In this document: in pieces, positions 1 through 36,995 of the stretch
How the letters are laid out: each line of letters starts with the position of its first letter
How positions within the stretch are numbered: the first letter of the stretch is position 1
The notes under the pieces: model-generated
Seen by the model: only the letters and a program-made list of their open reading frames with translations
The model's database searches: none
What the model was told of the DNA's origin: nothing
Source of the DNA: Rhizobiaceae bacterium
GTDB taxonomy: Bacteria; Pseudomonadota; Alphaproteobacteria; Rhizobiales; Rhizobiaceae
Assembly: GCA_016742175.1 (NCBI GenBank)
Contig: JACVCH010000026.1
Coordinates: 1 to 36,995, forward strand
Direction: 5' to 3'
DNA length: 36,995 bases
Translations under genes and position numbers: made by a program

Positions 1-513
1 GACCTGCTGCTCGAATCCGTCTCCCACCTCGTCCACACGAAGGGCCGCATCGACATCCACTTCTGCCTCGTCGGCGGCGGGCCGGCGCTCGACGAACTGA
101 AGGCGCAGGCGACGGCCATGGGCCTCGACGACTTCGTCACCTTCACAGGCCGCGCCAGCGACGAGACGCTGTTCGAGGTGCTGTCGACGTCGGACGTCTG
201 CGTGAACCCCGACCGGGTGAACCCGATGAACGACAAGTCGACCATGAACAAGATCCTCGAATACATGGCGTTCGAAAAGCCGATCGTGCAGTACGAAGTC
301 GTCGAGGGTCGCTATTCGGCGCAGAGCGCATCGACCTATGCGCGGCCCAACGATGCGGTCCACATGGCCGAGCAGATCGAGCTTCTTCTCGCCGACCCGG
401 AACGTCGCGCCGAAATGGGCCGCGTCGGGCGCGCGCGGGTCGAGAACCAGTTCAGTTGGGACCATCAGGTGCCCTCGCTGATCGCGGCCTATCGCAAGAT
501 CTTCAAGCTCTGA
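1..513 (+). CDS. Glycosyltransferase family 4 (group 1), C-terminal part
   Basis: The reading frame is open from the first base, so the gene is cut by the window edge and only its last 170 residues are visible. They match the C-terminal Rossmann half of GT-B glycosyltransferases. There is an LVGGGP-type nucleotide-binding turn near residue 23, then DFVTFTGR, and a donor-binding loop containing NPMNDKSTMNK followed by ILEYMAFEKPIV, the usual place of the E-x7-E motif. The family transfers a sugar from a nucleotide donor onto a lipid-linked or growing glycan at the cytoplasmic membrane. The stop codon overlaps the GAGG ribosome-binding site of the next gene, so the two are co-transcribed. The donor sugar cannot be told from this fragment. 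Confidence 0.85.
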   Translation, partial: DLLLESVSHLVHTKGRIDIHFCLVGGGPALDELKAQATAMGLDDFVTFTGRASDETLFEVLSTSDVCVNPDRVNPMNDKSTMNKILEYMAFEKPIVQYEVVEGRYSAQSASTYARPNDAVHMAEQIELLLADPERRAEMGRVGRARVENQFSWDHQVPSLIAAYRKIFKL

Positions 514-520
514 GGCACCG

Positions 521-2446
521 ATGTCGTTTGGCTGGTACGTCAATCGCCTGCGCAACATGAGCCCCGGTGAGGTCGCCCACCGGATCGTGGAGAAAAGCCG
601 CAAGCTTTCCTCGAAGGACCGGCACGAAGGCTGGGGGCGATTTGCGCAGGAGGGCGACGACATCCCGCGCATCCCGGGGCTGAGCGAGGCCGTCCTGCAG
701 GCCTCGCCCGCCGTGCGCGAAGCGCTCGACCGGACCTGTGCAGCGCTGCTGGACGGCCGCTTTTCCGCGCTCGGCGTGGACTGGCCGAAGCGCTCTGCCG
801 ATGCGCTGTTTCCCGTCGACATCTGGCGGCTCGACCCCGTTTCCGGCCAATCCTGGCCGGGCGGCGACGCCTATTGCTTCGACATTTCCTACCGCCACGA
901 GACGCGCCTCGGCGACGTCAAATATGTCTGGGAGTTCAACCGGCTCCAGTTCCTCCAGCCGCTTGCGGCCAAGCTGGCCCTCGACGACGACGCCGATGCC
1001 CGTCGCGCCATCGAGGCGGCGATCGAAAGCTGGCACCGCGCCCATCCGCCTTTCCGCGGGCTTGTCTGGAACTCGGGCATCGAGCTTGCGCTGCGCGCCA
1101 TCTCGCTCGTGGTCGCCTCCAGCATCTGCGGCTCGCACCTGTCGCCGGACACGATCCGCCGCCTCCGCGAAATCCTCGCCGCGCACGCATTCTGGCTCAA
1201 GCGCTTTCCATCGCGCTTCTCGTCCGCCAACAACCACCTCATCGCCGAGGCCGCCGGCGAATACCTCATCGGCATCGCCATGCCGAGCCTCACCGGCGCC
1301 GAAGCGATGGCTGCGAAGGCGCGGAAGATTCTCGAAACCGAGATCGAAAAACAGATCCTCCCCGACGGCGTCCCGGCCGAGCAATCGCCGACCTACGGCG
1401 CGTTCTCGATCGAGTTCGCGCTTCTCGCCGCCCTCGCTGCACGGCAGCTCGACGATCCGTTCGGCCCGGTCTTCGAAGCGCGCCTGCTCGCCTTCGCCGA
1501 TTGGCTCGCCGCCATCTCGTGCGACGGAACTGCCCCCGCGATATGCGACGACGACGAGGGCCGCGTCATCGCCATGTGCGAGCTCGAACCGCGCTATCCG
1601 GCCTCCATCGCCAATGCCGCGATGGCCTTCCTCGGCACGCCCTCGCCCGTCGCGGCGAGCGAACCGCATCTGCGCGATGCGATCTTCGGCGAGGCGGCGC
1701 AAGCCGAGCCGACAGCCCCCATCGGCGAGACGACGTTCCCCGACGGCGGCTACAGCGTCCTCGACGGGCACCGCTTCAAGCTCGTCATGGACCACGGCCC
1801 GCTCGGCTACCTCTCCATCGCCGCCCACGGCCATGCCGACGCGCTCTCCATCCTGCTCGCCATCGACGGCGCGCGGGTCCTCGTCGATCCGGGCACCTAT
1901 CTCTATCATTCGGGCGGCGCGTGGCGGGACTGGTTCCGCTCGACCCGCGCGCACAACACGCTGACCATCGGCGGCGCCGACCAGAGCATCATGTCCGGCG
2001 CGTTCAACTGGTCGCACAAGGCCAACACGCGCCTGATCGAGGCATCCGACACTGCGCTCCTGGCCGAGCATGACGGCTACGCGAAGCGCCTCGGTGCCAC
2101 CCACCGCCGGCAGGTCCGCGTCACGAAAGACGGCCTGCGCATCGAGGACGAGGTTTCCGGCAAACCGCAGCCCGTCGAGCTCGTCTTCCAGTTCGCGCCC
2201 GGCCTCGACATCCGCACAGAAGGTGTTACTGCGACTGTCTCCAAAGACGACACGCCGATCGCGGTTTTCACCCTGCCCGACCCCAATTTCGAAATCACCA
2301 CCGGCAAGGACAGCTTCGACGGCGGCTGGGTCTCGCCCTCCTTCGGCATCAAGGTCGCCGCCCCGCGCCTGTCGTGGCGGGGCAGGTCGGACCATCCGCT
2401 CGTCACCGAAATCCGCCTCGTCCAACGGCCAGGGAGCCGCGCATGA
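521..2446 (+). CDS. Heparinase II/III family protein
   Basis: A 641-residue protein with an N-terminal alpha/alpha-toroid part (roughly residues 1-340) and a C-terminal beta-sandwich of the heparinase II/III type (about 380-640). The HGHADALS motif, with H436 and H438, lies in the conserved catalytic/metal region of this lyase superfamily. Family members cleave uronic-acid-containing polysaccharides by beta-elimination. Proteins of this bacterial type usually sit in exopolysaccharide clusters, where they may trim or edit the product. No convincing signal peptide is seen. The start follows GAGG by five bases. The stop overlaps the next gene in ATGA, indicating translational coupling. Substrate is unknown; the AlgD-like gene nearby makes a uronate-bearing glycan plausible. 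Confidence 0.88.
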   Translation: MSFGWYVNRLRNMSPGEVAHRIVEKSRKLSSKDRHEGWGRFAQEGDDIPRIPGLSEAVLQASPAVREALDRTCAALLDGRFSALGVDWPKRSADALFPVDIWRLDPVSGQSWPGGDAYCFDISYRHETRLGDVKYVWEFNRLQFLQPLAAKLALDDDADARRAIEAAIESWHRAHPPFRGLVWNSGIELALRAISLVVASSICGSHLSPDTIRRLREILAAHAFWLKRFPSRFSSANNHLIAEAAGEYLIGIAMPSLTGAEAMAAKARKILETEIEKQILPDGVPAEQSPTYGAFSIEFALLAALAARQLDDPFGPVFEARLLAFADWLAAISCDGTAPAICDDDEGRVIAMCELEPRYPASIANAAMAFLGTPSPVAASEPHLRDAIFGEAAQAEPTAPIGETTFPDGGYSVLDGHRFKLVMDHGPLGYLSIAAHGHADALSILLAIDGARVLVDPGTYLYHSGGAWRDWFRSTRAHNTLTIGGADQSIMSGAFNWSHKANTRLIEASDTALLAEHDGYAKRLGATHRRQVRVTKDGLRIEDEVSGKPQPVELVFQFAPGLDIRTEGVTATVSKDDTPIAVFTLPDPNFEITTGKDSFDGGWVSPSFGIKVAAPRLSWRGRSDHPLVTEIRLVQRPGSRA

Positions 2447-3426
2447 CCGACATCGCCGCCTTGCCCGGCCGCATCGCCGCCGCCACATCCGCTCAGATAA
2501 CCACCCGCCCGATCGCCTCGCTCGCCGACTGGCAGCGCCTGATGGCGCGTGTTCCCGCGCCGCACCTGACGCAGGCCCACGCCTATGGCGAGGCGCGCCG
2601 CACCAATGGCTGGACGCCGACGCGCGTTGCTTTCGAGGCCGGCGGGCGGCCGGTCGCGATCTGCCAGATCCTCGAAAAGCGCATCGCCGGCATCCGGCTC
2701 GTCTCGCGCGTCAGCCGCGGGCCGCTCTTCCTCGACGCCGCGCCGCCGCCCGAGACTATCCTCGCCGTCTACCGTGCGCTGAAGCGCGGCTGGGGGCGGC
2801 TCGGCAAGGGTGCGCTCGTCGTCGCGCCGTCGCTCGAAAGCACACCGGAAAACCTCTCTCTGATGCGCGCCGCCGGGTTTCGCATCCAGGGCGAGGCCGG
2901 CTGGGTTTCGGCGCAGGTCGACCTGACGCGCACCGAGGACGAGATCATCGGCTCCTTCCAGCCAAACTTCCGCAACAAGCTGCGCAAATGCGACAAGCTG
3001 GACATTTCGCTTCGCGTCGGCAACGAGCCCGAACTCGTCGAGTGGATGATCGCGCGGCACGAGGAGAACAAGCGCGACAAGGAATTCTCGGCCGTCGACG
3101 ACCGGTTCCTGCGCGTTCTGAGCGACGCATCGGGCAACGATTTCACGATCCTGCAGGCGATCCATGAGGGCCGGCCGGTCGCCGGTATCTCCGTTATCCG
3201 CTACGGGCTCGGCGCGGAGTATTTCGTCGCCTGGTTCGGGCCGGACGGTCGCGCCATCAATGCCGGCAACTACCTCTTGTGGCAGGCGATCCGGCACATG
3301 AAATCGCTCGGTGTCGCGACGCTCGATCTCGGCGGGCTCGACCCCAACACCGGCTATTCCACTTTCAAGCGGGGCCTGCGCCCACGCGAATACACGCTCA
3401 TCGGCGAGTGCATCGCCTTCCTCTAG
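2443..3426 (+). CDS. FemAB/GNAT-like acyltransferase
   Basis: A 327-residue protein related to FemAB/BioF2-like GNAT-fold enzymes. The N-terminal part (about 30-140) has an AHAYGEA segment and IRLVSRVSRGPLFLDA. The C-terminal GNAT core (about 160-320) has NFRNKLRKCDK, then AGISVIRYG, YFVAWFG and LDLGGLDPNTGYSTFKRG, a typical ending of the family. Relatives transfer an amino acid or acyl group to peptidoglycan or polysaccharide. The ATG at 2443 is preferred because it overlaps the upstream stop (ATGA); an in-frame ATG at 2374 lies inside the heparinase gene. Context suggests modification of the glycan made by this cluster. The acyl donor is unknown. Confidence 0.82.
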   Translation: MTDIAALPGRIAAATSAQITTRPIASLADWQRLMARVPAPHLTQAHAYGEARRTNGWTPTRVAFEAGGRPVAICQILEKRIAGIRLVSRVSRGPLFLDAAPPPETILAVYRALKRGWGRLGKGALVVAPSLESTPENLSLMRAAGFRIQGEAGWVSAQVDLTRTEDEIIGSFQPNFRNKLRKCDKLDISLRVGNEPELVEWMIARHEENKRDKEFSAVDDRFLRVLSDASGNDFTILQAIHEGRPVAGISVIRYGLGAEYFVAWFGPDGRAINAGNYLLWQAIRHMKSLGVATLDLGGLDPNTGYSTFKRGLRPREYTLIGECIAFL

Positions 3427-3488
3427 CTTAGCCGAATCTTAAGCGCGCGATGACAGATTGGTGATCGCATTCTTCAGGGGGAACGGCC

Positions 3489-4901
3489 TTGCGCCTGCTG
3501 GATATCGCGCGCAGCGCCTATGTGAAGAGCCCGCCCGGCCTGCGCCGGTCGGTCGCGCCGCTGATTTCCATAATGCCGCTCTCGCTGCGCTATGGCGCGG
3601 TCTACGAGCGCTGGCGCCGCGACATCGTTCGCGCGCGCACCGATGCCGACTTTTCCACTACAGCGACGACGGCAGCCCTGCGCTCGCTGGCAAGCACTGC
3701 GATTCATGCAAGCCCTTTCCACCGTGCGCGTTTCGCAACCGCCTTCGGCGCGGATTTCGATGCGCGGCAGATGGAAGTCGAAGACCTCGCCCGCCTGCCG
3801 ATCCTGACCAAGAGCGATTTGCGCGCCGCCGGCGATGCGGCCCTCACCCGCCCCGCGAAAAGCCTCGTGCGCAATTGCACCAGCGGCTCCAACGGCGAGG
3901 AGCCGTTCGCGTTCTTCGTCGACCGCGACCGCTCGGTGCGCGAATTCGCCTTCGTCAACGACGCCTGGGCGCGCGCCGGCTATACGCGCGATGAGACGCG
4001 CTGCGTCCTCAAGGGCTTTCGCATGAAAGGCGCGGAGGATCGCCTGTTCGAATGGGAGCCGGCGCTGAACGAACTGCGCCTTTGCGTCTTCCCGATGAGC
4101 GAGGCGGACGTCGCGCTCTACATCGACCTGATCGACGCACGCCAGATCCGTTTCCTGCACGGCTATCCGTCGGCCATCGAACTCTTCTGCCGCCACATGC
4201 TGGCGCTCGGCCGCAGCTTCAAGACGCCGATCAAGGGCATCCTGCCGATCTCCGAACCGCTCTACGACCACCAGCGCGCGACGATCCGCCAAGCGCTCGG
4301 CGACGTCGCCTTCGCTCCCTTCTACGGCCTCAGCGAAAAGGCGCTCTTCGCGCGCGAAGTCGCGTACGACATCTACGAGTTCGAACCGCTCTACGGCCTC
4401 GCAGAACTCGTCGACGACGATGGCACGCCAGTCACCCAACCCGGCGCGGAAGGCCGCCTCGTCGGCACCGGCTTCATCACGCATGGCATGCCCTTCATCC
4501 GCTACGACACCGAGGACCGCGCCCGCCTCGTCGAGCCGGGCACGCGCGCCAATGGCTGGCGCATGAAGGTCACGGCCATCTCCCCGCGCCGCAAGCCCGG
4601 CTTCTTCGTCGGCAAGTCGGGCAACCGCATCGTCGCGACGAACTTCCCGCCGCAGGACCCGGCCTTCTTCCGCGGCATGAGCGAATTCCAGTTCGTCCAG
4701 TCGGAGCCCGGTGAGGCGGTGATCCGCTATGTGGCGGCGAAGGACGGCACCGTAGGAGATGCCGAACGTATCCGCACCGCGCTCGAGGCAAAGGCCGATG
4801 GCCACCTGACATTCACGCTGGAGCGCGTCGATTGCCTCGCCTGCGGCAGCCAGGGCAAGCGCGCCTTCATCGACCAGCGGCTTGATCTGGCGCGGTACTA
4901 A
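3489..4901 (+). CDS. CapK/PaaK-like AMP-binding (adenylate-forming) protein
   Basis: A 470-residue member of the phenylacetate-CoA ligase/CapK branch of the ANL superfamily. The ATP-binding loop TSGSNGEEP is at residues 131-139, and YGLSEKALF further on corresponds to the core Y-G-x-S/T-E motif. CapK-type proteins are common in capsule and exopolysaccharide clusters, where they are thought to activate an acyl group for glycan decoration, but few have been tested. The start is a TTG preceded by AGGGGG with suitable spacing; no ATG gives the full N-terminus. It probably works with the preceding FemAB/GNAT-like protein, one activating and the other transferring; this pairing is inference. A 62-bp gap separates the two genes. 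Confidence 0.85.
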   Translation: MRLLDIARSAYVKSPPGLRRSVAPLISIMPLSLRYGAVYERWRRDIVRARTDADFSTTATTAALRSLASTAIHASPFHRARFATAFGADFDARQMEVEDLARLPILTKSDLRAAGDAALTRPAKSLVRNCTSGSNGEEPFAFFVDRDRSVREFAFVNDAWARAGYTRDETRCVLKGFRMKGAEDRLFEWEPALNELRLCVFPMSEADVALYIDLIDARQIRFLHGYPSAIELFCRHMLALGRSFKTPIKGILPISEPLYDHQRATIRQALGDVAFAPFYGLSEKALFAREVAYDIYEFEPLYGLAELVDDDGTPVTQPGAEGRLVGTGFITHGMPFIRYDTEDRARLVEPGTRANGWRMKVTAISPRRKPGFFVGKSGNRIVATNFPPQDPAFFRGMSEFQFVQSEPGEAVIRYVAAKDGTVGDAERIRTALEAKADGHLTFTLERVDCLACGSQGKRAFIDQRLDLARY

Positions 4902-4905
4902 AGGC

Positions 4906-4944
4906 CCCCTCTCCGTCTCGGGCGCAGCCCGAGACGGAGAGGGG
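4906..4944. repeat. 18-bp perfect inverted repeat between convergent genes
   Basis: Two exact 18-base arms (4906-4923 and 4927-4944) surround a GCA loop. The structure lies in the 64-bp gap between the convergent CapK-like gene and the AlgD-like gene. Its core CTCCGTCTCGGGC is shared with the 62-bp repeats at 36772 and 36893, so it is probably a member of that palindromic family. It may also act as a terminator in both directions, although no T-run follows on either strand. Confidence 0.75.
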
Positions 4945-4965
4945 CGCGACCTCAGCGTGGTTGCG

Positions 4966-6279
4966 CTACCAGTTGATCCCGTCCACGCGGCCCGTCGCCG
5001 CGGCGACGTTCGGCAGGCGCGCCATGTCGAGCAGCACCTGGTCGGGGCGCATGACGCTGACGATCGGCTCGTATTCCGGTGCGCGGTTGGTCGCCACGAT
5101 GATCTCGGAATGGTCGACGATCTCGTCCAGCGACGACACCATCAGTTGCGTGACATGCGGGATGGCGTTCATCAGGTAGGCCTTGTTGGCGCCGACGAGG
5201 CGGGCCACCGACACGTTCTTGTCGAAGACGCGCACGTCGCAGCCCTTGCCGATCAGGCGCTCGATCAGTTCCAGATACGGGCTCTCGCGCAGGTCGTCGG
5301 TGCCAGCCTTGAACGAGAACCCGAGGAAGCCGACCTTCTTCCTGCCCTGGCGCAGCACCCAGTCGAGCGCGCGTTCCACCTGCTGCTTGTTGGACGGGAT
5401 CAGCGAGCGCAGGAGCGGCGCCTCGACGTCCTTCTCGACCGCGAACGCGTTGATGGCGCGCACGTCCTTCGGCAGGCACGAGCCGCCGAAGGCGAAGCCG
5501 GGCAGGAGATAGGCGTTGGAGATGTTGAGCTTGTCGTCGGCGAAGAAGATCTGCATCAGCTCGTGGCTGTCGACGCCGGCGGCCTTGCACACATTGCCGA
5601 TCTCGTTGCCGAAGGCGACCTTGAGCGCATGCCAGGTGTTGTCGGTGTACTTCACGAGTTCGGCGACGCGCGGATCGGTCAGGATCAGCTTGCCGGGCAG
5701 GCCTTCATAGAGCGCCTTCAGCCGGTCGCGCGTCTCGTCGTCGCTCGCGCCGATGACCGTCTTGGCCGGATTGTCGAAATCGGCGACAGCCGAGCCTTCG
5801 CGCATGAATTCCGGATTGGACGCGACGCCGAAGCCCTCGCCGTTCTTCTTTCCCGAGCTTCGCTCGAGCGCCGGCACGGCCAGCGTTTCCAGCGTTCCGG
5901 GCAGGACGGTCGAGCGCATGACGACGGAGTGAAAACCCCTCTTGGCCTTCAGCGCCTCGCCGATCTGCTCGCAGACCGCCTCGACATGGCCAAGGTCGAG
6001 CGAACCGTTCTGCTTGGAGGGGGTGCCGACGCAGAGCAGCGAAATGTCGGAATTCGCGATGGCTTCGCTGGTCGACAGCGTGGCGCGCAGTCGGCCGGAG
6101 GCGACGTTGGAGGCGACGAGTTCGCCGACATCCTTTTCGATGATCGGGCTCTGGCCCGCATTGACGAGATCGACCTTGGTTTCGCTGACGTCGCAGCCGA
6201 TGACCTCGTGGCCGCGCTCGGCCAGGCACGCCGCGCAGACCGTGCCAACATAGCCGAGCCCGAATACCGAAATCCTCAT
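4966..6279 (-). CDS. algD: Nucleotide-sugar dehydrogenase, GDP-mannose 6-dehydrogenase-like
   Basis: A 437-residue member of the UDP-glucose/GDP-mannose dehydrogenase family, close to the usual AlgD length. It has the NAD-binding GLGYVG motif at residues 7-12, RSTVLPGT at 122-129, NTWHALKVAFGNEIGN in the central helix and the active-site loop GFAFGGSCLPKD with C268, the catalytic cysteine. The C-terminal domain carries LGFSFKAGTDDLRESP. The enzyme oxidises a nucleotide hexose twice to the uronate, GDP-mannose to GDP-mannuronate in AlgD. The AlgD-like choice over UDP-glucose dehydrogenase rests on the NTWHALKVAF and GFAFGGSCLPKD wording and is not certain. It faces the glycan genes on the other strand and likely supplies their uronic acid. 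Confidence 0.85.
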   Translation of the reverse strand: MRISVFGLGYVGTVCAACLAERGHEVIGCDVSETKVDLVNAGQSPIIEKDVGELVASNVASGRLRATLSTSEAIANSDISLLCVGTPSKQNGSLDLGHVEAVCEQIGEALKAKRGFHSVVMRSTVLPGTLETLAVPALERSSGKKNGEGFGVASNPEFMREGSAVADFDNPAKTVIGASDDETRDRLKALYEGLPGKLILTDPRVAELVKYTDNTWHALKVAFGNEIGNVCKAAGVDSHELMQIFFADDKLNISNAYLLPGFAFGGSCLPKDVRAINAFAVEKDVEAPLLRSLIPSNKQQVERALDWVLRQGRKKVGFLGFSFKAGTDDLRESPYLELIERLIGKGCDVRVFDKNVSVARLVGANKAYLMNAIPHVTQLMVSSLDEIVDHSEIIVATNRAPEYEPIVSVMRPDQVLLDMARLPNVAAATGRVDGINW

Positions 6280-6479
6280 CGCCTTACCCCCGTCAGAACA
6301 CAGTCATGTCCCCGGCTGCACCGATGCGCGGGGGAATTGCGTGCGCCGTGACTATCATCCGGAGGTAAAGGTCGCCTTATCGCGGCGCGGCAAACTTGCG
6401 GTATCCCTTGGACCAACGCCAGTCACCTTGACTGCTGGGCGAAACCGCGTTTGACCGGGGGCAAGAGGATGGAGGCATC

Positions 6480-7658
6480 ATGACGACCGACCAGGTTTCG
6501 CGCAACGAAGTCACGCTCGCCAACTGGCGTGAACATCCGTTCAGCACGCTGAGCTTCCAGTCCGTCAGCGAGTTCGTCCCCGTCGCGCCGATGACCTCTG
6601 CCCGCGGGCGCGCGCGGGACGCGGTCGGCAGCGGCGCCATCGACGGTATTGCGCTCCAGATCGACGGCGACGCTGTGACGCTTCCCGACTATCTGCGCGC
6701 CTCGTGGACCGACGCGCTCGTCGTGCTGCGCGACGGCAAGGTAATCGCCGACTGGCATGCGCCCCATGCCGATCCACACCTTCCGCACGTCATCTTCTCG
6801 ATCTCGAAATCCGTCACAGGAATGCTTGCCGGGATCGCCGTCGACGACGACCTGCTCGACGCCGACGCGCCGATTACCGACTACGTTGCGATGCCCGCCA
6901 CCAGTGCCTATGGGAGCGCGCGGGTGCGCGACCTTCTCGACATGACGGTCGATCTCGATTTCGACGAGGAATACACCGACAAGGACAGCGCCTTCGACCG
7001 CTACCGCCGCGCCATGCTCTGGAACCCGGAACGGCCCGACACGACGGCGCAGACGATGGAGGAATTCCTCGCCACCCTGCCCCCGCGCCAATCCGGCGAT
7101 CACGGCAGGCGCTTCTACTATGCCTCGCCCAACACCGACCTTCTCGGCCTCGTCATCGAGCGGGCGGTTGGACGGCGCTACCACGACTATCTCGCCGAGC
7201 GCCTTTTGAAGCCAATGGGCATGACCGGGGCGTCCTATGTCACGGTCGACCGGGTCGGCACCGCGCGGGCAGCGGGCGGCATCTGCATCACGGTCGAGGA
7301 TCTCGCGCGGCTCGGCGATCTCGTGCGTCTCGGCGGGCGCAACGCGGCGGACCAGCAGATCATTCCAGCCGAATGGATCGACGACATGCTCGCCAACGGC
7401 AACCGCCAGACCTGGGTCGACGGCAATTTCGCCGACATGTTCGCCAATGGCCGCTATCGCTCCTGCTGGTATCAGGTCGGCGACGAGCGCGGCTCGTTCT
7501 GCGGCGTCGGCATCCACGGACAGTGGGTCTGGGTCGATCCGGTCAGCCGAATCACCATCGCGAAGACCTCGTCGCGCCCAGATGCCAGCGACGATTCCGG
7601 CACCGCGCGAGAAATCTCGGCGCTCAGTCAGCTCGCGCGGACGCTAAAAACTGCCTAA
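6480..7658 (+). CDS. Serine hydrolase, beta-lactamase/NylB-like family
   Basis: A 392-residue protein of the class C beta-lactamase/penicillin-binding fold. The nucleophile motif S-x-x-K is FSISK with S107 and K110. The second motif is YYASPNTDLLG with Y214, which matches the tyrosine of 6-aminohexanoate-oligomer hydrolase (NylB). IHGQWVWVDP near residue 340 corresponds to the third (HTG/KTG-like) region. Relatives hydrolyse amide or ester bonds of small compounds; the natural substrate is usually unknown. No signal peptide is apparent, so it is probably cytoplasmic. GGAGG lies six bases before the ATG. It is transcribed divergently from the AlgD-like gene across 200 bp and has no clear functional link to its neighbours. 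Confidence 0.85.
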   Translation: MTTDQVSRNEVTLANWREHPFSTLSFQSVSEFVPVAPMTSARGRARDAVGSGAIDGIALQIDGDAVTLPDYLRASWTDALVVLRDGKVIADWHAPHADPHLPHVIFSISKSVTGMLAGIAVDDDLLDADAPITDYVAMPATSAYGSARVRDLLDMTVDLDFDEEYTDKDSAFDRYRRAMLWNPERPDTTAQTMEEFLATLPPRQSGDHGRRFYYASPNTDLLGLVIERAVGRRYHDYLAERLLKPMGMTGASYVTVDRVGTARAAGGICITVEDLARLGDLVRLGGRNAADQQIIPAEWIDDMLANGNRQTWVDGNFADMFANGRYRSCWYQVGDERGSFCGVGIHGQWVWVDPVSRITIAKTSSRPDASDDSGTAREISALSQLARTLKTA

Positions 7659-7725
7659 GAACGCGGCAGATCGATTAACGGAGTCCTGCCGAACGGGATC
7701 GATGCATACGCGATGCGCAGTTTCC

Positions 7726-7783
7726 GTTGCAATGGTGCAACAGGCTGTTGCGACGCAACAATTTGGCAGTCTTCGCAATTGCG
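7726..7783. promoter_or_regulatory. Three tandem palindromes upstream of the porin gene
   Basis: Three inverted repeats built on GTTGC/GCAAC or CGCAA/TTGCG occur in 58 bases: GTTGCA-ATGG-TGCAAC (7726-7741), TGTTGCG-A-CGCAACA (7746-7760) and CGCAATTGCG (7774-7783). They lie 100-155 bases before the porin start, in a region with no other gene. Repeated half-sites with similar sequence suggest cooperative binding by a dimeric regulator; which one is unknown. Confidence 0.45.
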
Positions 7784-7851
7784 CCAGCGAATTTTTCCCG
7801 CACAGTTTGCTCAGCGACATGGCGCAGAAGACCGGAGGGGTTGGCGAGCGC

Positions 7852-7868
7852 GATGTCTTCGAGACATC
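7852..7868 (+). promoter_or_regulatory. Small hairpin just upstream of porin ribosome-binding site
   Basis: GATGTC (7852-7857) pairs with GACATC (7863-7868) around a TTCGA loop. The hairpin ends a few bases before the GGGGG ribosome-binding site of the porin at 7882. Such 5' leader hairpins often stabilise outer-membrane protein mRNAs or tune translation; that role here is inference. Confidence 0.35.
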
Positions 7869-7881
7869 TCCTGGGGGTCCA

Positions 7882-8616
7882 ATGAACCTGTTCCGCACCT
7901 CGGCAGCCGCCTTCGCAATCGCTGCCGTTTCCACCCTTCCCGCCATTGCCGCCGACGCCGTCGTCTATGAAGCGCCGGTCGCCCTCGAAGAAGAAGTCGC
8001 ATCCGCGATCGACATCGCCTTCGGCGCCACCTTCACCTCGCGCTACGTCTCGCGCGGCGTCGCCAACTCCGACGGCCCGACACTGCAGGGCTATGTCGAG
8101 GCTTCCTACGACTGGGCCTATGTCGGCGTGTGGGCTTCGGGCGTCGACATCGCTCCGGACGACATCGAGATCGATCTCTATGCTGGTATCCGCCCGACCT
8201 TCGGCAATCTGACGGTCGATGTCGGCTACGTCCACTATTTCTACGACGAGACCGGCGAATGCTGCGGCGAGGCCTACATCAAGCCGAGCTACCAGTTCAC
8301 GGAAGAGTTCTCCGCGGGCCTCGAGCTCTATCACGACTTCGAGTTCGACACGACCTACGGCGTCGCGACGGCCGCGCTCGTCCTGCCCTACGACTTCACC
8401 CTTTCGGGCGGTATCGGCAACCGGTTCGACCTCGACGACACGGTCGACTGGAACGTGGGCCTGTCCTACACCTATGCCGACCTGATCACCTTCGACGTGC
8501 GCTACCACGACTCGAACTTCAACCGCGAATATTTCGTCGCGTCGGTCTCCCTCGACACCTCGTTCAACTCGATCCGCGAAATGTTCGCCGGTGGACAGTT
8601 CGGCGGCGGCCGCTGA
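7882..8616 (+). CDS. TorF-like putative porin (TIGR02001 family), outer membrane
   Basis: A 244-residue exported protein. The signal peptide is MNLFRTSAAAFAIAAVSTLPAIAA, with cleavage expected after AIAA near residue 24. The mature part is acidic and made of alternating aromatic and polar strands, beginning with FGATFTSRYVSRGVANSDGPTLQGY, the hallmark of the TIGR02001/TorF putative porin family. The C-terminal region continues with strand-like repeats such as YADLITFDVRYHDSN. It should form a small beta-barrel in the outer membrane; the solute is unknown. Longer in-frame starts (from 7702) are rejected because the signal peptide begins at 7882, where a GGGGG ribosome-binding site precedes it. 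The gene is monocistronic, with a leader of palindromes and its own terminator. Confidence 0.88.
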   Translation: MNLFRTSAAAFAIAAVSTLPAIAADAVVYEAPVALEEEVASAIDIAFGATFTSRYVSRGVANSDGPTLQGYVEASYDWAYVGVWASGVDIAPDDIEIDLYAGIRPTFGNLTVDVGYVHYFYDETGECCGEAYIKPSYQFTEEFSAGLELYHDFEFDTTYGVATAALVLPYDFTLSGGIGNRFDLDDTVDWNVGLSYTYADLITFDVRYHDSNFNREYFVASVSLDTSFNSIREMFAGGQFGGGR

Positions 8617-8642
8617 TTTTCTAGCCTGCACCTCCCAGACTT

Positions 8643-8674
8643 GGCCCGCCGGAATATCCCGGCGAGCCTTTTTT
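8643..8674 (+). terminator. Rho-independent terminator after the porin gene
   Basis: A GC-rich hairpin with stem CGCCGG/CCGGCG (8647-8652 and 8659-8664), extended by GGC/GCC across one mismatch, is followed by a run of six T (8669-8674). It lies 27 bases after the porin stop codon. It is the clearest intrinsic terminator in the window. Confidence 0.88.
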
Positions 8675-8731
8675 GTTGTCATTCAACATGTTGGAGAGTA
8701 GTGCGACGGAACAGATTCAGGAGCCCGCCGC

Positions 8732-9838
8732 ATGATCCGCCCTCACCTCACACCGCTCGCCGAAACCCTGCCCGCCACCGTGCCTTTCGTCGGGCCGGAA
8801 GCGCAGGAACGGGCGCGCGGCAAGGCCTTCAAGGCGCGGATCGGGGCCAATGAGAGCGGGTTCGGGCCGTCGCCTAACGTGCAGGCCGCCATCGCGGCGG
8901 CGGCGGGCGAAATGTGGATGTATGGCGACCCGGAAAGTGCCGAATTACGCAAAAAGCTGGCTGAAAAGTACGAAGTTTCAGCCCAAAACATCGTCATTGG
9001 CGAGGGAATTGACGCGCTTTTGGGGCTGATCGTGCGACTTTGGGCCGACAAAAACGCCCCCGTCGTCACCTCGCTCGGCGCCTATCCGACCTTCAACTAC
9101 CATGTCGCGGGGTTCGGCGCGCGCCTCGTCGCCGTGCCCTACGAGGACGATCGCGAGAGCCTTTCCGCGCTGCTGGAAGCCGTGAAACGCGAGAATGCGC
9201 CGCTCGTCTATCTCGCCAATCCCGACAATCCGATGGGCACATGGTGGCCGGCGGAGGACGTCCAGCGTTTCATCGAGGCGCTGCCGGAGACGACCATGCT
9301 GGTGCTGGACGAAGCCTATGGCGAGACGGCGCCTGCGGGCACCCTGCCGCCGCTCGACGTGACGCGGCCGAACGTTTTGCGGATGCGCACCTTTTCAAAG
9401 GCTTACGGCCTTGCGGGCCTGCGCTGCGGCTATGCGATCGGCGAGGCGACGACGATCAACGCCTTCGAGAAAGTGCGCAACCATTTCGGCATGACGCGCA
9501 TGGCGCAGGTGGCCGCTGCGGCAGCGCTGGACGACGAGGATTACCTGCAAAGCGTCATCGCGCAGGTCTCTTCCTGCCGGGACAGGCTAGCGAAGATCGC
9601 GGTCGACAACGGGCTCGCATCGATTCCCTCCGCCACGAATTTCGTCGCGATCGACTGCGGCGGCGACGGCGCGTTCGCGCTTACGGTGATGCAGGCGCTG
9701 ATCGCGCGCGACGTCTTCGTGCGCAAGCCGATGGCGCCGGGGCTCGACCGCTGCATCCGCGTCTCCGTTGGACCGGCGGCCGAGATCGACATTTTCGAGC
9801 GCGAGCTACCGGCTGCGCTTGCCGAGGCGCGGGGCTGA
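8732..9838 (+). CDS. PLP-dependent aminotransferase, histidinol-phosphate aminotransferase-like
   Basis: A 368-residue fold-type I class I/II aminotransferase resembling HisC. ANESGFGPSP (39-48) is the substrate-loop region, NPDNPMGT (163-170) supplies the PLP-ring asparagine, LDEAY (192-196) the aspartate that contacts the pyridine nitrogen, and TFSKAYGLAGLRCGY the Schiff-base lysine K223. Relatives act on histidinol phosphate or on aromatic amino acids. Rhizobia often carry several HisC paralogues, and no his gene is adjacent, so the true substrate is open. The stop codon abuts the stop of the convergent small gene with no base between them. Confidence 0.85.
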   Translation: MIRPHLTPLAETLPATVPFVGPEAQERARGKAFKARIGANESGFGPSPNVQAAIAAAAGEMWMYGDPESAELRKKLAEKYEVSAQNIVIGEGIDALLGLIVRLWADKNAPVVTSLGAYPTFNYHVAGFGARLVAVPYEDDRESLSALLEAVKRENAPLVYLANPDNPMGTWWPAEDVQRFIEALPETTMLVLDEAYGETAPAGTLPPLDVTRPNVLRMRTFSKAYGLAGLRCGYAIGEATTINAFEKVRNHFGMTRMAQVAAAAALDDEDYLQSVIAQVSSCRDRLAKIAVDNGLASIPSATNFVAIDCGGDGAFALTVMQALIARDVFVRKPMAPGLDRCIRVSVGPAAEIDIFERELPAALAEARG

Positions 9839-10072
9839 TCAGCCGGCGGCGAGATCGGCGAAGAAGGCGCGGAGCCTTGTCGGCCCCTCGCCTTTCGCTT
9901 CGCTGGCGTCGATGCGGCTGACCTCCCGCGCCGCGGCCTGCTGCCGGTCGGCGTCGGCGGGGAGCCACATCAGCCAGGCGAGGAAGACCTCCTCGGGCTC
10001 CGGTTGCCGGCGCGGGACGAGTGCGGGACGCGATGATGCCGGCGTCAGGCCGAACTGGCGTGCCTGACCCAT
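9839..10072 (-). CDS. Small conserved-looking protein of unknown function downstream of gbcB
   Basis: A 77-residue acidic protein I do not recognise. Its centre reads PEPEEVFLAWLMWLP, followed by a helix-forming stretch with RQQAAAREVSRID and a C-terminal RLRAFFADLA. The ATG follows directly on the TAG stop of the GbcB-like gene, so it would be translated as the last gene of that operon. Its own stop abuts the aminotransferase stop. Tight packing and codon use like its neighbours favour a real gene. It could be an accessory or regulatory partner of the oxygenase, but nothing in the sequence proves it. Confidence 0.6.
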   Translation of the reverse strand: MGQARQFGLTPASSRPALVPRRQPEPEEVFLAWLMWLPADADRQQAAAREVSRIDASEAKGEGPTRLRAFFADLAAG

Positions 10073-11161
10073 CTACGCCTCCACCGTGACGGGGCCGAGC
10101 GGTCGCGAGCAGCAGGCGAGGATGTAACCTTCCTCGATCTCGTGATCGAGAATGCCGCCATTGTGGCTCATCTCGACCTCGCCGGCAGTCTTCATGGTCT
10201 TGCATGTGCCGCAGAGACCGAATTCGCAGGCTGCCGGGATGCGGATGCCGGCCGCGCGGGCCGTCTGGAGCACGGTCTGTCCGGGCAGGCACGGCGCCTC
10301 GACATCGGAGAGCGTAAAGCGCACCGGCTGGGCATCGGCCGGCGGTTCGGCGGCGATCTCCTCCTCGAACGGCGCCTGGATACGCTCGATCGCCGGCGCG
10401 CCGAAGCTTTCCTGGTGATAGTGCGCCATGTCGAAACCGGCCACCTCCAGCATTTCGCGCACCGCGCGCATGAACGGGTCGGGGCCACAGCAGAATATCT
10501 CGCGCTCGCGGAAATCGGGTGCGAGCAAGGGCAAGCGCACGGCGTCGATGCGGCCCATATGGCCGAACCAGCTCTCGCGGCTCGACCGCTCCTCGATCAG
10601 GAAGCCGAGCGAGAGGCCCGGCATGTGCGCGCCCAAAAGCTCGAGCTCCTTGCGAAAGATGATCTCTTCCGGCCGGCGCGCGCAGTTGACGAAGGCGACG
10701 TCGGTCTGCGGGGTGAAATCGTTCAGCCAGCGCAGCATCGACATCATCGGCGTGATGCCCGAGCCGGCGGAGATGAAGAGATATTTCGCGGCCGGATGAT
10801 TGTGCAGCGAGAAGGTGCCGGAGGGGCCGAAGGCACGGATGTGGTCGCCAGGCTTCAGATGATCGAACATCCAGCGCGTGCCGAGCGAATCCTTTTGCGC
10901 CTTGACCGTGACGGCGATGGAAAAGGGCCGCGAAGGGCTGGAGGACAGCGTGTAGGTGCGCATCAGCGGATCGGGCGCGGCGGGAAGTTCCAGCGTGATG
11001 AACTGGCCGGGCTGGTAGCGGAACCAGGTCTGACTGTCGGAGCGGAAGGTAAAGGTCTTGACGTCGGGCGCCTCGTCGACGACGCGCAGGCATTCCAGCA
11101 CCTGGAGGCGATCGTCCCAAGGGGTCATTTCGTCGAGATGTTTGTAGAGGTGGGCGGTCAT
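10073..11161 (-). CDS. gbcB: Oxygenase reductase, GbcB-like (FAD/NAD(P)H and plant-type 2Fe-2S)
   Basis: A 362-residue electron-transfer protein. The FAD-binding barrel (about 15-120) contains RTYTLSS (68-74). The NAD(P)-binding domain (about 125-245) starts with SAGSGITPM (131-139) and ends with the CCGPDPF segment. A C-terminal plant-type ferredoxin domain (about 280-362) binds 2Fe-2S through C312, C317, C320 and C350. The order FNR then ferredoxin matches GbcB, the reductase of the glycine betaine demethylating monooxygenase. It should pass electrons from NAD(P)H to the Rieske protein encoded just upstream. The GbcB assignment rests on that pairing; other two-component oxygenase reductases share the architecture. 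Confidence 0.85.
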   Translation of the reverse strand: MTAHLYKHLDEMTPWDDRLQVLECLRVVDEAPDVKTFTFRSDSQTWFRYQPGQFITLELPAAPDPLMRTYTLSSSPSRPFSIAVTVKAQKDSLGTRWMFDHLKPGDHIRAFGPSGTFSLHNHPAAKYLFISAGSGITPMMSMLRWLNDFTPQTDVAFVNCARRPEEIIFRKELELLGAHMPGLSLGFLIEERSSRESWFGHMGRIDAVRLPLLAPDFREREIFCCGPDPFMRAVREMLEVAGFDMAHYHQESFGAPAIERIQAPFEEEIAAEPPADAQPVRFTLSDVEAPCLPGQTVLQTARAAGIRIPAACEFGLCGTCKTMKTAGEVEMSHNGGILDHEIEEGYILACCSRPLGPVTVEA

Positions 11162-11193
11162 TTCTGCTCACCTCGAAGGTGGAGCCCTGTCGC

Positions 11194-11240
11194 GCCCCCC
11201 TCTGTCCTGCCGGACATCTCCCCCGCGAGGGGGGAGATCA
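11194..11240 (+). repeat. Palindromic repeat, family A, copy 1
   Basis: A 47-base unit beginning GCCCCCCTCTG and ending GGGGGGAGATCA, with an internal hairpin (ATCTCCCCC / GGGGGAGAT). It faces a second copy at 11261-11307 in inverted orientation, and two more copies occur inside glyS. The pair lies between the GbcA-like and GbcB-like genes. Confidence 0.85.
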
Positions 11241-11260
11241 CGCGGTGTCGATGACGAGAA

Positions 11261-11307
11261 TGATCTCCCCCCTTGCGGGGGAGATGGGCGGCAGCCCAGA
11301 GGGGGGC
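11261..11307 (-). repeat. Palindromic repeat, family A, copy 2 (inverted)
   Basis: The reverse complement of this 47-base stretch matches copy 1 with only a few differences in the middle. Together the two copies form a long imperfect inverted repeat with a 20-base spacer inside the 169-bp gap between the oxygenase and reductase genes. On the mRNA it would fold strongly and could reduce reductase expression relative to the oxygenase; that effect is inference. Confidence 0.85.
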
Positions 11308-11330
11308 AACTTCGAGCATAATCGTTTCCC

Positions 11331-12578
11331 TCAAGCCACCGACCGCAGAGCCGGCTTGGCATCGCCCGTCAAGCGTTCCTCGGCAAACCTGCAGTACCAA
11401 TCCACGAACTGCATGACGCCGCCCTCGTGCTCCTCCGAATACGGACCCGGTTGGTACGCAGGCGATGCAATGCCGAAGGCATTTTCCTCGACGATGCGGC
11501 GGTCCTGGTCGTTGGTTTCGGTCCAGACATGGATGAGTTCGGCAAGGTCGTAGTCGACGCCCTCGACGGCGTCCTTGTGGACGAGCCATTTGGTCGTGAC
11601 CGCAGTCTCCGTTGCGCTGATCGGCAGGACGCGGAAGGTGACGGCGTGGTCGCCGAGGACGTGATTCCAGGTCGTCGGATAGTGAAAGAGGAGGAGCGAG
11701 CCGATGCGGTCGGCCGTGACGGTGTCGGAGAGGTTCTTTTTCACCGCGCGCTTGCCGGACATCGTGTAGCTGACGGCATCGCGCAGGAGCGGCACGCGGG
11801 TGACGCGGTGCTGGCCGGTTGCGGCGATCTCGAACCGGGACGGCAGGCCCGCTGCCTCGCACTTTTGCCAATGCGCGACGATCTCGGGATCGCGTTCGGC
11901 AGCCTGGACGCCGGTGACGGTGGGAGCTTCGGGGAAGGTCTTGCACAGTTCGGGGTGGTTGCCGGCGCAGTGATAGCACTCGCGGTTGTTTTCCCAGACG
12001 AGCTTCCAGTTGCCCTTTTCGATGATGGTCGATTCGAAGGCGATCTTCGTTTCGGTCAGCCGGTGCGGCGCGAGATAGGGTTCGACCTGCGCGCGGACGG
12101 GCGCGAAGTCGGCGGGCGCGTCGGCAAGGCAGATGAAGAGATATCCGGCGACGCTTTCGCAGGCGACCGGCTTCAGGCCGAATTGCGAAGCGTCGAACCC
12201 GGCGCCCATCTGGCGGGCAAAGACGAGGCGGCCGTCGAGATCGTAGGTCCACTGATGGTAGGGGCAGACGAGCTTGGCCGCCGTTCCTTTCGCTGCCGTG
12301 CAGACGCGCGAGCCGCGATGGCGGCAGGTGTTGTGGAAGGCCCGGATCGCGCCTTTCGCGTCGCGCACGAGGACGACCGGATAGTCGCCGACCTGCACGG
12401 TGAAATAGCTGCCGGGTTTCGGCAGTTCGCAATCATGGCCGATGAAGAGCCAGTCGCGATACCAGATCAGATGGAGATCGAGCCGGTAAAACTCGGGGTC
12501 GGTGTAGAACGCCTGTTCGAGGCTGTAGCCGGGTTTGCGGCGCTGGAGCCGGTCCAGCATTTCGTTGCGCGCATCCAT
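11331..12578 (-). CDS. gbcA: Rieske monooxygenase, GbcA-like (quaternary-amine demethylase)
   Basis: A 415-residue alpha subunit of the Rieske ring-hydroxylating family. The Rieske 2Fe-2S site is C85-x-H87 (TCRHRG) and C105-PY-H108 (CPYHQW). The catalytic domain begins with NWKLVWENNRECYHCAGNHPEL, in which H203 and H208 ligate the mononuclear iron. This wording is typical of GbcA and stachydrine demethylase rather than of aromatic dioxygenases. GbcA with GbcB oxidatively removes a methyl group from glycine betaine, giving dimethylglycine and formaldehyde. The start at 12578 is preferred because AGGACAGGA lies just upstream; an ATG at 12596 would add six residues but has no ribosome-binding site. 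A cobalamin riboswitch precedes the gene, so expression should fall when B12 is plentiful. The exact substrate is unproven. Confidence 0.85.
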   Translation of the reverse strand: MDARNEMLDRLQRRKPGYSLEQAFYTDPEFYRLDLHLIWYRDWLFIGHDCELPKPGSYFTVQVGDYPVVLVRDAKGAIRAFHNTCRHRGSRVCTAAKGTAAKLVCPYHQWTYDLDGRLVFARQMGAGFDASQFGLKPVACESVAGYLFICLADAPADFAPVRAQVEPYLAPHRLTETKIAFESTIIEKGNWKLVWENNRECYHCAGNHPELCKTFPEAPTVTGVQAAERDPEIVAHWQKCEAAGLPSRFEIAATGQHRVTRVPLLRDAVSYTMSGKRAVKKNLSDTVTADRIGSLLLFHYPTTWNHVLGDHAVTFRVLPISATETAVTTKWLVHKDAVEGVDYDLAELIHVWTETNDQDRRIVEENAFGIASPAYQPGPYSEEHEGGVMQFVDWYCRFAEERLTGDAKPALRSVA

Positions 12579-12583
12579 GTCCT

Positions 12584-12604
12584 GTCCTGCCTTCATGCAA
12601 GGAC
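12584..12604 (-). promoter_or_regulatory. Hairpin that would hide the gbcA ribosome-binding site
   Basis: On the minus strand GTCCT (12604-12600) pairs with AGGAC (12588-12584), and GC (12598-12597) with GC (12590-12589), leaving one bulged T and a six-base loop. The AGGA that serves the ATG at 12578 is inside the stem. This is what an RBS-occluding expression platform of a Gram-negative B12 riboswitch would look like. The stem is short, so chance is possible. Confidence 0.4.
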
Positions 12605-12700
12605 TGAACTGGTGGAGATTTCGAAGGAGAAAGGCGCAACGGAACTATCCGCACGCGCATCCGCCCCTTGACCGCCCACCGCGATCAGTCGGTTTTCACG

Positions 12701-12891
12701 AATTCAGGCTGGTTTCCGGGCTCAGAAGCCGGTCTTCGGATCGCTCCGTCGACCTGTCGCAACACCTTCCCAGGCAAATGCCCAGTGGCTCCCGTTGCGA
12801 CGTCACTCCACTTACCGTTGCGGGGGCAGCGCCGGCTTTTCACCGGCTTCCCAATTCTCCGCCCCCATCATCCGGAGGCGGCACCTGAACT
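12701..12891 (-). promoter_or_regulatory. Cobalamin (B12) riboswitch aptamer
   Basis: Read on the minus strand, this stretch has the ordered conserved parts of the cobalamin aptamer. The closing stem is TTCAGG (12889-12884) with CCTGAA (12708-12703). Next comes CAGGTGCC, then GGGAAGCCGGTGAAAAGCCGG, then the almost invariant GCTGCCCCCGCAAC, a GCCACTGGGCA...TGCCTGGGAAGG arm, and finally GAGCCCGGAAACCAGCCTGAA, equivalent to the 3' B12 box. It lies after purD and before the GbcA-like gene, both on the same strand, about 125 bases before the start codon. The 381-bp gap (12597-12977) holds no gene; the riboswitch and its expression platform explain most of it. Binding of cobalamin is expected to turn the downstream genes off. 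Confidence 0.93.
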
Positions 12892-12977
12892 GGCTGCATT
12901 GAAGCATTCGCGCGGAGGCTTTGGAAGCTGGAATGCGACATGCGATGAGCATGGGGCGACGCGACGAAAAATCGACG

Positions 12978-14249
12978 TCAGCGTGTCTCCCGCTCAACCT
13001 CGCGCCAGCCGATGTCGCGGCGGCAGAAGCCTTCCGGCCAGTCGATCCGGTCGATGGCGGCATAGGCCTTTTCGCGTGCTTCGCGAACGGTCTTGGCCAT
13101 CGCGGTGACGTTGAGGACGCGGCCGCCATTGGCGACGATGTCGTCGCCTTTCCTGGCGGTGCCGGCGTGGAACATCTCGACTTCGCCGCCGACCTTGTCG
13201 AGGCCGCGAATGACGCTGCCCTTCTTCGGCGTCGCCGGGTAGCCTTCGGCCGCGAGCACGACGGTGAGCGCGACCTCGTCGCGCCAGCGGGCCGACATGT
13301 GGGCCAACTGGCCGTCGGCGGCGGCGTTGAGCAGGATCAGCAAATCTTCCTTCAGCCGCATCATCAGCACCTGGCATTCGGGATCGCCGAAGCGGGTGTT
13401 GTATTCGATGAGCTTCGGGCCGTCCTTCGTCAGCATCAGGCCGGCATAGAGAACGCCCGAGAACGGCGCGCCCATCTCGGCCATGCCCTTCATGGTCGGC
13501 TCGATGATCGTCCGCATCACCTCGTCGATGATGGCGGGCGTGAGGATTGGCGCGGGCGAATAGGCGCCCATGCCGCCGGTGTTCGGTCCGGTGTCGCCAT
13601 CGCCGACGCGCTTGTGGTCCTGCGCGGTGCCGAAGGGCAGCGCGGTCTTGCCGTCGCAGAGGCAAAAGAACGAGGCCTCCTCGCCTTCGAGGAATTCCTC
13701 GACGACGACTTCCGCACCCGCCTCCCCGAACCCGCCCTCAAAGCAATCGTCGATAGCGGCCAGCGCCTCGTCGAGCGTCATTGCCACCGTGACGCCCTTG
13801 CCGGCGGCGAGGCCATCGGCCTTGATGACGATGGGCGCGCCGAGCTGGCGGATATAGGCTTTCGCCTTCGGGGCGTTGTTGAAGCGCTGGTAGGCGGCGG
13901 TGGGGATGTCGTAGCGGGCGCAAAGGTCCTTGGTGAAGCCCTTCGAGCCTTCGAGACGGGCGGCGGCGGCCGAGGGGCCGAAGACGCGGATGTCGTGGCT
14001 GGCGAGCACGTCGGCGAGGCCCGCGACAAGCGGCGCTTCCGGGCCGACGACGACGAGGTCGATCGCCATCAGCTTGCAGAAGGTGGCGATGCTCTCGTGG
14101 TCGTCGAGGTCGAGCGTCACGCATTCGGCATGTTCGGCGATACCGGGATTGCCGGGCGCGGCATAAAGCTTGGTCAGCATCGGGGAGGCGGCGATCTTCC
14201 AGGCCAGCGCGTGCTCGCGTCCGCCAGCACCGATGAGAAGAATGTTCAT
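12978..14249 (-). CDS. purD: Phosphoribosylamine-glycine ligase (GARS)
   Basis: A 423-residue protein of normal PurD length, catalysing the ATP-dependent joining of 5-phosphoribosylamine and glycine in purine synthesis. The N-terminal domain starts [18 protein letters not shown] with the GARS glycine-rich loop. The ATP-grasp core has [33 protein letters not shown] and [15 protein letters not shown]. The signature RFGDPECQ is present at about residue 290. The C-terminal domain contains [22 protein letters not shown] precedes the ATG by about six bases. It is the cytoplasmic second step of the pathway and appears to be a single gene; the B12 riboswitch starts about 90 bases after its stop and serves the next gene. 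Confidence 0.96.
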
Positions 14250-14308
14250 GACCGCCCTCGTTTCAGCTCCAAGAGGCGGCGATAGGGGGTGGCGGAAGCG
14301 AGGTCAAG

Positions 14309-14581
14309 TCAGCGGCCGTAATGGAAGCGGCAGGCCGCGATTTCCAATGCCTGCGCATCGCCCTTGCCGGTGACCCGGTAGACCAGGCGATGCTCCTGGG
14401 TGAGACGGCGCGACCACCAGCCGGCCATGTCGTTGCGCAGGGGCTCGGGCTTGCCGAGGCCGCGGAACGGGCTGCGGCGCGCATCCTTGATCAGGGCGTT
14501 GATCTTCTCGAGGGTTTCCCGGTCGTGGGATTGCCAATGAAGATAGTCGTCCCAGGATCGTCCGGAGAAGATGACGATCAC
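14309..14581 (-). CDS. yoeB: Toxin of the Txe/YoeB family (ribosome-dependent mRNA endonuclease)
   Basis: A 90-residue RelE-superfamily toxin closely matching YoeB. GKPEPL places the catalytic glutamate at residue 46, WWSRRLTQEHRLVYRV carries R65, and the C-terminal CRFHYGR supplies the histidine-tyrosine pair (H87, Y88; H83, Y84 in E. coli). All active-site residues are kept, so it is probably functional. YoeB cleaves mRNA in the ribosomal A site when freed from its antitoxin. The start is GTG, overlapping the antitoxin stop in GTGA, so the toxin depends on antitoxin translation. Confidence 0.92.
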   Translation of the reverse strand: MIVIFSGRSWDDYLHWQSHDRETLEKINALIKDARRSPFRGLGKPEPLRNDMAGWWSRRLTQEHRLVYRVTGKGDAQALEIAACRFHYGR

Positions 14582-14832
14582 GGCTCGATGAGCTCGCGCT
14601 CAAATCCCTTGCCTGCGTCGAGCTCGGCCATGGACGCGCGCAGGCGCTCGGCGTTGGCGGGCGAGGACAGGAGATGCAGCGTCTCCTGCATTCCCTCCCA
14701 TTCCGACAAGGGCATGACGACGACCGGCTCGCGGTTGCGGCGGGTGACGATGAGCTTGTCGCGATCGTCAAGCACCTTCTCGATGTAGCGGGCGATGTTG
14801 GCGCGGAACTCGGTGAGATTGGCGACGATCAT
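14578..14832 (-). CDS. yefM: Antitoxin of the Phd/YefM family
   Basis: An 84-residue protein. The N-terminal half (VANLTEFRANIARYIEKV, then DKLIVTRRNREPVVVMPLSEWEGM) is the DNA-binding and dimerisation fold of Phd/YefM antitoxins. The C-terminal part (about 55-84, ending in GFERELIEP) is the flexible segment that wraps the toxin. The ATG at 14832 has GGAGG upstream; a further upstream ATG at 14886 is rejected because it has no such site and lies before the operator. It neutralises the YoeB-like toxin and should repress its own promoter through the palindrome at 14853-14872. Confidence 0.92.
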   Translation of the reverse strand: MIVANLTEFRANIARYIEKVLDDRDKLIVTRRNREPVVVMPLSEWEGMQETLHLLSSPANAERLRASMAELDAGKGFERELIEP

Positions 14833-14852
14833 GGTGGCGGCCTCCGATGGAA

Positions 14853-14886
14853 ATGTACATATAGTCGTACATCCGGAATTGCGCAA
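14853..14886 (-). promoter_or_regulatory. Promoter and operator of the yefM-yoeB pair
   Basis: On the minus strand TTGCGC (14886-14881) and TATATG (14863-14858) stand 17 bases apart, a reasonable -35/-10 pair. The -10 box is embedded in a palindromic element made of TGTACA (14854-14859) and TGTACG (14871-14866 read on the minus strand). TGTACA is the known core recognised by YefM in E. coli. Binding there would block the polymerase, giving autoregulation. Confidence 0.7.
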
Positions 14887-14930
14887 ACGGATTGCTTGAC
14901 GCTGCCGGCCTGCCCTGCCAATCGAAGGCG

Positions 14931-15902
14931 ATGGAAACGATCCAATCCAAAGGCGCGCGCGGGCGCGTGGCCGATGCGCCGTCGGGCCACTGGGTCTATC
15001 GCGCGCTGCCGCAGGGGCTGTGGCCCTATGCGCAGTTGGCGCGGTGGGACCGGCCGATCGGCTGGTGGCTCCTGCTTTGGCCCTGCTGGTGGTCGGCGGC
15101 GCTGGCGGGGGCGGCGTTTTTCGACGCGGGCGATGGGGTAACCGCGCAACTGCCGTCGATCTGGCATCTGGCGCTGTTCATGATCGGCGCGATCGCGATG
15201 CGGGGCGCGGGATGCACCTATAACGACATCGTCGACGAGGACATCGACGCCATGGTGGCGCGCACGCGTTCGCGGCCGCTGCCTTCAGGTCAGGTGACGC
15301 GCCGGCAGGCCTGGGCGTTCCTGTTCGGGCAGTGCCTCGTCGGGCTGATCGTGCTCTTGCAGTTCAACTGGTTCGCGGTCGGGATGGGCATCGCCTCCCT
15401 CGGCACGGTGGCGATCTATCCGTTCATGAAACGCTATACGGACTGGCCGCAACTCTTTCTCGGCTTTGCGTTTTCATGGGGCGCGTGGATGGGCTGGGCG
15501 GCGCATTTCGGCGCCGTTTCGCTGGCGCCGGCGCTGCTTTATCTCGGGTCGATCCTCTGGGTGATCGGCTACGACACGCTCTATGCGCATCAGGACCGGG
15601 AGGACGACGCGCTGGTCGGGGTGCGTTCGACCGCGCGGCTGTTCGGCGAGAACACCAAGCCTTGGCTGGCGGCGCTCTATGCGGGCGCGCTGGCGCTGTT
15701 TGCGGCCGCGTTCGCCGTGGCGCAAGTTGCGTGGCCGGCCTATCTCGGGCTTGCTGCGGCGGCGGCGCACATGGCGCGGCAGATCGTGGTCGCCGACATC
15801 GATGACGGCGACCAGTGTCTGAGGCTGTTCAAGTCTAACTCGACGGTCGGGTGGCTGATCTTCGGCGGGTTGGTGCTGGGGAGCGTGGTGGCGGCCGTCT
15901 AA
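14931..15902 (+). CDS. ubiA: 4-hydroxybenzoate polyprenyltransferase
   Basis: A 323-residue multi-pass inner-membrane prenyltransferase. It joins the polyprenyl tail to 4-hydroxybenzoate in ubiquinone synthesis. The first aspartate-rich motif NDIVDEDIDA lies at about residues 98-107, followed by RTRSRPLPSG. The second is YDTLYAHQDREDD near residue 210, typical of UbiA rather than of haem or chlorophyll prenyltransferases. About eight hydrophobic segments are visible. The ATG at 14931 has GAAGG upstream and gives the usual N-terminus; an in-frame ATG at 14892 would add 13 residues. It is divergent from the toxin-antitoxin pair. The polyprenyl donor is likely made by the ispB product encoded at 29284-30300. 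Confidence 0.95.
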   Translation: METIQSKGARGRVADAPSGHWVYRALPQGLWPYAQLARWDRPIGWWLLLWPCWWSAALAGAAFFDAGDGVTAQLPSIWHLALFMIGAIAMRGAGCTYNDIVDEDIDAMVARTRSRPLPSGQVTRRQAWAFLFGQCLVGLIVLLQFNWFAVGMGIASLGTVAIYPFMKRYTDWPQLFLGFAFSWGAWMGWAAHFGAVSLAPALLYLGSILWVIGYDTLYAHQDREDDALVGVRSTARLFGENTKPWLAALYAGALALFAAAFAVAQVAWPAYLGLAAAAAHMARQIVVADIDDGDQCLRLFKSNSTVGWLIFGGLVLGSVVAAV

Positions 15903-15931
15903 GCAGCGCGCCCTCCGGCACTGGCGGGCCA

Positions 15932-15953
15932 CCTCCCCCGTAAACGGGGGAGG
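15932..15953. repeat. Hairpin repeat between convergent genes (family C-like)
   Basis: CCTCCCCCG (15932-15940) and CGGGGGAGG (15945-15953) pair around a TAAA loop. The preceding GGCCACCTC resembles the GCCACCTCTCCCCC part of the 62-bp repeats at 36772 and 36893, so it looks like a shortened relative. It lies between ubiA and the convergent DUF6101-like gene and could serve as a terminator hairpin, though no T-run follows. Confidence 0.6.
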
Positions 15954-15962
15954 ATCAGCGCT

Positions 15963-16526
15963 CTATCGACGCGCGATGATCTCGTCGCCATTGACCACGA
16001 GCCGCATGCCGAGATTGCCGAATTTGCGGCGGGCGAGGAAGCGCGGGCGCTTGTGCATGGAGTCGCGGCGCTTGCGACGGTCTTTTGCGGGAGCCGTCTT
16101 CACCGCGCCGAGCGATTCTTCCAGAGAACGGGCGATGCCGTCGGCCTCAAAAAGGAGCATGGGAAGCTGGTAGGCTTCGGCCCAGGCGCGCCAGTCGGCG
16201 GCGACGTCGTCGAGGTCGTGGGCGACGAGCAGCGGGACGGAGAGCATCGGGTCATTGTGCATCAGTTCCAGCGTGACCGTGACCTGGCCCTCGCCGTCCT
16301 CGATGGCGCGGGCGGCGACGCCCTTGAAGGCGTTCGCGGGCAGGACGACGGTGACGGGAAGCTGGCTCTTTTCCAGAATCCGGTGGATCGTCACGCGGCG
16401 GCGGTCGATCTCGAAGGAGACGTCGCCGAAGGCGTCCTGCGTGGCGTAGGTCGTCGATTGCGGCAGCCTGAAGGGATCGAGCCGCATGTCGCGGCCCGCC
16501 CAGGCTGGTTTCAGCCCCGTATTCAT
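15963..16526 (-). CDS. DUF6101-like protein of unknown function
   Basis: A 187-residue protein resembling the alphaproteobacterial DUF6101 family; the family name is from memory and unchecked. The N-terminal two thirds contain VTIHRILEKSQLPVTVVLP and FKGVAARAIEDGEGQVTVTLELMH, a beta-rich pattern, then a helical DDVAADWRAWAEAYQLPMLLFE. The C-terminal end is very basic (DRRKRRDSMHKRPRFLARR), which suggests nucleic-acid or membrane contact, followed by LVVNGDEIIARR. There is no signal peptide or membrane segment. GGAAGG stands before the ATG and the leader carries two hairpins. No role is known to me. Confidence 0.75.
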   Translation of the reverse strand: MNTGLKPAWAGRDMRLDPFRLPQSTTYATQDAFGDVSFEIDRRRVTIHRILEKSQLPVTVVLPANAFKGVAARAIEDGEGQVTVTLELMHNDPMLSVPLLVAHDLDDVAADWRAWAEAYQLPMLLFEADGIARSLEESLGAVKTAPAKDRRKRRDSMHKRPRFLARRKFGNLGMRLVVNGDEIIARR

Positions 16527-16548
16527 GTTTCGCCTTCCTGTCTCTCCT

Positions 16549-16589
16549 GAGAGCCGCCTTAGGCGGTTTCTCGCGGGCGGTTTTCCGCC
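16549..16589 (-). promoter_or_regulatory. Two adjacent leader hairpins upstream of the DUF6101-like gene
   Basis: On the minus strand GGCGG-AAAA-CCGCC (16589-16576) is followed by GAGAAACCGCC-TAA-GGCGGCTCTC (16572-16549). The four GGCGG/CCGCC blocks can also pair across the two hairpins, so alternative folds exist. The second hairpin ends just before AGGAGAGACAGGAAGG, the ribosome-binding region of the gene at 16526. No T-run follows either stem. Confidence 0.4.
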
Positions 16590-16727
16590 TCGTTGGATTG
16601 GAGACTAGGCGCGGGCTGTTACCGTCGGCCTTAGATTTTCGGTTAAATTTGTCTGGATGCGCCGGATGGTTATCGCTTTCCAACCCCATGAAAGGATTGG
16701 GAAAGCTGTGTTTCCAAGCCGTTAGGA

Positions 16728-18155
16728 TCAGATGATCTTGCCCGGATTCATGATGCCGGCGGGATCGAACGCGGCCTTGATGCGGCGCATCAGGTCGATG
16801 GCGACGGGCGGCGCGGTGGCGATGAGTTCGTCGCGCTTCATGCGGCCGATGCCATGTTCGGCGGAGATCGAGCCGTGCATGGCGCGCACGACGGCGTGGA
16901 CGGCTTCGTTCATCTCGCGGTAGCGGGCGAGGAACGCGTCCCGGTCGCCGCCTTCCGGCTGGGTGACGTTGAAGTGGAGATTGCCGTCGCCCATGTGGCC
17001 GAAGCAGACGAGGCGGGCGTCGGGCACGACGGAGCGGACGGCGGCGGCTCCCTCTTCGATGAAGGCGGGGATCGCGGCGACGGGGACCGAAATGTCGTGC
17101 TTGATCGAGCCGCCTTCGGGCGCCTGCGCCCATGACATGGATTCGCGCAGCTTCCAGAAGGCCTCGCCCTGGGCGAGGTTCATGGCGAGCGTGGCGTCGG
17201 CAACGAGGCCGGCTTCGAGCCCTTCGCCGACGATTTCCTCGATCAGCGTGCGGGCGTCCTCGGCCGAGCGCCCGGACGAGATTTCCATCAGGACGTGCCA
17301 GGGCTGCGGGCCGGAGAGCGGATCGAGCGTGTCGGGGATGTGCTTCAGGGTGAAGTCGAGGGCGCGCTTCTGGATCAGCTCGAAGGCGGTGAGGCCCGCG
17401 CCGGCGCGGTCGGACGCGATGGCGAAAAGGTCGAGCGCGTCTTGCGGGCTTTCGAGGCCGATCCAGGCGACTTCGCGGCCCTTCGGCTTGGGGACGAGCT
17501 TGAGGACGGCGGCGGTGATGATGCCGAGCGTGCCTTCGGCGCCGACGAAGAGGTTCTTCAAATCGTAGCCGGTGTTGTCCTTCTTCAGCTTGCGCAGATC
17601 GTCCAGCACCTCGCCGGTGGGCAGGACTACTTCCACGCCGAGGCAGAGTTCGCGGGCGTTGCCGTAGGCGAGAACGCCGGTTCCGCCGGCGTTGGACGAG
17701 AGGTTGCCGCCGATCTGGCAGGTGCCTTGCGAGCCGAGCGACAGAGGAAACAGGCGGCCGTTCTCGTCGGCCGTTTCCTGGATGGTCTGGAGGATGACGC
17801 CCGCCTCTACCGTCATCGTGTTCGACTGAAGGTCGATCGCGCGGATGCGGTTGAGGCGGCCGAGCGAGAGGATGATCTCGCGGCCGGTGCCGTCCGGCAT
17901 CTGGCCGCCGACGAGGCCGGTGTTGCCTCCCTGCGGGACGATGGGGGTGCGCGTTTCGGTGGCGAGCCTGAGGATCGCCGAGACCTCTTCGACCGTGCCG
18001 GGGCGCAGGACGAGCGGCGACTTGCCGCCGTAGCGCCCCCGCGGTTCGACGAGATAGGACGCGAGCGCATCGCGGGTGGTGATGGCGTATTTCTCGCCGA
18101 CGATGGCGGTGAATCTGGAAAGGAGGGCGGAATCGAGCGGCGGCGTGGTCAGCAT
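16728..18155 (-). CDS. FAD-binding dehydrogenase, GlcD/D-2-hydroxyacid type
   Basis: A 475-residue flavoprotein of the PCMH (vanillyl-alcohol oxidase) family. The FAD-binding domain (about 40-220) has PQGGNTGLVGGQ near residues 74-85 and LSLGSQGTCQIGGNLSSNAGG further on. The C-terminal cap (about 230-475) contains CFGHMGDGNLHFNV, with the metal-binding histidines, and EHGIGRMKRDEL. It ends FDPAGIMNPGKII, typical for the GlcD/D-lactate dehydrogenase/D-2-hydroxyglutarate dehydrogenase group. Such enzymes oxidise a D-2-hydroxy acid and pass electrons to quinone, cytochrome or electron-transfer flavoprotein. No glcE or glcF lies nearby, so glycolate oxidase is unlikely; D-lactate or D-2-hydroxyglutarate are the better guesses. 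It stands alone, with about 200 bp of non-coding DNA on both sides. Confidence 0.85.
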   Translation of the reverse strand: MLTTPPLDSALLSRFTAIVGEKYAITTRDALASYLVEPRGRYGGKSPLVLRPGTVEEVSAILRLATETRTPIVPQGGNTGLVGGQMPDGTGREIILSLGRLNRIRAIDLQSNTMTVEAGVILQTIQETADENGRLFPLSLGSQGTCQIGGNLSSNAGGTGVLAYGNARELCLGVEVVLPTGEVLDDLRKLKKDNTGYDLKNLFVGAEGTLGIITAAVLKLVPKPKGREVAWIGLESPQDALDLFAIASDRAGAGLTAFELIQKRALDFTLKHIPDTLDPLSGPQPWHVLMEISSGRSAEDARTLIEEIVGEGLEAGLVADATLAMNLAQGEAFWKLRESMSWAQAPEGGSIKHDISVPVAAIPAFIEEGAAAVRSVVPDARLVCFGHMGDGNLHFNVTQPEGGDRDAFLARYREMNEAVHAVVRAMHGSISAEHGIGRMKRDELIATAPPVAIDLMRRIKAAFDPAGIMNPGKII

Positions 18156-18374
18156 GGCCGGAGCCTATTTGGCGACGGTCGGATTGTCACGCGGGGCACG
18201 TTCAAGTCGTACTTGTTCTCACCAATCTATGGTGCCACATTTCACGCGGTCGCCGTGACAACCGGGAAATCCGTCGGTCCGGTTTGGTTGGCCGCGATTG
18301 CGGTGAAACTGTTACGGGGAAGGTGACGTACCCCCTCGGCGACCGCTTCCAGACAGCACGTGAGCTGCTGATTT

Positions 18375-19346
18375 TCAACAATCACGCGGCGCGGCGGCGC
18401 GGGCGAGACGGTCGTTGATCGCCTCGCCGAGGCCGTGTTTCGGGATCGGCGTGACCGCGATGGTGGACGCGCCGGAGGCGTCGAGTTCGGCCAGATGGGA
18501 AAAGAGGTTTGCTGCCGCTTCGCGCAAATCGCCGGAGGGCGAGAGATTGCGGGTGGCGAGCGGGCTTCCGGAAATGGCGAAGGAGCCGAAGGCGAGCAGC
18601 GCTTCGCCGGGCATCAACGCCGTCGCGCCGAGCCGGACGGCGGCGGCCGGCGCATAGTGCGAGGCGAGCATGCCGGGCGCCTCGATTTTCTCGGACGGGC
18701 CGCGCAGCAGCGGCGTGTTGACGACCGCCTCGATATCCTCGGCGGAGACGCCGCCGGGGCGCAAGAGGCGCACCATGCCGTCCTCGATCTTGACGATGGT
18801 CGATTCGACGCCGACGGGCGTCGGGCCGCCATCGAGGATGAGCGGGATCTTCGGGCCGAGATCGGCAGCGACGGCGGCGGCACTGGTCGCGCTGATGCGG
18901 CCGGAGGAATTGGCGCTGGGGGCTGCGAGCGGGCGGTCGAGCCGGGCGATCACCTCATGCGCGAGCCCATCGGGCATGCGCAGGCCGACCGTATCGAGCC
19001 CGGCCGAGACCAGCGGATGGATCTTGTGGCCGATCCTGAGCGGCAGCACGATGGTGAGTGGGCCCGGCCAGAAGGCGGCGGCGAGCTTGCGTGACAGGCT
19101 GTCGAAGATCGCGATGTCGGCCGCCATCTTCATGTCGGCGACGTGGACGATGAGCGGATTGAAGCGCGGGCGGCCCTTGGCCTCGAAGATTTTCGCGACC
19201 GCCTCGCCATCCGTAGCGTCGGCGGCAAGGCCGTAAACGGTCTCCGTCGGCAGCGCGACCGTCTCGCCCGCCACCAGAAGCTCCACCGCGCGGGACAGCC
19301 CCGCCTCGCCTTTCACGATGTCCGCCAAATCAATCTTCCGATTCAT
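18375..19346 (-). CDS. tsaC: L-threonylcarbamoyladenylate synthase (Sua5/YrdC type)
   Basis: A 323-residue protein that makes threonylcarbamoyl-AMP for the t6A modification of ANN-decoding tRNAs. The YrdC domain (about 10-200) shows GETVALPTETVYGLAAD, KGRPRFNPLIVHV, FWPGPLTIVLP and the SANSSGRISAT signature. A C-terminal Sua5 domain (about 215-323) follows, beginning after SEKIEAPGMLASHYAP, so this is the long Sua5 form rather than the short TsaC form. The ATG at 19346 is preceded by GGGAAAG; an in-frame ATG at 19430 would add 28 residues unlike the family. It is divergent from the small secreted protein gene. Confidence 0.9.
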   Translation of the reverse strand: MNRKIDLADIVKGEAGLSRAVELLVAGETVALPTETVYGLAADATDGEAVAKIFEAKGRPRFNPLIVHVADMKMAADIAIFDSLSRKLAAAFWPGPLTIVLPLRIGHKIHPLVSAGLDTVGLRMPDGLAHEVIARLDRPLAAPSANSSGRISATSAAAVAADLGPKIPLILDGGPTPVGVESTIVKIEDGMVRLLRPGGVSAEDIEAVVNTPLLRGPSEKIEAPGMLASHYAPAAAVRLGATALMPGEALLAFGSFAISGSPLATRNLSPSGDLREAAANLFSHLAELDASGASTIAVTPIPKHGLGEAINDRLARAAAPRDC

Positions 19347-19493
19347 CTTTCCCGGCGAAGTCGTTGATCCGGGATTCGTTTTCGGGCCCGGATTAACGCC
19401 GCGAAATTGATGCCGCAAGGCAAAGCTCATCCGAATTGTTAAGGAATTGGTGCCGTGATGCGGTCCTCAGCCAGTCCGATTGCCGGGAAGCCC

Positions 19494-19796
19494 ATGTCAC
19501 GCGTTCTTCTTGCCACGTCCCTTCTCGCCGCCCTGCCGCTTGCTGCCGAGGCCGGTTCGATCAGCGTCCTCCAGGAACTGAAGGGGTCGGCGCCGTCGAT
19601 CATCGAGCGCGGAACGGCGGCGGAGCCCAGGGTCGAGGTTGTGGTCCCGACGAAGGCCGAGACCAAACGCGTCGTCACGCCGATGGTCATGCGCGGCGGG
19701 ATTTCGGGAGGAGCGGCGCCGGTGATCGCGCCGAGGGTTTCGGAAGCGCCCGAGGTCGAGGTCGACGCCGAGACCAATGGCGGCGCGCTCGAATAA
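19494..19796 (+). CDS. Small exported protein of unknown function
   Basis: A 100-residue protein with a clear signal peptide, MSRVLLATSLLAALPLAAEA, cleaved near residue 20. The mature part is short, low in complexity and rich in valine, alanine and glutamate, with KAETKRVVTPMVMRGGISGG and PEVEVDAE near the end. It has no cysteine and no recognisable domain. GGGAAG precedes the ATG at 19494; a longer start at 19455 would mask the signal peptide. Its stop is three bases from the end of the convergent glyS. Expected location is the periplasm. Confidence 0.7.
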   Translation: MSRVLLATSLLAALPLAAEAGSISVLQELKGSAPSIIERGTAAEPRVEVVVPTKAETKRVVTPMVMRGGISGGAAPVIAPRVSEAPEVEVDAETNGGALE

Positions 19797-19799
19797 GGG

Positions 19800-22328
19800 T
19801 CAGCCTGCGATTTTCGAAAAATCCGCGACGGCGCCCGTGGCCGCGCGGATGCGGGCGAGCAGCGCCAGGCGATTGGCGCGCACGGCCTGATCCTCGTCAT
19901 TGACCAGCACCGCCTCGAAGAAGGCGTCGACCGGGGCGCGCAGCACCGACAACGCCAGCATGGCGGCGGAAAAGTCCTGCGTTTGAATCGCTTGCGTCGC
20001 GTTTTTCTCGGCGTGGTTCACCGCATCGAAGAGCGCGGTTTCCTCCGGCTGGCGGAAGAGCGAAGGATCGACGGATGGCGCGATCGCGGTGCCCTTCTTT
20101 TCCTCGGCGGCGAGGATGTTCGCGGCGCGCTTGGTGCCGGCGAGGAGGTTCCTGCCGTCTTCGGAATCGAGGAAGATGCCGAGAGCTGCGACGCGGGAGA
20201 CGATCAAAAGCAAGTCGTCGTTGGTCGATGACGGCGTGATCTCCCCCCCTGCGGGGGAGATGCCCGGCAGGGCAGAGGGGGGCAACGTCGAGCGCCCACC
20301 TTCAACGCGCGGAGAGGCCTGCGGGACAGCGCCCCCCTCTGTCGGCTGCGCCGACATCTCCCCCGCAAGGGGGGAGATTTCGCGCGAACCCGTCGACAAC
20401 ACCGCGTCGATGAGATCGTGCCGCGCGCCCTTGTCGCGCATGTAGACTTTCAGACGGTCGTGGAAGAAGGAGAGGAGGTCGACGACCTCCTTCGTCCAGC
20501 GCCCACCTGCATACCTTGTCATGACAGTCATTCGGGCAATCGAGCCACCAAGTTTCCGTGCGTTCTCAATTATGTCATCGCCAATCCGAGCATGGTGAGT
20601 TTCGCATAGGGTTAGCAGCCCCAGCCGCACCCCATTCTCCACCACGATCCGGATCACGCCCAGCGCCGCCCTGCGCAGCGCATAGGGGTCCTTCGAGCCT
20701 GTCGGCTTTTCGTCGATGGCCCAGAAGCCGACCAGCGTGTCGAGCTTGTCGGCCAGGGCCACGGCGATGGCGATGGGGTCGGTGGGGACGGTGTCGGAGG
20801 GGCCTTGCGGTTTGTAGTGATCCTCAAGAGCGGCGGCGACTGACGCGTCTTCGCCTTGGAGAGCTGCGTATTTGCGGCCCATGGCGCCCTGGAGTTCGGG
20901 GAATTCGCCGACGATCTCGGTCGTCAGATCGGCCTTGGCGAGAACGGCGGCGCGGGCGGCGAGGTCGGGATCGGCGCCGACGATCGGGGCGAGTTCACGC
21001 GCGAGCCTTGCGATACGCGCGACGCGTTCGCCTTGGGTGCCGAGCTTGGCGTGGAAGGTGACGCCGAGATGATCGAGCCGGGCCATGCGCTGGTCGAGCG
21101 GCTTTGTGAGGTCGAGGCCGAACTTTTCGGCCGATGCGCCGAGTTGCTTCAGGTCCGGTAGGTCGGCCTGGTCCGTCTTCCAGAAGTGGACGGCGTCGGA
21201 GAGGCGCGCGCGCACGACCTTGCCGTTGCCGTGGACGATCTCCCTGCCGCCATCGGTGGCTTCGATGTTGGCGGTGAGGAGGAAACGGTTGGCGAGGCGA
21301 TACCCCTCACCCGTCTCGGCGCTACGCGCCGATCCACCCTCTCCCACAAGGGGCGAGGGGAAGGCTGCTGCGCCGCCGCGCCCTTCCTTCTCCCCTTGTG
21401 GGAGAAGGTGGCCACGCGAAGCGTGGTCGGATGAGGGGTTCGCCAGCGGACGCACCACGAAGCATTTCTGGTTGGCGCGGATGGTGAGGCGGATGACTTC
21501 CGGGGGGATCGCGAGATAGTCCTGCTCGAATTCGCCCATCAGCACGACCGGCCATTCGACGAGGCCGGAGACTTCCTCCAGAAGCCCCTCGTCCTCGACG
21601 AGTTCCAGCCCGGAGGCGAAGGCGAGGTTCTTGGCGTCGTCGAGGATGATGCGCTTGCGGCGCTCGGCGTCGAGGACGACCTTGGCGGCTTCGAGCTTGG
21701 CGACGTAGTCATCGAAGCGGCGCACATGAATAGCGTCCGGCGCGTGGAAGCGGTGGCCGTATGTGACGTTGCCCGAGCGGATGCCGTCGATCTCGAAATC
21801 GACGACGACCGGCTCCTCGGTTTCGGGGCCGAAGGTGCAGACGATGGATTGCAGCGGGCGGACCCAGCGCATCGAGCCGGGCCTGGCCGACGCCGCGCCC
21901 CAGCGCATCGATTTCGGCCAGGGAAAGGCGCGCACGATTGCGGGCACGATCTCGGCGATGATCTCCTCGGCGGCGCGGCCGGGCTTGACCAGATGGGCGA
22001 CGTAGAACGCGCCCTTCTTCGGATCAGTGTGGGTGTGAGCCTGGGCGACATCGGCGAGGCCGGCCTTGCGCAGGAAGCCCTGGATCGCCTGCTCGGGCGC
22101 GGAAACGGACGGACCCTTGATCTCCTCGCGCACGTCCTTCGACCTTGCAGTGAGGCCGCGGATGTCGAGCGTCAGGCGGCGCGGCGTCCAGTATTCGGTC
22201 GCAGCCTCGTAGGTCAGGCCGGCCTCGACCAGACCGTCCGTGACCATCTTCTTCAAATCGCCCGCCGCCTTGCGCTGCATGCGGGCGGGGATTTCCTCAG
22301 AGCGGAGTTCAAGAAGAAGGTCAGGCAT
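19800..22328 (-). CDS. glyS: Glycine-tRNA ligase beta subunit with two in-frame repeat insertions
   Basis: An 842-residue beta subunit of the heterotetrameric glycyl-tRNA synthetase. The family is usually about 690-750 residues. [18 protein letters not shown] is the classical start; [28 protein letters not shown] and [16 protein letters not shown] are core motifs, and an anticodon-binding part ends the protein. The extra length comes from two repeat-derived inserts. Residues about 297-343 ([12 protein letters not shown] and [15 protein letters not shown]) interrupt [12 protein letters not shown]...[13 protein letters not shown]. Residues about 645-700 ([11 protein letters not shown] and [12 protein letters not shown]) interrupt the segment between DLIDAVL and [10 protein letters not shown]. 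Frame is kept throughout, so the gene is probably functional. Its alpha partner is encoded at 25586-26536. Confidence 0.95.
20237..20283 (-). repeat. Palindromic repeat, family A, inside glyS
   Basis: A 47-base unit matching the family A copy at 11261-11307 in sequence and orientation. It lies inside the glyS reading frame and encodes [17 protein letters not shown] on the minus strand. A second copy in the opposite orientation follows at 20331. Confidence 0.88.
20331..20377 (+). repeat. Palindromic repeat, family A, inside glyS (opposite orientation)
   Basis: A 47-base unit matching the copy at 11194-11240. Within glyS it encodes [19 protein letters not shown] on the minus strand. With the copy at 20237 it forms an imperfect inverted repeat with a 47-base spacer; the pair is head-to-head here but tail-to-tail at 11194-11307. 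Confidence 0.88.
21302..21438. repeat. Palindromic repeat, family B, inside glyS
   Basis: Two related arms face each other. The left one (about 21302-21361) runs CCCCTCACCCGTCTCGG to CCCACAAGGGGCGAGGGG. The right one (about 21386-21438) runs CCTTCTCCCCTTGTGGGAG to GGTCGGATGAGGGG. Each has its own small hairpin, GGCGCTACGCGCC and CCACGCGAAGCGTGG. The sequence differs from family A. It lies in frame in glyS and adds about 45 residues. Confidence 0.85.
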
Positions 22329-22411
22329 GGGACGGGTCCCGATGCTGGGGATGCAATTGGAGAGCAGCCTCTAGCAGAAGGACAGCCGGTTGTCATGGGC
22401 CGCGGCGGAAA

Positions 22412-24343
22412 TTACCAGCCGCCGCCGCCTCCCCCGCCGCCGCCGCCGCCGGAAAAGCCGCCGCCACCTCCCCCGCCGCCGAAACCGGAGGACGAACTCG
22501 ACGGTGCCGGCAGCGAGGCGGTGAAGCTGTCGGAGAGCGAGCCGGCGAGGCCGCCCATGGTCGAGCCGATGGAGCCGCGGCTAAAGCCAGGGCCGTGATA
22601 CCAGGACGGCGCGACGTAGCCGACGGCAGCGCCGGTTGCGGCGGCCGTCGCCAGCCAGGCGTCGAAAGCGCGCGACCACGGCTTTTCGACGCCGAGCGCG
22701 ACGGCATAGGGAAGCAAGGTCTCGAAGTGGCGCGGCGACATCTGGGGCGCGCCCTGCATGTTCATCCGCTCTTCCTCGGCGACCGTCAGATATTGCTTCA
22801 GGCCGGCGATCTCATCCATCGACTTGCGGCCGAGAGGCGTCGGCGCGCCCATCAGGAAGAGGAAGATGACGTTGACCATGACGACGCCGAGGATGGCCGC
22901 GATCGGCATGACGTCGGCGGGATCGAGGATGACCGAGAGGATGGTCGTGCTGAGGCCGGAGAAGACGACGAAGCCGGCAAAGCCCATCATGACGACCGCC
23001 ATCAGGCGCCCGCCGAGCGAGGTGGCGCTGCGCATGCGGCGGCCGAAATTGACGGCGAAGACGGAGAGGACGATGGCCGGAATGGCGGCGGCGAACATCA
23101 GGCCGAGAAGGCCTTCGCTGAGGCCGCCGAAGGCGATGAAGGCGACGAGGGTCAGGACCGACAATGCGATGCCGGCGAAGACGTAGGCCGCGTTGTGGCG
23201 GTAGAAGCGGTTGCGGTGCTCCTTTTCCATCGCGGACCGGAACGAGGCGCCGGCCGCGACCACGCGGGTGCCGTTCGCCTTGTCGATGGTGAGCGTGTCG
23301 CCCGCCTGCGGCAGATGGCCGAGGATCGCCGCTTCGCCGACGGGAAGGTTCTCGGCGGGCTTTGCGGTGCGGCGGATGGTGAGGTCGCCGTCGAGATCGT
23401 CGAGCTCGACATAGCCGTTGACCGCGAGGTTGATCGTCGCGGCGGAGAGCGCGTCCCAGCCCTGCCCGCGAAAGCCGCGTCTGTCGATGTAGTTGGTCAG
23501 CGCCGGCGAGATCCCTTGCGGCGGTTCCCAGCGCGGCACGACGATACCTGCCGGCGGATCGCGGCCGACACGGGTCCAGGCCCAGAGGTAGTAGGCAAGG
23601 ACGACGGCGAGGCCGAGCGCGCCGATGAGAAGCGCGCGGTTGTCGCGCAGCCACCATTCACGCTCCTGCGCGGCGGTGGGCGGCGCGATCGAGCCCTTGG
23701 GCATGGCGATGGCGACGGTCAGGCCTTCGCGCGGCGCCAGGGTCGCATCGGCTTCGACGACGATGCGGTTGCCGCCGTCGAGCGTCCGCGCGGAGGCGTC
23801 CTGCGCCGTCGAGCCGAATTCGCCGGTGTAGAAGGTGACATCGTCGGCCGAGACCCCCTGCGGCAAGCGGATGTCGGCGACGGCGTCGCGGATCGGGAAA
23901 TCCCAGCCATTGCCGGTGACGTTCCAGTAGAACTCGTCATGGGTGTCGAAGAAGCGGATCTGCCGGCCGGTCTGATAGGTGATCTCGTAGGTGTGGAGGC
24001 CGGGGGCGAGGAGCGTGTCGGCATCGCCGATGCGGATGCGCACGATGCCGGAGCCGCGCTCGGTGGCATAGGGCTCGGCATCGCCATCGCGGGTGACGGA
24101 GAGGATGTCGAAATCGACTTCGCGCTCGTTGCCGTCCGCATCCTCGAAGCGGAGCGGAAAGTCGCGGAAGATGCCGCGGCGAATCTGGTTGCCTTCGGCG
24201 TTGACGGTGATCGTCTCGGTGACCTCGATCGTGCCGTCGGCGGCGAGGTCGATGTCGGCACGGAAGGTGGTGATTTCCTCTTGCGCCAGCGCGCCGGAGG
24301 CGAGCGCCAGGAGGATGACGAGAAAGGCGAGGAAGCGCGTCAT
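22412..24343 (-). CDS. DUF2207 domain membrane protein with glycine-rich tail
   Basis: A 643-residue envelope protein. A signal peptide (MTRFLAFLVILLALASGALAQ) is followed by the DUF2207 domain (about 22-215), with ITTFRADIDLAADGTIEVTETITV and RRGIFRDFPL typical of the family. A membrane helix comes next (ALLIGALGLAVVLAYYLWAW), then a cytoplasmic stretch and two or more hydrophobic helices between about 400 and 510. The C-terminus is a serine run and a long polyglycine tail ending in tryptophan, as in many DUF2207 proteins. The start at 24343 lies eight bases after the LemA stop; reading further upstream would run into lemA in another frame. It nearly always pairs with LemA; the function is not established. 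Confidence 0.88.
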   Translation of the reverse strand: MTRFLAFLVILLALASGALAQEEITTFRADIDLAADGTIEVTETITVNAEGNQIRRGIFRDFPLRFEDADGNEREVDFDILSVTRDGDAEPYATERGSGIVRIRIGDADTLLAPGLHTYEITYQTGRQIRFFDTHDEFYWNVTGNGWDFPIRDAVADIRLPQGVSADDVTFYTGEFGSTAQDASARTLDGGNRIVVEADATLAPREGLTVAIAMPKGSIAPPTAAQEREWWLRDNRALLIGALGLAVVLAYYLWAWTRVGRDPPAGIVVPRWEPPQGISPALTNYIDRRGFRGQGWDALSAATINLAVNGYVELDDLDGDLTIRRTAKPAENLPVGEAAILGHLPQAGDTLTIDKANGTRVVAAGASFRSAMEKEHRNRFYRHNAAYVFAGIALSVLTLVAFIAFGGLSEGLLGLMFAAAIPAIVLSVFAVNFGRRMRSATSLGGRLMAVVMMGFAGFVVFSGLSTTILSVILDPADVMPIAAILGVVMVNVIFLFLMGAPTPLGRKSMDEIAGLKQYLTVAEEERMNMQGAPQMSPRHFETLLPYAVALGVEKPWSRAFDAWLATAAATGAAVGYVAPSWYHGPGFSRGSIGSTMGGLAGSLSDSFTASLPAPSSSSSGFGGGGGGGGFSGGGGGGGGGGGW

Positions 24344-24351
24344 GCCGAGGC

Positions 24352-24921
24352 TCAGGAGAAGGAGACCTTGGGGACGGCGCGATCTTCCGGGTTCTCGATC
24401 TCGAAATATTCGGCCTTTTCGAAGCCGAAGGCGCCGGCGACGAGGTTGGAGGGGAAGCTCTCGACCTTGATGTTCAGGTCGCGCGCGGCGCCGTTGTAGT
24501 AGCGGCGGGACATCTGGATTTCGCCTTCGAGCGTTTCCAGCGTCGTCTGGAGCTGCATGAAGTTCTGGTTGGCCTTCAAATCCGGATAGGCCTCGGCGAC
24601 GGCGAGCAGGCGGCCGAGCGCCTGGGAGAGCATGCCTTCCACCTGTGCGCGGCCGGCGACGTCGCCGGACGGCAGGCTCTGGGCGCGGGCGCGCAGTTCC
24701 GTCACCTCCTCGAAGGTGCCGCGCTCGTGGGCGGCGTAGCCCTTCACGGTTTCGATGAGGTTCGGGATCAGGTCCGCGCGGCGCTTCAACTGGACGTCGA
24801 TGCCGCTCCACGCCTCGCGCACGAGCTGGCGGGCACGCACGAGGCCGTTATAGGTGACGATCGCGTAACCGGCGACGAGCGCCAGAAGAATGAGAAGTAT
24901 CGTGCCGATGCCGAAATCCAT
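24352..24921 (-). CDS. lemA: LemA family protein
   Basis: A 189-residue protein with one N-terminal membrane helix (FGIGTILLILLALVAGYAIVTY) and the LemA coiled helical domain. That domain shows NGLVRARQLVREAWSGIDVQLKRRADLIPNLIETVKGYAAHE, then AEAYPDLKANQNFMQLQ and EIQMSRRYYNGAARDLN, all diagnostic. It ends FPSNLVAGAFGFEKAEYFE. LemA proteins sit in the inner membrane with the N-terminus outside; their role is poorly understood. It is in an operon with the DUF2207 gene. Confidence 0.93.
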   Translation of the reverse strand: MDFGIGTILLILLALVAGYAIVTYNGLVRARQLVREAWSGIDVQLKRRADLIPNLIETVKGYAAHERGTFEEVTELRARAQSLPSGDVAGRAQVEGMLSQALGRLLAVAEAYPDLKANQNFMQLQTTLETLEGEIQMSRRYYNGAARDLNIKVESFPSNLVAGAFGFEKAEYFEIENPEDRAVPKVSFS

Positions 24922-24987
24922 GCTGCGCGTCCCCGTTGGCGAGGGGCGCAGGCTAGATCATCGGCAAGGGCTTGGAAAGCCGGGCTT

Positions 24988-25584
24988 TCAGCCCGCCAGA
25001 TCGTCCGTGGTGCAGACAATCGCGAAGCGGTCGGCGAGCATAGCGAGCTCGGCGCGGTGGAGATCGTCGGCCGTCAGCACTTCGCCTTCGGCACCGGGAA
25101 CCGGCAGGTCGCGGGTGGCGGAGGCGTCGGAGACGACGACGGTCTGGAAGCCGAGATCGAGCGCGGCGCGGGCCGTCGACGAGACGCACATATGCGTCAT
25201 GAAGCCGGTGAGGACGAGGCGCTTGCGGCCGGTCGCGTCGAGCACATCCTTCAAGTTGGTGCCGGCGAAGGCGTTGGGCAGGCCCTTTTCGACGACCGTT
25301 TCGCCGTCCGTCGCCGCGGCTTCATCGGCGAGCGCGAAGGAGGTGGTCGCGGGATCGAAGAGGCCGCCGGCCTTGCCCTTGTGCTGGACATGGATGACGG
25401 GCGTGCCGGCGGCGCGGGCCTTGTCCAGAAGGCGGGCGATGTTCGACAGCGCGGGTGCTGCGCCCGGCAGGGGCAGCTTGCCGTCGACATATTCGCGCTG
25501 CGCGTCGATGACGACGAGCGCGGTTTCGGAGAGAGCGGGCGGCGTCAGGTTGGCGCCAGCGAGTTCGAGCAGGGTCTTTGCCAT
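24988..25584 (-). CDS. Cysteine hydrolase, isochorismatase-like family
   Basis: A 198-residue single-domain alpha/beta hydrolase of the isochorismatase-like group. The triad can be placed: D27 in VVIDAQREY, K100 in VVEKGLPNAF and the nucleophile C133 in FMTHMCVSSTARAA. GTPVIHVQHKG and a C-terminal ELAMLADRFAIV complete the fold. Relatives include nicotinamidase, N-carbamoylsarcosine amidase and many unassigned amidases; the sequence does not choose between them. The ATG at 25584 starts one base after the glyQ stop, so the two are translated together. An in-frame ATG at 25617 would overlap glyQ and is less likely. Confidence 0.85.
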   Translation of the reverse strand: MAKTLLELAGANLTPPALSETALVVIDAQREYVDGKLPLPGAAPALSNIARLLDKARAAGTPVIHVQHKGKAGGLFDPATTSFALADEAAATDGETVVEKGLPNAFAGTNLKDVLDATGRKRLVLTGFMTHMCVSSTARAALDLGFQTVVVSDASATRDLPVPGAEGEVLTADDLHRAELAMLADRFAIVCTTDDLAG

Positions 25585-25585
25585 C

Positions 25586-26536
25586 TTATGCAATTTCCAA
25601 TTTGAGATTGGCGCCACCGGCGTCGGTCAGGAGAAACGCCTCGCCGCAGGCCTTGGCCAGATTGCGCACGCGCAGGATGTAGCTCTGGCGCTCGGTGACG
25701 GAGATCACGCCGCGCGCATCCAGAAGGTTGAAGACGTGGGAGGCCTTGATGGTCTGGTCGTAGGCCGGCAGCACCATCTTGTGGAGGGTCGTATTGTCGC
25801 CCGCCTTCGGCGCACCGGCGTCGAGCAGAGCCCGGCACTCGGCCTCGGCATCCTCGAAATGCTTGAACAGCATCGCGGTGTTGGCGTGCTCGAAATTGTG
25901 GCGCGAATATTCCTGCTCGGCCTGCAGGAAGACGTCGCCATAGGTGACCTTCTCGGCGCCTTCGCGGCCGTTGAAGTTCAAATCGTAGACGTTGTCAACG
26001 CCCTGGACATACATGGCGAGGCGTTCGAGACCGTAGGTCAGTTCGCCGGAGACGGGCGCGCATTCGATGCCGCAGACCTGCTGGAAATAGGTGAACTGCG
26101 AGACTTCCATGCCGTCGCACCAGCATTCCCAGCCGAGGCCCCAGGCGCCGAGCGTCGGGCTTTCCCAATCGTCCTCGACGAAGCGGATGTCGTGGACGAG
26201 CGGGTCGAGGCCGATGGCCTGGAGCGAGCCGAGATAGAGCTCCTGCAGGTTCGACGGGTTCGGCTTCAGGATCACCTGATACTGGTAATAGTGCTGCAGG
26301 CGGTTGGGGTTTTCGCCGTAGCGCCCGTCCTTCGGGCGGCGCGAAGGCTGGACATAGGCCGCGTTCCACGGCTTCGGACCCAGCGAGCGCAGGGTCGTCG
26401 CCGGATGGAAGGTGCCCGCGCCGACTTCCATGTCGTAGGGCTGCAGGACGACGCAGCCATAGTCGGCCCAATAGTTGTGGAGAGCCAGGATGAGCCCCTG
26501 GAAGGAGCGCGAGGGGTGCATGTGGGGCGCGGTCAT
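25586..26536 (-). CDS. glyQ: Glycine-tRNA ligase alpha subunit
   Basis: A 316-residue class II synthetase alpha subunit that activates glycine. [37 protein letters not shown] holds motif 1 and [39 protein letters not shown]-type wording holds motif 2. [35 protein letters not shown] and [11 protein letters not shown] (motif 3) follow. The ATG at 26536 is preceded by GAAGAG; an extended frame to 26668 adds residues foreign to the family. It is first in a minus-strand run: glyQ, cysteine hydrolase, lemA, DUF2207, glyS. Confidence 0.97.
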
Positions 26537-26671
26537 GAAACTCTTCGTATTCGCCAGCGTGATTGCGGTGAGGTCTACAGCATCGGGGCGGCGCACGTCC
26601 AGTTGATCGCGACGGCGCTTGCAAGTTGCGCCGGGTGCGTCAAATCTGGCGAGACCGACAGGAGACATCGC

Positions 26672-26959
26672 ATGAGAACGACATTTTTCGCGACCCTTGC
26701 CGCCGGCGTCATGATCGGCGGCGCGGTGCTGGCGCAGAATTTTCCGACCGGCGGCACCGACGGCTACCAGAACGATCCCGTGACGGGCTATCTGTGCGTG
26801 ACGCCGGCCTGCGACGTGGTGCGCCTGCCGGAGACGAACTGCGTGTGCTCGAAGACCAATCCGGCGGCGCGCGAATTGTCGGAGACGCGGCTGCAGTGCT
26901 CGATCCGGGAGAATGGGCAGTGGGTGCAGTGCCCGGTGCCGCCGCGGTATGGTGGGTGA
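26672..26959 (+). CDS. Small exported cysteine-containing protein of unknown function
   Basis: A 95-residue protein. The signal peptide [22 protein letters not shown] is likely cleaved near residue 21. The mature part has six cysteines (YLCV, PACD, NCVC with two, LQCS and VQCP), an even number suited to three disulphides in the periplasm. The end is [18 protein letters not shown] stands about seven bases before the ATG. It is divergent from glyQ and followed by a large inverted repeat. I do not recognise the family. Confidence 0.75.
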
Positions 26960-27005
26960 GGTTGGGCGCGAGGTTGGGGCGGGCGAGCGAGCGGAGAGCG
27001 TATCG

Positions 27006-27125
27006 CATGGATTCCTGTGACAAGCACAGGAATGACGGCATCAAAGAGGATGCCAGCCCGAAAAGTTGAAGTTTCGCGCGAAAATCTCCGGGCCGTCATT
27101 CCTGTGCTTGTCACAGGAATCCATG
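27006..27125. repeat. Large inverted repeat, family D (34-bp perfect arms)
   Basis: Bases 27006-27039 are the exact reverse complement of 27092-27125, with a 52-base spacer. Each arm contains CCTGTGACAAGCACAGG, itself a hairpin. The element fills most of the 206-bp gap between the small exported protein and the TPR-LysM gene, and could act as a terminator for both. Arm sequence CATTCCTGTGCTTGTCACAG is of a kind I associate with dispersed rhizobial repeats, from memory. Confidence 0.9.
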
Positions 27126-27165
27126 CCTCGAATTATCAACCCCACTGTGTTTCCGAGCGCCACTC

Positions 27166-29169
27166 TCAATTCTGCGGCAAAACCAAAGTCTGGCCGGGGC
27201 GAAGCAGGTTCGGGTTGCCGCGCAAATCCGGGTTGAGGTCGAGGATTTCGCGGTAGCGGTTGCCGTCGCCGAGGCGTTCGCGCGCGATGTCCCATAGCGA
27301 TTGGCCGGGGCCGACCGCATGGGTTGCCTCGGCGGGAGCCGGGGCGACAGGGGCGGTGGTGGCGACCTGGGCGGCGGGTGCTTCGGGCTCGGCCGGCGCT
27401 TCGGGTTCGGGCGCGAGGCTGGCGAAATCCTGTTCGGCTTCCGGCTCGGCGGCGGCCTCGACGAGGCCTTCGCGCAGCTTGCGATTGATGTCCTCGAGCA
27501 GGTCTTCTTCCGGCTCGAGATCGCGCGCGTGGCTCCACTGGAACGTCGCTTCGAGGCGGCGGCCGACCTTCCAGTAGGCGTCGCCCAGATGATCGTTCAG
27601 GATCGGATCGCTCGGCATCAGGCTGACGGCGCGTTCGAGTTCGGTCACCGCCTCCTCGTAGCGGCCGAGGCGGTAATAGGCCCAGCCGAGCGAATCGACG
27701 ATGTGACCGTCGCTCGGGCGCAGATCGACGGCCTTCTGGATCAGGGCGAGCCCCTCCTCCAGGTTCATGTTCATGTCGACCCAGGAATAGCCGAGATAGT
27801 TCAGGACCTGCGGATGGTCTGGGTAGAGTTCGAGCGCCTGGTTGAAGTTCGGCTCGGCCTTGTCCCACTGCTTGATGCGCTCATAGGCGATGCCGCGCTG
27901 GTAGTAGAGGTTCCAGTCGGCCTCCTCGGGGGTGTCGATGCGGGCGACGGCGCGGTCATAGACCTCCGCGGCCTCCGCGAACTTCTGCTGCGAGGCGTAG
28001 ACGCCGCCGAGCGCGAGATAGGCGCGGCGATCGTCGGGTGCGGCGTCGAGCAAGGGTTCCAGATGCTCCACCGCCTCGTCGTGACGGTCGAGATCGGCGA
28101 GGTTCAGACCGACCTGCAGTTCGGAGACCTGCCGGATCGGCGAAGCTTCGGGAATGCGGCCGTAGATCTCGATCGCTTCTTCCGCGTTGCGCTGCATTTC
28201 GGCGATGCCGCCAAGCTGCAGGAGCACGGCGTCGCTGGCCGGCTGCAGCGCCAGCGCATAGTGCAGATAGAGCCGCACGAAGGCTTCGCCGCCGCCGCGA
28301 TTGAGCGCGGTGGAGAGATTGAGCAGGATTTCCGACGCGCCGGCCTCGGTGCCGGCGACGAGCGGCGCAATCTCCGCATCGCCCTCGATCGCCTCGCGCA
28401 GGGCGACGACCGTCACGCGGTCGGGCGCAAGTTCGTCGGCCTTGGCCAGGATGTTGAGCGCGGTGTCCTTGTCGCCGTTCGCAGCGCGGAAACGGGCGTA
28501 GGCCTCGTGGGCGCGCAGGAACACTTCGGGAGCGGCGCCGCCGGCTTCGAGGCTGACGGTCGCCGCCGAAAACGCCTGTTCGGCAACGTCGTCGCGGCCG
28601 GCTTCGGCCGCAATCAGCGCGCGGTGATAGTCGACGAAGAGCGCATACCAGGGCGGTCCCTCGACGCCGTCCAGGCGGGCGAGAGCGGCGTCCGCGTCGC
28701 CCATGCCGACTTCGATCCATGCGCGCATGATGGAGGTGATGAGCCGGTCGAGATCGGATTCCTGCTCGAATTCGAGCAGTCCGAGCGCCTCTTCGCCCTC
28801 ATCCGAACGGATGGCATCGACCGCGAGCGCCAGCTTGGAGAAGCGCTCGATGTCGGGCACTTCGCGCAGATCCTCGGCGAGCGGCAGCGCTTCCTCGAAA
28901 TCGCCGCGCGAGATCAGGAGCATCATCAGGCTCTGCTGGATCGCCTCGTCGGTGGGGCTGAAGGACAGCGCGCGCTGGTAATAGGCGATGGCGCGGTCGA
29001 CGTCGTTGTCGACCTCGGCCGCGCGCGCGGCGAGATAGGCGCCGGAGAAGGAGTTGACGCTGATTCGGTCCTGCGCCGCGGCGTCGTCCTGCGCGAAGGC
29101 GGGGACGGCGGCTGACAGCCCCAATGCAAGTGCAAGAGCTGCAAGGACTTTATCGGTGGAGCGCGGCAT
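27166..29169 (-). CDS. Exported tetratricopeptide-repeat protein with C-terminal LysM domain
   Basis: A 667-residue protein. A signal peptide (MPRSTDKVLAALALALGLSAAVPAFAQ) is followed by many TPR units across about residues 40-570. The clearest units include AIAYYQRALSFSPTD, WNLYYQRGIAYERIKQWDKAEPNFNQALELYPDHPQVLNYLGYSWV and IVDSLGWAYYRLGRYEEAVTELERAV. A proline/alanine/glutamate linker (about 570-615) leads to a LysM module (GPGQSLWDIARERLGDGNRYREI...LRPGQTLVLP) at the very end, which binds peptidoglycan. It is therefore likely a periplasmic scaffold held at the cell wall. TPR genes beside ispB and ispE are a common alphaproteobacterial arrangement. No specific partner can be named. Confidence 0.88.
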   Translation of the reverse strand: MPRSTDKVLAALALALGLSAAVPAFAQDDAAAQDRISVNSFSGAYLAARAAEVDNDVDRAIAYYQRALSFSPTDEAIQQSLMMLLISRGDFEEALPLAEDLREVPDIERFSKLALAVDAIRSDEGEEALGLLEFEQESDLDRLITSIMRAWIEVGMGDADAALARLDGVEGPPWYALFVDYHRALIAAEAGRDDVAEQAFSAATVSLEAGGAAPEVFLRAHEAYARFRAANGDKDTALNILAKADELAPDRVTVVALREAIEGDAEIAPLVAGTEAGASEILLNLSTALNRGGGEAFVRLYLHYALALQPASDAVLLQLGGIAEMQRNAEEAIEIYGRIPEASPIRQVSELQVGLNLADLDRHDEAVEHLEPLLDAAPDDRRAYLALGGVYASQQKFAEAAEVYDRAVARIDTPEEADWNLYYQRGIAYERIKQWDKAEPNFNQALELYPDHPQVLNYLGYSWVDMNMNLEEGLALIQKAVDLRPSDGHIVDSLGWAYYRLGRYEEAVTELERAVSLMPSDPILNDHLGDAYWKVGRRLEATFQWSHARDLEPEEDLLEDINRKLREGLVEAAAEPEAEQDFASLAPEPEAPAEPEAPAAQVATTAPVAPAPAEATHAVGPGQSLWDIARERLGDGNRYREILDLNPDLRGNPNLLRPGQTLVLPQN

Positions 29170-29283
29170 CGCTTCCCTTCCTGATCGATTGGCCCGAACG
29201 ATGGGCTAGGCGTTCATGCAAAGCATGGCCTTTTTGGGGTCGCGCTTCAATCGTCCGGATTTCACGTTCCGGTCAAACGGACG

Positions 29284-30300
29284 TCAGGACACGCGGCTGA
29301 TGCAGAAGTCGATCACGTCGACCAGCGCGCGCTTTTGCGCGCTGTCGGGAAGCGGCGCGAGCGCGTCGCGGGCGATGGCGCCGAAATGGCGGGCGCGGGC
29401 GATCGTATCGTTGATGGCGCCATACTTCACCATCAGGCCGCGGGCCTTTTCGAGCGCGGCGTCGTCGCTCTCGGCATTCTCGATGGCGCTCTTCCAGAAG
29501 GCGCGCTCGTCGGCCGTGCCGCGGCGGAAGCTCAGGATGACGGGCAGCGTCACCTTGCCCTCGCGGAAATCGTCGCCGACATTCTTGCCGAGGTCCTTGG
29601 CGTTGCCGCCATAGTCGAGCGCGTCGTCGACGAGCTGGAAGGCAAGGCCGAGATTGACGCCGTAGGAGCGCAGGGCCGCACGATCCGCCTTCGACGCGCC
29701 GGCGATGATGGGGCCGACTTCGGCGGCGGCGGAAAACAGCGCGGCGGTCTTCGCCTTGATGACGGCCAGATAGTCGTCCTCGGTGGTCTCGAGGTTTTTC
29801 GCGACGCCGAGCTGCATCACCTCGCCCTCGGCGATGACGGATGCGGCGGAGGACAGGACGTCGAGCGCATCGAGCGAGCCGACATCGACCATGACTCGGA
29901 AGGCCTGGCCGAGGAGATAGTCGCCGACGAGCACGCTCGCCTGGTTGCCCCAGATCATGCGCGCGGTGCTCCTGCCGCGGCGCAGCGCGCTCTCGTCCAC
30001 GACGTCGTCATGGAGCAGCGTGGCGGTGTGCATGAACTCGACCGCCATGGCGAGCTTGACGTGACCGTCGCCGGCATAGTCGAACATCTGCGCGGCGGCG
30101 AGCGTCATCATCGGCCGCAGGCGCTTGCCGCCGGACGAGATCAAATGGTTGGCGATCTGCGGGATCATCTCGACATTGGAGCCGGCCTTGGCGAGGATCA
30201 GTTCGTTCACCTTGGCCATATCGGCGCGCGTGATCTCCAGGAGCGCATCGATCGATGCCGTGTCCTGGCGCGTGCTGCCGATGTTCACTACTACGCTCAA
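29284..30300 (-). CDS. ispB: Polyprenyl (octa-/decaprenyl) diphosphate synthase
   Basis: A 338-residue trans-isoprenyl diphosphate synthase that builds the ubiquinone side chain. The first aspartate-rich motif is DDVVD at residues 98-102 within HTATLLHDDVVDE; the second is FQLVDDALDY near residue 210. GGKRLRPMM and GDYLLGQAF are also family marks. The start is taken as TTG at 30300, preceded by GGGAG with good spacing, giving MSVVVNIGS. An ATG at 30393 is possible but adds 31 residues foreign to the family. The chain length is likely C50 in this group of bacteria, by analogy. It is divergent from the DUF2007 gene. Confidence 0.93.
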   Translation of the reverse strand: MSVVVNIGSTRQDTASIDALLEITRADMAKVNELILAKAGSNVEMIPQIANHLISSGGKRLRPMMTLAAAQMFDYAGDGHVKLAMAVEFMHTATLLHDDVVDESALRRGRSTARMIWGNQASVLVGDYLLGQAFRVMVDVGSLDALDVLSSAASVIAEGEVMQLGVAKNLETTEDDYLAVIKAKTAALFSAAAEVGPIIAGASKADRAALRSYGVNLGLAFQLVDDALDYGGNAKDLGKNVGDDFREGKVTLPVILSFRRGTADERAFWKSAIENAESDDAALEKARGLMVKYGAINDTIARARHFGAIARDALAPLPDSAQKRALVDVIDFCISRVS

Positions 30301-30455
30301 AACCGTCTCCCAAGGGATCTGCCGTCCGGCCTGCCGGGTCGGCGCGGACCTTATGGCGACGCCTTGGTGCGGGCAAGAGGCGAATTGGCGCAATGCCGGG
30401 CTTTCAGGCGTGCTTTCAGGTCGTTACATAGTTGCTGGCAAGTCGAAAGGAAGCC

Positions 30456-30677
30456 ATGAAGGAACTAATGCGCACAAACGATATCGTCCTCATCTCCTTC
30501 GTGGAGACGCTGCTGCGCGATGCCGATATCGATTTCTTCGTCGCCGACGAGAACATGAGCATTCTCGAAGGCTCGCTCGGCATCCTGCCGCGCCGGGTGA
30601 TGGTGGTCGATGACGATTTCGCGCAGGCGCGCCGCGTGCTTTCCGACGCCGGCATCGTGGACGAACTGAAGCCGTGA
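30456..30677 (+). CDS. DUF2007 family small protein
   Basis: A 73-residue protein of the DUF2007 (putative signal-transducing) family. It shows MRTNDIVLISFVETLLRDADIDFFVADENMSILEGSLGILPRRVMV and a C-terminal DDFAQARRVLSDAGI. The fold is small and alpha/beta, resembling PII-like or ferredoxin folds; no biochemical role is known. AAGGAAG precedes the ATG. The stop overlaps the next gene's GTG in GTGA, so the two are coupled. Confidence 0.88.
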   Translation: MKELMRTNDIVLISFVETLLRDADIDFFVADENMSILEGSLGILPRRVMVVDDDFAQARRVLSDAGIVDELKP

Positions 30678-31438
30678 CATCGCAGACGGTCGACGCGTTT
30701 CACCGCGGGCGGTTTCATCTGGTGCAGCCGGCGGATCGCGGCCATCGCGCCGGGCTCGATGCCATGCTGCTCGCCGCCGCCGTGCCGGACGGCTTTGCAG
30801 GGCGCGTCGCCGACCTTGGCGCGGGCGCCGGCGCGGCCGGGCTGGCGGTATTGGCGCGATGTCCCGACGCCAAAGCGCTGCTCGTCGAGCGGGAACCGAG
30901 CATGGCGGGTTTCGCGCGGGCGACGCTGGAGTTGGCGGAGAATTCGGCGCTTGCGGGTCGCGCTGACGTTCTGGAGGCCGACGTGACGTTGCGCGGCAAG
31001 GCGCGGATCGCGGCCGGGCTCTCCGACAATTGCTGCGACTTCGCCATCATGAACCCGCCCTATAACGATGCCGCGGACCGGGCTTCACCGGACGCGCTGC
31101 GCAAGGCGGCTCATGTGATGACGGACGGGCTGTTCGAGGAATGGGTGCGCACGGCGGCGGCGATCGTGCGGCCGCGCGGGGGGCTTGCGATCATCGCCCG
31201 CCCGGCGTCGCTCGGTGCGATGCTGGCGGCGATCGAGGGCCGGTTCGGCAGCGCGGAACTGATGGCCATTCACCCACGGCCCGGCAAGGCGGCGATCCGC
31301 ATCGTGCTGCGCGCCCGGCGGGGACAGCGGGGCGCGCTCGCGATCCTGCCGGCGTTGACGCTGCATGGCGCGACGGGCAACGGCTTTTCGGCCGAGGCGG
31401 ATGCGGCGATCAACGGCGAACGCGCGCTTTTCGCCTGA
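30674..31438 (+). CDS. SAM-dependent N6-adenine methyltransferase, TrmN6-like
   Basis: A 254-residue class I methyltransferase. The SAM-binding loop is DLGAGAGAAG (47-56), followed by the acidic VERE at 71-74. The catalytic NPPY motif (127-130) marks adenine-N6 or glutamine-N5 methylation. QPADRGHRAGLDAMLLAA at the N-terminus is typical of TrmN6, which methylates A37 of tRNA1(Val), so that is the best guess. The start is GTG at 30674, overlapping the DUF2007 stop. A pair of DUF2007 and this methyltransferase next to ispB is common in related genomes, as far as I recall. Confidence 0.87.
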   Translation: MTSQTVDAFHRGRFHLVQPADRGHRAGLDAMLLAAAVPDGFAGRVADLGAGAGAAGLAVLARCPDAKALLVEREPSMAGFARATLELAENSALAGRADVLEADVTLRGKARIAAGLSDNCCDFAIMNPPYNDAADRASPDALRKAAHVMTDGLFEEWVRTAAAIVRPRGGLAIIARPASLGAMLAAIEGRFGSAELMAIHPRPGKAAIRIVLRARRGQRGALAILPALTLHGATGNGFSAEADAAINGERALFA

Positions 31439-31526
31439 CGGGCGCATCCGTACGGCTCCCCATGCGTTGCATTGCGCAACCGCCCATCAGCCCTACATGG
31501 AGAGGGCAACAGGAGACCGACCGAAC

Positions 31527-32381
31527 GTGCGACGCCTCGTCAACAAGATCCTTCCGAAATCGCTGCGCTCCACCGCCGTCACCATTCCGGTGATCCGGCT
31601 GCATGGCGCGATCATGTCGGGTTCGAGCCCCCTTCGGCAGAACCTGTCGCTGGCGACGACGGCGGGGCTGATCGAGAAAGCGTTCGCCGTGCAGGATGCG
31701 CCGGCGGTCGCGATCTCGATCAATTCGCCGGGCGGCTCGCCCGTCCAGTCGCGGCTGATCTACAAGCGCATCCGCGACCTCGCGGCCGAAAAGAAGAAGA
31801 CCGTGCTGATCTTCGTCGAAGACGTGGCGGCGTCCGGCGGCTACATGATCGCCTGCGCCGGCGACGAGATATTCGCCGACCCCTCCTCCATCGTCGGCTC
31901 GATCGGCGTCGTCTCGGCCTCGTTCGGCTTCCAGGACCTGATCAAGAAGATCGGCGTCGAGCGGCGCGTGCATACGGCCGGGCAGAACAAGTCGGTGCTC
32001 GACCCGTTCAAGCCCGAGCGGCCGGAGGACATCGAAAAGCTGAAGGCGCTGCAGCTCGAGGTGCACGAGACCTTCATCGAGCTCGTGCGCGAGCGGCGCG
32101 GGTCGAAGCTTGCCGATCATCCCGACCTCTTCACCGGGCTTTTCTGGAGCGGGCGCGAGGGACTGGAACTCGGCCTCGTCGACCATCTCGGCGACATGCG
32201 GCAGGTGCTCAAGGACCGCTACGGCGAAAAGACGCGGATGCAGCTCATCACCATGCCGCGCGGGCTTTTCGGCCGCAAGCTCGGCCTTGGGGGGCTGAGC
32301 CAGGAGATCGCGCATTCGGCAGCGCAGGGCATCACTGACACGGCGAGCGAGCGGGCGCTCTGGAGCCGCTACGGGCTTTGA
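31527..32381 (+). CDS. S49 family peptidase (SohB/SppA-like)
   Basis: A 284-residue serine peptidase of the signal-peptide-peptidase family. The nucleophile S103 is in VEDVAASGGYMIAC, and the general base is probably K155 in HTAGQNKSVLDPF. INSPGGSP (65-72) and GSIGVVSASFGF are family motifs. It lacks a clear signal peptide or membrane helix, so it may be cytoplasmic or peripherally bound. The GTG at 31527 is chosen because AGGAG lies ten bases upstream and MRRLVNKILPKSLR matches the family start; an ATG at 31497 lacks such a site. It follows the methyltransferase on the same strand. Confidence 0.9.
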   Translation: MRRLVNKILPKSLRSTAVTIPVIRLHGAIMSGSSPLRQNLSLATTAGLIEKAFAVQDAPAVAISINSPGGSPVQSRLIYKRIRDLAAEKKKTVLIFVEDVAASGGYMIACAGDEIFADPSSIVGSIGVVSASFGFQDLIKKIGVERRVHTAGQNKSVLDPFKPERPEDIEKLKALQLEVHETFIELVRERRGSKLADHPDLFTGLFWSGREGLELGLVDHLGDMRQVLKDRYGEKTRMQLITMPRGLFGRKLGLGGLSQEIAHSAAQGITDTASERALWSRYGL

Positions 32382-32443
32382 TCGCGATCACGAAATTGCC
32401 TAGTATGTGTTCTGTCATGCCCATTGCGTGATGATCGGAGCGG

Positions 32444-32638
32444 ATGAACGCGATGCCCCAGCTACTCTTCTTCGCGGCCGTCGGCGCCGCTGCGGTGCTC
32501 GGCTACCGGCGCTTCGTCCGCGAGGCCGAGAAGATCACGGCGCGTGCGCGACGCAGCGAGAGCGAAGCGCGCACCGGCGCGATCGGCACGCTCGTCAAGG
32601 ACCCTGCGACCGGCGAGTACCGGGTTGCCAAGGACTGA
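32444..32638 (+). CDS. Small single-span membrane protein
   Basis: A 64-residue protein with one short hydrophobic stretch (LLFFAAVGAAAVLGYRRF) near the N-terminus. A basic/acidic helix (EAEKITARARRSESEA) follows, then LVKDPATGEYRVAKD. GGAG stands before the ATG. The TLVKDPxTGxYRVA ending is a recurring motif in short Hyphomicrobiales proteins upstream of ispE, as far as I recall; no function is known. It ends 19 bases before ispE and probably shares its transcript. Confidence 0.72.
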   Translation: MNAMPQLLFFAAVGAAAVLGYRRFVREAEKITARARRSESEARTGAIGTLVKDPATGEYRVAKD

Positions 32639-32657
32639 TCAGGACAGGGTGACCGTG

Positions 32658-33512
32658 ATGGAGCGCCTGCGCCTGCGCGCGCCGGCGAAGATCAACCTTG
32701 CGCTGCATGTGACCGGCAGGCGGGCGGATGGAAATCACCTGCTCGATTCGGTGGTCGTGTTCACGCGCTTCGGCGACGAACTGGAGATCGCCCCGGCGGC
32801 GGCGGACAGTTTCGAGGTCGAGGGGCCGTTTGCGAGAGGCGTTCCGACCGATGCGGGCAATCTCGTGATCAAGGCGCGCAATGCGGTTCGGGAGGCGCAT
32901 GGGGCGAGCGAGCCGCTGGCGTTGCGGCTGACGAAGAATTTACCGCCGGCTTCGGGCATCGGCGGCGGGTCGAGCGATGCGGCGGCTTGTCTTGCTGGGA
33001 TGTCCGGCGACGATCGGTTGGCGGAGATCGGGCTGAAGCTCGGCGCGGACTTGCCGATGTGCCTTGCGGCGGAACCTTTGCGCGCGCGCGGGATCGGGGA
33101 GCGGATCGAGATTCTGCCGGAGTTTCCCGCGCTTTCGCTGGTGCTGGCCAATCCGGGCGTCGAGGTGCCGACGTCCGAAATCTTCCGCCGCCTGCCCTCG
33201 CCCGACAATGCGCCATTGCCGGATGGTCCGGGCAGCGACGTGGTTGGATGGCTGCGGGCAACGCGCAACGATCTGCAGGCGCCGGCCATTGCCTATGCGC
33301 CGGAGATCGGCGAATGCCTCGCCATGCTGGAGCGTTCCGGCGCGGCCTTTGCGCGGATGTCGGGGTCGGGCGCAACGTGTTTCGGGGTGTTTTCAGACGA
33401 TGACGCGGCCGAGCGGGCGGCGGAACGAATGCGGGCCGAGAAGGGTTCGTGGTTCGTGGTCGCCACGCAAAGCCATGCCTCGGGAAGTTTCAGGAGACGG
33501 ATCGAACCATGA
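32658..33512 (+). CDS. ispE: 4-diphosphocytidyl-2-C-methyl-D-erythritol kinase
   Basis: A 284-residue GHMP kinase of the non-mevalonate (MEP) pathway, phosphorylating the 2-hydroxyl of CDP-methylerythritol. The N-terminal APAKINLALHVTGRRADGNHLLDSVV carries K11. The ATP loop LPPASGIGGGSSDAA lies at about 95-109, and MSGSGATCFGVF near the C-terminus is the third GHMP motif. AGGACAGGG lies upstream; ATG at 32658 is taken, with GTG at 32649 or 32655 as alternatives. The stop overlaps moaB in ATGA. It supplies isoprenoid units that the ispB and ubiA products later use. Confidence 0.95.
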   Translation: MERLRLRAPAKINLALHVTGRRADGNHLLDSVVVFTRFGDELEIAPAAADSFEVEGPFARGVPTDAGNLVIKARNAVREAHGASEPLALRLTKNLPPASGIGGGSSDAAACLAGMSGDDRLAEIGLKLGADLPMCLAAEPLRARGIGERIEILPEFPALSLVLANPGVEVPTSEIFRRLPSPDNAPLPDGPGSDVVGWLRATRNDLQAPAIAYAPEIGECLAMLERSGAAFARMSGSGATCFGVFSDDDAAERAAERMRAEKGSWFVVATQSHASGSFRRRIEP

Positions 33513-34054
33513 GCGAACGCCCCTTCATCGCCGTCACCTTCGCCGTGCTGACGGTTTCGGACACGCGCAGCCTCGACGAGGACAAGTCCGGCGCGACGCT
33601 GGTCGAGCGGATCAAGGCCGCGGGGCACGCAGTAGCGCAGCGCGACATCGTCAAGGACGACATCGCCGCAATCCGCGCGAAGGTGAATTCGTGGGCCCGG
33701 GACGAGGCGATCGACGCGATCATTACCACGGGGGGAACCGGCTTCACCGGGCGCGACGTGACGCCCGAAGCGCTCGAGCCGCTGTTCGAAAAGCGCATGG
33801 ACGGGTTCTCGGCGCTCTTCCACAAGATCTCGGCCGACAAGATCGGCACTTCGACGATCCAGAGCCGCGCGACGGCGGGGCTCCTGAACCAGACCTTCGT
33901 CTTCGTCCTGCCGGGCTCGCCCGGTGCCTGCCGGGACGCTTGGGACGGCATCCTCAAGGACCAGTTCGACTATCGCCACATGCCGTGCAATTTCGTGGAG
34001 ATCATGCCGCGGCTGGACGAGCATTTGAAGCGCGGGGCCGGACAGGTCGTCTGA
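33509..34054 (+). CDS. moaB: Molybdenum cofactor biosynthesis protein B
   Basis: A 181-residue protein of the MoaB/MogA group that handles molybdopterin, usually by adenylation. TVSDTRSLDEDKSGATLVERI opens the domain, IITTGGTGFTGRDVTPEAL is the MPT-binding signature, and FVLPGSPGACRDAW is the conserved C-terminal part. The start at 33509 overlaps the ispE stop in ATGA, so the two are translationally coupled. An in-frame ATG at 33449 inside ispE is rejected. Its stop abuts the stop of the convergent GT2-like gene inside a palindrome. No other molybdenum cofactor gene is in the window. Confidence 0.92.
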   Translation: MSERPFIAVTFAVLTVSDTRSLDEDKSGATLVERIKAAGHAVAQRDIVKDDIAAIRAKVNSWARDEAIDAIITTGGTGFTGRDVTPEALEPLFEKRMDGFSALFHKISADKIGTSTIQSRATAGLLNQTFVFVLPGSPGACRDAWDGILKDQFDYRHMPCNFVEIMPRLDEHLKRGAGQVV

Positions 34055-34060
34055 TCAGAC
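34049..34060. other. Palindrome formed by two abutting stop codons
   Basis: GTCTGATCAGAC is a perfect 12-base palindrome. Its centre TGATCA is the moaB stop (34052-34054) followed at once by the complement of the GT2-like stop (34055-34057). The same layout, GGCTGATCAGCC, occurs at 9833-9844 between the aminotransferase and the 77-residue gene. Confidence 0.8.
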
Positions 34061-34519
34061 GGCGTGGATTTCGGCGCGCAGCCGCAGCGGCCTGCCCTTC
34101 GGCGGCACATTCTTGCGCATGAGAAGGCCTTCGGCGTGGCGTTCCCGGCGCTTCAGCCATTTCGACCAGAACGGCAGCTCGGTCTGGCGCGAGCGGGAGA
34201 AGGTCGCCGGGCCCTTGGCGACCGCGACGTGCTCACGCGCCGCCTCGACCCAGCCGGGAGCGAGGCGCGCGCCGGGTTGCAGCATCAGGACCCATTCGCT
34301 GCGCGCCCTGGCCACCGCATCCTCGCTGCGGACACCAGCGAGAAAGACGCAGCCGGCGTGTTCGGCCACCACTTCCGTGCCGTCGGACGAGCCCAGGTCG
34401 CAGATGATGACCTCGCGCACCAGACCTTCGACCGCGCCGGACACGAGCGAGGCCAGCGTCTTCGCCAGCCCGTCTTCGTCGTTCTTCGTCTCGATGAGGA
34501 CCGAAATCATGTCCTTCAT
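34055..34519 (-). CDS. Short GT2-like glycosyltransferase-fold protein
   Basis: A 154-residue protein with the beginning of the GT2 (GT-A) fold. ISVLIETKNDEDGLAKTLASLV is followed by VREVIICDLGSSDGTEVVAE, the nucleotide-sugar-binding region, and then VLMLQPGARLAPGWVEAA, where a DXD would normally sit but LQPGA is present. The missing metal-binding aspartates and the short length mean it may not be an active transferase. The C-terminus is basic (KWLKRRERHAEGLLMRK). The start may instead be the ATG at 34510. It is the last gene on its strand here and is divergent from the radical SAM gene. Confidence 0.72.
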   Translation of the reverse strand: MKDMISVLIETKNDEDGLAKTLASLVSGAVEGLVREVIICDLGSSDGTEVVAEHAGCVFLAGVRSEDAVARARSEWVLMLQPGARLAPGWVEAAREHVAVAKGPATFSRSRQTELPFWSKWLKRRERHAEGLLMRKNVPPKGRPLRLRAEIHAV

Positions 34520-34656
34520 TAGCGCAACCTGAATGAGGTGGCCAGACGCGCATGGGCCGAAGAAAGTTCTTGCTTTGTTCTATTTTGCTCGATAGGAATT
34601 GTTTCATCGAAACGCCGATTCCCAGAGCGCTCGCGACGCGGCGCCAGGAGAGCGAC

Positions 34657-35811
34657 ATGGAACAGATCAGACGAGCCGACGTTGCCGCTTTCACAAGCGG
34701 AGATGCGCATATGGCCAATGCGATGATCGAGGAAAGCGGCCTGCGCGTGGTGCCGGACAGGCGGCGCGGGCGCGGCGCCGGCGTCAATCCGAGCGGGCGG
34801 TTCGAGAAATTCGAGCGGCATGTGTTCGACGATGGCTGGAGCTCTTTCGAGGAACTGCCGCCGTTCAAGACGGAAGTGCAGATCGAAAAGCCGCGCACGA
34901 TCATCACGCGCAACGATTCGCCCGACATTTCCTTCGACCGCTCGATCAACCCCTACCGCGGTTGCGAGCATGGCTGCGTTTATTGCTTCGCGCGGCCGAC
35001 CCACAGCTATATGGGGCTTTCGGCCGGTCTCGATTTCGAATCGAAGCTCTTCGCCAAGCCGGACGCGCCGCGCCTTCTGGAGAAGGAACTGGCCAAGGAC
35101 GGCTACCAGCCGAAGACGATCGCGATCGGCACCAACACGGACCCCTACCAGCCGATCGAGAAGGAATGGCGCATCATGCGCGAGGTGCTGGAAGTGCTCG
35201 AACGGCACAACCACCCGGTCGGCATCGTGACCAAGTCGGCGCTCGTCATGCGCGACATCGACATCTTGTCGCGCATGGCCGAGAAGGGGCTTGCCAAGGT
35301 GGCGCTGTCGGTGACGACCCTCGACCGCAAGCTGGCGCGGGCAATGGAGCCGCGTGCTGCGACGCCGCCGCGCAGGCTGGAGGCGGTACGGGCGCTGTCG
35401 GAAGCTGGCATCCCGACCTCGGTCATGATCGGCCCGGTCATCCCCGGCCTCAACGATGCCGAGATCGAGCGCATCCTCGATTCGGCTGCCGCCGCAGGCG
35501 CCAAGGAAGCGGGCTACGTCATCCTGCGCCTTCCGCTGGAGGTCAGCTCGATCTTCAAGGACTGGCTCCTGCAGCATTACCCGGATCGCTACCGCCACGT
35601 GATGTCGCTGGTGCGCTCGATGCGCGGCGGCAAGGATTACGATGCCGAGTTCGGCAAGCGGATGAAGGGCGCGGGGCCCTATGCCTGGCAGATCGGGCGG
35701 CGGTTCGAACTTGCCGCCAAGCGGCTCGGGCTCAACACGCAAAGGCTGAAGCTGCGCACCGATCTGTTCGTCCCTCCCCTCAAGCAGGGGGAGCAACTGA
35801 CGCTCCTCTAG
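34657..35811 (+). CDS. PA0069-family radical SAM protein
   Basis: A 384-residue radical SAM enzyme. [21 protein letters not shown] carries the 4Fe-4S motif C103-x3-C107-x2-C110. [20 protein letters not shown]-type wording and [47 protein letters not shown] complete the barrel. This is the PA0069 group, related to SplB-like proteins and of unknown function. The ATG at 34657 has AGGAG upstream; a start at 34552 would add 35 residues and lacks one. It lies before rnhB, an arrangement seen in many Hyphomicrobiales, often followed by the ccrM methyltransferase gene outside this window. Confidence 0.9.
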
Positions 35812-35873
35812 GGTCTGTCGGGATTCAGGGCCGGCTGGCCTGCAAACGGCAGCTTTCTGCGCTTCCGGTGCTC

Positions 35874-35891
35874 ATGTACCCAAATGTACAT
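35874..35891. promoter_or_regulatory. Inverted repeat upstream of rnhB
   Basis: ATGTAC (35874-35879) and GTACAT (35886-35891) form an inverted repeat with a six-base spacer, 193 bases before the rnhB start. It may be an operator; no -35/-10 pair was confidently located next to it. The remainder of the 272-bp gap shows only the structure described around 36050-36109. Confidence 0.35.
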
Positions 35892-36049
35892 TCCGCTCCG
35901 GTTCTCGAAATCTGCCGTTTTCGGCTCACCCGACCCCGAACCCAACAGACCTTAGCGTCTTTCCGTCGTTTTCTGTTCCGTCCGGCTTGTCCCCAATCAT
36001 TGCCCGACGGTGTCCTTCCCGCCCCGCCCCACGGTCGGGGAGGACTTGC

Positions 36050-36109
36050 GGAGAATCGGACGCAATGCGAGCATTGCCGCAACATGGCTCGCCCGCGCTC
36101 CGATTCTCC
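36050..36109 (+). promoter_or_regulatory. Stem-loop with two GANTC sites around the rnhB start codon
   Basis: GGAGAATCGGA (36050-36060) is the exact reverse complement of TCCGATTCTCC (36099-36109). Between them is a second stem CAATGC-GA-GCATTG (36063-36076), and the rnhB ATG (36084) lies in the remaining loop. Each outer arm contains one GANTC, the target of the alphaproteobacterial cell-cycle methyltransferase CcrM. No conventional ribosome-binding site precedes the ATG. Confidence 0.5.
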
Positions 36110-36746
36110 GCTGCTTTTCGACCTGCCCGTCCGCCCGGATTTCCGGATGGAGCGCGCTGCCGAGCGCGAGGGTCTGTGGCCCGTCTGCGGGACCGACGAG
36201 GCCGGACGTGGGCCGCTTGCCGGACCGGTGGTCGCGGCGGCCGTGATCCTCGATCCGAAACGCATCCCGAAGGGGCTCGACGATTCCAAGCGGATGACGC
36301 ATGGCGAGCGCGAGACGCTCTTCGACGAGATCCTGAAGAAGGCGCTGGCGGTTTCGGTGGCGTCGGTGTCGGCCGGTTCGATCGACTGTTCGGACATACG
36401 CAAGGCGAGCCTGGAAGCCATGTGCCGGGCCGTGACGCTGCTGGCGGTCGAGCCGAAGCTGGTGCTGGCCGATGGGCGCGACATTCCGCCGGGGCTCAAG
36501 TGCGACGGCAAGGCGGTGGTCAAGGGCGACCAGCGCTCGCAATCGATCGCGGCGGCGTCGATCATCGCCAAGGTGACGCGCGACCGGATGATGTCGCGCA
36601 CCGCGACGATTCACGTGTCATACGGGTTCGAGGTGCATATGGGCTATGCAACCGTGCGCCATCGCACGGCCATCGAGGCGCATGGGCCGCTGACGCGGCT
36701 GCACCGGCTGTCGTTCGCGCCGTTTCGGCTGGATGCCGCGGAGTAG
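36084..36746 (+). CDS. rnhB: Ribonuclease HII
   Basis: A 220-residue RNase HII that removes RNA from RNA-DNA hybrids and incises at single ribonucleotides in [26 protein letters not shown] holds the metal-binding D38-E39, [19 protein letters not shown] follows, then LADGRDIP with the next aspartate, and [21 protein letters not shown]. The start at 36084 gives [19 protein letters not shown], which matches the usual N-terminus in this group. There is no clear Shine-Dalgarno sequence, and the start is within a stem-loop bearing two GANTC sites. It follows the radical SAM gene on the same strand across 272 bp. Confidence 0.95.
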
Positions 36747-36771
36747 CGGCGCTTTTCATCTAACGTCGCAT

Positions 36772-36833
36772 GCCCCCACTCCGTCTCGGGCTTCGCCCGA
36801 GCCACCTCTCCCCCATTGCATGGGGGAGAGGAA
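36772..36833 (+). repeat. 62-bp direct repeat, family C, copy 1
   Basis: The unit starts GCCCCCACTCCGTCTCGGGC and contains two hairpins: CTCGGGC-TT-CGCCCGAG and CCTCTCCCCC-ATTGCAT-GGGGGAGAGG. It is identical over 62 bases to the copy at 36893-36954. The pair lies in the 249 bases after rnhB, where no gene is visible. Confidence 0.92.
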
Positions 36834-36892
36834 ATGCGGCTACGGCGTCGCCTTGTGATGAGTCGTATCCTTGAAAGCCGGCGTGGCTGAAG

Positions 36893-36954
36893 GCCCCCAC
36901 TCCGTCTCGGGCTTCGCCCGAGCCACCTCTCCCCCATTGCATGGGGGAGAGGAA
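36893..36954 (+). repeat. 62-bp direct repeat, family C, copy 2
   Basis: Identical over 62 bases to copy 1 and in the same orientation, 59 bases further on. The same-strand layout differs from families A, B and D, whose copies face each other. The window ends 41 bases later. Confidence 0.92.
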
Positions 36955-36995
36955 GCGCCTCTGTTGGTCACTTGTATCCGAGACTTGATCGAGGG

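Follow-up and report, generated by a model that had tools for sequence, protein, structure and literature searches.

The locus analyzed here raises the question of why a cobalamin riboswitch should stand in front of the genes of a Rieske-type oxygenase and its reductase. The window, by which we mean the whole stretch of DNA that was analyzed, comprises 36,995 nucleotides of a Rhizobiaceae bacterium (contig JACVCH010000026.1), and the features on which the analysis was focused are the following.

10073-11161, minus strand: frdX, FAD/NAD-binding reductase with a C-terminal 2Fe-2S ferredoxin domain, 362 aa (PF00970, PF00175, PF00111)
11162-11330, no strand: intergenic gap of 169 bp with two CTCCCCC..GGGGGAG palindromes
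11331-12596, minus strand: ardX, Rieske-type oxygenase subunit, 421 aa (PF00355, 68.0 bits; PF00848, 110.6 bits; both above the cut-off)
12670-12686, minus strand: conserved hairpin GAUCGC-GGUGG-GCGGUC, directly 3' of the aptamer
12690-12903, minus strand: cobalamin riboswitch aptamer RF00174 (117.3 bits, E 5e-29, model positions 1-189)

The presence of a B12 aptamer in front of the operon, already suggested in the original prediction, was confirmed with the Rfam covariance model: the full aptamer was recovered at 117.3 bits, compared with a gathering score of 31.5 bits, and no further Rfam match reached its gathering score anywhere in the window. The range predicted for the unit, 10073-12891, covered the operon and the aptamer but fell 12 bases short of the 5' end of the latter. 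With our own covariance model R1, which has the window sequence as one of its 28 members, the aptamer was located at 12704-12888 (138.3 bits). The hairpin that follows it is probably P13/L13, names that we presume to apply here, and its loop is presumably able to pair with the aptamer loop L5. In 29 distinct sequences picked by the loop motif, 96.0% of the cells of the six-pair stem were paired, four of the six pairs were changed on both sides, and the covariation score was 0.424 as compared with a shuffled mean of 0.234 (none of 500 shuffles was as high), while slid versions of the stem were 22-49% paired. A sequestration of the Shine-Dalgarno sequence by an upstream element was also considered and dropped, as the best helix that the Shine-Dalgarno region forms with the leader upstream of it exceeded the shuffles (p <= 0.05, 100 shuffles each) in 4 of the 35 leaders analyzed out of 84. 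No intrinsic terminator was found on the aptamer strand in the region 9700-13100, where the single candidate (shuffles, mean 2.1) lies on the opposite strand.

The first gene that the aptamer can control is ardX, and frdX is the next. We take this pair to be probably the ardX-frdX ring-oxygenase/ferredoxin pair of rhizobia that the 2003 comparative survey of B12 elements by Rodionov reportedly described, with no function assigned. ArdX contains both the Rieske and the ring-hydroxylating catalytic domain of a Rieske non-haem iron oxygenase, and its translation probably starts at the ATG beginning at 12578, which is conserved in relatives. The gap between the two genes has an estimated median of 27 bp in 66 relatives, and the palindromic repeat found within it in the window recurs in each of the five further regions of the genome that were examined.

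The best NCBIfam matches of the two proteins were the GbcA and GbcB models, and the genes had been described as GbcA/GbcB-type. Judged by sequence, ArdX and FrdX belong to the GbcAB/Stc2 superfamily, and the description stands at this superfamily level only: ArdX scored 534 bits with NF058607 (GbcA, cut-off 670) and FrdX 373.7 bits with NF058606 (GbcB, cut-off 500), both below the equivalog level, and the GbcA cut-off was likewise missed by eight further loci tested from the order. ArdX was therefore not filed as GbcA. Among solved structures, the chains 3vca and 3n0q share 59% and 60% identity, respectively, with ArdX over the aligned parts; we take 3vca/4qup to be the stachydrine demethylase Stc2.

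The genome of the same bacterium was then considered for B12-dependent enzymes that could act on similar substrates. Five MTTB-family (MttB) genes are present, and these provide a B12-dependent counterpart of ArdX-FrdX in the same genome, with a putative substrate. One of them, on contig C2, adjoins genes for a B12-binding protein (matched best by the MtgC models of NCBIfam, below the cut-off), a DUF1638 protein, an mtgD-like pterin-binding methyltransferase (PRK07535, 396.8 bits, above the cut-off of 259) and a RACo/RamA-like activase, whose Pfam RACo domains scored above and whose NCBIfam models scored below their cut-offs. Another MttB gene adjoins a gene for a DAO+GCV_T flavoprotein, which has the domain make-up of dimethylglycine/sarcosine dehydrogenases. 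The contig C2 gene set resembles the MtgBCD set of Ruegeria, which, in the available part of the study concerned, mtgC and mtgD mutants together with proteomics tied to the demethylation of glycine betaine (PMC12478193). A metE gene was not found in the source genome, in which MetH would therefore continue to depend on B12. Next to ardX-frdX, the window contains purD and an aminotransferase gene. We know of no link between either of these and B12.

The aptamer is not unique to this genome, which would have spoken against the original prediction, since, of 80 close homologues of ardX in named genomes, 60 have it upstream, as compared with none of 63 distant ones. The 60 loci comprise 59 recognized by conserved boxes and one recognized with Rfam (L058, a weak aptamer of 57.9 bits); our own covariance model, built partly from 18 of these loci, finds all 60, and the remaining 20 were negative with Rfam. 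Outside the order, four of eight close homologues have the aptamer, and no mttB or mtgC match was found in seven 20-kb neighbourhoods of homologues there. The identical genes L084, L087, L092 and L124 were left out of the counts, as were L037, which stands unlabelled in the tree, and G446, a match with several stops; loci at <=51% identity were excluded from a second tree.

The distribution of the aptamer follows closely that of MttB. In the 79 of the 80 named genomes that were covered by the MttB search, the two agree in 77 cases (both present in 58, both absent in 19, aptamer alone in one, L058, and MttB alone in one; Fisher p 4e-16, relatedness ignored). In a sample of the order, MttB was found in all 25 genomes with an aptamer at ardX, as compared with 125 of 397 overall; the named set and this sample overlap, and at least three aptamer-bearing genes are identical. 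Against this agreement, 12 of 124 labelled tree rows are discordant. Three of them are L058 and, within the ArdX clade, L082 and L097; the other nine belong to the sister clade containing Stc2 or lie close to it, and all nine have MttB and lack the aptamer. Two of the nine (L138 and L148) are second copies, and in each of these genomes the other copy has the aptamer. A general loss of B12 regulation was rejected as an explanation, as each of the 20 named genomes without an ardX aptamer has 2-7 cobalamin riboswitches elsewhere (58 of the 79 genomes were searched, all 20 included).

It is important to mention that close relatives may share both features by descent, and that a few lineages, such as Agrobacterium and the R. 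etli group, could have lost both for unrelated reasons. The tree has few changes, 10 for the aptamer and 8 for MttB, and in 13 of the 20 named loci without the aptamer, ardX has no adjacent frdX either, as this explanation would allow. When relatedness was taken into account by an independent-pairs test, six pairs were usable, with a mean of 3.4 concordant, 0.0 opposite and 2.6 showing no difference (median p 0.25); a sign test with six such pairs cannot reach 0.05, which leaves the tree-corrected test underpowered. No opposite pair, however, occurred in any of 200 draws, separate cases are seen in Sphingomonas, Xaviernesmea and G131 as well as in the groups of Agrobacterium and R. etli, and the physical linkage of the genes, described below, is independent support. 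We regard shared ancestry as an improbable explanation of the agreement.

The original prediction proposed that, at low B12, methylated amines are channelled into an oxidative route that does not need B12, and named MetH as a possible partner. The comparative evidence favours the first part, and the partner is most likely MtgB/MttB, because the occurrence of MttB matches that of the aptamer in 77 of 79 genomes, whereas 52 of the 54 genomes tested for MetH have it, regardless of the aptamer. MetE was found in 12 of these 54, again in aptamer-bearing and aptamer-less genomes, and all 12 metE genes have a cobalamin aptamer just upstream. As both proteins occur with and without the ardX aptamer, neither explains where it was kept, and both were rejected as its partner.

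The same counts bear on the idea that ardX-frdX serves the methionine or one-carbon balance upon failure of MetH, by relief of a methyl-folate trap or with formaldehyde as a C1 source, and does not back up a betaine methyltransferase. A homocysteine-methyltransferase-like gene, under the cut-offs of its best models, does follow frdX in L036 and L039, and metE with a riboswitch is nearby in L022, L033 and L205; the retention of the aptamer is nevertheless explained by MttB and not by MetH or MetE, and we hold this role to be distinctly unlikely.

In a minority of the relatives, the operon is physically linked to nrdAB, metE or mtg genes. In L022 and L033, nrdAB with a riboswitch is followed by riboswitch-ardX-frdX and then by metE with its own riboswitch; the nrdAB, ardX-frdX and metE systems are also together around the second ardX copy of Labrys (L205), riboswitch-nrdAB adjoins ardX-frdX in L039, and in L232 the pair is divergent from a riboswitch-controlled class I RNR. 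Among the 80 named loci, an nrdA-type gene lies within the available flanks of five and metE within those of two. In L216 and L219 (with L218), riboswitch-ardX-frdX is divergent from mtgC-DUF1638-mtgD-ramA, and in L220 a DAO+GCV_T-type gene and mttB adjoin ardX-frdX. As a separate observation, a gene of L120 (14866-15732) named MetF2-like by eye had no Pfam match at 1e-8 and no NCBIfam match at 1e-30; its counterparts in L216 and L219 were named by similarity only.

The nameable neighbours are mostly B12-independent isozymes or betaine methyltransferase genes, which gives little support to an earlier suggestion that the product might be a cobalamin precursor or belong to corrinoid metabolism. 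According to that suggestion, ArdX-FrdX would make or modify a corrinoid or lower-ligand precursor, and the riboswitch would be ordinary feedback on B12 synthesis; cob genes are often under B12 riboswitches, and near the operon in L004 and L040 a second aptamer precedes genes that were judged btuB-like by eye. The characterised relatives in the family are known as demethylases of quaternary amines (for GbcAB, the available part of PMC12478193), no corrin-ring gene was identified among the neighbours of the operon that could be named, and the presence of the aptamer follows that of MttB, whereas other cobalamin riboswitches are retained in the 20 genomes that lack it. A corrinoid role is very improbable in our judgement.

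A more serious possibility, although still an unlikely one, is that the same logic applies to another substrate, ArdX-FrdX backing up a different MttB paralogue that acts on proline betaine (stachydrine), carnitine, gamma-butyrobetaine or another N-methyl compound. The five MttB paralogues, the identity of ArdX to 3vca and 3n0q and its score below the GbcA cut-off are all consistent with this, but the neighbours in L220 (the DAO+GCV_T-type gene and mttB) and in L216 and L219 (mtgC) fit glycine betaine better, an argument that would be weakened in turn if several MttB paralogues shared MtgC and MtgD, as may be the case.

We consider it likely that ardX-frdX encodes a B12-repressed, O2-dependent isozyme that backs up a B12-dependent MtgB/MttB quaternary-amine demethylase. 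ArdX-FrdX would be a Rieske N-demethylase that requires O2 and NAD(P)H, acting most likely on glycine betaine and possibly on proline betaine or another betaine, and would serve as the B12-free isozyme of the corrinoid-dependent MtgB/MttB-MtgC-MtgD system of the same genome. When cobalamin is plentiful, it would bind the leader aptamer, the P13 hairpin would dock and ardX-frdX expression would be switched off, and betaine would be demethylated by MtgBCD with formation of methyl-tetrahydrofolate. When cobalamin is scarce, the leader would open and ArdX-FrdX would take over, releasing the methyl group as formaldehyde, which could spare the remaining cobalamin for MetH and other essential users. 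Repression by B12 is proposed by analogy with studied cobalamin riboswitches, such as that of the Caulobacter metE leader, whose reporter was shut off by B12 in the portion of the study available (PMC6538847).

More tentatively, three or more riboswitches may form a linked "cobalamin-to-oxygen" programme in Alphaproteobacteria, sometimes in one gene island, in which NrdJ would give way to NrdAB, MetH to MetE and MtgBCD to ArdX-FrdX together. Downstream of frdX, some lineages also have genes for a second Rieske enzyme and for a homocysteine methyltransferase, which may add a B12-free use of betaine methyls.

Full-text searches of the open-licence literature found no paper naming both ardX and frdX, none joining gbcA with a cobalamin riboswitch, none linking a B12 riboswitch, a Rieske enzyme and glycine betaine, and none linking a cobalamin riboswitch with a ring-hydroxylating enzyme in rhizobia; among the titles listed by broader searches, none concerned this link. 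The analysis offers a specific function for a riboswitch-linked gene pair that was seemingly left unexplained, and it joins two lines treated apart in the literature covered, the B12-dependent betaine demethylation of aerobes and the older Rieske-type GbcAB route. If the proposal is true, B12 supply would decide whether betaine methyls become methyl-tetrahydrofolate or formaldehyde in rhizobia and their relatives, with consequences for how plant-associated and marine bacteria use carbon and for the B12 economy of communities.

When compared with known systems, ardX-frdX shares with the GbcAB glycine betaine monooxygenase of Pseudomonas and Chromohalobacter the two-gene arrangement of Rieske oxygenase and reductase, although both of its products score under the equivalog cut-offs. 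Stc2 belongs to the same superfamily, and its clade is sister to ArdX, whereas L140 and L145, the two loci closest to Stc2 in the tree, are without an aptamer. MtgBCD of Ruegeria presumably carries out the same net step, the removal of a methyl group from glycine betaine, and similar genes adjoin ardX-frdX in some relatives; it works, however, by corrinoid methyl transfer to tetrahydrofolate, whereas ArdX-FrdX is presumed to demethylate oxidatively. In the available part of the Ruegeria study, GbcAB is treated as a separate pathway of other bacteria, and the sole mention of a riboswitch is a reference on the glycine riboswitch (PMC12478193). The principle of a B12-independent isozyme under a cobalamin riboswitch is known, and the ardX-frdX enzyme pair would be a new addition to it. 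As with riboswitch-controlled metE and class I nrd, the aptamer precedes a B12-independent enzyme in a genome that also has a B12-dependent one, but here a catabolic enzyme, the quaternary-amine demethylase, would be replaced instead of one that makes methionine or deoxynucleotides, and its substitute would use O2, so that the set of riboswitch-controlled B12-independent backup enzymes would be extended from biosynthesis to catabolism.

The cobalamin aptamer that the original prediction placed upstream of ardX was recovered with the Rfam covariance model, and no further Rfam match at gathering score was found anywhere in the 36,995-base window. The features of the region are listed below.

12690-12903, minus strand: cobalamin riboswitch aptamer (Rfam RF00174; 117.3 bits, E 5e-29, model positions 1-189)
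Directly 3' of the aptamer, minus strand: conserved hairpin with a near-constant loop and a varying stem
11331-12596, minus strand: ardX, Rieske oxygenase (PF00355 and PF00848)
10073-11161, minus strand: frdX, reductase with FAD, NAD and 2Fe-2S domains

The purD gene lies upstream on the same strand and was not counted within the riboswitch-ardX-frdX unit. The 3' hairpin, which is probably the P13/L13 element and would dock with loop L5, was analyzed in 29 distinct sequences chosen by the loop motif: 96.0% of the stem cells are paired, both sides have changed in four of six pairs, the covariation score was matched by none of 500 shuffles, and pairing falls to 22-49% when the partner is slid. 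No intrinsic terminator was seen on the riboswitch strand, and the Shine-Dalgarno region pairs better than shuffles in only 4 of 35 leaders. In Caulobacter, also an alphaproteobacterium, B12 shuts off a reporter under the metE leader (PMC6538847). Between ardX and frdX (11162-11330), and again at 20241-20376, there is an often paired palindromic repeat, CTCCCCC..GGGGGAG, which recurs in all five other stretches of this genome that were examined (L118, L119, L120, L121 and L122) and looks like an intergenic REP-type element. It widens the ardX-frdX gap to 169 bp, the estimated median over 66 relatives being 27 bp.

The best NCBIfam models for ArdX and FrdX are the two glycine betaine monooxygenase subunits, with both scores under the curated cut-offs (534 versus 670 for GbcA and 373.7 versus 500 for GbcB); the earlier designation "GbcA/GbcB-type" thus stands at the superfamily level and not at that of the curated subunits. 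Eight further superfamily members of the same order, those tested, also score under the GbcA cut-off. The solved relatives of ArdX are 3vca/4qup (59% identical), presumably the stachydrine demethylase Stc2, and 3n0q (60% identical). Judged by sequence, ArdX-FrdX is firmly placed in the GbcAB/Stc2 superfamily. Its substrate is probably glycine betaine, with proline betaine or another substrate of the corrinoid-dependent MttB family as a live rival.

In order to see how far the arrangement extends, named bacterial and archaeal genomes were scanned by pattern, giving at least 596 matches, of which the best 80 loci were retained. Far from being unique to this genome, the aptamer lies upstream of the homologue at 60 of these best 80 loci (59 identified by conserved boxes and L058 by Rfam). 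A covariance model that we assembled from 28 aptamers, 18 of them from these 80 loci, recovered all 60; at the remaining 20, no aptamer was found with Rfam. Within the order, 89 of 397 genomes have a homologue at E <= 1e-90. The aptamer was present at 20 of 26 loci with at least 64% identity, at 6 of 23 with 53-63% (L098, L102 and L133-L136), and at none of the 63 loci scanned with 51% or less. Outside the order, it was found at four of eight close homologues. In a tree of 127 proteins, the aptamer-bearing genes are spread over two sister clades, the ArdX clade with 102 rows and a second one with 21 rows that includes Stc2 as well. The riboswitch-ardX feature is therefore common across Alphaproteobacteria.

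At 13 of the 20 aptamer-less named loci (L061, L062, L066, L068, L069, L070, L071, L073, L074, L076, L077, L079 and L080), frdX was not found adjoining ardX, so ardX may have acquired a different partner or function there; those loci whose titles give a species are taken to be Rhizobium of the etli/leguminosarum kind. In Sinorhizobium meliloti, a cobalamin riboswitch is listed between SMc00983 and SMc00982 (PMC2573895).

A 2025 study of Ruegeria, an aerobic marine bacterium, reports mutants that tie MtgC (corrinoid) and MtgD (pterin) to glycine betaine demethylation, and proteomes in which MttB-family MtgB proteins, RamA and DUF1638 are raised (PMC12478193). The genome of the window (4.30 Mb in 34 contigs, 96.1% complete, the window being the entire contig C6) has five MTTB genes. 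One is grouped with genes for DUF1638, a RACo/RamA-like activase, a pterin-binding methyltransferase that scores over its cut-off, and a B12-binding protein whose best NCBIfam models are those of MtgC, though under cut-off; a second adjoins a DAO+GCV_T flavoprotein gene. MetH is present, and MetE was not found in this genome. Just one other cobalamin riboswitch was found (contig C4 47545-47749; L118 11041-11216); downstream of it are genes whose sequences, judged by eye, resemble those of a btuB receptor and ABC transporters, and one of the five MttB genes is about 7 kb away.

The MTTB search covered 79 of the 80 named genomes (from the best 80 of at least 596 matches): 58 have the aptamer together with MttB, 19 have neither, and two have one of them alone, MttB in L082 and a weak aptamer in L058. 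The L058 aptamer (4642-4833, 57.9 bits), which lacks the usual 3' hairpin and stands in a genome without an MttB match, looks like a riboswitch in decay. In the order sample, which overlaps the named set, MttB was found in 25 of 25 genomes with an aptamer at the ardX homologue versus 125 of 397 overall. Among 124 labelled tree rows, 81 have both, 31 neither, 11 MttB only and one the aptamer only. Of the 11 rows with MttB only, nine belong to the sister clade or its vicinity, among them the two loci nearest to Stc2 and two second copies. The fewest changes on the tree are 10 for the aptamer and 8 for MttB. An independent-pairs test on the main tree gave six pairs (mean 3.4 agreeing, 0 opposing and 2.6 without difference; median p 0.25), and a smaller first tree five (mean 2.8 agreeing). 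The pattern is thus one-sided, yet, with only six pairs, not significant once relatedness is corrected for. Two controls help it: each of the 20 aptamer-less named genomes keeps two to seven other cobalamin riboswitches, and among 54 genome handles, with or without the aptamer, MetH occurs in 52 and MetE in 12 (the handles G023 and G223 appear to stand for the same genome). Every metE gene found (12/12) has an aptamer just upstream.

Gene order in relatives was also compared. Loci L022 (Mesorhizobium sp. J18) and L033 carry, in this order, riboswitch-nrdA-nrdB, riboswitch-ardX-frdX and metE, which is convergent and has a separate riboswitch; L039 has the first two units, and L205 (Labrys sp. 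WJW, second ardX copy) has riboswitch-metE, riboswitch-nrdA-nrdB and riboswitch-ardX-frdX in succession. nrdA genes are close to ardX in L036 and L031, and L232, which belongs to another order, has riboswitch-ardX and a riboswitch-class I ribonucleotide reductase unit in divergent orientation. The unit that diverges from riboswitch-ardX-frdX in L216, as well as in L219 with L218, is mtgC-DUF1638-mtgD-ramA, its MtgC and MtgD being 82-88% identical to the proteins of the window's genome; in L220 the operon faces a DAO+GCV_T-type gene and mttB. Where linked, therefore, ardX-frdX accompanies B12-independent isozymes or B12-dependent betaine machinery. Such linkage is a minority (nrdA-type genes at 5 and metE at 2 of the 80 named loci, within the flanks examined); neither kind of gene adjoins ardX-frdX in the window, and no mttB or mtgC was seen in seven neighbourhoods from other orders.

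Several neighbouring genes were also recorded. A homocysteine-methyltransferase-like gene lies downstream of frdX in L036 (7655-8710) and, together with another Rieske gene that is less closely related and scores 286 bits with the GbcA model, in L039 (7504-9969); a relative of that Rieske gene adjoins riboswitch-metE in L206 (4957-6144). L206, L207, L208, L209 and L212 each have, after riboswitch-metE, another riboswitch with an additional ribonucleotide-reductase-like gene downstream; in L207, the one checked, this gene is class Ib NrdE.

By analogy, the simplest account would be that ardX-frdX is to mtgB as metE is to metH. ArdX-FrdX would be a B12-free backup, kept silent by the riboswitch as long as cobalamin lasts; its expression would let iron and oxygen take over a high-flux catabolic task otherwise served by corrinoid, and the cobalamin left over would go to MetH. 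With MetE not found in this genome, cobalamin would still be required for MetH, and sparing it is therefore the likely benefit. A 2003 survey may have named ardX-frdX; our search of open-licence papers found the link to MtgBCD stated in none of them. The principle of a B12-free isozyme under a cobalamin riboswitch is already known from metE, and the apparent novelty lies in the ArdX-FrdX pair of enzymes and in how it matches MtgBCD.
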